Below are positions 1 through 64,000 of a DNA stretch of 64,000 bases, piece after piece. Within the stretch, counting starts at the first letter, position 1. Each line of letters starts with the position of its first letter. The notes beneath the pieces were generated by a model. That model was not told the origin of the DNA and did not search any database. It worked only from the letters and a program-made list of their open reading frames with translations. The position numbers and the translations under genes were made by a program. The stretch is taken from positions 7,341,562 to 7,405,561 of the forward strand of contig CM021312.1 of the NCBI GenBank assembly GCA_010645155.1, read 5' to 3'. This DNA is from Tigriopus japonicus (lineage: Eukaryota; Arthropoda; Copepoda; Harpacticoida; Harpacticidae).

Positions 1-462
1 GAGGCTTGTAAGCAGGTTCCTCTGGGTATTGGGGTTCTCCATTGTAACTGACGTCAGCAGTGTAGCCATTGGGGCCTGCATTGTAGCTCACAATTTGAAC
101 ACGTCCATCTGGAAGATTCACTCTGTATTCACCGGCGGTGTTGTAGTCTTCTCGGTATTCATTGTGATAATACACTGATCCATGCTTAGGATCATTTACT
201 CCATATTCATAGTTATAAACTGGGGGTAACGAAGGCTCCTTTTCGAATTTGGGAGAATAGGATGTTAAATGAGGTTGATGATGGGGCTGAGGAAGTTGTT
301 GGTTTCCTTCATGGTGATCTGCTTTGACCCCAATAGCCACAGATGCGACTACAAGAATCTGAAATGATACAATTTTGCCGATTGATGACCAGACACTTTT
401 GACATTTCCACAATAACTGTGCGTTTTTAATTCCACTTTAAAAAACTTACTTTTGATCTCAT
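1..462 (-). CDS. RR-type cuticle protein (chitin-binding), C-terminus beyond window
   Basis: Structural protein of the chitinous exoskeleton, secreted by epidermis. Two exons are read on the minus strand. Exon 1 (462-451) encodes MRSK and ends at a GTAAGT donor. Exon 2 starts at 358 after a TTTCAG acceptor in the same phase and continues ILVVASVAIGVKA, so the intron splits the signal peptide, a common layout in arthropod cuticle genes. After a His/Gln/Pro-rich linker comes the Rebers-Riddiford (Chitin_bind_4) signature: YNYEYGVNDPKHGS, then EYRVNLPDGRVQIVSYNAG and GYTADVSYNGEP. The dipeptide pattern is closer to RR-2 (hard cuticle) than RR-1, but that subclass is inference. The frame is still open at base 1, so the C-terminal region is missing from the window. 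Confidence 0.9.
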
Positions 463-1159
463 TTTTTTCTTTCTTTACTTGTGTCCTCAAACTGATTTAT
501 TGTTCTTCTGCGTTTGGAATTCTAACCGATCACATTTTATACCCAAATTTGTTGAAATGCTCCAGACCTGTCTTTCGGTTCGAAAAATATCCTCCCAAGA
601 TAAGGAACCAGGCACTGATGTGAGGAAGTAAGAGAAACACTTCCGTTGCTTTGACCAACACCCTCCTCTCATGGTTACAGTCACATCTGTTGTTACAGCA
701 CCATTCATGTCACTTTTTCAGCCCACCAACATCCATTCCCAAAAGCCAAGCGACTCTTGCTAGACCCCAAAATTCCCCATACACGTTGAGGATTCATCAA
801 AATTTCAAGAAATCCAATTTAACAAGTATTGGGCCAGGCCAGGAACTATGCCCTGCAACAAGAAAATTGGCCAGTCCACCTTAGCGAAGTTGGACCACTT
901 CTTATTTGGACGTCATTTGGACGCGGAAAAGACGCGAATTTTGGAAAGAAAGAAAGTCCTTTGCACAATTAAACTATGTTTTCTCTTGTTGATTTGTAAA
1001 AAAAGACATCTGGGGGACACAAATAGCCTTTTTCTCCAAATTGGTGTATCGAATAATCATGGTGTATTGAAGTTTAGCTTTTAACATTTGCATTTGTTTG
1101 AAGATGTTAATTTTGTGTGACCAAACCAATTTTAAGTCTTCCCTGAACTAGATGAAGTA
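463..1159. other. Intergenic, no gene seen
   Basis: This is the upstream side of the cuticle gene and should hold its promoter. I see no convincing coding region, RNA gene or TE end. The short open frames lack start context, splice sites and recognisable motifs. Confidence 0.5.
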
Positions 1160-1167
1160 GCCTGATC

Positions 1168-1631
1168 TAGAGCACTATAATAACAGAGTACAGTCATAAA
1201 GTGCGCCATCTAGTGGATTTCATGCGGCAACAGCCCGCCGTTCCCATGATACTCACATTTTTGAAGATTGCGACTGTCATTCATCAGTTTTGGACAAACT
1301 AAAGTGCCTAAAATGTTGATGGCCGAACTCCAAATGATACCTTAGTGTTTTTCTGATGAATTTTGACATATATCATGCTTAAATCACCTTTATAATAGTC
1401 AGATTTCCATGCCATTTTGAGAGGGATTTCACAAACAATTTCAACCAAAAACCACCACAGGTCCATTAACAATACTCAGTCAACATTTGAGGCACTTTAG
1501 TTTGTCCATAACTGATGAATGACCGTTTCAATCTTCAAAAATATGTGTATCATGGGAACGGCGAGCTGTTGCCGCATGAAATCCACTAGATGGCGCAGTT
1601 TATGACTGTACTCTTTTATTATAGTGCTCTA
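1168..1631. mobile_element. hAT-like non-autonomous element with 8-bp TSD
   Basis: The ends are inverted copies beginning TAGAGCACTATAATA, which fits the hAT terminal pattern YARNG. Both sides carry the 8-bp direct repeat GCCTGATC (1160-1167 and 1632-1639), as expected of a hAT target-site duplication. The inverted arms continue inward for well over 100 bases, sharing CGCCATCTAGT and a CGCCGTTCCC-like block. There is no transposase frame inside, so it depends on enzyme supplied elsewhere. It is related in sequence to the longer element at 2940-4048. Confidence 0.85.
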
Positions 1632-1639
1632 GCCTGATC

Positions 1640-2931
1640 AAAAGAAGACGAAATACATGGAAGCCTCTGCTCAAGCATTTAAGTGGCAACTTTTAAAAAA
1701 GGATTTTTTCAAATGTTGATGCGACCAATAAGATAATAACTTGCAAATGTTTTTTGCAGGGCTACCTGATAGTTGTAGATTACATTTTACAATGTAATTA
1801 CCAAAATCTTCCATTTTAATCGAAAATTATCAAAATGGGGGAATACGACAAAAAATGTGGGAAAATTGCTTGCTCTGTAAAATATTTCTGGAAAAAGGCT
1901 AGTTAATTAATCAAAATTAGGAAACAACCCGACATCATACATTACAGTTGCGACAAAAAATATTTAGTGTATCTTTGGGGCAATCACATACTTTTAAATA
2001 GCAATTTACATTATACACAATTACAAAACATTGCAATTTTTTTCATATTACAAAATTGGGGAAGTTTTAAAGGGAATGTAGGGAAAGAGCTTGTTCCCTT
2101 CAAATAGAATAGGAAGACGATGGCAAAACCAAACTATGACAAGTCGAAGAGAGGATTTGTTTCAGTTGCTCTGGTTTTAGTTGTAACAATATGAAATTCA
2201 TTTATCAGCTATTCCAAGCTATGAAGTAAGACTTCCAGATGTTGTGAGTATTGTAAAAGGTCAGCTTCTTTTGTAATTACTGAGAAAAGGGCTAGTAAAA
2301 TTTCCAAATAACCGATTTCGTCACATTATTTTTCTAAATAATTACCAAAGAAACTACATATTGAAATAAAATAACAATCTTTTTTACCAAAATTTGGTGG
2401 CTCTTTCTAGATATTTGACTGGCCTATGATTTTATGCAAACGGTTTTCATCAGCAAACAGCTTCAGACATTTCATGATTCTCTCAAAGAGGTGTAATTTG
2501 TTCAAAATTTCTTAGCCTCTTGGGGCCTTTTGATTTTTGAATTTCTTGACTACGCAATCAAAATTTGCGTCAATTTTATAACAATAAATACAAAACAAAT
2601 AAGAGGAAATGAGAAAACCTTAGTAGAAAGAGGATTCTAATACACATGACCTTTTTAAAAATATGCTAGTTAGACAACGCTGCACATGCTGTTGCTTTAA
2701 AAAATGAAGGGAAATACCGACATAGCGCGTGCAACGCCCTCTAACGTCAGATATCTCGAATTAATTAGCTTAAAGCCACATTTTGACACTGTGAAATCTG
2801 AAAAGAATTAACTATCGGTTCTGAATAAGCTTGAAATTCATTTAATCGTGCTGATGACTCTAGGGCTAGGAATAAAAGTTTATTTTTTGGAGTCAAGTAA
2901 AGTTTCCAGACGTTTTGAAGGTGTAGGGTTA
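1640..2931. other. Intergenic AT-rich stretch
   Basis: The stretch between the two related hAT-like elements is AT-rich with short homopolymer runs. I found no coding region or RNA gene in it. Confidence 0.45.
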
Positions 2932-2939
2932 GCCAGGGA

Positions 2940-4048
2940 TAGAGCTCTATATTAGAAAGAGTACAATCATATCCAACGCCATCTAGTTCATTCTGCTCGC
3001 AACTGCTCGCCGTTCCCAAAAGGATGCACAAGTACCCTCTAAGCTGAACAAATTTTCCAAAATATGAGACCAAGATAGCACCTTTTGAGAAACTAAAGGG
3101 CCTAGAACCTTAATGAAGGGGTCCAAAATGAACTATTAGTGTGTTTCAAATGATTCAAATCTGAATCGCTTGTAGAATTAGGTTTAAAGCTTTAAAAGAC
3201 AGTAAAAGAATGAAAATCTATCCCTTTGGACATATTGATGTAAGAGGTGATGGCAACAATGTGATAGGAAATGAAATTGCAGGGCTGCTGAATTCTCTTC
3301 CCTCTTGTGCTTGGCTGTCATGGTCATTGCTGAGAAAGAGCACAAGGAATTTTCTTCCTCTCTTGACTTCACCCCTGACTGCAATTTAAACTTGCCCACC
3401 TACCCATTAATATGCAAGATCACAGGAGTAGCTAGTGGTGGCCAGCAGGGGAGTCCAGTCAAATGCTTGCTAGCTTCAGATGGCTTGCCCAGCTTGCCCA
3501 CTGGCACTTGTTAAGAAGGGAACTGCAAGGATTGCTGGGCCGGGCCATCTTTATCTCTCTCTCTTGCTCGCTCACTCTTGCTCTCGCTCTCCACACTGAG
3601 CCCAGTGAACAAACAAGGAGGACTTGACTCAAAATTTCAGGGTCGAAAGGTGAAGAAAGGAAAACTCAACATTCTCATCTCTATCAATATTATATCTGAA
3701 ACATTTTTATGGTAGGAGCCCTGATTGCGAACGTTTTCTCTGAAAAGCATCAATCAGAGTGAGGGGTGAGATATTCATTTTTCTCTTGGTCTTTTAGGTT
3801 TTAAACTTAATTTTACAAGTAATTCAGCTTTGAATCATTTGAAACACACTAATAGGTCATTTTGGACCCCTTCATTAAGGTTCTAGGCCCTTTACTTTCT
3901 CAAAAGTTGTTACCTTGTTCTCATATTTTGGAAAAGTTGTTCAGCTTAGAGGGTACTTTTGCATTGTTTTGGGAACGGCGAGCAGTTGCGAGCCAAATCA
4001 ACTAGATGGCGTTGGCAATGATTGTACTCTTTCTAATATAGAGCTCTA
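2940..4048. mobile_element. hAT-like element, second member of the family at 1168
   Basis: The ends are TAGAGCTCTATATTAG in inverted orientation, with long arms covering 2940-3170 and 3820-4048. The flanking 8-mers GCCAGGGA (2932-2939) and GTCAGGGA (4049-4056) differ at one base, so this is an aged target duplication. The arms share AGAGTACA-TCAT, CGCCATCTAGT and the CGCCGTTCCC block with the 464-bp element at 1168-1631. The 600-bp centre includes a CT/CTCG-rich run near 3555-3595 and short open frames without recognisable motifs. No transposase is visible. Confidence 0.8.
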
Positions 4049-4056
4049 GTCAGGGA

Positions 4057-4892
4057 TAACCAATATAATAGTAAAAATACAGGGGTTCCTGGGTTAGCTT
4101 ATAGCTAACGCAAGCAAAGAGAGGACAAGCTGTTTTCAACCCTTTAGATTTTCTGCTCAAGAGCAAAATAACCTTTTTCTCTTTGCTCTACTGATGACTC
4201 ATCAGTGATGAGTCTCGAAGTTGTACTAGTTCTAATTCAACTATATTTTTCTCTGACTGGTCGCTGGCAAATGCAACCATGTTTGCCGTGATCCTCGCTT
4301 TATCCATAAAAACCAACAAGTGTCAAGGGGCAAGGAGACCAGACGTTGGTCAATCTTTGGTCAGTCGTTCTCCAAACCAGTTCCATTTGTACTTGTAGTT
4401 TTCAGGGTCTTCATGTTAACCCACTTGGTCGTATTTCTTTGCCCTAAATGGGATACTGAGCGATCATTTAAGAAGTGACAAATCCAAATAATTCGTTAAT
4501 TTTCGATCTAATCAATGCCTTTTATATGTTTGGGGATGAGGAAGTGACACTAGAAGAACAAGTTGCGTATACTTGAAATTCGTCGAAATCTATAAAACCA
4601 TTTTTCAAACTCGATGTAAAAAACTCCGAGTGTATCCTTCGAGAAAATAACTCAAAACCACACGAAAACCACCTTTTTTGTTTTCGGTTGGGTAGGCTTT
4701 ACCAAAACATTTTTGAGGCCATAACTTAGGCCAAAAGCTTTTGCATATTCTGCGAAGAAAACGGACTGGTATTTTTTCAAATATCTTCTAAGATCAAAAT
4801 TGCTAACAACACCAAAACAAGACACGTAAAACTGGGAACAAGTACAAAAGGCATATTTTATTGAGTGTATTGACATACATACTCAAGGCATA
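4057..4892. other. Intergenic, no gene seen
   Basis: Lies between the hAT-like element and the mariner derivative. It holds a few short open frames, none with family features or plausible splice signals. Confidence 0.4.
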
Positions 4893-4894
4893 TA

Positions 4895-5816
4895 CAGGGT
4901 GAGGACATTGAAACGATACACTTTTATAAAAAGCAGCTGTACTAAAACTAAAGATTTAAATTTCCCGCCTTTTTTGGAAGTAGTTGTTTGCTACCTCTTC
5001 TGCTCTAAAATAAAATATCACTTAAAAATACATTAAAATGGTCGCCCATGAAGGGATTCGCCGCCTCATCCTCGAAAAATTGCAGGCGGGGGAAACCCCG
5101 ACCTCGATTTCTAAACAATTAAATTGTACAAGAGCAAAAGTTTATCGACTTAAAACTCTTTTTGAAGCCTTTGGCGATGTCAAGGCTCGTCATGGTGGTG
5201 GCCGAAGCCGGACCAAACGGACGAAGCCCACCATAGCCGCTGTGCAAGCCAGAATAAAAAGAAATCTTTGTCGCACAAGATCCTTGGCCAGGGACTTTAA
5301 AATGGACCCCAAAACTATGAGAAATCTCCTTTCAAAGGATTTAAAAATGAAAAATAGAGCTGTTGTGCCACGTCATTTTATTTCTTCTAAGCAAAAGGAG
5401 TTGAGAGTTACAAGATCTCGTCGTATTTTGAGCTGGCTAAAATCAAATTCTGGGTTAGTGACGGCTTTTAGTGATGAAAAACTTTTTTATGTAGATCCGG
5501 CACATAATTGTAGAAATGATCGATATTTGGCATCTGGACCTGTGGAGGATGTGCCGGAGAACATCCGGATTGCCCAAAAAACCAAAAATCCGGCCAAAGT
5601 TATGGTATTAGGCGTTTTGGCCTCGGATGGGCGGATCTGTCCTCCGATATTTATAGATTCTGGCCTCAAAATCATCGCTGCCGTTTACCTGGATCTTTTG
5701 AAATTAAAAGAACTTCCGTGGCTTAAAAAGGAGTATCCAGAGGGGAATTACTGCTTCCAACAATGTTTGTTATTTAAAATTTAATGAAAGTGTATCGTTT
5801 CAATGCCCTCACCATG
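4895..5816 (+). mobile_element. Tc1/mariner element, internally deleted, TIRs present
   Basis: The left end CAGGGTGAGGACATTG and the right end (reverse complement CATGGTGAGGGCATTG) form terminal inverted repeats that continue through GAAACGATACACTTT. TA dinucleotides flank both ends, the target duplication of Tc1/mariner elements. At about 920 bp the element is shorter than a usual 1.3 kb autonomous mariner. The missing part lies between the second half of the transposase and the right TIR, which fits an internal deletion. Confidence 0.85.
5038..5784 (+). pseudogene. Truncated mariner-type transposase
   Basis: A 248-codon frame starts 140 bases inside the left TIR. Residues 1-50 form a helix-turn-helix of the mariner DNA-binding type (ISKQLNCTRAKVYRL), followed by a basic GGGRSRTKRTKP linker and a second helical region. 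The first catalytic aspartate is in FSDEKLF, followed by the MVLGVLASDG strand. The protein runs through KEYPEGNYCFQQ, where the next block should be the DGAPxHT motif, and instead ends in an unrelated CLLFKI tail. The second and third catalytic aspartates are therefore absent. It could still bind TIR DNA but should not cut it. Confidence 0.85.
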
Positions 5817-5818
5817 TA

Positions 5819-6687
5819 TATGCAACATCAGCATTCGGGAGGTTGTTCCTAAAATTCCTCGGTTAGGAATTTAACTTCTTTCTCGTTAGATAACATAACT
5901 CATATAACAGACATGAAATAGCAAAATGAAGGAAACGTTACCACAATGAAGATGAAACGTGAATGAGTCTTTATTGTTCCAATCAAGTGCTCGATTCAAG
6001 TAATACAAGGTTGCGTGACGCGACTATATTGCATTTATATTGTTAGCTTGCTTGTTGAGGAGCCATCAGGAACAAGAGGAACCATCACAAAATAATTGTT
6101 TGAAAGAAGATAGAACGATAATTATGGATAAAAAAAAACACTGTCATGCGTTCGTTATTTCAGAATCAGATATGGTGTGCTCTCCTCCATCATTCCTCAA
6201 AAACATAGTTGTGCAAATCGTAGGTAATTTAGATTTCCAAATCGTTATAGTAATTTTTTGAATGCTTCTGACTTTACATACTTGTCAACAAACACTTCGG
6301 GACCAATAGAATGTTTGTCGATACGTTTGAAAAAAATTAAATTATTTTGCTCTTTCTTAGATTTAATTGAGCAATTGCAGTCATTATTTTGACAAAATGG
6401 AATATTTTGTGGGTATAATTTGAAAAAATTGAGTATTAATGGGTATCGTTTTGACAAAATTGGAAAATCTTCTGTTTTCCGACAACTAAGAATTGCTATT
6501 GCAAAGTTTGGTGTTTTTGAGTGTCTTTTTTGAGGCCTTAAGTGCGACAAAACTTGACTTGGAAATTTTAATGTTGGATGAATCTCTGCAACACTGATGT
6601 TCATGTTCAATCTACTCTTGAGTCTAGATTTAAACCATGAGTCCATGGAACGAATACTCTGACCCCAATGTTCCCTTGACCCTCTCA
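5819..6687. other. Intergenic / 3' flank of the methyltransferase-like gene
   Basis: This stretch lies downstream of the minus-strand stop codon at 6690-6688. The minus-strand open frame over 6245-6691 is the expected 3' UTR read in another frame. I see no independent gene. Confidence 0.4.
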
Positions 6688-9600
6688 TCATCTTCTTGGG
6701 TGTATCTTGGGCATTCCAGACTGATAAATTTGATCATCACATATATCAGATTTTCGGAAGACAATTTCGAAGAATTGATAAAACCCTTTCGTGCTCATCG
6801 TGGTGCAATAGTTAGGGTCGTACGAAATTATTCGGAATCCAATTCGGTAGAGATCTTGGATGATGGCCCAATACTGACTTGCATGTGTCTCAACGTGATG
6901 GAATTCAAGACTCAATTGTTTGGTGTTGTTCAGTGCCCCGCTAAAATGAATTTAAAGGTAATTTTGTTATGCAATGCTTTGATTTAAAGTTATTTTCTTG
7001 AAAATATCTCTATCCTTTCAGATGCGGTATGATTACTCAAAGCCCCACACAATATCTTTTTGGTACGTACATGGAGGTCAATAAAATCATGCACACAAAT
7101 TTTGAACCCTCTTTTGTCACCTTTTTGAGAGTGTAAAATTGACAATTCTTCAGATTTAAAGGCTTTCCCTACGAGTTAAAATATCCCTTATCGTTAATCC
7201 TAGAACGTTATCCCTTCAATACTTTTCATATGAAACTGAAGTTTTTCAGGAATTCGTTTTTGCGAACCACGTTGCATTTTTTGTTTATTTTTCAGTCCCT
7301 TCCGACAAATTGGAAAGTTGAACTCTAAGACCGAAACCCTTAAATTTAGTAGACACTTCTCTATAATAAGATTTTTGTGCATTTTAAGTTGTCATTCAAA
7401 AAGACAAAAAGACAGAATTTACCTTCGAATCCAAACAGGAAGAGCCGGGGTTTCGGCTCCTTCAATGTCAGCCTAAAAAAGAAAATGATTCGTGAGAATT
7501 TCTTATTGTGTGATAATTAAAAACGTTTGTTAGCCGATTTTTCTTTTTGTTTGCCGTTTTAAATTCCCCTCTCTTCTTGATAAAAAAATTGACCATGAAT
7601 ACAAAAAAGGAGTTGAAGTACATGCCAGGTGATTCATAGTTAGAAACGGAACAGGAAACCATGTCCGGAAATGGGAAATGGTTGATCTCACAAAAATGTA
7701 TGAAGCCCAAAAAGATGCGACAGATAACAATTCTTGTGATACATAAGGTTTTATTCCCTTTATGTCGCCTTGTTTTCGACTTTAGCAAAATTTCGAACGG
7801 AGAGAAGATGGTCGGAGCCATAAACCATCTTATTTCGGAAATGGCCCCTCACGGAAAAAAACGTCATCGCTTAAATATTGAACTTGGATGAAATTGCTTT
7901 TTTTGACTCTTCAGTTCAAGTGTTATGCAAATCAAGATCAATAATGGCTAGGTTCATATATGGTTTCGATCACGATTTATAGACGGTATAATTAATCAAT
8001 TAGGTAAGTAAGTGAGTAAGTACTGTATTTCAATTAGGTGTTCCTTTGCTTTTGAAACACCCGGTGAGGCTAAGAATAACTTAAAACAAGTCTTTGGCGG
8101 ATCTTTGATTACAGGTTTAGACAGAAATTGATACCAGCAAAATACTTGTAGTTTGGAGGACAATTTTCCCGAATACTTGACCAAAAGTTGCCCAAACAAC
8201 ACTAAATTTTCTAAAGATTCTAATAATTGATTTAATATATCAAACTAAAATGTTGTTGGCTCTCTCAATTTGGCATTTTTGATAATCATGTACAAGCTTA
8301 TTCAAGCAAATAAGACCGTACAGTGTCACTCAACGTTATCTCTCTGGTGCTTCTTGGACATACTTTGGGGAATAAACTTTGGAAAATTAGGATTATTCAG
8401 GCAATTTTCAATCTAATAATCATGAAAAATATCCTCCAAAAACAAAGTATTTTACATCTTTTGATATATATGATCTAGCGCCCGCCAAAAATAAGGTCAA
8501 TATTGTAGGTCTCACCTTGAGATAGGTAATGGACTTATTTTCGTGTCCATTTTCTTTAAGTAGGTCCATAAGTTGTTTTCCACCTGTGGAACCGATTTGT
8601 GCCATTTTGAAATGTAATCGAGGGTTCCTATTGGCTTTCATAACATCTGTGTTCTTGATGTCGTAACCATGTACCTCACAACCTAAAAAGAATAGGCTAT
8701 TAATCTTTTAACAATCAAAAAATATCAAAACACAAAAACTCTTACCCATTGTAGCAATGGATTCTTCAAAGGAAATTTGGTTGGCAATCCCAAAAGAATA
8801 AACCAAGCAATCTGTGGGGTCAATATCGTCCAAACAAACGTATTTGTGCCCGTCGTAGCATTTGGAAAGCCAAAGACCATGGCCTAAAAAGAAACCGAGG
8901 TGAAAAATTAACTGAAAATAGAGAGCTTAGGACAACAGTACAAAATCCTTTCCACAAAAAATCACATATTTTTGAGCATTGGGAATTTTGTTTTGAATAA
9001 TTATTCAAGTAAGAGAAAAAGGAAAAAAGTGCTCACCCCCATTTCGGTTTAAAGAGAGCTTTTTCTAGGTCTTTTCATGAATTGGTGATCAACAAACCTA
9101 CGTAGCCATCACAACATCCAGATTCCATGTTGTGATTTTTATTGGCCAAAAACGCGTACATTTAGGCGCATACAACGGAAGAACGTAGGACAACTAAGGA
9201 AGATTGCACTTTGGCGTCTACATTCTGAGAACATTATAACAATCATGCCTTGGAGATTCAAAGATTCATAAGTCAAGCTTGAATCATGCCAACTACATGA
9301 AATCGGTGTAATTTTCTTCGGGAGAGAGGGAGGACACTAACAACTCACATCTGCTTAGGTTTGAAGATTCTAATTTTTTCAAAATTTTAACAATAAGCTG
9401 GCCATTTCTTCACTTCAAACAAGATTTGAAAATTTCTAGCAATCATCAAACAAATGTCCGGTGAGGCAGGGGTAGGCAACCGGGGGCCGCGGCCCACATG
9501 TAGGCCCAAGAGTAGTCTTTGTTGTGCTCAGGAGCTATGGGGAAGGTCCAAAATATTGGGCTCGCAAGACATCCATATTAGCGTACTCGTGCGCCCAAAC

Positions 9601-12600
9601 CTCTTCAATAGTTAATTTGTGGGCCCTGAACCTACCAACGTCTGTTTGATAGGCCCCTGACAACATGTAAACAAATTTGGTGGGCCTTGACCCAAAAGTG
9701 GTTTCCGGCCCCTGCCCTAATCTTTTGTTTTTTTAAATCTATTTTTGAAGGAGTTATACATGTCATTGTTACAACCAAGTCATGTTATCCCTTATTTCAT
9801 GATTGTTAACCTCTGGATTTTATGTAATTTTGTTAATATGTTAATATGGCGTATTTATATGTTAATTGTGCTTAATCTTTGATTCGCGACAAGAATAGAG
9901 CAATTTTGAAAATCAGGAACGTTAATCATTCAATCTGCCATTAAAAATTTGTCTTTTGAACATAAGATTTTGTATTGAGCTCATGAGGGAACCAAAAATC
10001 TGACTAGGTGACTTTGAAAGCAAGATATTTGAAAAACAATAATTCAAAGGACAATATGAAATTGGATCTTTTAGCGTACTTAGATGAGGTAGATGGCGCG
10101 CAATGGATTTCCACAAAAACTTTCGTTTGGAAAAAAGGAGTTTAAAATGAATATCCTCCAATGAAAAAGTTTAACCAAAGGTTACAAAAATCGTCACCAG
10201 ATGGAGGCAAAATATTTTGTTTTCAGAGCTATCCTCAACTTAAACTCGTCGCCAATATTGCAGGTTTCATCTTAAAGTTGATTTTTCTACGTTGTTTGTT
10301 TGTTTGTTTGTGGTGGAGTCAGAACGCAGCTTCACAGCTGTGATCTGATAGAGACTGTCCAATTTTTCTACGTATTTCGAGTCTTTAAGAGCTCAGCAAC
10401 GAAATCATAATGATCAAAAAACATGCTGAGTAATTACAAATCAAGGCCAAAGTTTTGACAGAAGCACCCACAACCATTTCAACCTGAAGATGGCGCTGAT
10501 TGTCATTTTTTCTCTTTGATTGAAGCTCAACGTTGCTTCCGAACGAGGGCGTGTAGTTCATGTTGAGAAAAAGAGAGGGCACCCAATCAGAATATTTGAC
10601 AGCCATCTACCCAAGGTGACAAGGTGGGTAGGTGACAAAAAAAAGCCAGTTTTCTTTAGAATGGTCCACACGTTCAAACGTTTTTAGAACTAATCTCTAA
10701 CTGATCTAAGTGCTGAAAAGTATCTCTACAAGGTCCATTTGATATTTTTCACTTCGAAGCATCCGAGGCCCAAAATCACCTAAATGCTTAATTTCATCAC
10801 CAAAATATTAGCTTTTCCCCTTAAAAACGACGTTTATGGTGTAATGACTACTTGATGTGCCTTTGCCTAAAACCGAACATATATCCGTCTTGAAAGCTTT
10901 CGCCAAAACCCGCATTTTCTCTCTGTCAATATCATGGCATTTGTCTCGGAAAATCGTCACTTGCTTATGTGAAGTAGAGACTCTAATGTGAAGTAATACT
11001 GAGTTTCTTGCTTCACATCCCGCATGTGGCGGTGTTAAAGGCGTTTTTGTTTTACAGTTATTGATTTGAATCACGAGTGGATGATTTAGTCTGAGAACTA
11101 TGCATGAATAACTCTGATAAACTACTGGGCGAAAAGCTGCAAAATATGTGAGGAGTACTTTATTTGAAACATATTTTTGTACCCTTTCCATCTGCCAAAA
11201 CGACAATCCTTGCCGAAAAGTTGAGGTCGGAATAGGAGTTAAAAAGAAGAAAAATAAAGTTTTTAAACTAACATTATGAGGAAAACTTTTTTGACATAAA
11301 ATGAACATATCAAGAAGTTTTACACTGCGTATTTTTGTATTCAGGCCAAAATCTACTTCTGTCATTTCTGTCGGAAACATTTTGCTCTCGACTTTCAGTT
11401 CAAAAGTTTTTGGACTCGTTTTTTCCACAAAAAATGTGAAAAAATCAATCCTTCTTTGGTGGGATATAAATTTCAAAAAGGTGGTAGGACAGAAAGGCGC
11501 GTAAATTATTTTTTTCTCCTTAGAGCATCAAGAAAACGCGGGAAAACTTGAAAAATAAAAATCCCAAGAAAGGTTTTCGGGCCCAAACAGCCAAAAAAAA
11601 AAGGATTTCTTTATTTTTTACTTTTAAATAAACACTTTTTAGCCTTACTCTACCGAAAGGACATTAAGTTTATGTTTTTTGGCCTAATCGTCAAGAAGCT
11701 CTCGATTACCCCTCCGGGAAAACTTGCATGAAGAGTCAAATTTGACACAATCAAGAACCACTGAATTTCACTGGACTGAGAGGCTAATGAAAAGAATCAT
11801 GATCTCTCTCATGTAAGGACAAAGCAATCACGTTCTTCTGCAAATGAGACCTTCTCTTGGTTGACTTAAATTTGTCTTTCAATTTTCAGCTCAATCGAAC
11901 GTCGGAGACAAAAGTTATGCTCTCTCAAAGTTCAATGCAAATCCTACCGAGAATGAATGAACTTGCCCTTTTCGGGTAATCGTTTTACCACATAAGGGCG
12001 AACTCATTCATTCTATGCTCTCTGGAGTACATAAGTTTGAGAAGGCATTACTTTTCACTCCGTCGTTCGATTGAGCTGAAAACTGAAATACGTCGTTTAC
12101 TGAATACAAGCAAGGTCTGGTTTGCAGCAGAACGCAATTGAGTTAATCCTTTTGGAAATCATAATTATCACCGTTAGCCCCCACTCCAGCAATTCAGTGC
12201 TTCTTGACACAATGAATGCATCATAACAAATTATGCGGTATTATTGTGGCCCTCCTTCTTTGGCTCAGTAAACTTTCTATCAGCCTTCTAATTGTTTGAA
12301 ATATCTAGCAAGGACAAAGCAAAACTTGATTAACTACCGGCTTTCTCTTCATAATATCTGTTTCGTGCAAGTCCCTTGAAATTGTGATATTGATATTGTT
12401 TCATCAACATATTCCGAACCCAGAAGGGGCCCCATTACTTCATTACAATAATTGTATAAAATATATTCAATGAGACAATTCTCGCAATAAACATTATTAT
12501 TAGTATTATATCGTGTTAGGGTCTTACAGGCTTCTTTCAAGTTTAGGATCAGATCCTTAACTATATAAAAATAAAAGTGCTTTCTCAGTGCAACGTGTAA

Positions 12601-13973
12601 AGTTTGAGTATACAGTATTGTCTCCCAATGTTGAGCTCGTCTTCCACGTCCTGGTCTGATATGTTGCAGATTAGTACTTGCGTTGTGAAAACCATTTGCT
12701 TGCAAGGCACTCTTTAGTGGAGCACAACTTGGAATATGATTTTTAAGCAATTCTTTGAAATATATAAAGCTTCTGGTGGGATTCTTCTCTTCCCTTTCCG
12801 AACCTATAACTTTGGTTTCGAACTCCGTTTTGGGACACACTGGATGTGTAATTATGAAATGATTAATGGATTATGTACGTAGTTCCCATGATATCTGCAT
12901 GCAAAAGGGGTCCAGTTCGGTTCACCTTGGTTTGGTGAAGTTACTGTAGTTTGGTTGCCCCATTTAATAAATGCAATATAAAACCACAAACACTGAACCC
13001 CATGAATGGCCTCTTAGACATCAAATTCCCGATCGAAAGCCTCTAATCTCCTTCATTGCGGTTAAAACGGCAATCAAAAGAAAGGTTCGTAGTGAGTTTC
13101 CGTTGATAGCTTGGGCACATCAGTGTACAATCCTTTTTAGGGTGCTTGGAGAATCACGTCTTATCAAATTTGGTTTTAAAACTCCTTTGAAGGAAACTAG
13201 CCTTTTGAAAGACAGATCACAATAAAAAGAATATATGTTTCACTTTGTTGACGTTTGCATTAGGAGGTCGATCTAAATTTTGTAAACAGATGCATGTACA
13301 TTGGTAGAATTGTAGTTATTGTATTGGCGGAAATTTGATTGGTCGAAATGTAACTAATTCCAATTATTTTGATTGTAAATGTAACTCATCAAATTACTTC
13401 ATCTTTATATCTGAATTCTTGCAATAACAATTACTCATCATAAATCACGGAACTCAAAAAATTACTTATCCTTGAATTATGTACTTTGGCCTCAAACGAA
13501 ATTGTTTAAAATTACTTGGGAAAAGGAATTGCAATTACAATCACATCACAGGTCTCGATGGTTACAACTAGAACTGCAGCTACAACAAACACGTTAAAAG
13601 AGCCAAGAGAACGCTTACCTAATCTTTTCATTTCTTTACACGCCATTTGAACGGGGTAAGTGACGGTTTTGGCTAAAAAGTACTTCAAACTTTCTTGACC
13701 ATTTTGTCTAGGATTCCATTCTAGAACCTCATTCACTCGTTTCCGGTCTTCAGCACACAACAACTGATAATCTAGTTCCGGTTTTACTCGTCTGACTTGA
13801 GATTCATTCTCAGAATCCTCGCTGGACAATGATTCCCACGTGCCAATCAAAGACTCCTTGATGGTTTGGTTGAACGATCCCTTGAGTTGAGTTATTTCAA
13901 AACCCATAAAGAACAAGGAAACCATGAGAAACACCACAACGACCTTCCCAAACCAACTTTGACTCACAGCCAT
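6688..13973 (-). CDS. METTL24-like methyltransferase-domain membrane protein (5 exons)
   Basis: Exons on the minus strand: 13973-13619, 8883-8746, 8682-8516, 7472-7423 and 6940-6688. All junctions are GT-AG and the phases agree (1,1,0,2), giving 320 residues. Residues 9-27 (KVVVVFLMVSLFFMGF) form a single signal-anchor, so the enzyme probably faces the Golgi/ER lumen or cell exterior. After a charged stem come CKEMKRLGG, then KYVCLD and DCLVYSFGIANQISFEESI, then GCEVHGYD, and finally YLKADIEGAE. This series is typical of the METTL24/Methyltransf_22 family, in which GCEVxxxD and LKxDIEGxE belong to the nucleotide-binding fold. The substrate is unknown. Intron 1 is 4.7 kb and contains transposons; the other introns are 60 to about 1040 bases. 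The family call is by pattern only. Confidence 0.88.
9467..9714. mobile_element. Possible hAT (CAGGGGTAGG-ended) MITE in methyltransferase intron 1
   Basis: Left end CAGGGGTAGGCAACCGG followed by a GGCCGCGGCCC block resembles the classic hAT/Charlie-type terminus. The right side ends GGCCCCTG, which gives a short inverted end. I could not find matching 8-mers on the two sides, so the boundaries are tentative. The GC-rich composition is clearly unlike the surrounding intron. Confidence 0.45.
11752..12206. mobile_element. MITE with 7-bp TSD, family X copy 1
   Basis: The ends are CAAGAACCACTG and, inverted, CAAGAAGCACTG. The direct repeat ACACAAT stands on both sides (11745-11751 and 12207-12213). 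The interior has the same layout as the copy at 36187-36756: a block with TCGAACGTCGGAGACAAAAG, and a central inverted pair built on GGGCGA and GAATGAATGAA. It holds no coding region. It lies in intron 1 of the methyltransferase-like gene. Confidence 0.85.
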
Positions 13974-14645
13974 GGTTTTGATTATACTGAAAATTGGTCA
14001 ATAGCACTTCTGTATTTGATCAAGAGGGTCTAGCCGTCACCAAGGTTCTTATCAGACTGACGAAAGGAAAGTTGATAGAGCGTTAACGAGTGACTTAATG
14101 GCGATTCTGGTTCAAGGTGCAGTGTACGTATTTTTTGAAACTGAAGTTTAGAAGAAACGTTGAAACCATTGTTTCCATTTATGAAGAGATCTTGACGTTG
14201 AGGTCATGAACCTTCATTGTGGTTTTAGAATTCTAGTTTCAAAGGCTTTTTTGAAATCGATCTAGATTCATGTGTCGTGTCCAAGGAAAGTGTGTGATGA
14301 AGAGAAAGCCAAAGAGGTTCTTTGACAAATTTATTGATTGACGTTGACCTTGTTAATTGTTTTGTTTATTGCGATTGTCTTGCTTAAGTGAAGGGAGAAA
14401 GTATTCCTATCAATCCAAAATCAACTATCCTGCACTCGCTTTGGATGGCCTTGAGTTTGGCGATTAATATATTTTCAATATGTTATCAATTGTGTGACAC
14501 AGCGAACACTTAACTGAAATGTTACGTGTTTTTTAACAATTTAAAATGGTAAATTTAACCTTACTGACGATAGGATCGTATTCTTTCCCCCTGATTATCA
14601 TTTTTTGACTTCACAGCCAACTTTGTACTGCTGCGCGTTTTCGAA
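13974..14645. other. Upstream flank of the methyltransferase-like gene
   Basis: This is the expected promoter side of the minus-strand gene starting at 13973. I see no coding region, RNA gene or transposon end. Confidence 0.4.
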
Positions 14646-15353
14646 ATGAAGGCCCGTAGGCAAAGGATCCTCGATTTTCTCCACGCCCAAGTCTCGCCAA
14701 AAGAAGTTGCCCGCATTGTTAGTGTCTCCTTAGTCAACGGTTACACAGTCAAGAGGATGTTTCAGGAGAGGGGAAACGTCAAGAGGATGAGCCATGGTGG
14801 GCGAAACAAGATTTGCGACCTGGACTTTTTGACTGGGATTGCTGCGGAGATCAAGGCCCGTCCCACCACCAGCATGAGGACCCTCGCCAAGGAGCACAAT
14901 GTCTCTAGGGAGACCATCAGGAGGGCCGTCTTGGACCTTGGAGCAACTTATTATGACCAACATTGTCGTTAGTTGTTGACTGCGGCCATCCAGAGCAAGA
15001 GGGTGGAGAAGGGGACCAAGTTGCTTACCTGGTTGTGCCACAACGAGTCCACCCTCAAGTCCAGACCTTAATCGTTTGGATTATGGGGTTTGGGGCGCCA
15101 GTGAGTAGAGGGCCTGTGTTAGCCCCCACCGAAATGTGGACTCTCTGAAGGCTGCCGTCGAGCAAGAGTGGGTCTTGATGTCTGTGGACTTCCTCCGGAG
15201 GACCTGCAAGGCCTTTGGGCCCAGGATTGAGGCCATTTTGGCTACCACAGGTGGATATTTTAAAAACAAAGGGCCTCGTGACAGGTCAATTGACCCCAAA
15301 AGAACCCTAGTTTCGTACATGTATCTCTCTTTATCCTCGCGTAAAATCACATA
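14646..15353 (+). pseudogene. Broken mariner-type transposase (internal deletion, frameshifts)
   Basis: The N-terminal 108 codons (14646-14972) carry two helix-turn-helix regions: VSPKEVARIVSVS with a TVKRMF recognition helix, then MRTLAKEHNVSRETIRRA, typical of Tc1/mariner DNA-binding domains. The middle with the first two catalytic aspartates is missing. The C-terminal block resumes near 15058 in other frames with PDLNRLDYGVWG (third catalytic Asp), then NVDSLKAAVEQEW and FGPRIEAILATTGGYF. Stops and frame changes separate the pieces. No clear TIR or TA-flanked end was seen. It is a dead copy of a family different from those at 5038 and 18576. Confidence 0.85.
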
Positions 15354-15699
15354 ATTTGTCGAAAAAACTCAGTTTCCCCTTTTCTTTTGCCGTTTTGATC
15401 CAACAACATCAAAATTTATATTGTTGAAAAAGAAGAAAAGTCTTGTCATTGATCACAACGAATTTGCACAGCTTCAAAATCAAAGATAAAAAATGTTTTG
15501 AATTGACCTTACGAAAATCAATTAAAAGGCTTAGAACACAATCATTTTAGAAAATACAAGCTACTACATCTATAGTGATTTGTTGAAAATCTATAGTAGA
15601 AGTGTATGAAAGGCTAAAATGAATGCTGGTTAGGTTCAATCATTGAAAACATTAAGTTTAAGTGTAAAAAAGCGCTCATATAAAAAATAGTTGGTTTTT

Positions 15700-15845
15700 T
15701 TTGTGCTAGGGTCATAGGGTTGAGGCTCGTCCGGCTAGCAAAACTAGCCAACACATCATGCATTTTTTTCCGAATCGAACCTGGGGCATCTCCCTAAAGG
15801 AAACTGCGCCAACCATGGAACCACGTCCCCTCCACCTTGCTCAAA
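15700..15845 (-). repeat. Possible tRNA-derived SINE fragment
   Basis: On the minus strand a TGGTTGGCGCA segment resembles a pol III A box. It is followed about 30 bases later by GGTTCGATTC, a good B box, within the normal spacing of a tRNA-type internal promoter. The anticodon arm does not fold as a functional tRNA as far as I can tell. It is called a SINE candidate only because of these two boxes. Confidence 0.3.
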
Positions 15846-16955
15846 TGTTAAATAGAGTTAGTGCTTTATTTTATTTAGCATCTTCGCAACACCTTTTGCC
15901 CAGAAATGCATTGAAAAAAGCGCCATTTCAACACTTGCAAATTTCAAACGCAATGCTTGGGTTTTTAAAAGATAAACAATGGTGCTAAATATGTCAAAGA
16001 AATGTCAACCATTGTCATTCTGAGCAAAAAAAATTTTTTTGAATGAGGCAATTTTTTTTTTTCAAGGACTAACTTAAATGCCCTCGTCATTTTCGGCAAG
16101 CTTAACCGAAAAACAACAATAATTCGGGTCAATAACTACTCAACTCGTAGTTGGGAGAAAAGATAAAATCATATTTGTTCTTTTTAAATGCCTTCCCCAA
16201 TCTGTGAATTTTTCATTTATCCTTAAATGTCATATTGATTTCAGTACTTGAGTCTCCTTAAGTTGATACTCGTGATGATATCAACATTCGAAGAAGAGGT
16301 TGTAGATTCGTGATTACTGGGGCGAAAAACAAGGGGGGCATTAATTCAAAGTGACTTTGGAATTTCGGTCATTCAACTTCGTAAGTGGGTTCTAAAACTG
16401 AACTAGTTTTGAAAGGGACAACAATAAAAACCCCAAATAGTTTAAATCTAAAGTAATTTAAATTTGAGGTATCATTTACTTCCTCAAAGCTTACTTCGCA
16501 AAAACAAGCCAATCTGTGCCATGCACAGGTAGATTTGATGTGGTGTCTTTCACGTCCTTTTTGTAGGCCATAATCAAAGAAACAAAGAATGTAAAATGTA
16601 GAATGTCCAATTTATATGAACAAACAATATGTTTTTTTTTACAACACCACATTTTTTTTTATTCCACGTTCCATTTGCTTGGACATTTGTAATAATATAG
16701 TCCAAGACTTTTTAGACTTTTCGAATCAAAGGTTAAGATTTTATCCACCATGTACTGACATTGCAAGTTCTCGATCCCAAAATGCAGAAAAGTGCATTTT
16801 AAAGTATTGCATTCCATGGCTCATGCATTAAAAAATCGATATCTTGCTGAATTGACGAGGCCAAACAAATTGGTGTTGTCGGCAAAAACAGAAAAGAAAC
16901 AGAAACAATAGAAAAGAGAGCAATTGCGATGTAACGAAATTTCGTTTCGTAATTT
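15846..16955. other. Intergenic AT-rich stretch
   Basis: Poly-T runs and short open frames only. No gene or repeat end that I can support. Confidence 0.4.
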
Positions 16956-17011
16956 CGTAAACATTATATTTTCAAAGCCTTTCGAAAGGCTTTGAAAATA
17001 TAATGTTTACG
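16956..17011. repeat. Perfect 56-bp palindrome
   Basis: Twenty-eight bases on the left pair without mismatch with 28 on the right and there is no spacer, centred on TTTCGAAA at 16983/16984. The outer limits are CGTAAAC and GTTTACG. It could extrude as a cruciform. It may be the remnant of two abutting TIRs. Confidence 0.9.
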
Positions 17012-17329
17012 TCATTTATAATATCAAATATTTTTAAAACATATGAAATTATATTAGTAATTACATTATTATCCTTCAAATTCCTACCGCAAAGGGACTA
17101 GAGGGAGTCAAATTAAATTCTTAATTGATCAAACCATCTAAAAGTGTTTCAAAAAGTCAAAAAGCTTTTTACAGCCTACAGACGCTCTTTGAGAAAAACA
17201 TAGATATGTTTAGATACACCATACTCAGTTTGTTTGTGGGACAATAGCTGGAAAATGGTTGCGTGAATGCGCCCAAAATTTCCAACAAATATTAATGTAC
17301 TGTTTGGGGTTGGTTCAGGAGAAACCTTG

Positions 17330-17896
17330 CACGGTGTTTTTTTGAGCGTGAGAAGTCATTTTCAAATTCCAAAAACTTTTGAGACCAGTTTTGAAGTGTG
17401 AATGCAATACTCCATCTGTAGTATCTAAATTCTGTTAATTAGGTCATGGGCAAAAACACGATGTAAGGTCACTTAAAACATGCTTAAACACATTTTTTTG
17501 AACATTTTCTTCCACTCAATTCTCAAGTAACCTTATGGGTGAGTTCACCTAAGATATTGTCAAATTCTACTGAGCCGTTTGTCTAAATTAATGTAACGTC
17601 CCTCCCGTTTGGTCCTTCGAGCATGCTGAACGAAATAGCCGTTGAAAAAAGATCCGCGAAATAGATTTCCGAAATATTTTACAGCAACAGTGCTCTTAGT
17701 ACCTATAAGACTAAAGTCGAAGTAAATTTTCAAATATTTGTTTTTAAGTATGTTTTAAGTAACATTATAGAGTTTTTGCCCGTGACCTATTTAACTGAAT
17801 TCAAATAAATGTTCTGCATTGCGTTTACATTTCAAAAGTGGTCTCAAATGTTTCTGGAATTTGAAAATGACCTCTCACGCTCAAAAGAACACCGTG
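17330..17896. mobile_element. Long-TIR non-autonomous DNA element
   Basis: Inverted arms of roughly 190 bases (about 17330-17515 and 17715-17896) start CACGGTGTT and share TTTTGAGCGTGAGA, GTCATTTTCAAATTCCA and GGGCAAAAAC. The ends are flanked by CTTG on both sides, a possible short target duplication. There is no open frame in the roughly 200-base centre. The superfamily is not determined. Confidence 0.7.
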
Positions 17897-18432
17897 CTTG
17901 CACAGTTTTCTATCTAAGAAAGAAATTGTGATTTGTCTCATCTAAAATTATTGTTTAGAATGTGTTGCCCTCACCTTTTGCACGCACCAAACATGAGGTG
18001 CTCCCGTCAAGTCATTTTAGACCGGAGGTGAGTTTTTTGAATGTCCTACCTCGGAGGTAACTATGGTTGAGGCTTGTCAAGTTGTCAGTACTGCCATTTC
18101 TTGACTGTATGAATCAAATCATAACGATATTTCTCTTTTTTACTACACTTAAAAACAAGCTCGGGTTATGAGCTTTTTACTTTATTGTACTGTATGCAAC
18201 TTATGGAGTAGCTTATAAATGTTCACTTCCTTTTTTGTATTTTGAACCCAACCTCTTAACTCTTCCATAACGTTCCTGCATACAGAGTTGAGTTTCTTAA
18301 ACATTTACGAAGTAGCTTGTTCAAAAATAGCTGCCTCGTAACTTCATATCAATATCAAGGAGCTACATGATAATAACGCCTCCGAACCCCAGAATGGGCC
18401 CCAAGAGTAGCAAAATTGTATATAAAATTATA

Positions 18433-19737
18433 CACCGTGGCAATTAAGTTCGGGAAGAAATACGGAAATGGTTGTGGGAGTGACAAGTTTTCGAATTTGG
18501 CGCACAAATTTTGCTGAACCCTTTGTCGATCTATCCACAACAGATGCAAACTGCTAAATTTGGAAAAAAGTCAAGATGAAACCATCCAATTCTCTTAGAG
18601 AAGCCATAGTCTCACTTCATAAGAAGGGAAAGTCAATCCCGGAGATTGCAAAGATACTATCATCCAACTGTGTCACTTATAAAAGTGTTTATAATACTGT
18701 GAAAGGATTCAAGGAGACTGGCAAGACTTGTGATCGGCCCAGGAGTGGCAGACCAACTTCAGTTATTACCAAAAATTGCATCAAAGGGGTACGAGAATTG
18801 GTGCGAAGGAACCCCAGACGTAGCATGAGACAGATGGCAAAAAATGAGTCAATGTCCCATACATCAATGCAAAAACTCTGCAAGTTGTCCTTGGGACTCA
18901 GGCCATTCAAGAAAGTCAAAGGACAGCTACTTTCTGAGTCCTCAAGAGACAAGAGGATGAAAAGATGCCGGATTTTGTTGAGGGACATGCGAAGCCGCAA
19001 GGAAGTGCCAACAATGTTCTCAGACGAGAAATTGTTCATGATTGAGGCCATCCACAACACCCAAAATGACCGTGTTCTTGCCAGAACACTCAAAGACATC
19101 CCTGATGTGCACAGAATTGTTACCAGGCATCAAAAACCTCCATCGGTCATGGTTTGGGCAGCGGTGATGTCTGATGGGAAGAAAATGCCCCTGATCTTTG
19201 TTGAGGAGGGGTTGAAAGTCAACAAAGACGTTTACCTCAACATGTTACAATCCCAAGTGCTTCCCTGGTTCCAAAATGAATATAGGAATAAGCCTTATGT
19301 CTTCACCCAGGACGGTGCACCAGCCCACACCGCCAGAATCGTTCAACAATGGTGCACGGAAAATTTTTCGGGCTTCTGGTCGAAGGATATGTGGCCTCCA
19401 AGTAGCCCTGACATCAATCCATTGGACTTTTCACTGTGGTCCATACTTGAAGCCAAGGCTTGCTCGAAAATTCATCACAATATTGAGGCACTAAAGTCAT
19501 CATTGGTGAAGGCATGGGATGAAATTTCCCAGGACACAATTCGTGCCATCTGCTCCCAAGTTCCTCACCGTATGAGACAAATTGTGGCAAGAAAAGGCGG
19601 CCATTTCGAAAAATGCTAGTAATGTCAAATGTGCAGCAATGTCAAATAAATACGTGTTCAAAAAATTGTCGAGATGCGATTAATAACAATGACGTTGAGT
19701 CCGTTTACATATCTTCCCGAGCTTAATTGCCACGGTG
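18433..19737 (+). mobile_element. Full-length DD37D mariner (maT-like) element
   Basis: The terminal inverted repeats begin CACCGTGGCAATTAAG at both ends, with one C/T difference soon after (GTTCGGGAAGA against GCTCGGGAAGA). Each end is flanked by TA (18431-18432 and 19738-19739). At 1305 bp with one uninterrupted transposase frame, this has the size and structure of an autonomous Tc1/mariner element. Nothing in the sequence argues against recent activity. Confidence 0.95.
18576..19619 (+). CDS. Mariner-type transposase, DD37D
   Basis: The 347-residue protein has the normal length for a mariner transposase. Residues 5-50 form the first helix-turn-helix (SIPEIAKILSSN). GRPTSVITK is the GRPR-like linker, and a second helix-turn-helix lies around residues 75-105. 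Catalytic Asp 1 is in MFSDEKLF and Asp 2 in TQDGAPAHT. The third acidic residue is the Asp of SPDINPLD, with 37 residues between Asp 2 and Asp 3 by direct count, the DD37D signature associated with maT elements. It cuts and pastes DNA at TA sites by binding the TIRs. There are no stops or frameshifts. It starts at the first ATG, about 140 bases inside the left TIR. Confidence 0.95.
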   Translation: MKPSNSLREAIVSLHKKGKSIPEIAKILSSNCVTYKSVYNTVKGFKETGKTCDRPRSGRPTSVITKNCIKGVRELVRRNPRRSMRQMAKNESMSHTSMQKLCKLSLGLRPFKKVKGQLLSESSRDKRMKRCRILLRDMRSRKEVPTMFSDEKLFMIEAIHNTQNDRVLARTLKDIPDVHRIVTRHQKPPSVMVWAAVMSDGKKMPLIFVEEGLKVNKDVYLNMLQSQVLPWFQNEYRNKPYVFTQDGAPAHTARIVQQWCTENFSGFWSKDMWPPSSPDINPLDFSLWSILEAKACSKIHHNIEALKSSLVKAWDEISQDTIRAICSQVPHRMRQIVARKGGHFEKC

Positions 19738-20009
19738 TATGGCAATATGGCACTTTTAAAATGGCAGTGAGTGCTCGAAGTTGACATGTGTTTCAAACAA
19801 CTTTTGGCAGCGTCGGCTTGAAACTACCTGGTAACGTTGTCTTGAAGTGCTTGAGCTCATTTTACCATTAAACAAATTTATGGTAATTCATTTTTGTTCC
19901 AAATTAGGACAACCTTCCATGTCGAAGCCTTATTTTGCGCCTGGTTATATTTTAGTTAATTGTGGAAAGGCTATCTCATCTCTAGCAACAATTTCTTCTG
20001 ACTTTTTAG

Positions 20010-23000
20010 GTGTCAATGTCACGGCCATGCCACACATTGTGTCAATAGTACCGATGATAACATGGTGACGGGCAGTGTTTGCCTATGTCAACACGGAACA
20101 GATGGACCCAATTGCGAAACTTGTCTTCAAGATCATTGGGATGTGCCATGGCGCAGTGCCACCTCTCAAAGTGCAAATGAATGTAAACGTAAGTATATCA
20201 AGTATTCACGTAAATGTTTTGCACGTCATTTTCACCATTCCAAAGAATGTTGGAGAAAGGCAAAACCAAGAGCCAACTTGCGAGTACCAACTTGAGTTGT
20301 GGTCAAGTCAAGTCAAGTCATGGTAATGGTCAGCTGAGCATGTCAAAAAACATGGTACATAAAAAACAGGACCTGGGTCAGTCAAGTCGGGCAACAAGGG
20401 TTCAACCATGGTTGAGGGTAAGAAGAGACACAGGTGAAACTGGAGAGGCTTCAATCTTGAAGCTTGAGTTTCAACACAAGCATTAGAGCTCCTTCATCCT
20501 TCAGCATGAAGATCATATTGTGCTAAAAGATAAATCATGCTCGGTCTTTGGGCTTTAATTTTGTTGTGTGTTAGCCCAAAAGCAAGCTTCCAAGCTTTTC
20601 AAGGTTCCGGAGAATCTTACCTCGAAGCAACGGAGGCGAAAAATGACCAAGGTAGGCGCACCACTTTGCATAATTATGTGGCCACGACGTTTGACACATA
20701 CAAAATCGAAAAGAATGATTTTTGCTTAAAACATCAGAATAATAAAAATAAGCAATTTTTGAACTCAAAGTCACAAACAAATATATTGTCTTAACCTGCT
20801 GAGAAGTGCGAAGCGCATTTGAATACTTGAAGAATTTGTGCATTTTATGACAAGTAGCCATCCTTGCTGATTTAGGTGCAGGAGAAGTGCAACTTAATGT
20901 TCATGATGGCAATCGTAACCGAGCGTTAGTTGGGTCCAAATGCAATGGCACTTTTAAATGATTTACAATTGGAAAAACATGTTTTCCGCGCTTCATTGCC
21001 TTCCGCTCCAATTTTTCAACCTTGAAGACAAACATTCTAGATTTTGATGTTATTATTCAATATTTCACTAGCCTACGTTGGAAATCTTCCGAAAGATTCT
21101 CAAAATATGTTTACTTTGGTATCTAAATTAAATTTTGTTTTGCATTGATTAAGCTTCATGAAAAAGGTAAGCAAACTGGGTCCAAAAGCTATACAAAAAT
21201 AGTTGAAATAGGAAAAATGTTGTTGACGGAATATATGTTCTTATATTAAGGTGTAATTGTGCTCTCAAATTGTGAGAAGATAAATTTTTTTTTGAATTTT
21301 TTTTTGTTGATTGCGATGTTACTTCATCAGTCTGGTTTCTTTTTTGTTGGCAAAAATACAAAAAAATGACACGGGTGGGCATTCTCCCCGCAATAGCTGC
21401 AAATGCCCATGTTTGTGGGACTAGAATGGTACTCCTTGTGGTTGCAGGTTAAATATGTTCCGTGTCAAGTAATTATCTGAGTAGGAGTCTTCCCTGGGTT
21501 GGATCAAGAGGAACTGATCAAGGGACTCGATGAAGGGATTGAGATTTCCACCAGTCTTTTTTTTTCAATAAAAAAAATACCTGGACGTTTGTGATGAGAG
21601 TTAATTAATATTTAGTTTTCAAATTTGGAAAAAATAGTACAAAATTTATATTAAAAATAACGAACCCGTCCACCCTCAAGAGAGGAGTGAAACACTTCGT
21701 GTCAACTCTCCCAATTTGAGACTCCGTGTACGGCCTTTGGTTTACGAGCTTTTATCTCTGTGTTTTTTCTCTCTTTACTAAAAAAGTGTACCGGCACTTA
21801 AGTCAAAATATATACATACAAACATAGCATATTTTCAGCAATTTGAATAGAGTAGTCCAAATTCGCAAAAACGCAAATTAAGGCGAAAATCGCAAAAGGC
21901 ATGAAAAATAATTGATGTTACCAAGATTTTTTTTGACCGTCCCTTGTAATGAGTGACATCTTCGATAATGTCGATAAATTGAGTAAAATGCTCGTTATAC
22001 CTAGAGGGCTAACAGAGAAATGTCACTCCAGTACAGTTAGTGGAGATTTATTTTGAACACACTTCATTAATCCCGCAGCAAGGGTGTCAAGTGACTTGAT
22101 TCATCATACATTGCTCTTGTTTGACCAAAGCAGTTGCATGAGCAATTTTGCCACTCACTCCCTAAAAACGGAAGTTTGGGTTGTGAATCACATTACTAGC
22201 GTGTTCAACATCAAATCCCATCACACACACAATGCAGGCTTAGTGACTCATGAATATTTTCGGAGTGTCATTTTTCTGTTAGTCCTCTAGTCATACCTAG
22301 AGCTCTAGTCATACCTAGTGACCCTAACATGTCTTTTGATTCATTTCTTCATAATTTTCTTCATCTGACGTAATGAAGAGTGATGTAATCGTCCTTTTTT
22401 CTCATAAAAGTAATTTTAACACCTCAAAAACTTCCTCGAAAGTGGAACGTCCTAAAAATATAAATCAGGGGGAAAAAGAGGAGAATTTCCCCTCACCCTT
22501 TCCCCTTCTGCAGTGCCTCGAGATGTTTGAAATAAAAAAGCGCAAGAAAAAGCGCAAGACTTTAAAATCCACAATTGATAGAAAAAAAACATTAAATGAA
22601 ACAACACATTTTTGATCATGCTGTTTTTATGGTATGTTTTTTACATGTAGCGTCTGTTATACTCATTTGAAAACCTGCTTAAAAATAAAGGGACACATAA
22701 CTTATCTTAATGTTTTAGCCTTCCACGCTTTCATACTGAAAGTTTTTGCTATTTTTATAGGTTTTTGCTATTTTTGGAATATTTCAATTGCAATCTGCTA
22801 TCCTCTATTTGACCCTTAAAATCTATCAAATCTGTGAGACTTTCTTGGGTTGATAAAACACTTCCTTGGGTTACTTATTTTTCATTATGGTTTGTTTTGT
22901 CAGACACATAAATGCATTTCACCCTTAAATATTGCAGATTTGTTGTTAGCCCTAATCATTTGCTGTATTTTTTCTTGTTTTTGGCGAAGTATTATTTTTA

Positions 23001-26000
23001 AAAAACTAATTTTCTGTCAAATAGTTGTTGTTTTGTGCTATTTTGGACGATTTGTAAATTCGAAGATTTGCGCAAAAGCGCAAGATATGGAAGCACTACC
23101 TTTCTGGCGACGAGCGGGCCGTAGGAAAACAGCAATGATCCCCGCTAGTTCTGTGTGCGAGCTCTTGCCTGTGGCTCTTGCTTGTTTCTGGCCGACTTGA
23201 TCCAGCTTTTGTACTCTGAGGAAGGCCAGCCAAGGCAGGAACCTCTCACCACTCACTTCTGTAAGTATATCCATGGCCAAGGGATCGAGCAGCGCTCCTT
23301 GAACGGGAAAGAGGCAGGCAGACACGGTAGTGCTCATTTCTCCGGCTCTTTCTCCCAGGGACCTGGCAGAGAGTGGCACCGAGTTGGTTGGGTTGGGGGG
23401 GCTCCGCATCACCTCCGTCGACCAAACAAAGCCAGCCAGAACTTCTGCTCAAGTTGAGGGATGATCTGTGATGAACTCCGGGAGCCAGCCAGGCAGCCAG
23501 GCAGGCAGCCAAAGGAGCTGCTCAATGAAGACAAGTCTGATTGTCTGAAGGGGAAGAATCAGCGAAGGAAAGAAAGAAAGAAAGAAAGATTGGTACCTAC
23601 TGAAGACGACGTCGACAATTGTTAGTGGTCAGAGTGGTACTCATCCACGAAAATGGCGACCAAACTGATCCTGGCCTTGGGTTTGGGCATGACCCTAGCC
23701 ACGCCCATCGAGCAACCTTACCTTCAAGAACTCGCTTGCGGTCAGTACTACTACCGAACGCTCTACATAGATGAGAAGAATGACGCCCTTTTCGTGGGCG
23801 GAATGGACCGGGTTTACAAACTCAACGCTGCCAATATCACGCAATCGGATTGTGACAAAGATATGGTTTACATCCCGTCTTCGAGCACCGTCAATTGTGT
23901 CTCAAAGGGTAAGTCCGCGGATTTTGATTGCAAAAATCACATCCGTGTGATTCAACCCATTGCGGACGGATCTCGCCTGTATGTGTGCGGCACCAATGCT
24001 CATCAACCCAAGGACCATGTGCTTTACTCCAATTTGACTCATCTGGCCCGGCATGAATTCTACCCTGGAGTGGGAGATGGCATCGCCAAGTGCCCATTCG
24101 ATCCTGAGGATAACTCCACGGCTTTGTGGGTTGAGGACGGGAATCCGGGAGGTCACCCCGCGGTTTACTCTGGAACGAATGCCGAATTTACCAAGGCGGA
24201 TTCCGTTATTTTTCGAGGGGATATTTTCGATATCAGTACCGGACGGAGAGAGTACACTTTTAAAAGGACCATCAAATACGATTCCCATATGCTCGACAAG
24301 CCGGATTTTGTTGGCAGTTACGAAATCGGCGAACATGTTTTCTTCTTCTTCAGGGAAACTTCCGTCGAGTTTTTGAACTGTGGTAAAACAGTCTATTCCC
24401 GAGTAGCCCGAGTATGCAAGAACGATGTGGGCGGAAAGAACATCCTGAACCAGAATTGGGCCACCTATCTCAAGGCTCGTTTGAATTGTTCCTTATCCGG
24501 TGAAGTACCCTTTTTCTTCAACGAGATTCAAGACATTTATAAATCTCCTGAAGATGATTCTATTTTCCACGCTGTCTTTGCCACTGGGTCGAATGGATTG
24601 TCCGGATCTGCTATTTGCTCGTTCACTTTGGACGATCTTCAGAAGACCTTCGACGAGGGCAAGTTCAAAGAGCAAGCGACAACCACTTCGATCTGGCTTC
24701 CGGTTCCTTCCACGCGTGTACCAAGCCCTCGACCAGGCACATGCGTTGACGATACTCGAAATTTGTCAGACACAGTTCTAAACTTCATCCGAAAGCATCC
24801 TCTCATGGACACAATTGCTCCTCACGATCAAAAAGAGCCCGTATTCTACACCTCTGATGCCATCTTCACCAAGATAGTTGTCGATTCCGTAAATGCGGGA
24901 AGCTATGGCAAGGACCGACCATTCCACGTTTATTACGCCGGAACTTTGGACGGACGGGTGTTCAAGATATCTCGTTGGACCAATGAGGCGGGCGACTATG
25001 AAACCCGATTGCTCGACGTTTTCGAAGTGACCACGCCTCACCGTGTTGAGGCCATGGCTTTGTCTCGAAAGGTGAAAGCAATTTACGTCACCTCAGATCA
25101 TAACATCAAGCAATTGAGCGTCGAACTGTGCGCATCCCGTTATGCCAGTTGCGTCCAATGCGTGAGGGACCCTTATTGTGGGTGGGATCGGGAGTCTGGG
25201 TTATGCCGTCCTAAGCACTTTTCACTCCTGCAAGATCCAGCAGGAGAAGCTCCGGGGATTTGCGACATGTCCAATCCCAAGCAAAAGGTATCTGCTAATT
25301 TTGGAGGGAGTGTTCATATGGAGTGCGCACTTAATTTACCTTCGTCCAAGGACAACGTCGAATCTATTGCTTGGTATCACCTTGATTCTAGGGGTCACCG
25401 AACAAAGATCAACTTCAAACTTTCCCGAGAGAAGTTCATCATGACTCAAACATTTGGACTTGTAGTCTTAGGTGTGAATGAACGGGATAACGGAGAATAC
25501 CAATGCCACTACAACTCTGAAATTGTAAGCCACTATGAAGTATCGGTCGATGCTCATAGATGCTCGGCTCCAAATAAAACTGCTGACTATCAAAAGGTGT
25601 ATTCGGAGTGGTGCAGTGAATTCCAAAAGTACAAGAGTGCCCTCAAGACTTGGGAAAAGAGGCAAAACAACAAATGCCTGCCCAAGGAAGCATTCTTAAA
25701 ATCACAAAACTCTGTCTACCGCACTGCTTCTACCAACCCTTTTGTGTAGAATCGCCCAATACCCCGAGAGAACACGAGGTCTCTCTCTTCCCGATTCATT
25801 CAGTTTTTCTAATACCCAATCGTCCCTCTACCAATGTAATAACCGCCTTGTAATGACGCCATACCCATCCCTATCAAGTTCATCTCCGTCAAAAGCTTGA
25901 TCCCTTAACGGAGGACCCAGAATCTCAAAAGTTAAAACCAGTATTACCTTGATATTGTTAGTTCTTTTCTTCATTTGAACATCCGCAATTCAACGGTTAA

Positions 26001-29000
26001 GCCAACATTAGTTTGTGAATAGTTAACATGTAGTTATGTACATGAGTACATTCGATCTCTTCCTCAAGAATAGTGATTCACCGAAAGAGCTTTCAGCCGA
26101 AATTTTGGTTTCGGTTATGCTTATCGAAACCTAAGCAGACATGCATTTTGAAGATTGGAGCTTGACAACAAAGTCGAAGATTTTTTGGTCCAAAAATATC
26201 TGAAACTCAATTTTTCGGATTTAAAAAAAATATAATTACCCAACATCGTACACATAATCAATTTAAATTTCAAAGTAAATTTGTATGTAATTTTTTAGTC
26301 ATGAGTTATCAGTTTCGGTTAAGAGCCCTTTCGGTCCATCACTATTAAAGAATGTATCAGCAACTTTTACTCTTTACGCATTGAGATTAACAATAAATGA
26401 AAACATAAGGTGTGAAATACGCATAAATCATTCCACGTACCAAATAATTTTTCGATTCCTCTGAAAGGAGGTCCCTCAACACGTAGCCTTGTTTAACCCA
26501 GAAACTGGCTCAAATTTGGTTCCCACTGTTTGCCTCAATAAACTCTTAATTCCGTTCAAATACTTCAAGAACATGACCCAAGATAGTCTGGAAGTGGTGG
26601 TAAGCCACATGAAAGAAAGAAACCAAATTTATTTTGTTAGCTTGAACACAAGTGTCAAACGTGTGTGTTAACTTTATCAGAAAAAAATCAAAGGCAACGG
26701 TTATGTGTTTTATGCAATTTGATCATAGGTGGCCAAAATGACGCTTTAAGAAAAATTCAGATTTGGATTTTTTTGAATCTTTGGTAGCCTTTTAACTGGT
26801 CTCCAAATTTTTATTGCTGAAGTTACAGTAGAGGCGATGATAACGGTCAGCATGCATCTTGACCCAATACAACCGGTTTTGGGTTGGTTGCGGTTTCTTA
26901 CTACCGCTACAAGGAATGCAATTCCCTGTAAACAATTACAGCAATTACTATTGACGTCATCATGTTTGGCGGGAAAAAAAGTTTGGAAGACCTGTGTTTC
27001 TGATGAGCGTGCGAGGTAACTAAAACGAAGGTTTAGGCCTGGTGATTGAAACAATGCCTTTCTTATCTGCACAAATTGAAGTTGAAATAGCAAATCTTGA
27101 CATTGTTTTTGCAAAAAAGTATGTTTTGTTGCTTTTATCTAAAATTTCGCTACATAAGTTGAGAGGGTTTTTCCGAACTTTGAAATTAGGAATGCCCGAC
27201 TTTGAATAACAAGATGGCCAGAGGAGATCGGTTCCTGGGGCAACTAAACCTAAAAACAAATAATTTGTTTAATTGAAGGCTTCTAATTTCTCCATTTGTT
27301 TGCAAATTACTTGCAATACTTCTCAACATACATTAACCATGCCATTGCCCATAAATGCAACATTTTTCGAAAATCTGACCCTTGAAAACTGAGATTTTTT
27401 TGGCAAGCCTACACTGCTAACGGCAGTTAGAGACGGCAGCAGGTCTGTAAAATGATACGGTAACCACTCCCTATAGAGTCCTTTAAGCGGAACCGGTAAA
27501 ATAGAAAACACCTGCAACCTTTGAGCCTTGCGACACAAAATTTCCGATTTTACGTGTCCAATATTTATTGGGAAGTTCGAAAATGGGTCAAACTTTAGTG
27601 TCAGGATTCAATTTTTGAGGCTGTATTAGTACGGTGACCTCCCAATCTTATGTATTGTGACCTCCCAGTCAGCTGTTCGTTAAACGACCGTTATACGGTC
27701 ATAAATATAAAACAATTAACACTAAAACGAAATTTGGTCGTCCTGCGAATTACTGTTGGCAGAGCTGGACAACCCTTAAATAGTGGGTTGATCAGGAATA
27801 GTATTAAAAAATTCATCTTACCATCGTCGACCTATGTCATGGCGGTTCCAATCTGAAGATGTTTCCATGAATCTGTTAGGAGAAGAGCTTTCGTAATACA
27901 TCTAAGGACGCCGGTTTCCATGTAGGCAAGGGTTTGCTATTTTTCTTAGGAGCTCTTGACATGCAAATGTTAGGGCAATTTTCCACAAAATAAGTTTTTT
28001 CCCAAGTTGGCTCTAACGGGAATTACTATGCAGTGGAAAGTCAATTGTGAATACACCCTGCGGTTGAGTTGATTAACAAACAAACGAACCCCCAGGGAGG
28101 TGCTCCCGTGTAATCTGTTAAATTACATGAAAGTCAACGAGTTTTTTCAAGTAAATGTAATTTTGACGCCGCTTTCCAAGGCTTCATGATGCTTCCGTCT
28201 CGCTTGGTTGAGAGTCAGCTGTCGCAAGCCCAAGTTCCACCTATACCCGGATCCGGGCATCTATTGGCAGAGAAAGTACTATTTTTGGACTCTGGGTGAT
28301 TAGGCGGTTCTAATGCTACCCAAACAAATTATGTCTAAGCTAGTTGAAGGTTTTGAGTAACACCAAACTAAAATACATTTTTGAGGGTTTAAAGGGGAAA
28401 TATTGATTTTTTCTTTGCCAGCACGTGTCGAAGGTTATTACTGTTGATTAATGGATTCTTGTCGAATTTCTAGATTAAAATGGCCTTCGAAATTGACTTA
28501 AAGTTCAACAACAATTCCTTCACTCACGTTTTAGAAACAATACATTTAATTACGAAAAAGCTCACAATTTTTATGATTCTGCAAGTCTGTTAGCTTTTCT
28601 GACCATCAAAGGTTTACCAAATGCAAGGACATCTAGAATACAAAATTCTAGATGTCCGTGCCAAATGTAAGCTTGACCATCTGTGGGATTTAAACAAGCC
28701 AAACTTATGTAAAATAAACTCTAAATCATAAGAAATTGTCATTTTTTAAAAAGGCTACTTTTGAAGAAATGACCCCTTTGAAAGGTAGATGGCGTTAGCG
28801 TAACTTCAATTTAAAAGTTCGTAACCGGTTTGTGACGTTTACTTGAAAAAGCACATTCATTACTAGTGATGAGTAGTAGTGCAGATTTCAGACAAATAAG
28901 ATTTTATGCCCAAAAACATGTTTATTTGCTATTTGATAGCTTTTAAGGTTTATTTGCCATTTTTCATATTATTTGCCATTTTTGGGCAATTAAATGCAAA

Positions 29001-32000
29001 ATTTGTCGGTTTTTGGGCAAATCAATGCCAAAATTGTCTTTATGCGAACAATAGGAAATACAAATTTTTGCCCACAACGTTTTGTTTAAGGGATCTATTG
29101 ATTATTCAACGGAATAAAAATATTTTCCCTCAAATGTTCATATACTTGCACTCCACTTTATTGTTGGTGCAACATAATGCTCATTTTCCAAATTTAGTGG
29201 TCAGTTTTGCTATATTTTGGTAAATTTTTGTGTTTGTTTGCCATTTCTTTATTTGCCTTTTTTTGCCAATTTGGACGCTTTTATTTGCCATTTTTTGGGC
29301 CTAAAAGGCATGTTTTTTTGCTTGAAATCTGCAACCCTAGTGATGAGTAAGTAGAGCAAGAAAAAAGTAGAAAAACAAGGAACAAAGTTTTTAAAAAGCA
29401 GAAAACCGGCTAAAAAGTAAAAAAAAAAATAGTTGGCAAATCTAAGCCAATAAGATTAGAGGTGAAAGAAATTTTAGAGGTCAAGCCTGTAAGTTTTCGC
29501 TATTATCCGTGGAATTGAAGGAAAAAACAGGAAAGGTGCCAAAAAGCGCGTACACCGGACCCCCACAAGTGACAGATTTGCGCGAAAGCGCAAAATATTG
29601 AAGCACTTGTTGCATTATTTTTCAAAAAATGCATTGAGATACAAATGTGGCTGAAAAAGTAAAAAAAAAAAACTTTTTGCTGGAAAAAAGTTAAATCTAT
29701 CAAAAAGGGCAAAAGGGATAAAAAATATTTTCTACTTCTTATTTTTTTTCCTTGCTCTAGTGATGAGCTTCGAGTTGAGATTGTTGCCATTTTTGACTCA
29801 AAGTTTAATTGCTATTAAAAAAGGCAGGTTGTATTGAACTTTTTAACCAAAGATCTAGACCAGAACCACAATGGCAACACCCACTTCTTCAGTAGATTAT
29901 AGTGATGGATCTCGAGGTGGCAGTGCTGTCATATTATACCGAGAGATTAGATCTCTTGCCTTTTGACAAGGCTGCCTAGTTGTGTTGAGCTTTTTGAACC
30001 TTAACAACCAACATGACAAAACTGCGCTAAAAATCATTACCGAAAACGAAATTTCGGCCGTAATTGCGGCCGAATGCGCTTTCTGTCCATCACTAGCCAA
30101 AAAACAGTTATTGGTAAAGAGATATCCCCTATTTTTTTTCTCGTGTTTTTTTTGTCATGTAAATAGATTTTTTCCCTTTTTAAACAGCTTGTGAGTGTAA
30201 TGGTTGGTCCAACCGTTGTCGCTTTAATGAACAATTGTATCAAGAGCGAGGCCGAGGGGGCGAATGCTTAGATTGCGAAGGCAATCGTGATGGACCGAAC
30301 TGCGAAAGATGTAAGCTCAATCACTTCTTTTCGCTTGTTCAAGACGCCTTTGGAAGAACTCCTTGTGAAGCTTGCAATTGTGATCCCACAGGTAGGGCAT
30401 AACAACTTATTAAAGGTCTTTGGTCTACAAAAATCTACATTCCTTACTTCAGGATCTCGGAACTTGCAATGCTCGCCAGAGGGACAATGCGAATGCAAAC
30501 CAGGTGTGACTGGACCAAAGTGTGACCAGTGCGAAGCAAATTATTGGAACTTTGGCTCTTTGGGGTGTCAATCATGCGGATGTTACCCGGATGGAAGTGC
30601 CAATAATAATCCCAATTGCGACACTCTCTCTGGCGATTGCTATTGCAAACAAAATGTCGAGGGTAAAGCCAAGAGGAATCTTTCAACCAAAAGAAATTAT
30701 TTCATGAACATCTTTATCTCATTGCAGGACAAAGATGTGATCGGTGTAAAGCAGGTCATTTTCACATAGACAAGGGCAACGAATTCGGTTGCACACCTTG
30801 TTTCTGTTATGGTCACACATCTGAGTGTGATCTCAGCGGGGGATTTACCCAAAGTAAGCTATTCAACAAGACACCGTCTACATTTCTCTCTAGCACATAT
30901 GTTCTTTAGTGCTAGACGTTTAATAATTCCTTTACAGCCGTTATTAGGAGCGACTTTTCCCGAAGTAGTGAGGATTGGACTTCAAAGGAGGACCAACAAG
31001 ATTTGCCTTTGAACTACGATGGCATCAATAAGTACATCGGAGTTCAATCTAGTGGATATGCTTCAGGACCAGCTTATTTTCTAGCCCCTCGTATGTTGAC
31101 TTTTTGTTTAAAATATTGATAAAGAAATCATTGCTAATGGAAATATCGCATTTAGCTGGTTATCTGGGAGATCAACGCGCCAGTTACAACCAGGATCTCA
31201 AATTCAAGCTTCGGATCAATGACGTTGGGCCAAGACCTAGCATCGAGGATGTAATTATTGAAGGCGGTGGAGCCAAAACAACCAGGATCACTTTATCCAT
31301 CACTGACCAAAGTAACCCAATGCCAAGCTACGAGGTCTGTATTGTCTTCTCTTCGCTTAATTCGTGTCATCAAATATGCTCTTCGTGGCTTCTTATTTTC
31401 ATAAAGAACAGCAGAATATTTTGCTACGTCTTAAACTAAATCATCTATCTAAAAGTAAAAGGTTGGATTAGCTTGAGAGTCTTGGTGTATCCTTTCTTGA
31501 GTTTGTTGAACTATTGCTCCCCAGGGTTGTCCCAATTTAGACGCTAACACAAAACCAGGGATTTTCCTGAACACCAAGACCAAAATGTTAAAATTGGTAA
31601 CACCAAGCCATTTCCCGTTATGCAAATTTCGGGAGAGTTGAGGAACCCACCGGGGTGGTCGATTATACGATGCATTTTTGGCATCTGATTTAGCTCAATC
31701 TTGTTCACTTTTTACCTCAAGAATTTGAAATGAGAAATCGACAGAAACTCATGAGACAAATGAAAAGCCAGATTTTTTGAGAGCTCTAAATACATTAGAT
31801 TTCTCAACAAGATCTTCAACTTCAGGTCACAGTTTCACCAATCGTTGTTTTTGTTGGACAGCGCCTAGAAGCACTTTTATTGTCAAACACACTTGAATCT
31901 CCAATTGGATGAACCAAAAGAATAATTTTCTTTGCAGATGCAAGATTACACATATAGGCTTCATGAAAACCCAGAATTTGGGTGGAATCCGCGTCTTAGT

Positions 32001-35000
32001 TCGAAGGACTTTATGGCCATTCTGGCAAATATCACAGGGATTATGGTTCGCGGAACATATGTGAACCAAGGAGTGGGTTTCTTGGACGAAATTCGACTTG
32101 GTTCAGCCCAACGAGGAGGATCCGGTCCCCCAGCCACTTGGATTGAACGATGCAATTGTCCAGAAGGCTATCAAGGTCAATTTTGTCAGCTTTGCCAACA
32201 AGGATACCATCATAACAGCGGAGGACCTTTCGCAAGATGCATTCCTTGCAGCTGCAATGGACATGCTGATATTTGTGACGCAGAAACAGGTAAGACAGAC
32301 ACACCTTAGCCAGTTTTATGCTTTAGTAAATAGAAAAATGACATTAGGCAGACCTGCATTATCTACGATAAGCTACAGTTTCGACAAAAACTGACTGTTG
32401 GGGTGCAGATTTCAGGCAAATAAAGTTTTATGCCCAAAAATATGTTTATTTGCCATTTGCTAGCTTTCAAAGTTTATTTGTCATTTTTGATTTTATTTGC
32501 CGTTTTTGGGCCAGTATATACAAATTTGTGGGTTTTTGGGCAATTAAATGCAAAATTTGCCGGTTTTTGGGCAAATCAATGCCAAAATTGTCTTTATGCG
32601 AAAAATAGGAAATACAAATTTTTGCCCACAACGTTTTGTTTAAAGGATTTATTGATAATTAAATGGAATTAAAATATTTTCTTTTAAATGTTCACACTCG
32701 TGCATTCCACTTTATTGTTGGGGAAACATAATGCTCATTTTCCGAATTCAGTTTTGCTATATTTTGGTAAATTTATGTATCTATTTGCCATTTTATTTGC
32801 CATTTCTAGTTTTATATGCGATTTTATTTGCCATTTCTAGTTTTATATGCGATTTTATTTGCCATTTTGGACGCGTTTGTTTGCCATTTTTGGGCCTTAA
32901 AGGCATGTTTTATTTGCCAGAAATCTGCACCCATAGTTATTGGTAAACGTTTTAGGACTATTTTGAAATATCAAAAATGTTGTATGAACTAGAACATGAA
33001 CCACGTTTACGTTGGTAAAATGTTCTGTAAGAAGTGGGTGAGTACCACTTTTTCCTATCCTTGATGTCTTAACGGGCATTTTTCAGAGCAAACTGGATCA
33101 CATTAGTGTTTACAAATTGGATTTTTTTCTATGGAACACTATCGCTCTCGAAACACAAAGCGAATATAGTCCGATAAAATGCTAAAATATTTGATTTTTC
33201 TATTCAATCATAGGTGAATGTGCTTGTCGAGATAATACCTCTGGCCACAATTGCGAGCGTTGCAAGAAAGGGTATTATGGCAATGCTTTGGCAGGAAACC
33301 CGGGTGATTGTCAGCCATGTCCTTGCCCTGACGGAGGGGCTTGCATGGAAATATATGGCAATCCTGAGAGTCCAATTTGTATTGAATGTCCCATCGGTCG
33401 AAGAGGTGAGAAAACTAAAATAAATTCCATCTGGCAATCTGAATAATGGAAGCAATTTCTTTTTGGTATTTTGAATAGGTCCACGATGTGAATTGTGTGA
33501 AGATGGCTACTTTGGTGATCCAATGGGTCGTCTCGGAACACTACGTCCGTGCCAGAAATGTGATTGCAACAATAATGTTGATTCTAATGCCATTGGAAAC
33601 TGTAACAGTACTACGGGAGAGTGCTTACGGTGCATCGATAATACGGATGGATTCAATTGCGAGCGCTGCAAGTCGGGGTTCTTTGGAGACGCATTGGCTT
33701 TGAAAAAGCCGGGTGATCCTCCGAGTTGTCAACCATGTCAGTGCTATCCAGTGGGTACAAATCATAACGATGAAACGTTCCTTCCCATTTGCAATGGCTT
33801 CACGGGCGATTGCAGTTGCAAACCTCACGTAGTGGGACGCGATTGCGACAAATGTGCTGATGGTTATTTTAACTTGGATAGTGGAATGGTAAGTGACTTA
33901 AAGTAATACCCGACCACAGCTTGTAACCCGTGAAGAATCTGCTTAAAGCAAATTGACACATTTCTGTTTTCGTTTTATGCAAAAGGGATGCGAGGCATGC
34001 AATTGTGATGCAATTGGCTCTTTCAACGCTTCTTGCCATGTGCAAACCGGACAGTGTAAGTTTCTTATTCAACTCCTTTACTTAAACCAGGCATGGATGT
34101 GAGTAGAACTTTTTATTTTTGAACAGGCCACTGCAGAGAGGGTGTTACTGGACCACGTTGTGATATGTGTCTTCCGTATCATTTTGGATTTTCCCAAGAT
34201 GGATGCAAACCTTGTGATTGCGATCCAACAGGCTCCACCGATTTGCAATGCGACCTCATCACAGGACAATGTCCTTGCCGAGACAAGGTGCATCGAGGCT
34301 CATTGAAGATTTGGTGTAAATATACGTCATATGGATCTTCATGGAAAATTTTAGGTTGAAGGAAGACAATGCGACCGATGTATGGAGAATACTCGGACCA
34401 AAGATACCGGGGGCTATGGGGAAAAGATTTGTGAGCCTTGCGATGATTGCTACAATTTGATTGAAGATGCCACTAATGAACATCGAAGGAACTTGGCGGC
34501 CTTGGACAACTTGTTGCAACAAATAGCAGAAAACCCTGAGCCAGTCGGTGGAGATTTTGAGTACCAGTTAAGACAGCTTCAAGTCACCGTGAAATCTACT
34601 TTGGCTGATGCAAGAATCAATTCCCAAAATGAGGAAGGAGGAACTTTACGAGACAGATTGGAAAACCTGAGGGTCAAACTTGAAAAAGTTATAAACTTGA
34701 TTATGGAGGCCGATCAACAGGTCCAAAGTGCCAAAAATCAAGGATCTGAAGCTCAAAGAGATATGATGATGGCCAAAGACATTGTCGAAAGAGCTCGAGA
34801 AGGTCTGAAGCTAGCGCAACGCCAACTTGACATCCAAGGACGAGAAGCTTTGCGTCGGGCTCAAGAGCGATCGAAGAAGTTTGGAGAGGAGAGCGAAAAA
34901 ATGACTGCAATTGCTCGAGAAGCGAGAACATTGGCCGATGGGTAAGCAATACAATACAACCTTGATTGTTCGAAATCAAAGATTTACACATGCTTTTAGG

Positions 35001-37466
35001 CAAGTTGAAGACGCCAATGAAATATCCAGCATAGCCAAGCAAGCCTACGACAAATCTACGGAAGCATATGACTTGGCCAGGGATGCTTTAGAACAGCAGC
35101 ATCAAACTGCCAACCAAATCACAGTTTTGGAAGTTCAGATTGGAGATATGGGAGAGAAACTGAGAACAGTTCAAAGTCTAGCTTCTCAAACTCTCCGTGA
35201 TTCAACCGAAGCATACAACGAAGCCCTCAATATTTACCAGCAAGCCAATTCATTGGAGATTCCCGAAGTCGACAATGCTCAGCTTGATGATAAAACTGTT
35301 AAGGTGTCCAAGGAATCCAAGAGAATCCAAGATGATGCTACCAGGCTACTTTACGAGAACGGTCAACTACTTACTGAAGCTCAAGACAGGCGTGTTCAGT
35401 TGGAGGATCTCTTACGAAGAGCAGAAGCTCAGCAACAGCAAATTGATGAGCAATTGGCCAATATTGATAGTCACAGGGCGCGGGCGCTGGATTCGGTGAG
35501 AACGGGGAATAATGTTTTGAAGGATGCTCAAAACACTCTCAAGACTTTAAAAGGTAAAGGCACATCTTAAAACCAAACTGGTTAGTATTCGTTGATGTTA
35601 ATTGCTGGTATTCTCGACTTGTATTCAGATTTTGAGAGCAAAGTGAGCGAAAATGAAGAAACAGCCAGAGTAGCTATGGAAAACATCAACGCCATTGAGA
35701 CCATGATCAGAGAAGCCGAAGAGAAAACAGCCAAAGCCCAGAGTGATATGGTCGGTGCCGATATTTCTGCTAAATTAGCTCTGAATGTAGCCACAGATGC
35801 TCAAACGATTGCGGCAGAAGCTTCGTCAAGGGCGGCAAATATCAGTTCCCAATCAGGAATAACTTTGGAGCAAGCTAATGGATTGGCAGATTCTGCAAGA
35901 TCTTTAGCTAGCAAGTTGGCGGAAACCAAAGAAGTTGTGGAAAGCAAGGAGGAGATCGCTGCCGAGGACGAGCAAGCTGCTATTTTGGTAATCACCGAAA
36001 AGAACAATCTCATTAAAACTTGATCGTAGCCTCTAAAGGACAACAACGCTTTTTTAGGCTCTCTCCAAAGCTAACGAAGCTCAGCAAAAGGCTGCTCGGG
36101 CCAATCAAAAACTTGCCCAAGCCAAGAAGGAACTCGAGGAAATTGCGGCAATTCTTTCACGAGTCGTGGAACCGGGTAAACATAACCAAGAAGCACGGAA
36201 ATCATGGAGTGGGAGGCTAGCAATGAGAATTATGTTTTCCAGCAGAAACGAACCATTTGCGTTCTTCTGCAAGTGAGACCTGACTTGCATTGAGAATAAC
36301 ACGTATTTCAAATTTCAGCCCAATCGAATGTCCGAGTGAAAAGTTATGCCTTCTCAAACTTATGTAGTGAAGAGAGCAAAGAATGAATGAACTCGCCCTT
36401 TTGTGGTAAAACGATTACCACAAAAGGGCGAGTTCATTCATTCTCGGTAGGATTTGCACTGAACTTTGAGTGAGCATAACTTTTGTCTCCGACGTTCGAT
36501 TGAGCATAACTTTTGTCTCCGACGTTCGATTGAGCATAACTTTTGTCTCCGACGTTCGATTGAGCATAACTTTTGTCTCCGACGTTCGATTGAGCATAAC
36601 TTTTGTCTCCGACGTTCGATTGAGCTGAAAATTGAAATACGTATTCTTGTGAACATATGCAAGGTCTCATTTGCAGAAGAACGTAATTGAATTGTTCTTC
36701 CTGGAAACCATTTTTCTCATTGCTAGCCTCCCACTCCATGATTCCAGTGCTTCTTGACATAACCTACATGATTTTATGCTCAACTAAAGGAGATACAATA
36801 ACCTTATCGATTTTCTGCAGAACCAGGATTGCTGGAAGATCTCGCTCGTAGAGTCGAAGAAGCCGAAAAACAATTTCAAGCCGAAGACCTCGATCAAAGA
36901 TTAAAAGATTTGGTAGCCGCCAAACAGAGACAGGTACAAGAAATTGGGCTCGTGCATAAACAAGGGAATGAACCTCGATCATATTTGACCATTGGTTAAA
37001 TTACCCCGTTAAATTTGGCTTTAATCTAGGTCACGCTTCTCAGATATTATGGTCGAGAAGTTGAGCGCCTCAAATCAGAGATGAGCAGCATTGGAGAAAT
37101 CCGGGAAAAGCTCCCAGATACATGTTGGAATCGTATACGTTTGGAGCCTTAGGTAGTCGTGGGTCCAAGGCAAAATAGAGTTTTATCTTTATCCTTAGTT
37201 AAGACGTGTTAGTCTTGGTGACGGGTCACTGACAATTTTAGTTATTCTGGTGATGGTTTTTAGGTTCTATCATCTTTTTTTAAATCCTTTTTCTTGATTA
37301 CTTGGATGATAACCCTTAACTTCATTTTCAGACGGCCTCAGTTCGAGACTTGGAACGAGAGCTCAACTACTTGCGCGGGGAATCAGAAAACATTCAAGCC
37401 ATCCGGGATTCATTACCAGATTTTTGTCCCAAATCCAACGAACTGTGTTTGGAAGACCAATGCTAA
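20010..37466 (+). CDS. LanB2: Laminin gamma chain (LAMC1/LanB2 type), 5' end not found
   Basis: Basement-membrane subunit that assembles with alpha and beta chains. Exons: 20010-20188, 30188-30391, 30453-30662, 30728-30853, 30938-31090, 31156-31334, 31938-32289, 33214-33405, 33479-33888, 33986-34055, 34127-34287, 34355-34941, 35000-35553, 35629-35987, 36058-36175, 36821-36933, then 37030-37152 or 37332-37466. Every junction is GT-AG and in phase. Order: laminin EGF repeats ([21 protein letters not shown]), laminin IV domain (LPLNYDGIN to [16 protein letters not shown]), a second EGF run ([17 protein letters not shown]), the paired cysteines [10 protein letters not shown], and a long heptad coiled coil for trimerisation. 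About 1360 residues are visible. That matches LAMC1 minus its LN domain, which I could not find between 14 and 20 kb. Intron 1 is 10 kb and holds Sema2a. Confidence 0.95.
20537..20651 (+). CDS. Candidate signal-peptide exon in laminin intron 1
   Basis: ATG at 20537 opens [17 protein letters not shown], a textbook signal peptide, followed by [20 protein letters not shown] and a GTAGGC donor after phase 1. Two phase-compatible acceptors exist. One is the laminin exon at 30188, which would give a gamma chain starting at the second EGF repeat without LN domain. The other is a TTTAG at about 20876, which would give a secreted peptide of about 66 residues ending at a TGA near 20960. It may also be a chance open frame. 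Expression data are needed to choose. Confidence 0.4.
22002..22289. mobile_element. hAT-like MITE in laminin intron 1
   Basis: The inverted ends are TAGAGGGCTAACAG and TAGAGGACTAACAG, followed by AAATGTCACTCC-like sequence. The flanking 8-mers GTTATACC (21994-22001) and GTCATACC (22290-22297) differ at one base. The element is 288 bp with no coding capacity. Confidence 0.85.
22290..22315. repeat. Probable hAT excision footprint
   Basis: The sequence reads GTCATACC, then the 10-base palindrome TAGAGCTCTA, then GTCATACC again. The palindrome is exactly the first five bases of a TAGAG terminus joined to the last five of its partner. It looks like an insertion reduced to its very ends inside its own target duplication, directly abutting the intact element at 22002-22289. 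Confidence 0.7.
22717..22960 (+). repeat. Dispersed repeat, copy 1 (copy 2 at 59543-59780)
   Basis: The block with GCCTTCCA, CATACTGA, TTTTTGCTATTTTT, ACTTTCTTGGGTTGA and CTTCCTTGGGTT recurs in the same order at 59543-59780. The two copies have clearly diverged. Neither shows ends or coding capacity. This copy is about 700 bases upstream of the Sema2a start. Confidence 0.7.
23653..25749 (+). CDS. Sema2a: Semaphorin-2A-type secreted guidance protein, intronless
   Basis: Secreted axon-guidance ligand of the invertebrate class-2 semaphorins; plexin B is the receptor in flies. The 698-residue single open frame begins with a signal peptide ([12 protein letters not shown]), then a complete Sema domain, roughly residues 28-490 ([87 protein letters not shown]). 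The PSI module is around residues 493-530 ([13 protein letters not shown]). A single Ig domain lies at about 545-632 ([11 protein letters not shown] to DNGEYQCHY). The end [22 protein letters not shown] matches fly Sema2a. There is no transmembrane segment. Length is close to fly Sema2a. The absence of any intron is unusual for a semaphorin and suggests a retrocopy or intron loss. The gene lies inside intron 1 of the laminin gamma gene, same strand. Confidence 0.97.
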   Translation: MATKLILALGLGMTLATPIEQPYLQELACGQYYYRTLYIDEKNDALFVGGMDRVYKLNAANITQSDCDKDMVYIPSSSTVNCVSKGKSADFDCKNHIRVIQPIADGSRLYVCGTNAHQPKDHVLYSNLTHLARHEFYPGVGDGIAKCPFDPEDNSTALWVEDGNPGGHPAVYSGTNAEFTKADSVIFRGDIFDISTGRREYTFKRTIKYDSHMLDKPDFVGSYEIGEHVFFFFRETSVEFLNCGKTVYSRVARVCKNDVGGKNILNQNWATYLKARLNCSLSGEVPFFFNEIQDIYKSPEDDSIFHAVFATGSNGLSGSAICSFTLDDLQKTFDEGKFKEQATTTSIWLPVPSTRVPSPRPGTCVDDTRNLSDTVLNFIRKHPLMDTIAPHDQKEPVFYTSDAIFTKIVVDSVNAGSYGKDRPFHVYYAGTLDGRVFKISRWTNEAGDYETRLLDVFEVTTPHRVEAMALSRKVKAIYVTSDHNIKQLSVELCASRYASCVQCVRDPYCGWDRESGLCRPKHFSLLQDPAGEAPGICDMSNPKQKVSANFGGSVHMECALNLPSSKDNVESIAWYHLDSRGHRTKINFKLSREKFIMTQTFGLVVLGVNERDNGEYQCHYNSEIVSHYEVSVDAHRCSAPNKTADYQKVYSEWCSEFQKYKSALKTWEKRQNNKCLPKEAFLKSQNSVYRTASTNPFV
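26071..26344. mobile_element. hAT-like MITE with TAGTGATG ends
   Basis: The inverted ends are TAGTGATTCACCGAAAG and TAGTGATGGACCGAAAG. The flanking 8-mers CTCAAGAA and TTAAAGAA agree at six of eight positions, so the duplication is only weakly supported. The element has internal CCGAAA/TTTCGG repeats and no coding capacity. It resembles the ends at 29900-30095. Confidence 0.65.
26902..26932 (-). repeat. 3' tail of a LINE/SINE insertion
   Basis: On the minus strand this reads TTTACAGGGAATTGCATTCC followed by TTGTAGCGGTAG, the same tail found on the SINE at 53706-53886 and the LINE at 58160-59416. No LINE coding sequence is recognisable immediately upstream, so it is a very short 5'-truncated copy. 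Confidence 0.65.
27460..27690. repeat. Dispersed repeat with CTGGGAGGTCA / GGGTCAAAC blocks
   Basis: Two blocks occur here: one with GAGTCCTTTAAG, GCGACACAAAAT, CGTGTCCAATATT and GGGTCAAAC, and one with GACCTCCCA and GACCTCCCAGTCAGCTGTT. The same blocks reappear at 48010-48430 (with relative inversion) and part of them at 56930-57020. This is a dispersed family without visible coding capacity; its type is unknown. Confidence 0.6.
27733..27830 (-). mobile_element. LINE 3' fragment
   Basis: The minus strand encodes a degraded [17 protein letters not shown] segment. It is the same as the C-terminus of the reverse-transcriptase frame at 58253-59416 ([20 protein letters not shown]), with an in-frame stop. 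A dead fragment of the same LINE family. Confidence 0.75.
28874..29339. mobile_element. hAT-like MITE, GCAGATTTCA-ended, copy 1
   Basis: The inverted ends are TAGTAGTGCAGATTTCA and TAGGGTTGCAGATTTCA. They are flanked by GTGATGAG on both sides (28866-28873 and 29340-29347), a perfect 8-bp target duplication. The interior is built from TTTGCCATTTTT-like repeats with GGGCAAAT and GGGCAATTAAATGC motifs. There is no transposase. A second copy lies at 32402-32935. Confidence 0.88.
29352..29759. mobile_element. hAT-like MITE adjoining the previous one
   Basis: The inverted ends are TAGAGCAAGAAAAAAG and TAGAGCAAGGAAAAAA. The right side carries GTGATGAG (29760-29767). On the left the same octamer lies at 29340-29347, separated from the end by TAAG. 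The interior contains TTTGCGCGAAAGCGCAA, also present near 23062-23080. No coding capacity. Confidence 0.75.
29900..30095. mobile_element. Possible TAGTGATGGA-ended MITE
   Basis: Short inverted ends TAGTGATGGATC and TAGTGATGGACAG enclose 196 bases with GGCCG and CCGAAA repeats similar to the element at 26071-26344. No matching target duplication was found, so the limits are uncertain. It ends about 90 bases before the laminin exon at 30188. Confidence 0.45.
32402..32935. mobile_element. GCAGATTTC-ended hAT-like MITE, copy 2
   Basis: The inverted ends GGGTGCAGATTTCAGGCAAA and GGGTGCAGATTTCTGGCAAA match the ends at 28874-29339, and the internal GGGCAATTAAATGC and TTTGCCATTTTT repeats are the same. 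The flanking octamers do not match well. It sits in the laminin intron 32290-33213, so the same family has inserted twice in one gene. Confidence 0.8.
36187..36756. mobile_element. MITE with 7-bp TSD, family X copy 2
   Basis: Inverted ends CAAGAAGCACGG and CAAGAAGCACTG are flanked on both sides by ACATAAC (36180-36186 and 36757-36763). The arms share ATCATGGAGTGGGAGGCTAG. The centre contains an inverted pair around TTTTGTGGTAAAACGATTAC that brings two GAATGAATGAACTCGCCC blocks together as a hairpin. Compared with copy 1 (11752-12206), this copy has a block expanded to five tandem units. It lies inside the laminin intron 36176-36820. Confidence 0.88.
36471..36620. repeat. Five perfect 30-bp tandem repeats inside a MITE
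   Basis: The 30-base unit, starting TGAGCATAACTTTTGTCTCC and ending GACGTTCGAT, is repeated exactly five times with no mismatch. Copy 1 of the same MITE has one unit. Open frames over this block in several phases are repeat artefacts. Confidence 0.95.
37030..37152 (+). CDS. LanB2: Laminin gamma last exon, version A
   Basis: It begins after AATCTAG in phase 0, directly continuing the exon ending at 36933. It encodes 40 residues: [15 protein letters not shown], then [11 protein letters not shown] and WNRIRLEP, then TAG. The IRxxLPxxC block is the conserved gamma C-terminus, whose Cys pairs with the beta chain in known laminins. A Glu two residues from the end is comparable to the near-terminal Glu that vertebrate gamma1 needs for integrin binding. 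Confidence 0.9.
   Translation, partial: VTLLRYYGREVERLKSEMSSIGEIREKLPDTCWNRIRLEP
37332..37466 (+). CDS. LanB2: Laminin gamma last exon, version B (alternative)
   Basis: A second exon follows 180 bases downstream of version A, after a strong TTCATTTTCAG acceptor and also in phase 0. It encodes 44 residues: [16 protein letters not shown], then [10 protein letters not shown], then [12 protein letters not shown] and TAA. It keeps the R--RE--L and IRxxLPDxC framework of version A but has two extra cysteines and a different end. The exon has no internal stop, which argues for function. It can be reached only if version A is skipped, because A contains a stop. Confidence 0.8.
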   Translation, partial: TASVRDLERELNYLRGESENIQAIRDSLPDFCPKSNELCLEDQC

Positions 37467-37812
37467 AATTGATGCTGTTTTCAAGTCCCGCACCAATGTT
37501 TGCGATCTATTTGTAGAACTCTCCCAAGTTGAATTTGTGTACAAGAGAAAGAGTAAACAAGCTAGGAATTTACTTCAATGGAAATATCATTTTATCTCGA
37601 CGCATTGTATTCAAAGTGGGTCACCATGATTTTTGTGGCAAAATAAGCATTTTTGAGGAAATCTACGAACAAGATTTATCAGTAAAGACACATTAACTCG
37701 TACCACTTGTGCCTTGGCTTTACTTAGTGTTCATAATCTTTGTTGTTGTTGTTGTTGTACTGCAGATGGTTGTAGTCATCAGAATGTCCAGTGAGTTGCA
37801 TCGATGCATTTG

Positions 37813-39534
37813 TTAACTTCTGCTCCGGGAACGTCTGCAAAGCTAGACGAGGTTAGAAAGGATGTACCTACCTATTGTCCCAAGACAAAGTTAGTCATGG
37901 ACATGAATTGAAAGAGGGCAGGAAGATGAAACTAACCTGTGCTTTTTGCTCTTCTTTCTCTCCTTTGAATACTTCCTCAACTGGTCTTCGTAGGGCGAGT
38001 TTCGGTCTCTCCTATTAAAATATTTTGACACTCCCATTAAGCAATACGATAAATAGTATTGAACCATTAGACAAACCTTGATTGGTCATCCCGTCGGCGA
38101 CCCCGGTCTCGATCTCTTGATCGTGAGCGTTTCCTTTCTTTCGATTTCTTGTGGTCGCGCTTACGACCGCTATCCCTCGATCTCGAACGTGATCGCGACC
38201 TTGAACGATGTTTTCGACTATGCTTTTGTCGCGATCGGTCCCGATCGTGGTCTCGTTTCCGTTTGCCATCTCGGTCGTTTTGGTAGCTAACATCTTTCCA
38301 TCTGGACTCACTCCACTCGCGAGAGCGATTCCTACTCGTCTTTCTGTCATCTGGACTTCGATGATCATGAGCTCTTTGTTCTCGATGATTGGAGCGTTCT
38401 TCCGACCGTTCGGGGAACTCTATTTGAGGATCAGAGGAAGTAACTGCAACTGAAGTGCCGCTAGGGTAGTATTCTTGGAGGTTGGCATTGATTTGTTTCT
38501 AAAACAAAGGAAATTACTAGCTCGTGTTTCACCGAATCCGAAAAAGCAAGCAAATATTTGAGGCTTCACATACTTGCGTTTGAACTGGGATTCGAGGAAA
38601 TCGAGTGTCGAACCATTCGAGTTTCTCCAAAAAGGATCTGACCATAGCACCGATGGTGATTTGCTTGCCACCGCCCGCTTTAACGTCGATCATCTGAAAG
38701 GCAATCAATACTTGATTGAGGTGCAACAGCCGTGTTGATAGCCTTTATTTCGCTGAATATTACCTACCTCAGTGTCTTCCAGATAAGGTTCAAACCAATC
38801 CCAAAAATCGTTAGGATTTTGCGTATACCTAATGATAAAGATTTTTTTTGAAAATGCGGTTTGTTTTCCAAAGAAAAATGTCAAATTCCTCGATATACAA
38901 CTCACCTGATGTACATGAAGCCTAAGCCCCGAATGTAAGGGCTGTCAGTGTGGTTGATGAGGCCATTCAATTGTTTTCGGGTCAATTTCAAGGTGCCCAG
39001 CTTGAACAAGAGACAATAGGCCGATGACACGATCCCACCGGCACCGACACCCCGCACTCCGCCACACATACCCGTTTGACCCGATGTCTTCTGAAACATC
39101 CCAACCAGGCATATTTAAGAATCAAAGATGATCATTCGATCTTCCTATGTACGAAACTGCGAATCGATGCTTACCCGGGACCCTCGTTCCCATGGTTCCA
39201 GATGGTCGACCTTGTAGTAGATTTCATCAATGACCTCGTGATAGGTCTTGAGCGCAAAGAGGCTCACTTTAAAGTAAGGCGATCCTTGGATATTGGTAAG
39301 AATGAGATTATTGATGTTTAAGGTGGCGGCATTGCCATGAATGGGCAACACGTTGCCCTGTTTGGGATTCTTACAAACGGTGGGATCGTCGTCGTCTTCT
39401 TCTTCTTGGTCGAGGGTGCCGTGACCTCCATTGTACTGGTTCTCATTTCCGTGGTAAACGCCTCTCGCCGCTTCAAATGATGAAGACGACGACGACGAAG
39501 GGGCATGGACAACGGCTGAAGGGTGATAGTACAT
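37813..39534 (-). CDS. PRPF38B: Pre-mRNA-splicing factor 38B
   Basis: Nuclear protein of the PRP38 family, linked to spliceosome activation. Exons on the minus strand: 39534-39175, 39090-38906, 38828-38768, 38693-38574, 38498-38077, 38011-37937 and 37834-37813. All are GT-AG and in phase, giving 414 residues. The start is the ATG at 39534; the frame is open upstream but without ATG. After a Ser-rich and acidic N-terminus comes the PRP38 domain, roughly residues 60-245: KQGNVLPIHGN, ILTNIQGSPYFKV, GQTGMCGGVRGVGAGGIVS, NHTDSPYIRGLGFMYIRYTQ, WDWFEPYL, DVKAGGGKQITIGAMVRSFL and FPRIPV. The C-terminal half is an Arg/Ser/Asp-rich RS-type tail ending RRSRSRS. It converges with laminin; the two stops are about 350 bases apart. 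Confidence 0.96.
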
Positions 39535-40888
39535 GATCAAGTCTCGAAAAGCCTTTTTTATACCGGATTGGATTACGCTAATATCAACAACACAACAACA
39601 ACAACAGATCCGTTTACTTCTTCTGATGTTGTCGTGTTCCCAAGTTTCGAGATTGTGACTGTTTGGCTGAGTGAGCGAATGAATGGATCGATGGATTCCC
39701 CCCTCCTCTCTGTCTCGTATTCTTTCTCGGGTTTCAACACGGTATCAAAGCCGTTCTCGTTCGCAAAGTTTCCACACACACTCTTTGGCTTTTGAAAGAA
39801 GGTGGGACCGTTTTAGGTCATCCGGAAGACCTCAGGGACTCACTCACAATCAGTCAGTCACTAACGGAAAGGTAAGAGCGGAATGGAAGCCAATCCTACC
39901 ACTAAGCACAACTTTCTAGGGGTGGAACGGCGTCAACCGAAATAGATCACGGTTGTCTGAGACGCAGATTCCGGTCATCCACGGGTGAAGATGGCACGAA
40001 TCTTTCTTTATCTCGCGATTTTTAAGCCTTACAGATAGATCAAGACAGATATGGACATTAATCCACACGCACTTTCCTCTCGGAAGGGTGACCATAATTT
40101 GCGTATCAAAATTGTGTTTAATGTGACTCACGTTAGTCACACTCATTTCTCGGGAAACAACAAAATGTTTCTGATTTCCATATGAGATTGCTTCTGAGTG
40201 ACCTCTTGGAGGATCTTGAGCATGGATAGAACTACAGACAGTTCAAAAAGTGGCAATAAGCCAAAAGAGTGTAAGTTAAATAATATATGATTTCATTCAT
40301 GACACGTTCTTGTATGGTCAGTTAACAGATAACGGGATTTTGGTATTCAAAATATTCAAAAAAAACAGGAAAAGGTCACCTTATGTAGCATGGACAGCCA
40401 AATTAGATTAGAAATCTCAAAAGTTCTCGTAGAAATGGAGTGAAAACAATACAAAATGTAAAGGTACTTAGAATGGTTCCAAGAATCATGATTTTAATGC
40501 CAGCAAAAATGAAGAGAAGCCAATGCAGGATCAACCGTATTTAGTTTCCCATTCCTTATTTCCTAAAATTTATACAGTCAGCCTGTAACAGTTAAACTTT
40601 TCAAACCCAACACCTTAACTTTAGCTACATGTTTGGCTGTCCATACTACTTCAGGTGTCCCTTTCTTAAAATAGACGACGTACGTGTGCTAGAATGAAAG
40701 GACGACCTTTCCTCTAGGTCTGTTCAAGTAAAAGATAACTGTCACATTTTGTTTTTGTTTCGCTCGAATTGAGTGTGACTAAAGTGGGTCAAATTGAATA
40801 CAATTTTGATATGCAAATTATGGCTACCCTTCCGAGAGGAAAGTGCGTGTGGATTAATGTCCATACAAGACAGAGAGAAAGAGAGAGT
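39535..40888. other. Intergenic with a 100-bp inverted repeat
   Basis: Upstream side of PRPF38B: a short AACAAC-type run near 39590-39610, then two inverted arms at about 40051-40147 and 40769-40863 (separate entry). No gene is visible between the arms. Confidence 0.45.
40051..40863. repeat. Inverted repeat pair, about 97 bp arms
   Basis: The arms at 40051-40147 and 40769-40863 are inverted copies containing ATGGACATTAATCCACACGC, CCTCTCGGAAGGGT and CATAATTTGC, with roughly ten mismatches. They could be the subterminal arms of a transposon of about 810 bp, or an independent inverted duplication. Similar open frames read through both arms and are shadows of the repeat. Confidence 0.75.
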
Positions 40889-41892
40889 ATGCCAGGCGAG
40901 CGAACGTTGGTGGAAATAGTAAATCACACCAGGGTTACCAATACTGTTGTTTACAATTCCGTCCAATTCCAGTACGAGGTTTTTATTGGGATAACTCAAG
41001 GAAATCGTAAGAGATCCTTGGATAGTATATATGATATGATTGGCGCGTCTTTAGCTAGTAATTTGGGTAAGCCTTGCAAATAGATTCAATTGAAAAGAAC
41101 GTGGGTCTTTGAAGCGGGAATCTACGCTTCCGTTGTAACCTAACTTACATCCATAAATTCTCCATAAATTCACAGACTCAGACAGCCAAGGATAAACCCG
41201 GATAAACCCCTCAAAATCGACAGTACGTTCAATTTTAGCGGTAGTTGTTACCAAAGAAGGAATTATTGTCCCGTTCTATCCAACATTGAAATATTTTATT
41301 CCCAAGATGAAGTTGAACACATTTCCTTAGCGAGAATTATTATGCCCTGGAAAATAATTTCATTTTACTGTGGAGCAGAAACCCCAGACGTTTCGAGGAG
41401 CAAGGTCAGCTGAAGATAACCATTAGCTGACCCAAGGGCTGACCCTACGCTGTGAAACGTCTGGGATTTTTGCTCCACAGCAGAATAAAATTATTTTCCG
41501 GGGCCTAATTCAAAACTGAGTGAGATGCATCACTTCTGAATCCAAGAATTTTAGATTTTGACAATCTTATTGTTATTGCGTCCTTGAATGATCCCTTATT
41601 CTGACATCTTCCAAAGAATTGTTTATTGTTTATTGTCGATTNNNNNNNNNNNNNNNNNNNNNNNNNNNNNNNNNNNNNNNNNNNGATGAAATGAATGAAT
41701 GGGATATTCCTGTCTCTTTCTCAGACGTTATTAAGCAAGAGCTCTAAGTGATGCAATACAAGAATCTTATCTCCTCTTTTTGAAATTTTTTCAGACTCGA
41801 ATTGCGGTCAATCGACCGTTGGATGCTACAAAGCTGATTCGGTCACAGGGCTCCATTTCGAAATGATCGTGACGAACATTACTACGTTCTGA
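40889..41892 (+). CDS. Unknown small protein, two exons, model uncertain
   Basis: Exon 1 is 40889-41066 (ATG in a GAGAGAGTATG context, donor GTAAGC, phase 1). Exon 2 is 41795-41892 after TTTTTTCAG. Together they give 91 residues: MPGERTLVEIVNHTRV, VYNSVQFQYEVFIGITQGN, SLDSIYDMIGASLASNL, then DSNCGQSTVGCYK, LHFEMIVTNITTF and TGA. I do not recognise the family. NHT and NIT are possible N-glycosylation sites and there are two cysteines, but no signal peptide at this start. The frame is open upstream of the ATG, so earlier exons may exist. The intron contains the N gap, so exons may also be missing there. Confidence 0.5.
41343..41504. repeat. Small foldback element
   Basis: Inverted arms with GGAAAATAATTT, GTGGAGCA and CCCAGACGTTTC surround a second inner pair, GGTCAGCTGA and TAGCTGACC. 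The 160-base unit would fold into one long hairpin. It lies in the intron of the preceding gene. Confidence 0.7.
41642..41684. other. Assembly gap (43 N)
   Basis: Unknown sequence of nominal length. It interrupts the intron between 41066 and 41795, so gene order across it depends on scaffolding. Confidence 1.
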
Positions 41893-41916
41893 TTGCCGAT
41901 TAAATTGTTTAGGAAC

Positions 41917-43458
41917 ATGAATCCCACAACGTTATTGTTTTCCTCCAAACATACTCTCATTTGGATGGACGTGGGAGACGATGGTTCCTCAGAAGAGCTT
42001 TATCGACATGCGCGGGTTACTTTTAATAGACCTGTTTGTGGCGCCCAAGAGTTGATGGAAAACCTTGGGCAATTGTTCTTACCCATTTTGGTGGCCAGGG
42101 AGAGTTTGAGTTCAATGACACCGTGTGCAAATTTGAGAATAATTGCTGGACGTCGATATTCTATTGTGATTCGAGAATGTCACAATCGTGTGATCTTTGT
42201 GGTTGGAACACGTGGACATGTGTATTTGTCTCACTATGCCAACATCGTTGGCTCTCTATTGGACTTCTTATGTGGACCTTTTGAAAAGCTAATGGATAAT
42301 CAAATCAGATTTCTGAGACCTTTGTTACGAGAATGGAGGTCTAGTAGTAATCAAAATATTGTCACTTTCATGGGAGGCATTTCTCAACCTTTGCATTGCC
42401 AGCTAAGCAAAGATGCTACCAAGAAACTTGCGAGTGAATTCTTCCTCCATGATCAAGCTTGCGAAATTTTATTGTTACGTAGTGATGAAGTTCAAGTTCT
42501 GTTGCAATCAGATCCTATATCATGGGTCGATTCAGTGCACAACTTCTTAATTCCGTTGATACTACGAAGCGTGCCAGAAAATGCGTCACTGTGCGCCATC
42601 CTTCGAGATCGGGGTCAAGGACACCCAATTCCAGCCATAATCAAGAGAATAGATTTGCATGAAGAGCTGACGCTGTTCATTGTTGAAAACGCTTTAAGAG
42701 TTCATCCTGATTTGAGAACTCTAACTCGAATGGCATATCAAATTTCATCTCACTTGGATCAGGCTGAATCAAGCTCTGCCACCGTGATTGAGGGATTGTT
42801 AAAATCCTGTCAAACTTTGCACTCAATTCAAGCCCAGTCATTGGAAGCAATCCTTCACACCATTCACGACGATTCGAGACGTTCAGATCACCTTGGGTAT
42901 TTCACAACTCAGTTGGAATCTCAACTTTCCAATTGTTTCTCAGAATTGTTGGCAGCCATTCCACATCATAGGGAAGAGATCATAACGGGTGACAAATTAG
43001 CTTCATTAAAACGAATTATGATGGCTACGCCTACTACGAATTTGAAGTTCGAATCCAAACGAATTCATCCTGATGTTTTTGAACCTTCTTCAAAATGCAT
43101 TTTCCGAGACAACCACGTCCTTACTACCAAAAATAATTATGTTTCAACGACAGATCGAGGCACCAAAAGTCAATTCAATGCGACGCACTTGTTCCAAAAC
43201 CCGAACATCAACATCGTCAAAAGTGAGCCGAATCTCCTTATCCTGCAATTGGAACCTTATGGATGTACAATTTACGCCTGGTTAGAGGACGAACGACACC
43301 AAAGAATTTGCCCAATGTCGGCCCAAGTTCAGGCTCAGATCATTTCCCGCTTGAAAAGTCAAGGCGGAATCATTACATTCTGCCCGGTTCGAATGGTGAT
43401 GACGGAAACCACGGGGCACCCCTCTGTTTTTCATGTTCAATATCTGCTTAAATTATAA
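41917..43458 (+). CDS. Longin-fold-like protein, possibly HPS1-related
   Basis: A 513-residue single-exon protein starting at the first ATG, 41917, in AGGAACATGAAT. Residues 1-130 alternate short hydrophobic strands with a helix: TLLFSSKHTLIWMD, MENLGQLFLPILVARESLSS, RYSIVIRECHNRVIFVVGT, NIVGSLLDFLCGPF. This order resembles the first longin domain of the HPS1/Mon1/Fuzzy group, which act as guanine-nucleotide exchange subunits for Rab GTPases. Strand-rich segments near residues 190-245 and the last 60 residues (LLILQLEPYGCTIYAWLED) could be further longin units. This is judged by pattern only and the exact family is not certain. It starts 24 bases after the stop of the previous gene, and a TTTAG acceptor-like site stands six bases before its ATG. 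Confidence 0.75.
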   Translation: MNPTTLLFSSKHTLIWMDVGDDGSSEELYRHARVTFNRPVCGAQELMENLGQLFLPILVARESLSSMTPCANLRIIAGRRYSIVIRECHNRVIFVVGTRGHVYLSHYANIVGSLLDFLCGPFEKLMDNQIRFLRPLLREWRSSSNQNIVTFMGGISQPLHCQLSKDATKKLASEFFLHDQACEILLLRSDEVQVLLQSDPISWVDSVHNFLIPLILRSVPENASLCAILRDRGQGHPIPAIIKRIDLHEELTLFIVENALRVHPDLRTLTRMAYQISSHLDQAESSSATVIEGLLKSCQTLHSIQAQSLEAILHTIHDDSRRSDHLGYFTTQLESQLSNCFSELLAAIPHHREEIITGDKLASLKRIMMATPTTNLKFESKRIHPDVFEPSSKCIFRDNHVLTTKNNYVSTTDRGTKSQFNATHLFQNPNINIVKSEPNLLILQLEPYGCTIYAWLEDERHQRICPMSAQVQAQIISRLKSQGGIITFCPVRMVMTETTGHPSVFHVQYLLKL

Positions 43459-43597
43459 TCATAAACCAGAAGACAAATTATATAGTATGTGTGATATTAA
43501 AGTTCTATGTACGCGCAAACTGGCTTTGCAAATCTATTTCACAGGATGGATGAGGGAGCTTTTGCTCGAGCTCTATCCATGGTTCGCTCACTCGTCC

Positions 43598-44179
43598 CTA
43601 CTTGGTAGACTTTCGTGTGCGCTTGTTCCAGGCAAAATTCAGAGCGTAGGACTTGACCTTGGGAGCGCGTTCCTTGGGATCCTCGACCCAATAGGACCAA
43701 CCGTGTTTCTCCACGAACGCCGTGGCTTCTTCCTTGGAAGCAAAGTCGATTTGCATGTTAGACAGAGGATCGCCCGACGAAGCCCAGCCCATCAGATTGT
43801 TTTCCCAACGTTGACGGGTATCGAACTCGATCTTCCAGCGGCGCACACCCGCCGTGCCCGATTGCATGGCGTTCTTGGCTGGGCGGAAGATCCGCACATA
43901 GCGCTCCTTCAAGTGCTCTTCCGGCACGCCCACCACGGGTCCCAGTTCGTTAGGTCCTTGGACGGTGATTTTCTTGTTGATTCGGTAGGGGTCGTGCACC
44001 TCGATCACGGCCTCGGAGGCCTCCTTCAAGGCCAAACGAGAGCCTTCCACGCCTTTTTCTTCCTTGGCCCGAGAGGCCAGGGACGTGGCGAACGACCGTC
44101 GTCCAAGTGAGGCCGCACAGGAGGCGGAGCACGAGCTCCGCACTGGCAAACTCAATGCTTGTCTCAGTGCAGCAGCCAT
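43598..44179 (-). CDS. NDUFS4: NADH dehydrogenase iron-sulfur protein 4 (18 kDa, AQDQ subunit)
   Basis: Accessory subunit of mitochondrial complex I at the N-module/Q-module boundary; it binds no cluster itself. The frame is 193 residues without introns. Residues 1-35 form an Arg/Ser/Ala-rich mitochondrial presequence ([20 protein letters not shown], then [11 protein letters not shown]). The conserved core follows: [80 protein letters not shown]. The end RKSTK corresponds to the basic phosphorylation-site tail of the mammalian protein. Length is normal for the family. It converges with the longin-like gene, 140 bases apart. Confidence 0.97.
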
Positions 44180-44235
44180 TATAATTATTATCGCTGTGGG
44201 TGGTGTTGTTGGTGAAAGATGATCGAACTTGGAAA

Positions 44236-45095
44236 CAGGGTTGCCAGGTTCTAGGTAAAGGCCTTTAGTTCTAGGGAAGCTTCTCTGCCACTTTCGGCCA
44301 CAAAATCAAGTACGATTTCTCACTAAAACTGGCGATCTCGCGCAACGCTAAAATCGATTCGTCAAAGTTTGTACGTTTTTCGATATTTTTTTTTGAAACA
44401 CGAAAAAAATGAAAAAAACAAGCATTCAGTTTTTCACCCAAAAACTGGAAAAAACTTCGTTTGAAAAATAATTGTATCATAATAATGTAAATTCCAATTC
44501 CCTCAATCAACATTTGGCCCAGCCTCCTAAATAACATTCCTAAGTAACTCCTACACTTCTAAGTAAAGTTACTTTACTTTAAAATTCGCATCCAGTTGGT
44601 ACAGAAATTTGCAAACATAATGAGGAAAGTTTCAGATCTAGAAAATCAGAGGATTTATTTAACAATTGCTAGGAGGTTTGAGTTTGATTGATCCATTTTT
44701 GACTAGTTTAGCAGTGATTGACAATTTGAGTAACTAAATGAAACCAAAAGTTTCTTCCAAAAGAGGTTTTAACTTAAACCGAAAGTTATATCAAACAAAA
44801 TTTCTGCTAAGGATGTTTCTAATTGTAAGAATGACAATTATGTCAAAGTCTGAAAACTTGTGGTTTAAAAAAGTGCCGAGTTTTTGGATGCAAACTGATT
44901 ATTTCAAGAAGATGTATACTTATATATCTATGCTCTCGTTGGCTTTGATTTTTTTTGCTAATTTCGGCCTTTTTTGGCCACTTTCAGCCACTTATGAATA
45001 TGGCCGAGAGGTTTTTTTTTTCTTTCCACCACCGGGTTTAAAATTCAGCCACTTTTTCCAAAAGTGGCCGAGGAGTTGGCCACCTGGCAACCCTT
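44236..45095. mobile_element. hAT-like element with GGGTTGCCAGG ends, copy 1
   Basis: The left end is CAGGGTTGCCAGG and the right end, inverted, is AAGGGTTGCCAGG. The flanking octamers CTTGGAAA (44228-44235) and CTTGAAAA (45096-45103) differ at one base. Subterminal TCGGCCACTTT / GGCCGAG repeats lie at both sides. There is no transposase; the 120-codon frame at 44738 has no recognisable domain. A second copy begins at 63261. Confidence 0.75.
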
Positions 45096-45444
45096 CTTGA
45101 AAAGTCAATCAGTCAGTCGTCAGTACTGACGTGTTTGGACTTTCGAGTTGGATTTTTGGCAGAGTTTTGCCATTTCGTTTTTTAGGGTCATAAATCTGAC
45201 CACAACTAAACTTTTCCGGAATAAAGAGCGAACCAGTGTTGGCAGAATTTATGGAATTAGTCATGCCAACAAATATTAAGAAAAATGGCAGATTTGTTTT
45301 GACAGAAGCAATTTGTGTTATGCCATAATTGGCACATTAGCTCTGAGTTATAAATGACAAGTGAACTTTTGTGAGGTTGCGTGACTCAGATAAATAGAAT
45401 GCATTTTTCAAAGGAATAAATTACGTTTAAGTTAGCATTAAGTC

Positions 45445-45485
45445 AGGTTAGGTCATGTCAGGTTAGGTTAGGTTAGGTTATGTTA
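45445..45485. repeat. Short GGTTA (TTAGG-type) run
   Basis: Eight successive five-base units: four consecutive perfect GGTTA units at 45461-45480, with degenerate and perfect units (GGTCA, TGTCA, GGTTA, TGTTA) around them. TTAGG is the ancestral arthropod telomere repeat, but a run this short can arise without telomere involvement. Confidence 0.6.
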
Positions 45486-45516
45486 GTTTAAATAGTTAAG
45501 TATAGTACTTTTCATT

Positions 45517-45657
45517 CTCAGCCGTTTGTTTGTCCGTGCCTAGGCGAGGCAGAGGGTGCTTTACATACATTAAAAAACAGATTTCAATTTTCCTATCCAT
45601 CCATGCGTAACAACGCCCTCTGCCTCATCTAAGTGCAGACAAACAAATGGCTCAGAG
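45517..45657. repeat. 140-bp foldback element
   Basis: The inverted arms share CTCAGCCGTTTGTTTGTC-like and GAGGCAGAGGG sequence on the left with their complements on the right, enclosing about 60 bases. No target duplication is clear. Confidence 0.7.
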
Positions 45658-45979
45658 GGTAAATACACTCATACAACCTTGGAGTAAATCATACTGTTTA
45701 CAAGCCAGAGCACTTTAGCTAACAAATTTGGAAACCAAAAGTATTGATTTCATCAATTCAGACGTTCTAGATTTATCCCAAAGAATGAATATGAAATCAA
45801 AACTACCCAATAATAATCTGGAATCTGAAAATTTTGTTAATCAAGAATTCTCATTAGGTAAAGATGTTTTTGTTTCTGTTTTGAAAGAAGAACATGTTAT
45901 AAATGAAAAGAAGTGTTATCCAAGGCATTTGCCATTTTACAGTTATATGTAAGTTGTACAGTTGTATGTACAGTACAGT

Positions 45980-46113
45980 TGTATGTATGTATGTATGTAT
46001 GTATGTATGTATGTATGTATGTATGTATGTATGTATGTATGTATGTATGTATGTATGTATGTATGTATGTATGTATGTATGTATGTATGTATGTATGTAT
46101 GTATGTATGTATG
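45980..46113. repeat. (TATG)n microsatellite, about 33 copies
   Basis: An uninterrupted four-base repeat of about 134 bases. The open frames translated as Met-Tyr-Val-Cys or His-Thr-Tyr-Ile repeats are artefacts of this. Confidence 1.
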
Positions 46114-46569
46114 CTTTATTGCGATGTATGAACATCAGGTTCGTTACAAAAGTTAAGATGATGTTGATAAGGGTGTAGGTGATTTCTACAAGTTCGGCAT
46201 ACGCATGCTGCTGAGGCAGTCAAATGGTACGCAGTTTGATTATCACAGAAGGTTTGATGGTCAGAGTCAAAAATACTTCGGCATACTTGGGTTCGATATC
46301 CCGAATTGCATGGGAGGTCAAACACAGGTTTGCTCCTCCAAAACCAGCTCGGAATGGTCTCAATCACGTGGAAGTCGGGGACAGGAGGGAAGCAGTCAAA
46401 CAAGGTGAACCGGACACCTTTTAAGTCGCCGAACTCTCCCATTGATCGAATTCGGTTTGGAGCAATTAGATTTGCAATATCTGGCAACGCTGCTTTGTTG
46501 TTCTTTCGTCCGGACCTCACATCGTCACCATTACCACCTTATCTGCCATAAAATATGGCAGCACTGCAA

Positions 46570-46733
46570 ACTCAAAATCCATTTTTAAAACTGTCAATGG
46601 AACTCGAAATCCATTTTTATAACTGTCGATGGAACTCGAAATCCATTTTTACAACTGTCGATGGAACTCATAATCCATTTTTATTACTGTCGAAGGAACT
46701 CAAAATCCTTTTTTATAACTGTCGATGGAACTC
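46570..46733. repeat. 32-bp tandem repeat, five units
   Basis: Five imperfect 32-base units follow the pattern ACTCGAAATCCATTTTTATA-ACTGTCGATGGA. A related half unit (GCTGCAAACTCGAAATCCAT) lies at 47460-47480. It abuts the hAT-like element starting at 46739. Confidence 0.9.
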
Positions 46734-46738
46734 TAAAT

Positions 46739-47207
46739 TAGAGACGCTTTATTGTCAGAGACGGGCGGGGTTTCGACTCAAGCGCCATGGAGAAAAGTAA
46801 ACAATTTTTTGAACTAAAAACATTTCCAAATAATCAGTCTCTCCATGCTTTGGACGTAAAAAAATCGTCAAATGGAACGTTTACTAAAAACCTTTTCCAA
46901 TGACCTTGCCCAACATTCAGAGTCTTAAATTGCAAACTTTCAAGTTGGGTTTTGAGCAGAAAAATTTAAGTTGGAAGCATCAACCCATTTTACAGCACAT
47001 TAGGTTGGCCTCTAGAAAAATGCAAACGTTCTGCTTCAGAGTAAGATGCGGAGGCACTGGATTGAGCGACAGCTTGTTGAGGCTTCCATTTGTTTGGAAA
47101 TGTTGAAAACGGCGCCAAAAAGGGTGTCAGCCAATCACATGATGCGAATTGGATGACGTCATTGACGCCGGTCTCAACCTCGCCCGTCTCTCACTAGAGC
47201 GTCTCTA
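46739..47207. mobile_element. hAT-like MITE with TAGAGACGCT ends
   Basis: The inverted ends are TAGAGACGCTTTATTG and TAGAGACGCTCTAGTG, followed by AGAGACGGGCG. They are flanked by a perfect 8-bp repeat CTCTAAAT (46731-46738 and 47208-47215). The element is 469 bp and non-coding. Confidence 0.9.
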
Positions 47208-47215
47208 CTCTAAAT

Positions 47216-49714
47216 CGAACTAGTCTAGTGTTGCCAAATTGGTCCCTGTTTAGGTCTTTTCAAAAAGTTCTATGCAACCTGCCCTTTTTAACAGCGATTA
47301 ACTTCCGAGTCGAATATGGCAGCACTCCCAGTTCGAAACAAATCTCTAGTTTGGAATTGGGTTTTCCGCAGAGTTTTGCCATTTTGGTTTTTAGGGTTGA
47401 CCACAGCTAATTTTTTTCAACAGGCAATAGACCTCATCTGTGTGTTGGTGATGTGGCAGTGCTGCAAACTCGAAATCCATTATTATAAGTATGGATTATT
47501 CTTTTGGTCAATTGTAGGTGCACTTGGTTGATGGAAAAAGCACATGTTGTTCTTTGTTTCAAACTACTTTAACTGACAAAAAGTTCATACAAATAAGTTG
47601 AAATTAAGCATAACGAGCTTTGAATAACGGGCCGAACAACGGGTAATATTCGATTTTTGTCTAACCGGCCCAGAAACAAAAAAGATAACATGACTTTTTA
47701 CTCTCCTTGAAATGTTATAAAATAAAACCATTCACTTGAACACACGTCAGTTCTCTGCTTATTTGCCATTGTTAAAATGTTGTTATGTTCCATCATTCAC
47801 TCAAAAATGGATGTTATCAGTAAAAATAATCAAAATTCATTGAATCAAAGGCAATCATTGTATGTCCTAAATTGCTGGTGTCAGACCCAAGCTGTAGGTC
47901 CTTCGACCTTGAAATGAATCCTTCATAGTGCCATCCTTGCCATCCTACATTTGTCAAAAAGGGAATTTTTTGAATGGGTGAGCAATTTGATGTTTTGTCA
48001 GACATGAGAGGATATCTTCACTATTGTTATGCGTTCCTTTAACAAACAACTGACTGGGAGGTCATGTAATACAACATCTCCCAAAATTGAACCTTGACAC
48101 AAAGGAAATTGGCCCCAATCGGAAAGAAAAAAAGTTGTCACAAACCTGGGCCTGAGTTGAAATAACACTGATAATGATAAATTGAGATAAAAATGTGGCC
48201 TAATTTTTAGGTTAAGAAATATCAACTTGTAACAAAAGATATTGCAACTTTAGGCAAACAAAACAACTTTTTCCAAGCCCTACTTATGGAGTCCTTTGAG
48301 AGCAATTAGTAAAATTGAAAATGTGTGCAACCTCTGAGCTTTGTGACACAAAATATTTTTGGTTTTGCGTGTCCAGTATTCCTTGAGAAATTCGAAAACG
48401 GGTCAAACCATCTGGAACCAAGGTTGACTGGAATCCTACCCTAATCTAAGTTGTTCCAAAACCGTAATAAATATGTGTTAAATTGTTAATTACTCAGTAT
48501 TTTGACAGCAATTCTTCAAAATGGTTCTTTCTGAATTGATGACGTCATGGACACTGCTCTGAAATATGTCCTGTAATACAGTGGTTCTTGAATAAGTTTG
48601 GAAATGATCTTGCAAAGACCTTTCATTGTCCTAGAAATGGTCAGTAAAATGGCGCCAAAATCAATGTTTTGCAAAGCTGATTTGAATTTGCCAGAGCCTG
48701 AAACGAGGTTGGGCTCAGTGCACTGAGTAACCTTCAGTGATGGGATTTTTTTGGGTGACTGGCTTTAAAACAAGTACCGTTTTCATTCAAAGTCAAAGAA
48801 AAAAGATCATCTTAATGAAGATTTTGTCCTATGGTGTGCATTTTGAATTAGCTCTAATAACTCTATTAAACCCTTTAAAACCACAAAAAGTACTAATTGA
48901 AATAGTTATATGAGCTACTTGTTTTGCTCTAGTTTTGACAAGAGTTCTCAAGTATAGAGAGAAATCATGGAGATGCGACCTCTTGCGGATGCAGGCGTTC
49001 AGACCCAAGAAGCAAAATTTCACCCCAATAGTATTTTGATTATAACCATTTTTCGACTATTAGGAATTGTCCAATCATGCCGACGATTTTTTTCAAAAAT
49101 GAGGACCATGATCAGATTAAACAGTTTGTGAGGTATAACCCAAGAGTCTACCTTTGAAATAATTGAAGAAATTGATGTTGAAAGTATCCATTTTGACAAA
49201 TCTTGAATATTCTTTGATGTATCAGTGCTTATCTTTTCGTTAGAAAATTGTTTCAAGACTTTTAATGCCATTTTGTAAGGTCAAAGTCTTGTAACGAAGA
49301 TATTGTGTTAAGGTGTGCAATTTTAGTTTGCTATAATTACTTTCCAAAAGTAATTCAATTACGTTTAATTACAATTCAACTACATCCTTTTTCAAATCAA
49401 AATTGAACTCCTTTCTTTTTAAGTGCAAAATGCGTAAAAACCATAAAAACGTGTTAACTTTGAGTGAATCAATTTACACACCAAAAAATATTGAATTACG
49501 GAGGGAAACCTGCAAAATGTTTAATCCCTGAACATCTTATTTAGGTGAAAATATAATTGTAATTTGTAGTTGGAAAATGTCAATTATATTGCCTCAAATG
49601 TAATTATAAAATGTAATTAATTGCAATTAAAATTACTTTTTACTGAAATGTAGAGAATTAAAATTACTTGGAAATGTAACTGCAATTACGTAATTGTAAT
49701 TTCAACTACAATTA
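47216..49714. other. Intergenic, repeats only
   Basis: Contains a copy of the CTGGGAGGTCA dispersed repeat (48010-48430). From about 49320 it is rich in TAATTACATTTT-type sequence related to the hAT-like element that follows. I see no gene. Confidence 0.5.
48010..48430. repeat. Dispersed CTGGGAGGTCA / GGGTCAAAC repeat, copy 2
   Basis: Shares the blocks CCTTTAACAAACAACTGACT, GTGACACAAAAT, GCGTGTCCAGTATT and GGGTCAAACC with 27460-27690, with one block inverted relative to that copy. A third partial copy is at 56930-57020. Confidence 0.6.
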
Positions 49715-49722
49715 CATCACAG

Positions 49723-50478
49723 CAGGGTTGGGGAGTAATTGTATTTGCCATTACAATTGCGAAATTTCAATTACAATTACATATAATTGTAATTAATTAC
49801 ATTTTTGGGCCAAGTAATTTTAATTGTAATTAATTACATTTTTGGCCATGTAATTGACGAATTTTCAATTACAAATTACTAATTACTTTTCAAACTCTTA
49901 CTTCTTCTAATTAACCATAATATCAATTGATACTTTGAGTTTTCACTTGCAAAACAATTATTTTGTCATCGGTTTGCTGTCAATGTGATGCCACTAATAG
50001 GTAACTTTTGTTACAATACACACCCAAGCTATGATGTTTAAATACTTTTAAACTAAAATAGCTTTTGACCATGATTTTTGTGTCAGGAGGTAGGGCTTTT
50101 CACAACTAAGGGCAGACAAATGAGGTGGAAAAATGAAGTTTTAAAACATCGTCATACTTGACAAATGTGTTTAAAGTTCGTGTTTTCTGGAAAAGAAAAA
50201 TATGCCTTGTGGTTCATGGCATTATAGTTTTGATGTTTAAGCCCATTCATAAACTTTTGGTTTTTGTAAATCACTTTTTCATATTAACCTTTCAGGCATT
50301 ATAAGTTGCCAGTTGGTGCTTCGCATTTAAAAATGGGAGATCTGTTTATTTTTCATCGTTTTGAAAAGGCAAAAGGGTGAAAGAGACGGAAGGATTGTAA
50401 TTGAAGCCAGTTACATTTTCGGATGATGTAATTGTAATTGTAATTAATTACATTTTTCAAGTAATTGACCCAACTCTG
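49723..50478. mobile_element. hAT-like element, CAGGGTTGGG ends
   Basis: The ends are CAGGGTTGGGGAGTAATTG and inverted CAGAGTTGGGTCAATTAC, with CATCACAG on both sides (49715-49722 and 50479-50486), a perfect 8-bp duplication. TAATTGTAATTAATTACATT repeats fill both subterminal zones. It is inserted into or beside an older copy with the same TAATTAC-rich composition (49320-49720). No transposase. Confidence 0.88.
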
Positions 50479-50486
50479 CATCACAG

Positions 50487-51773
50487 GTCTGACAGTAGGG
50501 CTTGCCCAAAATGAACCAAATATGCTAAAATGTTTCAAAAGGGCATTTGTACTAAAACTAGACAATCACAAACATTACAACGGTCATATATTCAAAAAAC
50601 TGTGCCATCAATTGGGCAAAATCAAAAATTCCATCCTTAAATCAGTTCAGTGTCGATTGGGCTTCCATAAACGACCTATTACATTAAATTTACCAAAACT
50701 ATTTTGGAGAAATTGGTGTATACAGACAAAATTACAAAGTAATGGATGGATTTGTCAAGAAATATATGGCATATTTTTTAATTTTTTGGAGCCTGAACTT
50801 TTCAATTGTACTTACTTACTACCTATGATAAATATTGATGAACCATAAAACAAGAAGTTCAAAACATAATAATATAAGTCATATTTGAGTGAGCCTCCCA
50901 TTGATACAAATTAAAGATCATCACACCATAATGGTTGACTCAAAATTCAATTGACACTCAAAAAAATTACTATGGAGCTGTTTGTGTTGGCATCAAAAAT
51001 AATTAAATTTAAAGAATTTTGCAAGACATGTGTTGGTGGAAGTTTTAGTGGGTATTCTCATATTTCCTTGGTCTCAAAAATTGCAAGACGATATCTCTCC
51101 AACCTTAAAATACTATTTGAAATGAGTTAATATTTTTTACTCTTTGTAAACTCTTTATACCACAATGCAAGGACAAGCCAATGGTGTCTACGTAGTAGGA
51201 TTTGCTAAAAAAATCTTACTATGTCTGTGATATCTACGTTCTGAAATGTAATCCAGGGGTGAATAATTGGTAAAATCTTTCAATTTTGTCCAAATAGGAT
51301 GAATAGCCTTTAACGATTTATTTGAAACGTTTGATGCTTTTTTGTACTACAAAACCGTTCATTTGATCGATCAAGTACTGTTATTAATTTGGTGAAACAT
51401 AAAACATAAGAAGACCAATGTAGAGTCACTAAAAATTTCAAAGTTAAAGGCATGAAATTGCATTTGAATTATCAAATAAAAAAGGTTTTAAAATGGAAAT
51501 ACTGTGAATTGAAATAAAAAGTGAACTAAAGAGTTCGGATTGGTTTTGGATTATGTCGGATCCGAACAAATGTTTCGCAAATCCGAATCCGAATCCGAAA
51601 AACATTGCATCAACCCGAACGAATCCAAATGCAAAAAATCTTGCATCAATCCGAACGAATCCGAATCTGAAAAATCTTGCATCAATCCGAGCAAATCTGA
51701 ATCCCATCGGATCCAAAAAGTCGGATCCGATGCACAGCTCTATTGCATACCATGAACCTCCGTTCCTGGTAAA
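50487..51773. other. Intergenic with TCCGAATC repeats
   Basis: Positions 51541-51735 consist of degenerate repeats of TCCGAATC and GAATCCGAA around GGATCC motifs, which generate long but meaningless open frames on both strands. The rest of the stretch shows nothing recognisable. Confidence 0.5.
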
Positions 51774-51791
51774 CAACAAAGTAGGGATGGG

Positions 51792-51919
51792 TGACACCGG
51801 CAATTTTGACCTCGACACCGACACCGACACCGGAAGGTTGAAACCGACACTGACACCGACACCGGTGTCAAAGTTTCCCATCGACACCGTGGTGTCGACA
51901 CCGACACCAAGAACGACAC
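51792..51919. repeat. (GACACC)n minisatellite
   Basis: Imperfect tandem GACACC/CGACACCGACACC units at the left of the hAT-like element; a matching inverted array lies at 53396-53465. Such subterminal hexamers are possible transposase binding sites. Confidence 0.85.
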
Positions 51920-52228
51920 CGACACCAGTAATTCATATTAGAATTTTGGGTTTAAAAATCATCATCCTAAGTTTTATCAAATACATAACAAGTTTCAACC
52001 TTTTTTGGTGGCCCTTAACCTCAAATGAAGGGTAAGCAACATAACTTTCCCGTTTGGAATTTTTTACAAGTAGGGTCCAGAATTATATTTTTTCGTAGTA
52101 TTTCCCCAACTTTTCTAATATTTTGGTTGTTTAAAAGAAAAAATCTATTGGGGAAATTGAAATTTCTATTGTTAAATCCGGTTTGTGTCAAGTGTGCCTC
52201 CAACAACAACTAATTAGATTTTAATTAA

Positions 52229-52579
52229 CCTTGATCAAAATTTCAGCTGATTCCACAAAATAAGCGCCTCTTGCGGTTGTATTGAGACATAGTTCCCAGC
52301 TAGAGAGTGGTTTTTAATGCCACTTTTGGCAAAACTTTGGAGAAATAGGTTTATCCTTAGATGCTTATTTTTCTTTGCAAAGGCAAATTGATTGCCTGAT
52401 TGATTTGATTTTGTTATCAAAATCGTACATTTCGGAGAAATGTTGATTTCAAGAAAATCTTGAACGGTTTGCCAAAGAGTGGCATTAAAACACACTCATT
52501 AGCTGGCAACTATGTCTCAATCTGACCGCAAGAGGCGCTTATTTTGTGGAATCAGCTGAAATTTTGTTCAGGGTTCATT
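52229..52579. repeat. Nested inverted repeat, about 110-bp arms
   Basis: The arms at 52229-52340 and 52465-52579 share CAAAATTTCAGCTGATTCCA, AATAAGCGCCTCTTGCGGT and GAGACATAGTT with few mismatches, around a 120-base centre. It could be a MITE that inserted into the larger hAT-like element. Confidence 0.85.
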
Positions 52580-53705
52580 GCCAAACACTTATTTGATAGA
52601 TTGGTGTACGCACACAAAAAAGCCAAATAATGGCTTAGTATTAAATATTTATGAATATATGGCTCTTTTTCCATATATTTGGTTTCTTTTGAAGAAAATG
52701 AGCATCAAATACTTTGCCACTTTTTAGCAAATGTTTTTCCGGGACCTGCTTATGACATTGCGGAAACTAAACGGCTTGAAATGGTTTCATAGTGTTTTTG
52801 AGGTAGAAAAGCCATTTTAGAAATGACAAACGCTTTGGAGACCCATGGTGATGTTGAGTATCAAAAGTTTATTCGTCTGCTTAATCAAGATGTTCTTGGC
52901 TTTATACCTGAGCAAAGTTTTTATTCAAATTCCCCAAAAACATAATTGAATGTAAGTGATTTAACATTTCTTTGCACTTTATTGTTAAATTTCCTTATGG
53001 ACAATGTTATCTGCAATATTGTCATTTTAGGTACCTAGACATTTAAATTTCATTGAACTTAATTATCAAATTGTGCTTTAAAAGTTTTATTTAAGTGTTA
53101 CTGAAATATGAAAGGAGAAAGATCCATTTTTCTAGGCCAATTATGATGTTTGTATTCCCTATGACAAGGTCAGTTGAAATTTGTACTTCAAGACATTCAT
53201 CACGGAGATCAGTCTGGACAGACCCAGACATTCTTCACAAAAATCAAAATAAATTGTAGGTAAACTTAAATTGGAGAGAGGGGAAAATAGGTTTACATTT
53301 CACAATACCCTGCTTTGCAAGCCTTTCAATGTAATTTTTGCGCGATTTGCGGAACTTTCGTAAAAAAACTCACGAAACCTTAAAACGTCGAAAACCGGTG
53401 TCGACACTGACACCGAAATCCAAAAAAGCCGGTGTCGGTGTCGACACCTCGACACCGACACCGGCTTCTCGCCCACCTCTACAACAAAGGATGCTACAAA
53501 CGTATTTTAATTTTAAGACGAGCTAGTTTTCCCGATCTACTGATAGAAATGTAAATGTGCTCGTACCTAGACTATCCGCGTGACACAGATAATATTGATA
53601 TATACATTTCATATAACCTAATGAAAATATGTCATGCAACTAAGTCTCTCTAGGTTTTGCCCGTCTGACCCCCTTTTTTTAACTTGTTCCAGAAATAAAA
53701 GCAAT

Positions 53706-53886
53706 GAAGCCAGAGTGGCCGCGCGTCCTAATGCGTTCTTATAAGAGCCGAGTGTAAGTGCTTCCCCAGACGGCGTAGGTTCGAATCCTGTTGGGGGTCG
53801 AATTGAAGCTGCCGGGAGAAATCCTTCAATTTACAGGGAATCGCATTCCTTGTAGTGGTAGTAAAAAAATCTGCAAAAAAAAAATG
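53706..53886 (+). repeat. tRNA-derived SINE
   Basis: The head AGAGTGGCCGCGCG matches the pol III A box of a type II (Leu/Ser-like) tRNA. GGTTCGAATCC 60-70 bases later is a perfect B box. The body continues GAAGCTGCCGGGAG, then the tail TTTACAGGGAATCGCATTCC / TTGTAGTGGTAG, then an A-rich end. ATGAA occurs on both sides (53704-53708 and 53884-53888) as a possible target duplication. The tail is shared with the LINE at 58160-59416. Confidence 0.8.
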
Positions 53887-53893
53887 AAATTAA

Positions 53894-54908
53894 GATATTT
53901 CGAAAAAGTAAGTGCAGTGCTAGAGCTTAAGTTCCTCGAGCTTTAACATGAACGAAAACACGTGACCAATAAATCAGGTTTGGAACAAATGCCATTTTTT
54001 CAATGCTTCCAAAAATGTCATATTAAAGTTAATAAAAGTTCTACTACGCCTGCATTGAAAGTCAAATTGGCAGATTAAGTATGTTTGTCTGGTTTGAAGA
54101 TGTATTCAGTTGTCTGTTGTACCAAGTTTTCTGAAGTCTCTTCGAATACCTTGAAGGGTAATGACTATTCTAATGTTTAATATTAACATTTTTCATTGCG
54201 ATCCATAAGTTGTAACCTCGTAACCTCGTTTTGAACCTTCCCATAGTTTTGCACGATTAGCTCGGCACGCTTTGCCATCACTACAGTTCCGGTCACACAA
54301 AGAGTCGTGAAAAATCGGTTGCGAATAATTAGCCGTTAAGTTGTACTGAATTAGCGTAAGTAATATATTAAAAACGTATTGTCGCATATCTGTTGTGATG
54401 CACCTCCTTCGGGAGTAGCCATGCCGCCCGAAGGGTAGAATAATCTAATTGTGACTTCATTTTGGCAGTTCTTTTGTTGTCTGGCTCGAATGCCACCAAA
54501 GGATTGAGAAGGGATATAGTTTCATAGAATAGGACTGGTATTGACCCCAACAAGAAAATGGAATTCCGTCTGCTATCTTGCTCCTTGGAAACGATGGATT
54601 TTCTTTTAGTCACATGAAGAGCAGATAAAAAACTATGCGCGATTTTTTTTGCACCCGTGCTTGGGAGGACTATTTGGTTTTGAGCCTGTCTTCTTCAATG
54701 CCCCGATTATTGCCCATTGTCCAAAGCGGAGTAAGATTTAAAGTTGAGATCGTTCAACATGCGCTTAGGCAATTGCACTTTGAATCACTTCTGATTGACC
54801 CAAATTGCGCTTGGCTAGAAATGAGAACATGAAAGGAACCAATTCAGGATCATTCAAACTTTCTTGAGAATCAGCCAGCCAATATTAGCACCAAATCAAA
54901 AAAGCCAC
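53894..54908. other. Intergenic, no gene seen
   Basis: 3' side of the minus-strand gene at 54909-55487. No coding region, RNA gene or repeat end that I can support. Confidence 0.4.
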
Positions 54909-55487
54909 TCAGAGCAGGCAGAAGCAGAACTCCAGACAACACACCCACCACCACTTTTCATGATCGGGGTCGTTTTCATAGGGTGTTGACTGGCCATTCA
55001 GCACCGTCACACCTCCGTTGGCGACACTTCCGTTGGCGGAAATTGGTTGGGATTGGAGTTGCTGTTGATGAATGGAAGTAGGCAGAGGTCTTTGGAGAGG
55101 ACTACTCTGGTTGTTGTGTCCAGATCCCCCATTGGATGGTATGGGTGGAGGCATTGGTCTCGACATGGTTGGATGGTGCAACCCCGCCGTACCCCCATTG
55201 AACGGATGATGATGGTGATGGTGGTGGTAGGCCACGGATGACGAACTATTCATATTCGTCGGAGGCGGGAGAGGCGCCTCGTAACGCTCACTGCGGTCGC
55301 TTTTCATCATTTCCACCATAATCAAAATGCGTTCTAACGCCACGGAAGTTCCATTTTTGTTGCAGATTTGGTACTTGACGACGTAGTGGTCGAGTCGAGT
55401 GAGCCCGATCGATACTTTCGAGGTCTTATCCTTTGTCGACCAAGAACCAAGAAGGGTGGATGGTTGGCAGGCAGTGGGTCCTAGCAT
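54909..55487 (-). CDS. Unknown protein with His/Pro/Gln-rich middle and Trp/Cys C-terminus
   Basis: The minus-strand frame of 192 residues starts at the ATG at 55487. Residues 15-75 look like a folded conserved segment (KVSIGLTRLDHYVVKYQIC, VALERILIMVEMMKSDRSE). The middle is low-complexity: seven consecutive His (near residue 90), Pro-rich and Gln/Ser-rich runs. The last 15 residues are KWWWVCCLEFCFCLL, four cysteines in a hydrophobic tail typical of a palmitoylated or membrane-inserted end. I do not recognise the family. The segment before KDKTSKVS may be intron, because ...GGTCGACAAAG would serve as an acceptor; in that case the true N-terminus lies further upstream. Confidence 0.6.
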   Translation of the reverse strand: MLGPTACQPSTLLGSWSTKDKTSKVSIGLTRLDHYVVKYQICNKNGTSVALERILIMVEMMKSDRSERYEAPLPPPTNMNSSSSVAYHHHHHHHPFNGGTAGLHHPTMSRPMPPPIPSNGGSGHNNQSSPLQRPLPTSIHQQQLQSQPISANGSVANGGVTVLNGQSTPYENDPDHEKWWWVCCLEFCFCLL

Positions 55488-55899
55488 TGCTTAGCATGCA
55501 TGTACGCGTGCAAACCCACTTCCAATGTGTTCCAAAACACGACACGTCCCGTGGGTCGTGCCTGTGTGCCATTTGGAAAGATCCCTCCCGATTTTAGGAG
55601 AAGAGGAGGACAAGGAAGAAGGCTTTCTCGACGTTTGGTCGCCAGAGAATGGCGGCGAGCGTTTGGGATGAGCAATCTGGTCAGGTGTCCCATCTGTATT
55701 CTGTTTGTCATTATTTAACCATATTAAAACAGATTTTTTTTTCAAACTCAATTTTTAGTCATTAGAAAACTATTTTTCCCATGTACCATCAATTTCTGGA
55801 TACCCTGTACATTTCAAACTATTTGAACAAAATAATTATTGCTATCCTATCAATCAATCATCAATTTGAATCTAAACACTTCAAAATGTAAGGTAGGAA

Positions 55900-56235
55900 A
55901 AGCGATCGAAATCGAAAAACAAAGAGAAAATTGAAACATTCTGTGGACCTTGTGAGGTCGACGGGAAAACCGTCAACGATAATGAGGTTATGGCCAATAT
56001 GCTTGGAGGTCAGTTCTCTAGTGTATTTTCAATAGGACAAACAGGCCATGACTGGTTACGGATTTAATGAGACTGGCATTGATAGTCAAGATAATCGATT
56101 GAAAAATCTAGTTGTTATAGATCAAGATGCTTTTGAGGCGATCAAGAGCTTGAAGCTCTCCAGCTCTCCTGGACCCGATGGTGTGACGTCTCAATTTTTT
56201 AACGAAATGCTCACAAACTCCTGCCCCCGATTTTT
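55900..56235 (+). mobile_element. LINE reverse-transcriptase fragment
   Basis: Two adjoining frames encode the region just before and at the start of a non-LTR reverse transcriptase: GPCEVDGKTVNDNEVMANML, GQFSSVFS, then AFEAIKSLKLSSSPGPDGVT and QFFNEML. A frame change near 56045 and loss of homology after 56235 mark it as a dead fragment. Confidence 0.8.
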
Positions 56236-57039
56236 CTTACTTGATGCAACGCATCTTGGATCAGGCAACTTACACCCCTAATTGAAATAAGTCCAATGTG
56301 ACATCGACTTTTGGCACATTTATGGACAGAAAAAGGGGCACTCGACCTTTGAGCACCTTTTCTTGTTGTATTTGAAGAGCCCAAACTTCAACAATATTTG
56401 ACACCACTTTGGGTGTTCAAAAGATCTACTACCTTTTCTATCCAGACCATAAGCCTGCCTTTTGTGGTCAGGACATATTTCCCAACAAGCTAAAGCTTCC
56501 TGAACTGAGATTGTTGGTTAAGCTTCTTCAACCAACTCGACCTCATTCTCCTCCGCTTTAGTGGAATTGTCTAAAATTGGGTCCACCTTAGAACAACTTG
56601 ACAACTAACAAATCAATAAAGAAAATAAGGAAAAGTTGCTAATTGGCACCTTTTTTTAATTTCTTCATTATTATTGTTTTTGCAAAGAAATTGTAAATCT
56701 AAAGAGCACTTCTCTAGATATTTTTTCCAAAAATTTCAAAATTCTGTACATTTTTTGTAATTTGTTTGCCAGAAAACAAGCTCATGGGAAATAAGCGTCA
56801 ACTTGACACACTAGAGAAAACTGGCTTTAACGTGGAGCTTTAAGTGCTAAGATAACAGGACATAACCTCTCCCACCTAGCAAAGTCAGTCATATCAATTT
56901 TAACTCATAAAAACTTTGATACGGTCCTTTAACAAACAACTGATTAGAAGGTCACAAATTCACAGTACATAAGACTGGGAGGTCAACGTACTAATCCAGC
57001 TCCCAATATTGTACCCTAACAGAAAATTTTGACCTAATT
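56236..57039. other. Intergenic / possible decayed LINE interior
   Basis: Between two LINE fragments. The stretch 56930-57020 is a partial copy of the CTGGGAGGTCA dispersed repeat. I could not recover reverse-transcriptase motifs here. Confidence 0.4.
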
Positions 57040-57895
57040 TCTTGGAATAAACATTGACGAAAATCTAAACTATAATGAGCACATCCGGCTGTTATGTAAC
57101 ACTATTCGAAAAGTTTTATTTACACTTTTTCTCGCCAAGCAAGCCATTCCATTAAAACTGAGACTTACTTTGTACGATGCATTGATAAAGGGTAGAATGA
57201 ACTATGGCTTAGGTTATTTCGGAAGTCACTCTCCAATAAATAATCTTTACGTTTTACAAAAGAAGGCTGTAAGGTGGATAAAAGGTACTAGAGCTCGATC
57301 CCATACTAGCCCCATATTCAAGCAATTAAATATACTAAAATTGGAAGATCTAGTGAAAGTTTATCGGCTGAAGTTTATGTTTAATTCCTTGCAGAATTCT
57401 ATCCCTGCAGTCATTAATACATATTTGTACAAGGAAAGAAGGGATGGAAAGACTTATTTCAACTTACCACTTGTGCGCATAAATTGGTATCAACAACTTC
57501 CACAATATTCTTTTCCCAAAGCATGGAACGAATGCACTCTTCTAAGCAAAATCGACTTTTCGTTACATGGAAAGCAATGGACCGTACAAATCATTGAACT
57601 AATCATATGCGCATACTCGACCAATTGTACGAATAAAAACTGTTTCACTTGCCGAGGGTAAGGTTGGCCAATCATGGTTGCCTGGAGAACAAAGCTCTTT
57701 GGAGGGAGTGTGGGGCTTCCTATTCTGGAATCTCCTGACGGGCCGATGCCAATGGTAATGAGGCCCGGAAATAGCTAGTAAGTTAGGTTCGCCTTGAAAA
57801 CAAGCCAATGGCTTAAGTGCGACACCTGGGGACTGCCTCAACTATTATTTAAATACATATTGTCTATTCCATAATGTGAGGCCCCCGAATAAAAT

Positions 57896-57951
<56 letters not shown>

Positions 57952-57953
57952 TT
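57040..57953 (+). mobile_element. LINE 3' portion with (ATC)n tail
   Basis: From 57041 the plus strand encodes the C-terminal part of a non-LTR element ORF2: LGINIDENLNYNEHIRLLCN, LRLTLYDALIKGRMNYGLGY, LQKKAVRWI, and a final CTNKNCFTCRG Cys motif before the stop at 57659-57661. A 3' UTR of about 235 bases leads to AATAAAA and an uninterrupted (ATC)n tail at 57895-57953. The tail type differs from the LINE at 58160-59416, so this is a different family. Confidence 0.85.
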
Positions 57954-58159
57954 CGAACTTCTCAATGTATATTGGACATGTAAGACCAGAAATTTTGGGT
58001 AATAAAGCTCAAAGGTTTCTATTTCATGGGTTGCGCTGAAAGGACAATATCAATATGGCCCATTGTCTGTGGGTGTGAATAGTGAATTGGCATACCAAAG
58101 CTTCCTTAAAAAAAGCATGGGAGGAATATATTAGAAATTAAAACACGTTATGTGATTTT

Positions 58160-59416
58160 TTTTTTTGGAGGGGGGGGGACGGATTTTTCAATACCGCTAC
58201 AAGGAATGGGATTCCCTGTAAAGAGAGTTAATCATTATTATAGTTTCAATAATTAATGTTTATATGAAATTTGATCTACCAATGAGTTACTGTTGGCAGA
58301 TCTATACAACCCTTGTATAGTGGGTTGGTCAGGAATAGTTTTTAAAAATTTGTCCAATCCTGCCTTAAATGCTGTTAGAGGATCAGCTCCTACATATTCC
58401 CGACGAAGACTAATGGGCAACAAATTGAACAATGAAGGAGCCCGATAAAGAAGAGAGGAGCACTTCATTGTTGGAACTAGCCTTGATTCCTTAGGATTTG
58501 GAGGTGCTCTCAGAGCGCACGTAAAACCTCTACGATCGCTACAACTGATCTCAAATCCTGGGTTAGGACAGAGCCCATGAATGCTCTTGAAGACATACAG
58601 TATCAGATACCTTTCATACCTTCTCTGAGTACTGTACAGCCCTAACTTCTGGAGCATCTCCCAATACGAGAGCTCTCTCATTCCTGTGATGTTCCTGGTA
58701 AAACATCTTTGAACCTGCTCGACCTTTTGTAAACCTGCTGAACTCATTGGAGCCCAAATGGGTGAGGCATATTCAAGATGCGGCTGGACAATCGACTTGT
58801 ACAGAGTTAGCATTGTGATACTATCTCTGGACTTGAAAGTGCGATAGATCCAGCCGCACGTTTGAAATGCCTTCCCCACTTTCAACTGGATATGCTCATC
58901 AAACTTTCCATCATCTTGGACGACAACTCCCAAATCTCTCATGGACGATACTTGCTCAATATCACAACCTCCATTGTCTTTGAGTGGAACATCTAATTTG
59001 GACGCCCCATACATCATTGTGCGGAATTTCATCCCGTTCAATGCCGTGTTACTTTCGCCAACCCAAGAGTAGACCTTCTCCAAGTCCTCAACTAAACATT
59101 TCGAGTCCTGACCATTCCTTCCACAAACTAATTTTGTGTCATCAGCATATGAAGAAATACTGGCTTTTGTTCTAAACTTCTGGAGAGGAGCAATAAAAAG
59201 AATAAACAAGAGCGGACCTAAAATTGAACCTTGCGGAACACCTGACTTGACATCATACATGCCGCTAAAAGATCCTTCGACTTCAACTATTTGCTTCCTT
59301 TCGCTTATGAAACTATCAATCCAAGTCAAGACCTTACCCTGGACCCCTAACTCTTTGAGTTGATCGAGCAAAAGGCCATGATCTATTGAATTGAAATATG
59401 AAAATGGAAAATGCAA
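58160..59416 (-). mobile_element. 5'-truncated non-LTR retrotransposon (reverse transcriptase)
   Basis: The minus-strand frame of 387 residues has the second half of a LINE reverse transcriptase: FNSIDHGLLLDQLKELG, GVPQGSILGPLLFILFI, the catalytic SSYADDTK box, MRDLGVVVQDDGKFDEHI, and a thumb/C-terminal region with LYKSIVQPHLEYASPIW, ending ANSNSLVDQISYKH. It begins in the middle of RT block 3, so the insertion is 5'-truncated, as is usual for LINEs. There is no internal stop, which suggests a fairly young copy. The 3' UTR (58222-58193) ends in the tail TTTACAGGGAATCCCATTCC / TTGTAGCGGTA that is also on the SINE at 53706. Clade (CR1/Jockey-like) is a guess. Confidence 0.9.
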
Positions 59417-60525
59417 TGATGTGAATGTTCAAAAGTGCTCCGGCGAAATTTACGTTTGGTTTAAACTTCAGTTTGACGAAAAGCTCGAACTGCGTTAGGT
59501 TTAACATCATGATTGGTAAATTATCGAGGACACACGACGTTTTAAAAAATTGAGCCTTCCAGGCTTACATACTGATGAAGTTTTTTTTGCTATTTTTTGG
59601 AATATCTCTACTGCAAATCTTCTATTCTCAGTTTGACCTTAAATAACCTCAAATTTGAGGCACTTTCTTGGGTTGACAAGACGCTTCCTTGGGTTGTTTA
59701 TTTTCCATTAGGTTTTGCTTCGGTAGACACAGAAATTTGTTTCACTCTCAAACATTGCACATTTGTTGGTAAAAATAATTCATGCTTATATTATTTTGTA
59801 TAATTGTCGATAAATTACATTCTTAAACTTAAACTAAATGACCAATTAAAGCAAGAGAAGTATGCCAGAACTTTGAGAATGTTTCTTTTATCGAGATTGA
59901 GGAAAAATGGAAAATTTCTTATATCGAGAATTCTAATGTAGTAAAATTTTGGTCAGCGCCGAAACGTTGCTTATATCGCAAAAATTGCTTAAACTGAGAT
60001 TGCTTATATCGAGATTCGACTGTAAGTTCATGTTTTTATTTGTTCAACGCTATCCAATCGAGAAAAGGTGAGAAAGAAGTAAGGCAAAAGGAAAAGAAAT
60101 CCCCTGGTTCATGGTTTAGTTATGCAATACCATCTTTCGATGGACCTCTCATCGCTTTGATCTAACAGAGCCATTTCCGAGGCCGCCATGTCTCCGAAGC
60201 AAATCTCCGTCGCACTCCGTCACCCTGGACGCGACAAAAACAAGACACTTACAAAATTTTGTTCTCGAGCGCAAGCTGAGCGCAAGCTCATCCAGAGAAG
60301 AACGGAGAAGAACACACTGACTGACTGACACTGTTCGCAGAGCATTCAGCCATTCTCTTTTGAACACAGTTCTGGTTTTGTGCCGACGACACCTTGTTCG
60401 CCGATTGAGCTCAATCGAGTCAGTCGAATCCACTGACCCATTATTATTATTATTATTATCAACCTCATCTTCCCAATCCATCTCTTTTCCCTTCGTCGGA
60501 CGCAGATCAATCCCGTTCCGTCAAG
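59417..60525. other. Intergenic, upstream of NDUFS7
   Basis: 59543-59780 is copy 2 of the dispersed repeat seen at 22717-22960. The remainder should include the NDUFS7 promoter and 5' UTR (an ATT run at 60440-60456 is in the presumed leader). No other gene is seen. Confidence 0.5.
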
Positions 60526-61251
60526 ATGAACACGAGCCTCGTGCTTGGACGACTGAGCTCGACCTCCACCCGTCTGATGTGTTTTTTCCCCCCTGGGGCT
60601 CAGGGCAGCGTGTCTTTGGCACCCTTGAATCTGTTTGGAGGAGGAGTAGGAGGAGGAGCGCGCCACAAATCGGCTGCTCCCAGCGGGTCCTCCGTAACGG
60701 GCTTCAAAGGAGATGATGCGGCCGCCGAGATCGACCCCACTGGAGCCCGATACTCGCCCCATCAAGTGGATTTGAAGACCAACAAGGCCGAATGGGCCTT
60801 GGCTAGAATGGACGACCTCGTCAATTGGGGACGCAAGGCCTCACTGTGGCCCTTGACCTTCGGATTGGCGTGTTGTGCCGTGGAGATGATGCACATCGCC
60901 GCCCCTCGCTATGACATGGATCGTTATGGCGTTGTGTTCCGCGCCTCGCCTCGTCAAGCTGATGTGATCATCGTGGCGGGCACACTCACCAACAAGATGG
61001 CCCCGGCCTTCCGAAGGGTCTACGATCAGATGTGCGAGCCTAGATGGGTTATTTCCATGGGAAGTTGCGCCAACGGGGGTGGCTACTACCACTACTCGTA
61101 CTCGGTGGTGCGGGGATGTGACCGCATCGTGCCCGTGGACATCTATGTGCCCGGGTGCCCACCCACGGCCGAGGCCTTGATGTACGGCGTGCTCCAGCTC
61201 CAGAAGAAGATCAAGCGTATGAGAGATGCCCAGATGTGGTATAGAATGTAA
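60526..61251 (+). CDS. NDUFS7: NADH dehydrogenase iron-sulfur protein 7 (PSST / 20 kDa subunit)
   Basis: Core complex I subunit that carries the terminal 4Fe-4S cluster N2, the electron donor to ubiquinone; located in the mitochondrial peripheral arm. The frame is 241 residues without introns, starting at the ATG at 60526 after an ACGAG-rich leader. Residues 1-60 are a Ser/Arg/Gly-rich presequence. The conserved core begins [20 protein letters not shown]. The four cluster ligands are visible: tandem Cys in [12 protein letters not shown], one in [14 protein letters not shown], one in [30 protein letters not shown] and LQKKIKRM complete the C-terminus. All key residues are present. Confidence 0.98.
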
Positions 61252-61567
61252 GCTCGCGCTAATCCGCCGGAGAGGACGGCACGATAGGAGACGAACATGG
61301 AAACAAACATACAGTCAATTCAAAGTTTTGTTCTCGTTCTTGTGGAATTCTAAATCGGACTGAGCGAATGTTTAACTGGACATAAAATCCTTTATTGTAA
61401 CAGGGGGTTTGAATCAAAATACATACAGAATGCCACAACAAAGGGAAATCAAAGAAATGCTCGCCGCCGCGAAGCCGTGCCCATTTATTTACGTCGCATC
61501 GTTTCGAATCGGGCTGCAGAATTGATGGGGCTGCAGAATTGATTGGGTTGAGCCATTGTTCAACCGT

Positions 61568-63057
61568 TCACGATTCTTGATCGGCCTGAATGGCTTGGTT
61601 GAGATCCAAATCCATTTCCACGTCGCCAGAGACTTTCATTTTATTCGGATCATTACCTGTGGCCGAGGACTTGGACCATTCATTGATTTCTAGAGGCTTT
61701 TCTCGTCGCCTTTGATCCGCTGCCTTCTTCTCGTCAATTCGAGCGAACTGAAAAATAAATTCCGAGATAGTAAGAGAATTTGAATTTGAACATTAACTCC
61801 TCATAAGACATCCACATTAAAGTGTCTCTCGTTGTGGCAGAGCAAGAGATTGGTTACCTTTTCAAACATATTTGCGTAAGTCTTGGCCTCTTGTTGTTTC
61901 TGTTGCTTCACGGCCTTGTTGCAAAGTGCCACTTTGTTGGCTGCGGCTTTGTTCTCGGGATCGATTTCCAAAACGCGCATGAAGTCTTTGCGAGCCAATT
62001 CGTGGTCATTTAGGTTGAACTGGGCCTCTCCTCGGCGGAAAAAGGCTTTAGCCAAGTTTTGATTTTCTTCGATGACCTTATCACAAATATTGCGGGCCTC
62101 GATCCAATTGGCTTTCTTCAGATGACACATGGCGAGATTGAGTCGAGCGGCTTGCAGTAAGGAGCGGCGAGCCTCTTCACTGTCCCCGTTGAGCGAGATC
62201 TCATGCTCGAGGAACTCGACGATTTTGTTGTACTTTTTGGCGGCCAAATCGTACTTACTCCCGTGAAAGAATTGCGTCCCTCGTTCCTTGAGTAACTTGG
62301 CCTGCTCCAACTTTTGTTCTCCGTCCATTTGCCAGCTTTCCTTGGCCCTTTCGAACGTTTTGAGCCAAATGTCGTATTTGAAGGCTCCCTGACTGGGCAT
62401 TCCTTGGGCGATCGAGGCTTTGGTGAACCCGTGAGTTTCATTGAATTGAACTTGGCATTTTTCGGACTTTTTCATTTTCTCAATGGCCCTTTCCACGCCG
62501 GCCGGAATGTTGGATTCTTCTCCCTCGCCCAAAGTGAAAGTGAGCGATTCCCGCTCGTCAAAGACTTTGCCGTCACAGAGACCCTTGAGTTGAACCTCAA
62601 CCACACTGTCTTCATTGGGATGATCCAGGCCTTCGCCAACCTCCAAGATCCGTTTCACCACACTCCGATCATTGTTCTTGGAGATGTCCTCGCCAAAGAA
62701 GTCGAACAACTCGACTTCGAAGATCAAGGTGGCTTTCGGAGGAATCTTGGGCGGACTTCCATTCTCGCCGTAGGCATAATCCGAGCGAATGATAAACTTG
62801 GCCTTTTCCCCTCGTGTCATTGAAGCCACGCCGAGATCCCAGCCTTTGATGACCTCGCCTTTGCCGAGGTTGAATCGAAACTTTTCGCCTCGGTCGCGAC
62901 TCGAGTCAAATTTGTCGCCGGTGTCGGCTAAAGTGCCCACGTAATGAACGAGGACAGTGTCGCCTCGTCTGGGCATTTCATCTTCGCCCTCGAGACCCGG
63001 GGTGAGGATCTCCTTGAGCAGGCCACCATCTTGGTCCAACGACAAATCCACGCTCAT
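61568..63057 (-). CDS. FKBP4: FKBP59/FKBP4-type peptidyl-prolyl isomerase with TPR
   Basis: Large immunophilin, a cytosolic Hsp90 co-chaperone. Two exons on the minus strand, 63057-61858 and 61747-61568, are joined over a 110-base intron in phase 0, giving 459 residues. The start is the ATG at 63057 ([18 protein letters not shown]); the frame is open upstream but without ATG. FK506-binding domain 1 is about residues 30-120 ([58 protein letters not shown]). A second, degenerate FKBP domain spans about 130-235. Three TPR repeats lie at about 255-390 ([55 protein letters not shown]). The C-terminal exon is charged and ends [12 protein letters not shown]. Fly FKBP59 has the same layout. Confidence 0.96.
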
Positions 63058-63260
63058 GATTTGATGGGGGTCAACCAAGCGAGAACGAATCGGAACGGAC
63101 AATGAATGAGAAAAGAGCGCCTGGGGTTCTGGGAAGGGAACAGGGACGGATCACAACGAACGACACTCTGGCACACACTGTGAATTCTGGGGGGTATCGC
63201 CAATTGAATGAAAGTTAAATTCGGCCGGAGTCACTGATTCCATTCGGGAATCTTCTTGCA

Positions 63261-64000
63261 CAGGGTTGCCAGGTTCTAGGGAAGCCTCTCGGCCACATTT
63301 GCTTTGAAATTCGGCCACAAAAACAAATACAATTTCTCACTAAAAATGACAATGTCGCCTAAAACTAAAATCGATTCGTCAAAATTTTTACGCTTTTCAA
63401 ACTTTTCAACGTGAAAAAATTGAAAAAAAAAACAAGCATACCAAAAAAACATTCCAAAAAATTGGAAAAACTTCGTCTGAACAATAATTGTATCACAAAT
63501 ATGTAAATTTGAATTCCCTCAATGAGGTATGTTTCAGATCTAAAAACTAAGAGAATTTATTTATCAATTTCTAGGAGGTTTGAGTTTGACCGGTCCATTA
63601 ATGACTACTAGTAGTTTACTAGTGATTGACGATTTGAGTAACTAAATGAAACCAAAAGTTTCTACCAAAAGAGGGGTTAACTTTAGCCGGAAGTCATATC
63701 AAACAAGAAATTTCTGCTAAGGATGTTCCTAATTTTAAAAATTACCATTTTATCAAGGTCTGAAATCTTGCAAGTGTCGAGTTTTTGGACACAATCTGAT
63801 TATTTCAAGGTAATGTATTCCTATATGTCTATGCTCTGGAAGGCGGAACATGGCACGATCAATGCATTTTACAAAAATTATGAACATTTCGATTTTTTGC
63901 TATTCTCGGCCACTTTCGGCCACTTTTTGATATGGCCGAGGTGTTTTTTTTCTCGGCAACCAGATCTCAAATTTAGCCACTTTCGCCAAAAGTGGCCCGG
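63261..64000. mobile_element. hAT-like GGGTTGCCAGG element, copy 2, cut by window end
   Basis: It starts CAGGGTTGCCAGGTTCTAGG and follows 44236-45095 closely in order (TTTCTCACTAAAA, AAAATCGATTCGTCAAA, AACTAAATGAAACCAAAAG, GGCCACTTT). The right end is outside the window. It lies about 200 bases upstream of the FKBP59 start codon, so it may sit at or near that promoter. Confidence 0.85.

Follow-up and report, generated by a model that had tools for sequence, protein, structure and literature searches.

The laminin gamma gene (LanB2) of the copepod Tigriopus japonicus has two tandem, homologous last exons, A and B, either of which continues the reading frame of the same preceding exon, and in related copepods one coil is found joined to two different C-terminal tails. 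On balance, we favour the reading that these are old, conserved alternative terminal exons of copepod LanB2, that both tails are receptor-competent, and that splicing between them retunes integrin binding.

Two last exons in one laminin gamma gene

The splice model drawn from the window (the whole stretch of DNA analysed, 64,000 nucleotides) matches P0001 and its kin over its whole length, with the 14 exons upstream of the tails 89.9-100% identical to P0001, exon by exon. Pfam, applied to relatives of the window model (P0001, P0003, P0007), finds Laminin_B and EGF_laminin in P0001, and the N-terminal LN domain is present in P0003 and P0007. No LN exon was found within the 64-kb window, where LE1 lies at 20008-20187, and that of LanB2 may lie upstream of the window. 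The features at the 3' end of the gene are as follows.

30188..36175, + strand: 14 upstream LanB2 exons (LE, L4, coil; splice model)
36821..36933, + strand: shared penultimate coding exon of LanB2, donor CAG/gtacaa, phase 0 at its end; 38 residues, with one base supplied by the previous exon
36934..37029, + strand: intron preceding exon A, 96 nt
37030..37152, + strand: last exon A, acceptor tctag/GTCACG, 40 aa, stop TAG, one Cys; ancestral arthropod tail (closing 13 residues), preceded by the last four or so heptads of the gamma coil
37332..37466, + strand: last exon B, acceptor ttcag/ACGGCC, 44 aa, stop TAA, three Cys; last four or so heptads plus a tail (closing 17 residues)

The 14 upstream exons and the shared exon form a single open frame that runs into tail A or tail B, and the two last exons, neighbouring and homologous, have an identical entry phase and a stop each, a feature of homologous alternative terminal exons; the coordinates, phases, splice signals and stops that a sequence-only reading had assigned to both are all as claimed. 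In both tails the coil closes with Leu-Pro-x-x-Cys and a Glu follows further along the tail, and passages of PMC5343747 and PMC8241838 describe the structural role of the coil-end Cys, the gamma tail and the Glu in vertebrate laminins. Splicing of 36933 to 37030 would yield the ancestral arthropod tail, A, and splicing of 36933 to 37332 would yield tail B, so far seen in copepods only. Each choice would exchange the last four or so heptads of the gamma helix and all residues past the Cys that is predicted to be linked to the beta chain, including the strand whose Glu, in vertebrate laminins, acts as ligand of the metal ion in the integrin beta subunit.

Between the stop of exon A and exon B (37153-37331, + strand) neither AATAAA nor ATTAAA was found. 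Weak poly(A) variants occur at 37174 (AATAGA) and at 37552 and 37681 (AGTAAA), and an approximate donor matrix gives weak donor-like sites with their last exon base at 37152, 37217 and 37249. Since only such weak variants and donor-like sites follow exon A, this exon may either have its own polyadenylation or act as a stop-bearing cassette.

Age and use of the two tails

The tails are homologous: their Smith-Waterman score is 56, as against a mean of 19.6 for shuffled sequences, and none of 20,000 shuffles reaches 56. A profile built from 18 gamma tails of arthropods taken to be other than copepods (16 with a species name, plus P0079 and P0120) matches just two of the 2,135 open reading frames of the window, A (E 1e-9) and B (E 3.7e-8), the next having an E of 3.8. 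The earlier proposal of two homologous LanB2 last exons that arose by exon duplication and differ in their Cys complement is supported. This duplication is not recent, as the two exons share just 43 of their first 96 nucleotides. Each tail exon has one match in the 195-Mb genome, in searches that scored best candidates only and in which exons A and B failed to find each other, so that diverged exon copies could be missed.

The sequence-only reading had named an absent or decayed downstream exon in close relatives as part of what would refute it, and the relatives show neither. The NCBI model of Tigriopus californicus isoform X3 has tail B at its C-terminus, with 43/44 residues identical, and in five further pairs among 76 sequences divisible at the junction (the match of P0174 and P0176, which is intron-reading, being excluded) an identical or near-identical coil of 62-174 residues (94.6-100%) continues, from one and the same junction, into two differing tails. 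The shared coil is identical at 117/117 residues in P0004/P0121, 113/113 in P0123/P0124 (the only pair with nucleotide contigs on both sides), 172/174 in P0007/P0145, 60/62 in P0136/P0164, and 70/74 in P0005/P0149. Four of the five pairs include one "merc" member, a source that we take to be assembled at the protein level, so chimaeras are possible in these four. Taken together, the profile matches, T. californicus X3 and the five pairs indicate that the two tails date far back, have been conserved and are in use in other copepods; the use of tail A in Tigriopus we infer from the genome alone.

The same three lines of evidence rule out a chance match or a decayed exon. That exon B (or A) is a functionless leftover of duplication, spliced at noise level, might be argued from the window evidence being genomic rather than reads of the species itself, but it is extremely improbable in view of the near-identity of the T. 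californicus B tail, the recovery of both forms in five pairs, and an open frame with [Leu/Ile/Met]-Glu maintained across many copepod sequences. Two gene copies are not supported for the window, where the shared exon at 36821-36933 has a single match in the 195-Mb genome, again among best candidates. For the other species, an origin of the two tails in two gamma genes rather than in splicing would suit pairs that are known only from such sequences and whose shared part differs by two residues in two cases and by four in one; yet it is very unlikely, as the shared 117 and 113 residues of two pairs are identical, with the change falling at the junction, and the window holds both exons in one gene.

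The calanoid tails would fit more than one history. A tree groups both calanoid tail types with B tails (support 98/99, 38 columns), and the same grouping on 31 coil columns has a support of 85/92, which is not decisive. A grouping of copepod A with calanoid N tails is rejected (p 0.008) and one of copepod A with calanoid S tails is not (p 0.295); on coil columns alone, calanoid S left with the A tails fits no worse, indeed slightly better (log-likelihood 1.46 better, p 0.527). In the alignment, a two-residue insert in P0171 was closed up manually, and wherever a longer insert precedes the Cys two of its residues were kept.

Glutamate, cysteines and the exchanged coil

Tail features were counted in 205 sequences, which comprise 82 A-type and 38 complete B-type tails after leaving out 9 truncated B-type tails and 76 sequences that had no usable tail (fragments that are truncated or read into an intron, and other laminin chains); a Glu was counted when at least 7 residues past the Cys. 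[Leu/Ile/Met]-Glu is present in 38/38 complete B-type tails, and its spacing from the Cys is 9 residues in 29/38 of them versus 7 in 81/82 A-type tails, the window tails having 7 (A) and 9 (B). Copepod tails overall place the Glu 7, 8, 9, 10 or 13 residues from the Cys, with and without a Cys pair. The residue after the Cys is Pro in B-type tails versus mostly aromatic in A-type ones. Since both tails keep the Glu, both are probably receptor-competent.

The sequence-only reading had supposed a switch between integrin-competent and non-competent laminins, which the [Leu/Ile/Met]-Glu of all complete B-type tails does not bear out. It had noted that B lacks a Glu equally far from its end, and literally this is so, the Glu being the second-last residue in A and the fourth-last in B. 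In A-type arthropod tails, however, the stretch after the Glu ranges from 1 to 14 residues, and in most listed Lepidoptera the Glu lies 11-14 residues before the end of otherwise ordinary A-type tails, which makes the distance to the C-terminus an unsuitable measure. An on/off arrangement, with A-laminins binding integrin and B-laminins not, has a precedent in vertebrates, there by means of separate genes, in that gamma3 laminins, in passages of PMC11260871, are without the Glu and fail to bind integrin; the Tigriopus B tail, whose Glu has three residues after it and sits two residues farther from the Cys, could be read in that light. We regard this arrangement as unlikely, given the variable stretch after the Glu in A-type tails and the fact that none of the 38 complete B-type tails shows the gamma3-type trait, the absence of the C-terminal Glu.

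The extra Cys of B-type tails occur as a pair in 16/38 and are absent in 22/38, with a single one in 0, and where the pair is present it flanks the Glu (in Tigriopus, on either side of Leu-Glu). This all-or-none pattern suggests that in Cys-pair tails a small disulphide loop may enclose the Glu, and the earlier suggestion of differently disulphide-bonded tails becomes more likely. The 38 rows represent 31 distinct tails, and, because rows are related, the pattern may reflect as few as two evolutionary changes. Under the reading that we favour, tail B would have a reach two residues longer, its Cys on either side of Leu-Glu, in Tigriopus and part of the others, may close a small loop, and the switch would retune which integrin binds, or how tightly, rather than abolish binding. 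Its more specific form, which we hold only tentatively, is that the metal-binding Glu is offered either on a linear tail or on a longer one, which in part of the lineages places it within a tiny disulphide ring (CLEDQC, CLEC), and that one gamma gene would thus provide two receptor specificities or affinities.

The coil half of the exchange bears on a further possibility, that the last 28 or so coil residues are what matters, with the exons favouring different alpha chains or beta-chain states and the changes at the tip being secondary. AlphaFold on the single chain predicts helices followed by a loosely placed tail (mean pLDDT 49 in the last block), with helix extending to residue 132/145, so that about 28 predicted-helix residues are swapped together with the tail; A and B differ at 20/32 coil-to-Cys positions; and, according to PMC5343747, about 50 residues here are enough for a stable coil. 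As to partners, the genome matches laminin LE at two other loci, which may be alpha chains. With a view to a matching change in the beta-chain tail, the LanB1 locus was located too, but no last exon matching the query C-terminus was found in the stretch examined, whose far part is mostly N. The strongest and most regular differences nevertheless sit past the Cys, and the coil part keeps its length and hydrophobic framework, which leaves partner choice rather doubtful as the main role of the switch.

Known systems and significance

Integrin binding by vertebrate gamma1/gamma2 versus gamma3 laminins was reportedly the subject of work by Ido et al. in 2007 and 2008. There, as in copepods, what sets the laminins apart is the part of the C-terminal gamma tail that surrounds the integrin-binding Glu, but gamma3 is a separate gene without the Glu, whereas copepods have one gene, two last exons, and a Glu in both. 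Human LAMC2, likewise a laminin gamma gene, produces transcripts with an alternative 3' end, which is a truncated one and is not known to encode a second homologous tail. The laminin alpha3 forms (alpha3A/3B, LaNt alpha31) also arise as alternative transcripts of a single gene and so diversify laminin, but they concern the alpha chain and the short arm, and the copepod switch concerns the gamma integrin tail. Mutually exclusive exons of arthropods, such as those of muscle myosin heavy chain (PMC2257972), are likewise tandem, homologous and used one at a time, although they are mainly internal, unlike the terminal alternatives of an extracellular-matrix protein in copepods. No published account of a copepod gamma-tail switch was found in the literature searched.

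Invertebrates have few laminin genes, and vertebrates vary integrin recognition through different gamma genes; if the favoured reading is true, a splice-controlled change, within one gene, at the very residues gripped by integrin would be another route to the end that vertebrates reach. Tigriopus is kept as a laboratory animal and public RNA data exist for it, and any stage- or tissue-specific use of its tails could therefore soon be checked, while the copepod tails would offer a natural series of variants from which to learn what integrins tolerate.

Two last exons of one laminin gamma gene

In the genome carrying the window (194,852,151 bases, 158 contigs), the laminin gamma gene LanB2 was followed through a hand-made splice model whose exons are each 89.9-100% identical to 'laminin subunit gamma-1-like isoform X3' of Tigriopus californicus (NCBI; P0001 among the proteins from our database searches), a likeness that points to a Tigriopus or near relative as the source of the window. 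The sequence-only reading had placed two alternative last exons downstream of 36933, and both are present, the single open frame of the model continuing into either to give 1,302 residues with tail A and 1,306 with tail B.

Features of LanB2 in the window
20008-20187, plus strand, LE1 exon
30188-36933, plus strand, 15-exon splice model
36821-36933, plus strand, exon shared by both forms
37030-37152, plus strand, last exon A (40 residues)
37332-37466, plus strand, last exon B (44 residues)

The likeness of the two tails exceeds chance: their alignment scores 56 where shuffles average 19.6, none of 20,000 shuffles scores as high, and 43/96 of the first 96 nt are identical in DNA. A profile was built from 18 arthropod tails judged not to come from copepods (16 with a species name, 2 without); of the window's 2,135 open frames it matched only exons A (E 1e-9) and B (3.7e-8), the next standing at 3.8. 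A second profile, of B-type tails with the rows of the window and T. californicus left out, gave 2e-16 for exon B and 1.1e-7 for exon A. Joined to the shared exon, which contributes to the score, both tails also hit gamma1 in laminin fragments of solved structure (E 4.9e-6 and 1.1e-4). Neither AATAAA nor ATTAAA occurs between the stop of exon A and exon B; weak donor-like sites lie downstream of exon A.

At the other end of the gene, tblastn with two relatives as queries found no LN-domain exon of LanB2 across the window, and such exons may sit upstream of it, set apart by a long intron. Between the LE1 exon and the exon at 30188, the stretch 20537-20644 (plus strand) resembles the start of T. 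californicus X3 (E 3.7e-11, 64% over 36 aa) and is likely an alternative first exon, one that would yield a gamma chain without LN domain. Similar LN-less starts occur in the X2 forms of Lycorma, Nomia and Zophobas and in the database proteins P0006, P0019, P0030, P0041 and P0053, several of these starts sharing the motif WDG.[TL]PWF.

The intron preceding the shared exon holds a MITE-like element (36187-36756) whose inverted arms (36187-36349 and 36594-36756), 82% complementary, enclose an array of 30-nt units near 36465-36630. Its family is large and young: of 41 matches listed for the first arm, 40, counting the arm itself, are 95-100% identical, and the first-look candidates number 1,976. 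By eye, the LanB2 introns also contain two similar stretches rich in TTTGCCATTTTTGGGC-like words (28900-29340 and 32400-32940), which look like a dispersed repeat. Matches elsewhere in the same genome place the laminin beta gene LanB1, whose 3' stretch is partly N in the assembly, and two further laminin-like loci, which from match positions may be alpha chains, at C9:4045613-4051905 (minus), C8:1033449-1042741 (plus) and C1:5121501-5132579 (minus).

The two tails in other copepods

The C-terminus of T. californicus X3 is tail B, identical to that of the window at 43/44 residues. Protein searches gathered 203 proteins (one listing being 120 of 1,465 matches); with the two window forms these make 205 sequences, 76 of which could be split at the tail junction, and among these 76 are five pairs from outside the window whose members match fully or almost fully in the coil and differ in the tail.

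Coil-matched pairs of database proteins (identical of shared coil residues)
P0004 and P0121, 117/117
P0007 and P0145, 172/174, A-like tail incomplete
P0123 and P0124, 113/113 (P0028 against P0123, 129/131)
P0005 and P0149, 70/74
P0136 and P0164, 60/62

P0123 and P0124 each lie on a nucleotide contig (948 and 962 bases), and several long forms, such as P0004, P0005 and P0007 (contigs of 4.5-6.1 kb), are open through the intron positions of the window, like spliced RNA; that exon B (or A) is a functionless leftover joined by noise-level splicing strikes us as very improbable. For P0121, P0145, P0149 and P0164 the label of the source is 'merc', which we take to be a catalogue put together at protein level, so that chimaeras are possible among them. 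Species labels are attached to T. californicus (B) and Lepeophtheirus salmonis (A; P0012, P0039), most sequences carrying none, and P0025 is from Neocalanus flemingeri by its accession GFUD, according to an excerpt of PMC6105596. In two intron-reading fragments, the exon that comes first after the shared exon is, by eye, an A exon in P0146, preceded by 84 nt, and a calanoid N-type exon in P0178, preceded by 57 nt.

Tail types and their descent

The 205 sequences comprise 82 A-type, 38 complete B-type (31 distinct post-Cys tails) and 9 truncated B-type tails and 76 with none, counts that include near-identical rows. In A-type tails the residue after the Cys is Trp, Phe or Tyr in 77/82 (His in 4, Lys in 1), the Cys-to-Glu spacing is 7 residues in 81 and 8 in one regardless of what comes after the Glu (1 to 14 residues; most Lepidoptera have 11-14), and extra Cys are absent from all 82. 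In complete B-type tails Pro directly follows the Cys in 37/38, Glu preceded by Leu, Ile or Met is present in all, at a spacing of 9 (29 tails), 13 (6), 10 (2) or 8 (1), and extra Cys number two in 16, none in 22 and never one. Named non-copepod arthropod gammas with a usable tail are all A-type among the 120 matches listed of 1,465, a listing that clusters sequences more than 90% identical and could hide a second tail in other groups.

A tail tree (67 rows, 38 columns) places podoplean-like B tails and both calanoid-like types, S (CPS..EHCLEC) and N (CPN....LEN and kin), on one side of a branch (98/99), 'calanoid' and 'podoplean' being assigned to species-less rows by likeness to named ones; on the 31 coil columns this grouping has 85/92, which is not decisive. 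The tests reject a grouping of copepod A with calanoid N (p 0.008) and do not reject one of copepod A with calanoid S (p 0.295). When the coil columns are taken by themselves, a grouping that keeps S among the A tails has a slightly better fit than the recovered tree (p 0.527). Two histories follow: either B would predate the split of these lineages, with a second doubling in calanoids, or calanoid S would be a strongly altered A.

Exon choice and receptor binding

Alternative last exons as such are not new, nor are laminins with different gamma tips, which come from separate genes; in the open-access literature searched we came across no description of a laminin gamma gene with homologous alternative last exons, in copepods or otherwise. 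The vertebrate gamma1 tail has CFNTPSIE, part of which is seen in the alignment to solved laminin fragments. Its Cys-to-Glu spacing is 7, as in A-type tails, by the numbering in an excerpt of PMC5343747. Excerpts of PMC5343747 and PMC8241838 describe, for vertebrate laminin, a gamma Cys bonded to beta near the coil end, a strand past it that rests on LG1-LG2, and a gamma-tail Glu that serves as ligand to the metal in the integrin beta subunit; exchange of the Glu for Gln is lethal to mouse embryos shortly after implantation (PMC6238537), and gamma3, in which the Glu is absent, does not bind integrin (PMC11260871).

By analogy, exon choice in LanB2 would swap the post-Cys strand that carries the Glu and, because the predicted helix stops immediately ahead of Leu-Pro, would also replace the last ~28 residues of that helix; the main rival reading is that this swapped part of the coil governs partner choice. 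The Glu retained in both tails argues for continued receptor binding by both, and the longer reach and Cys pair of tail B argue for an altered receptor fit.
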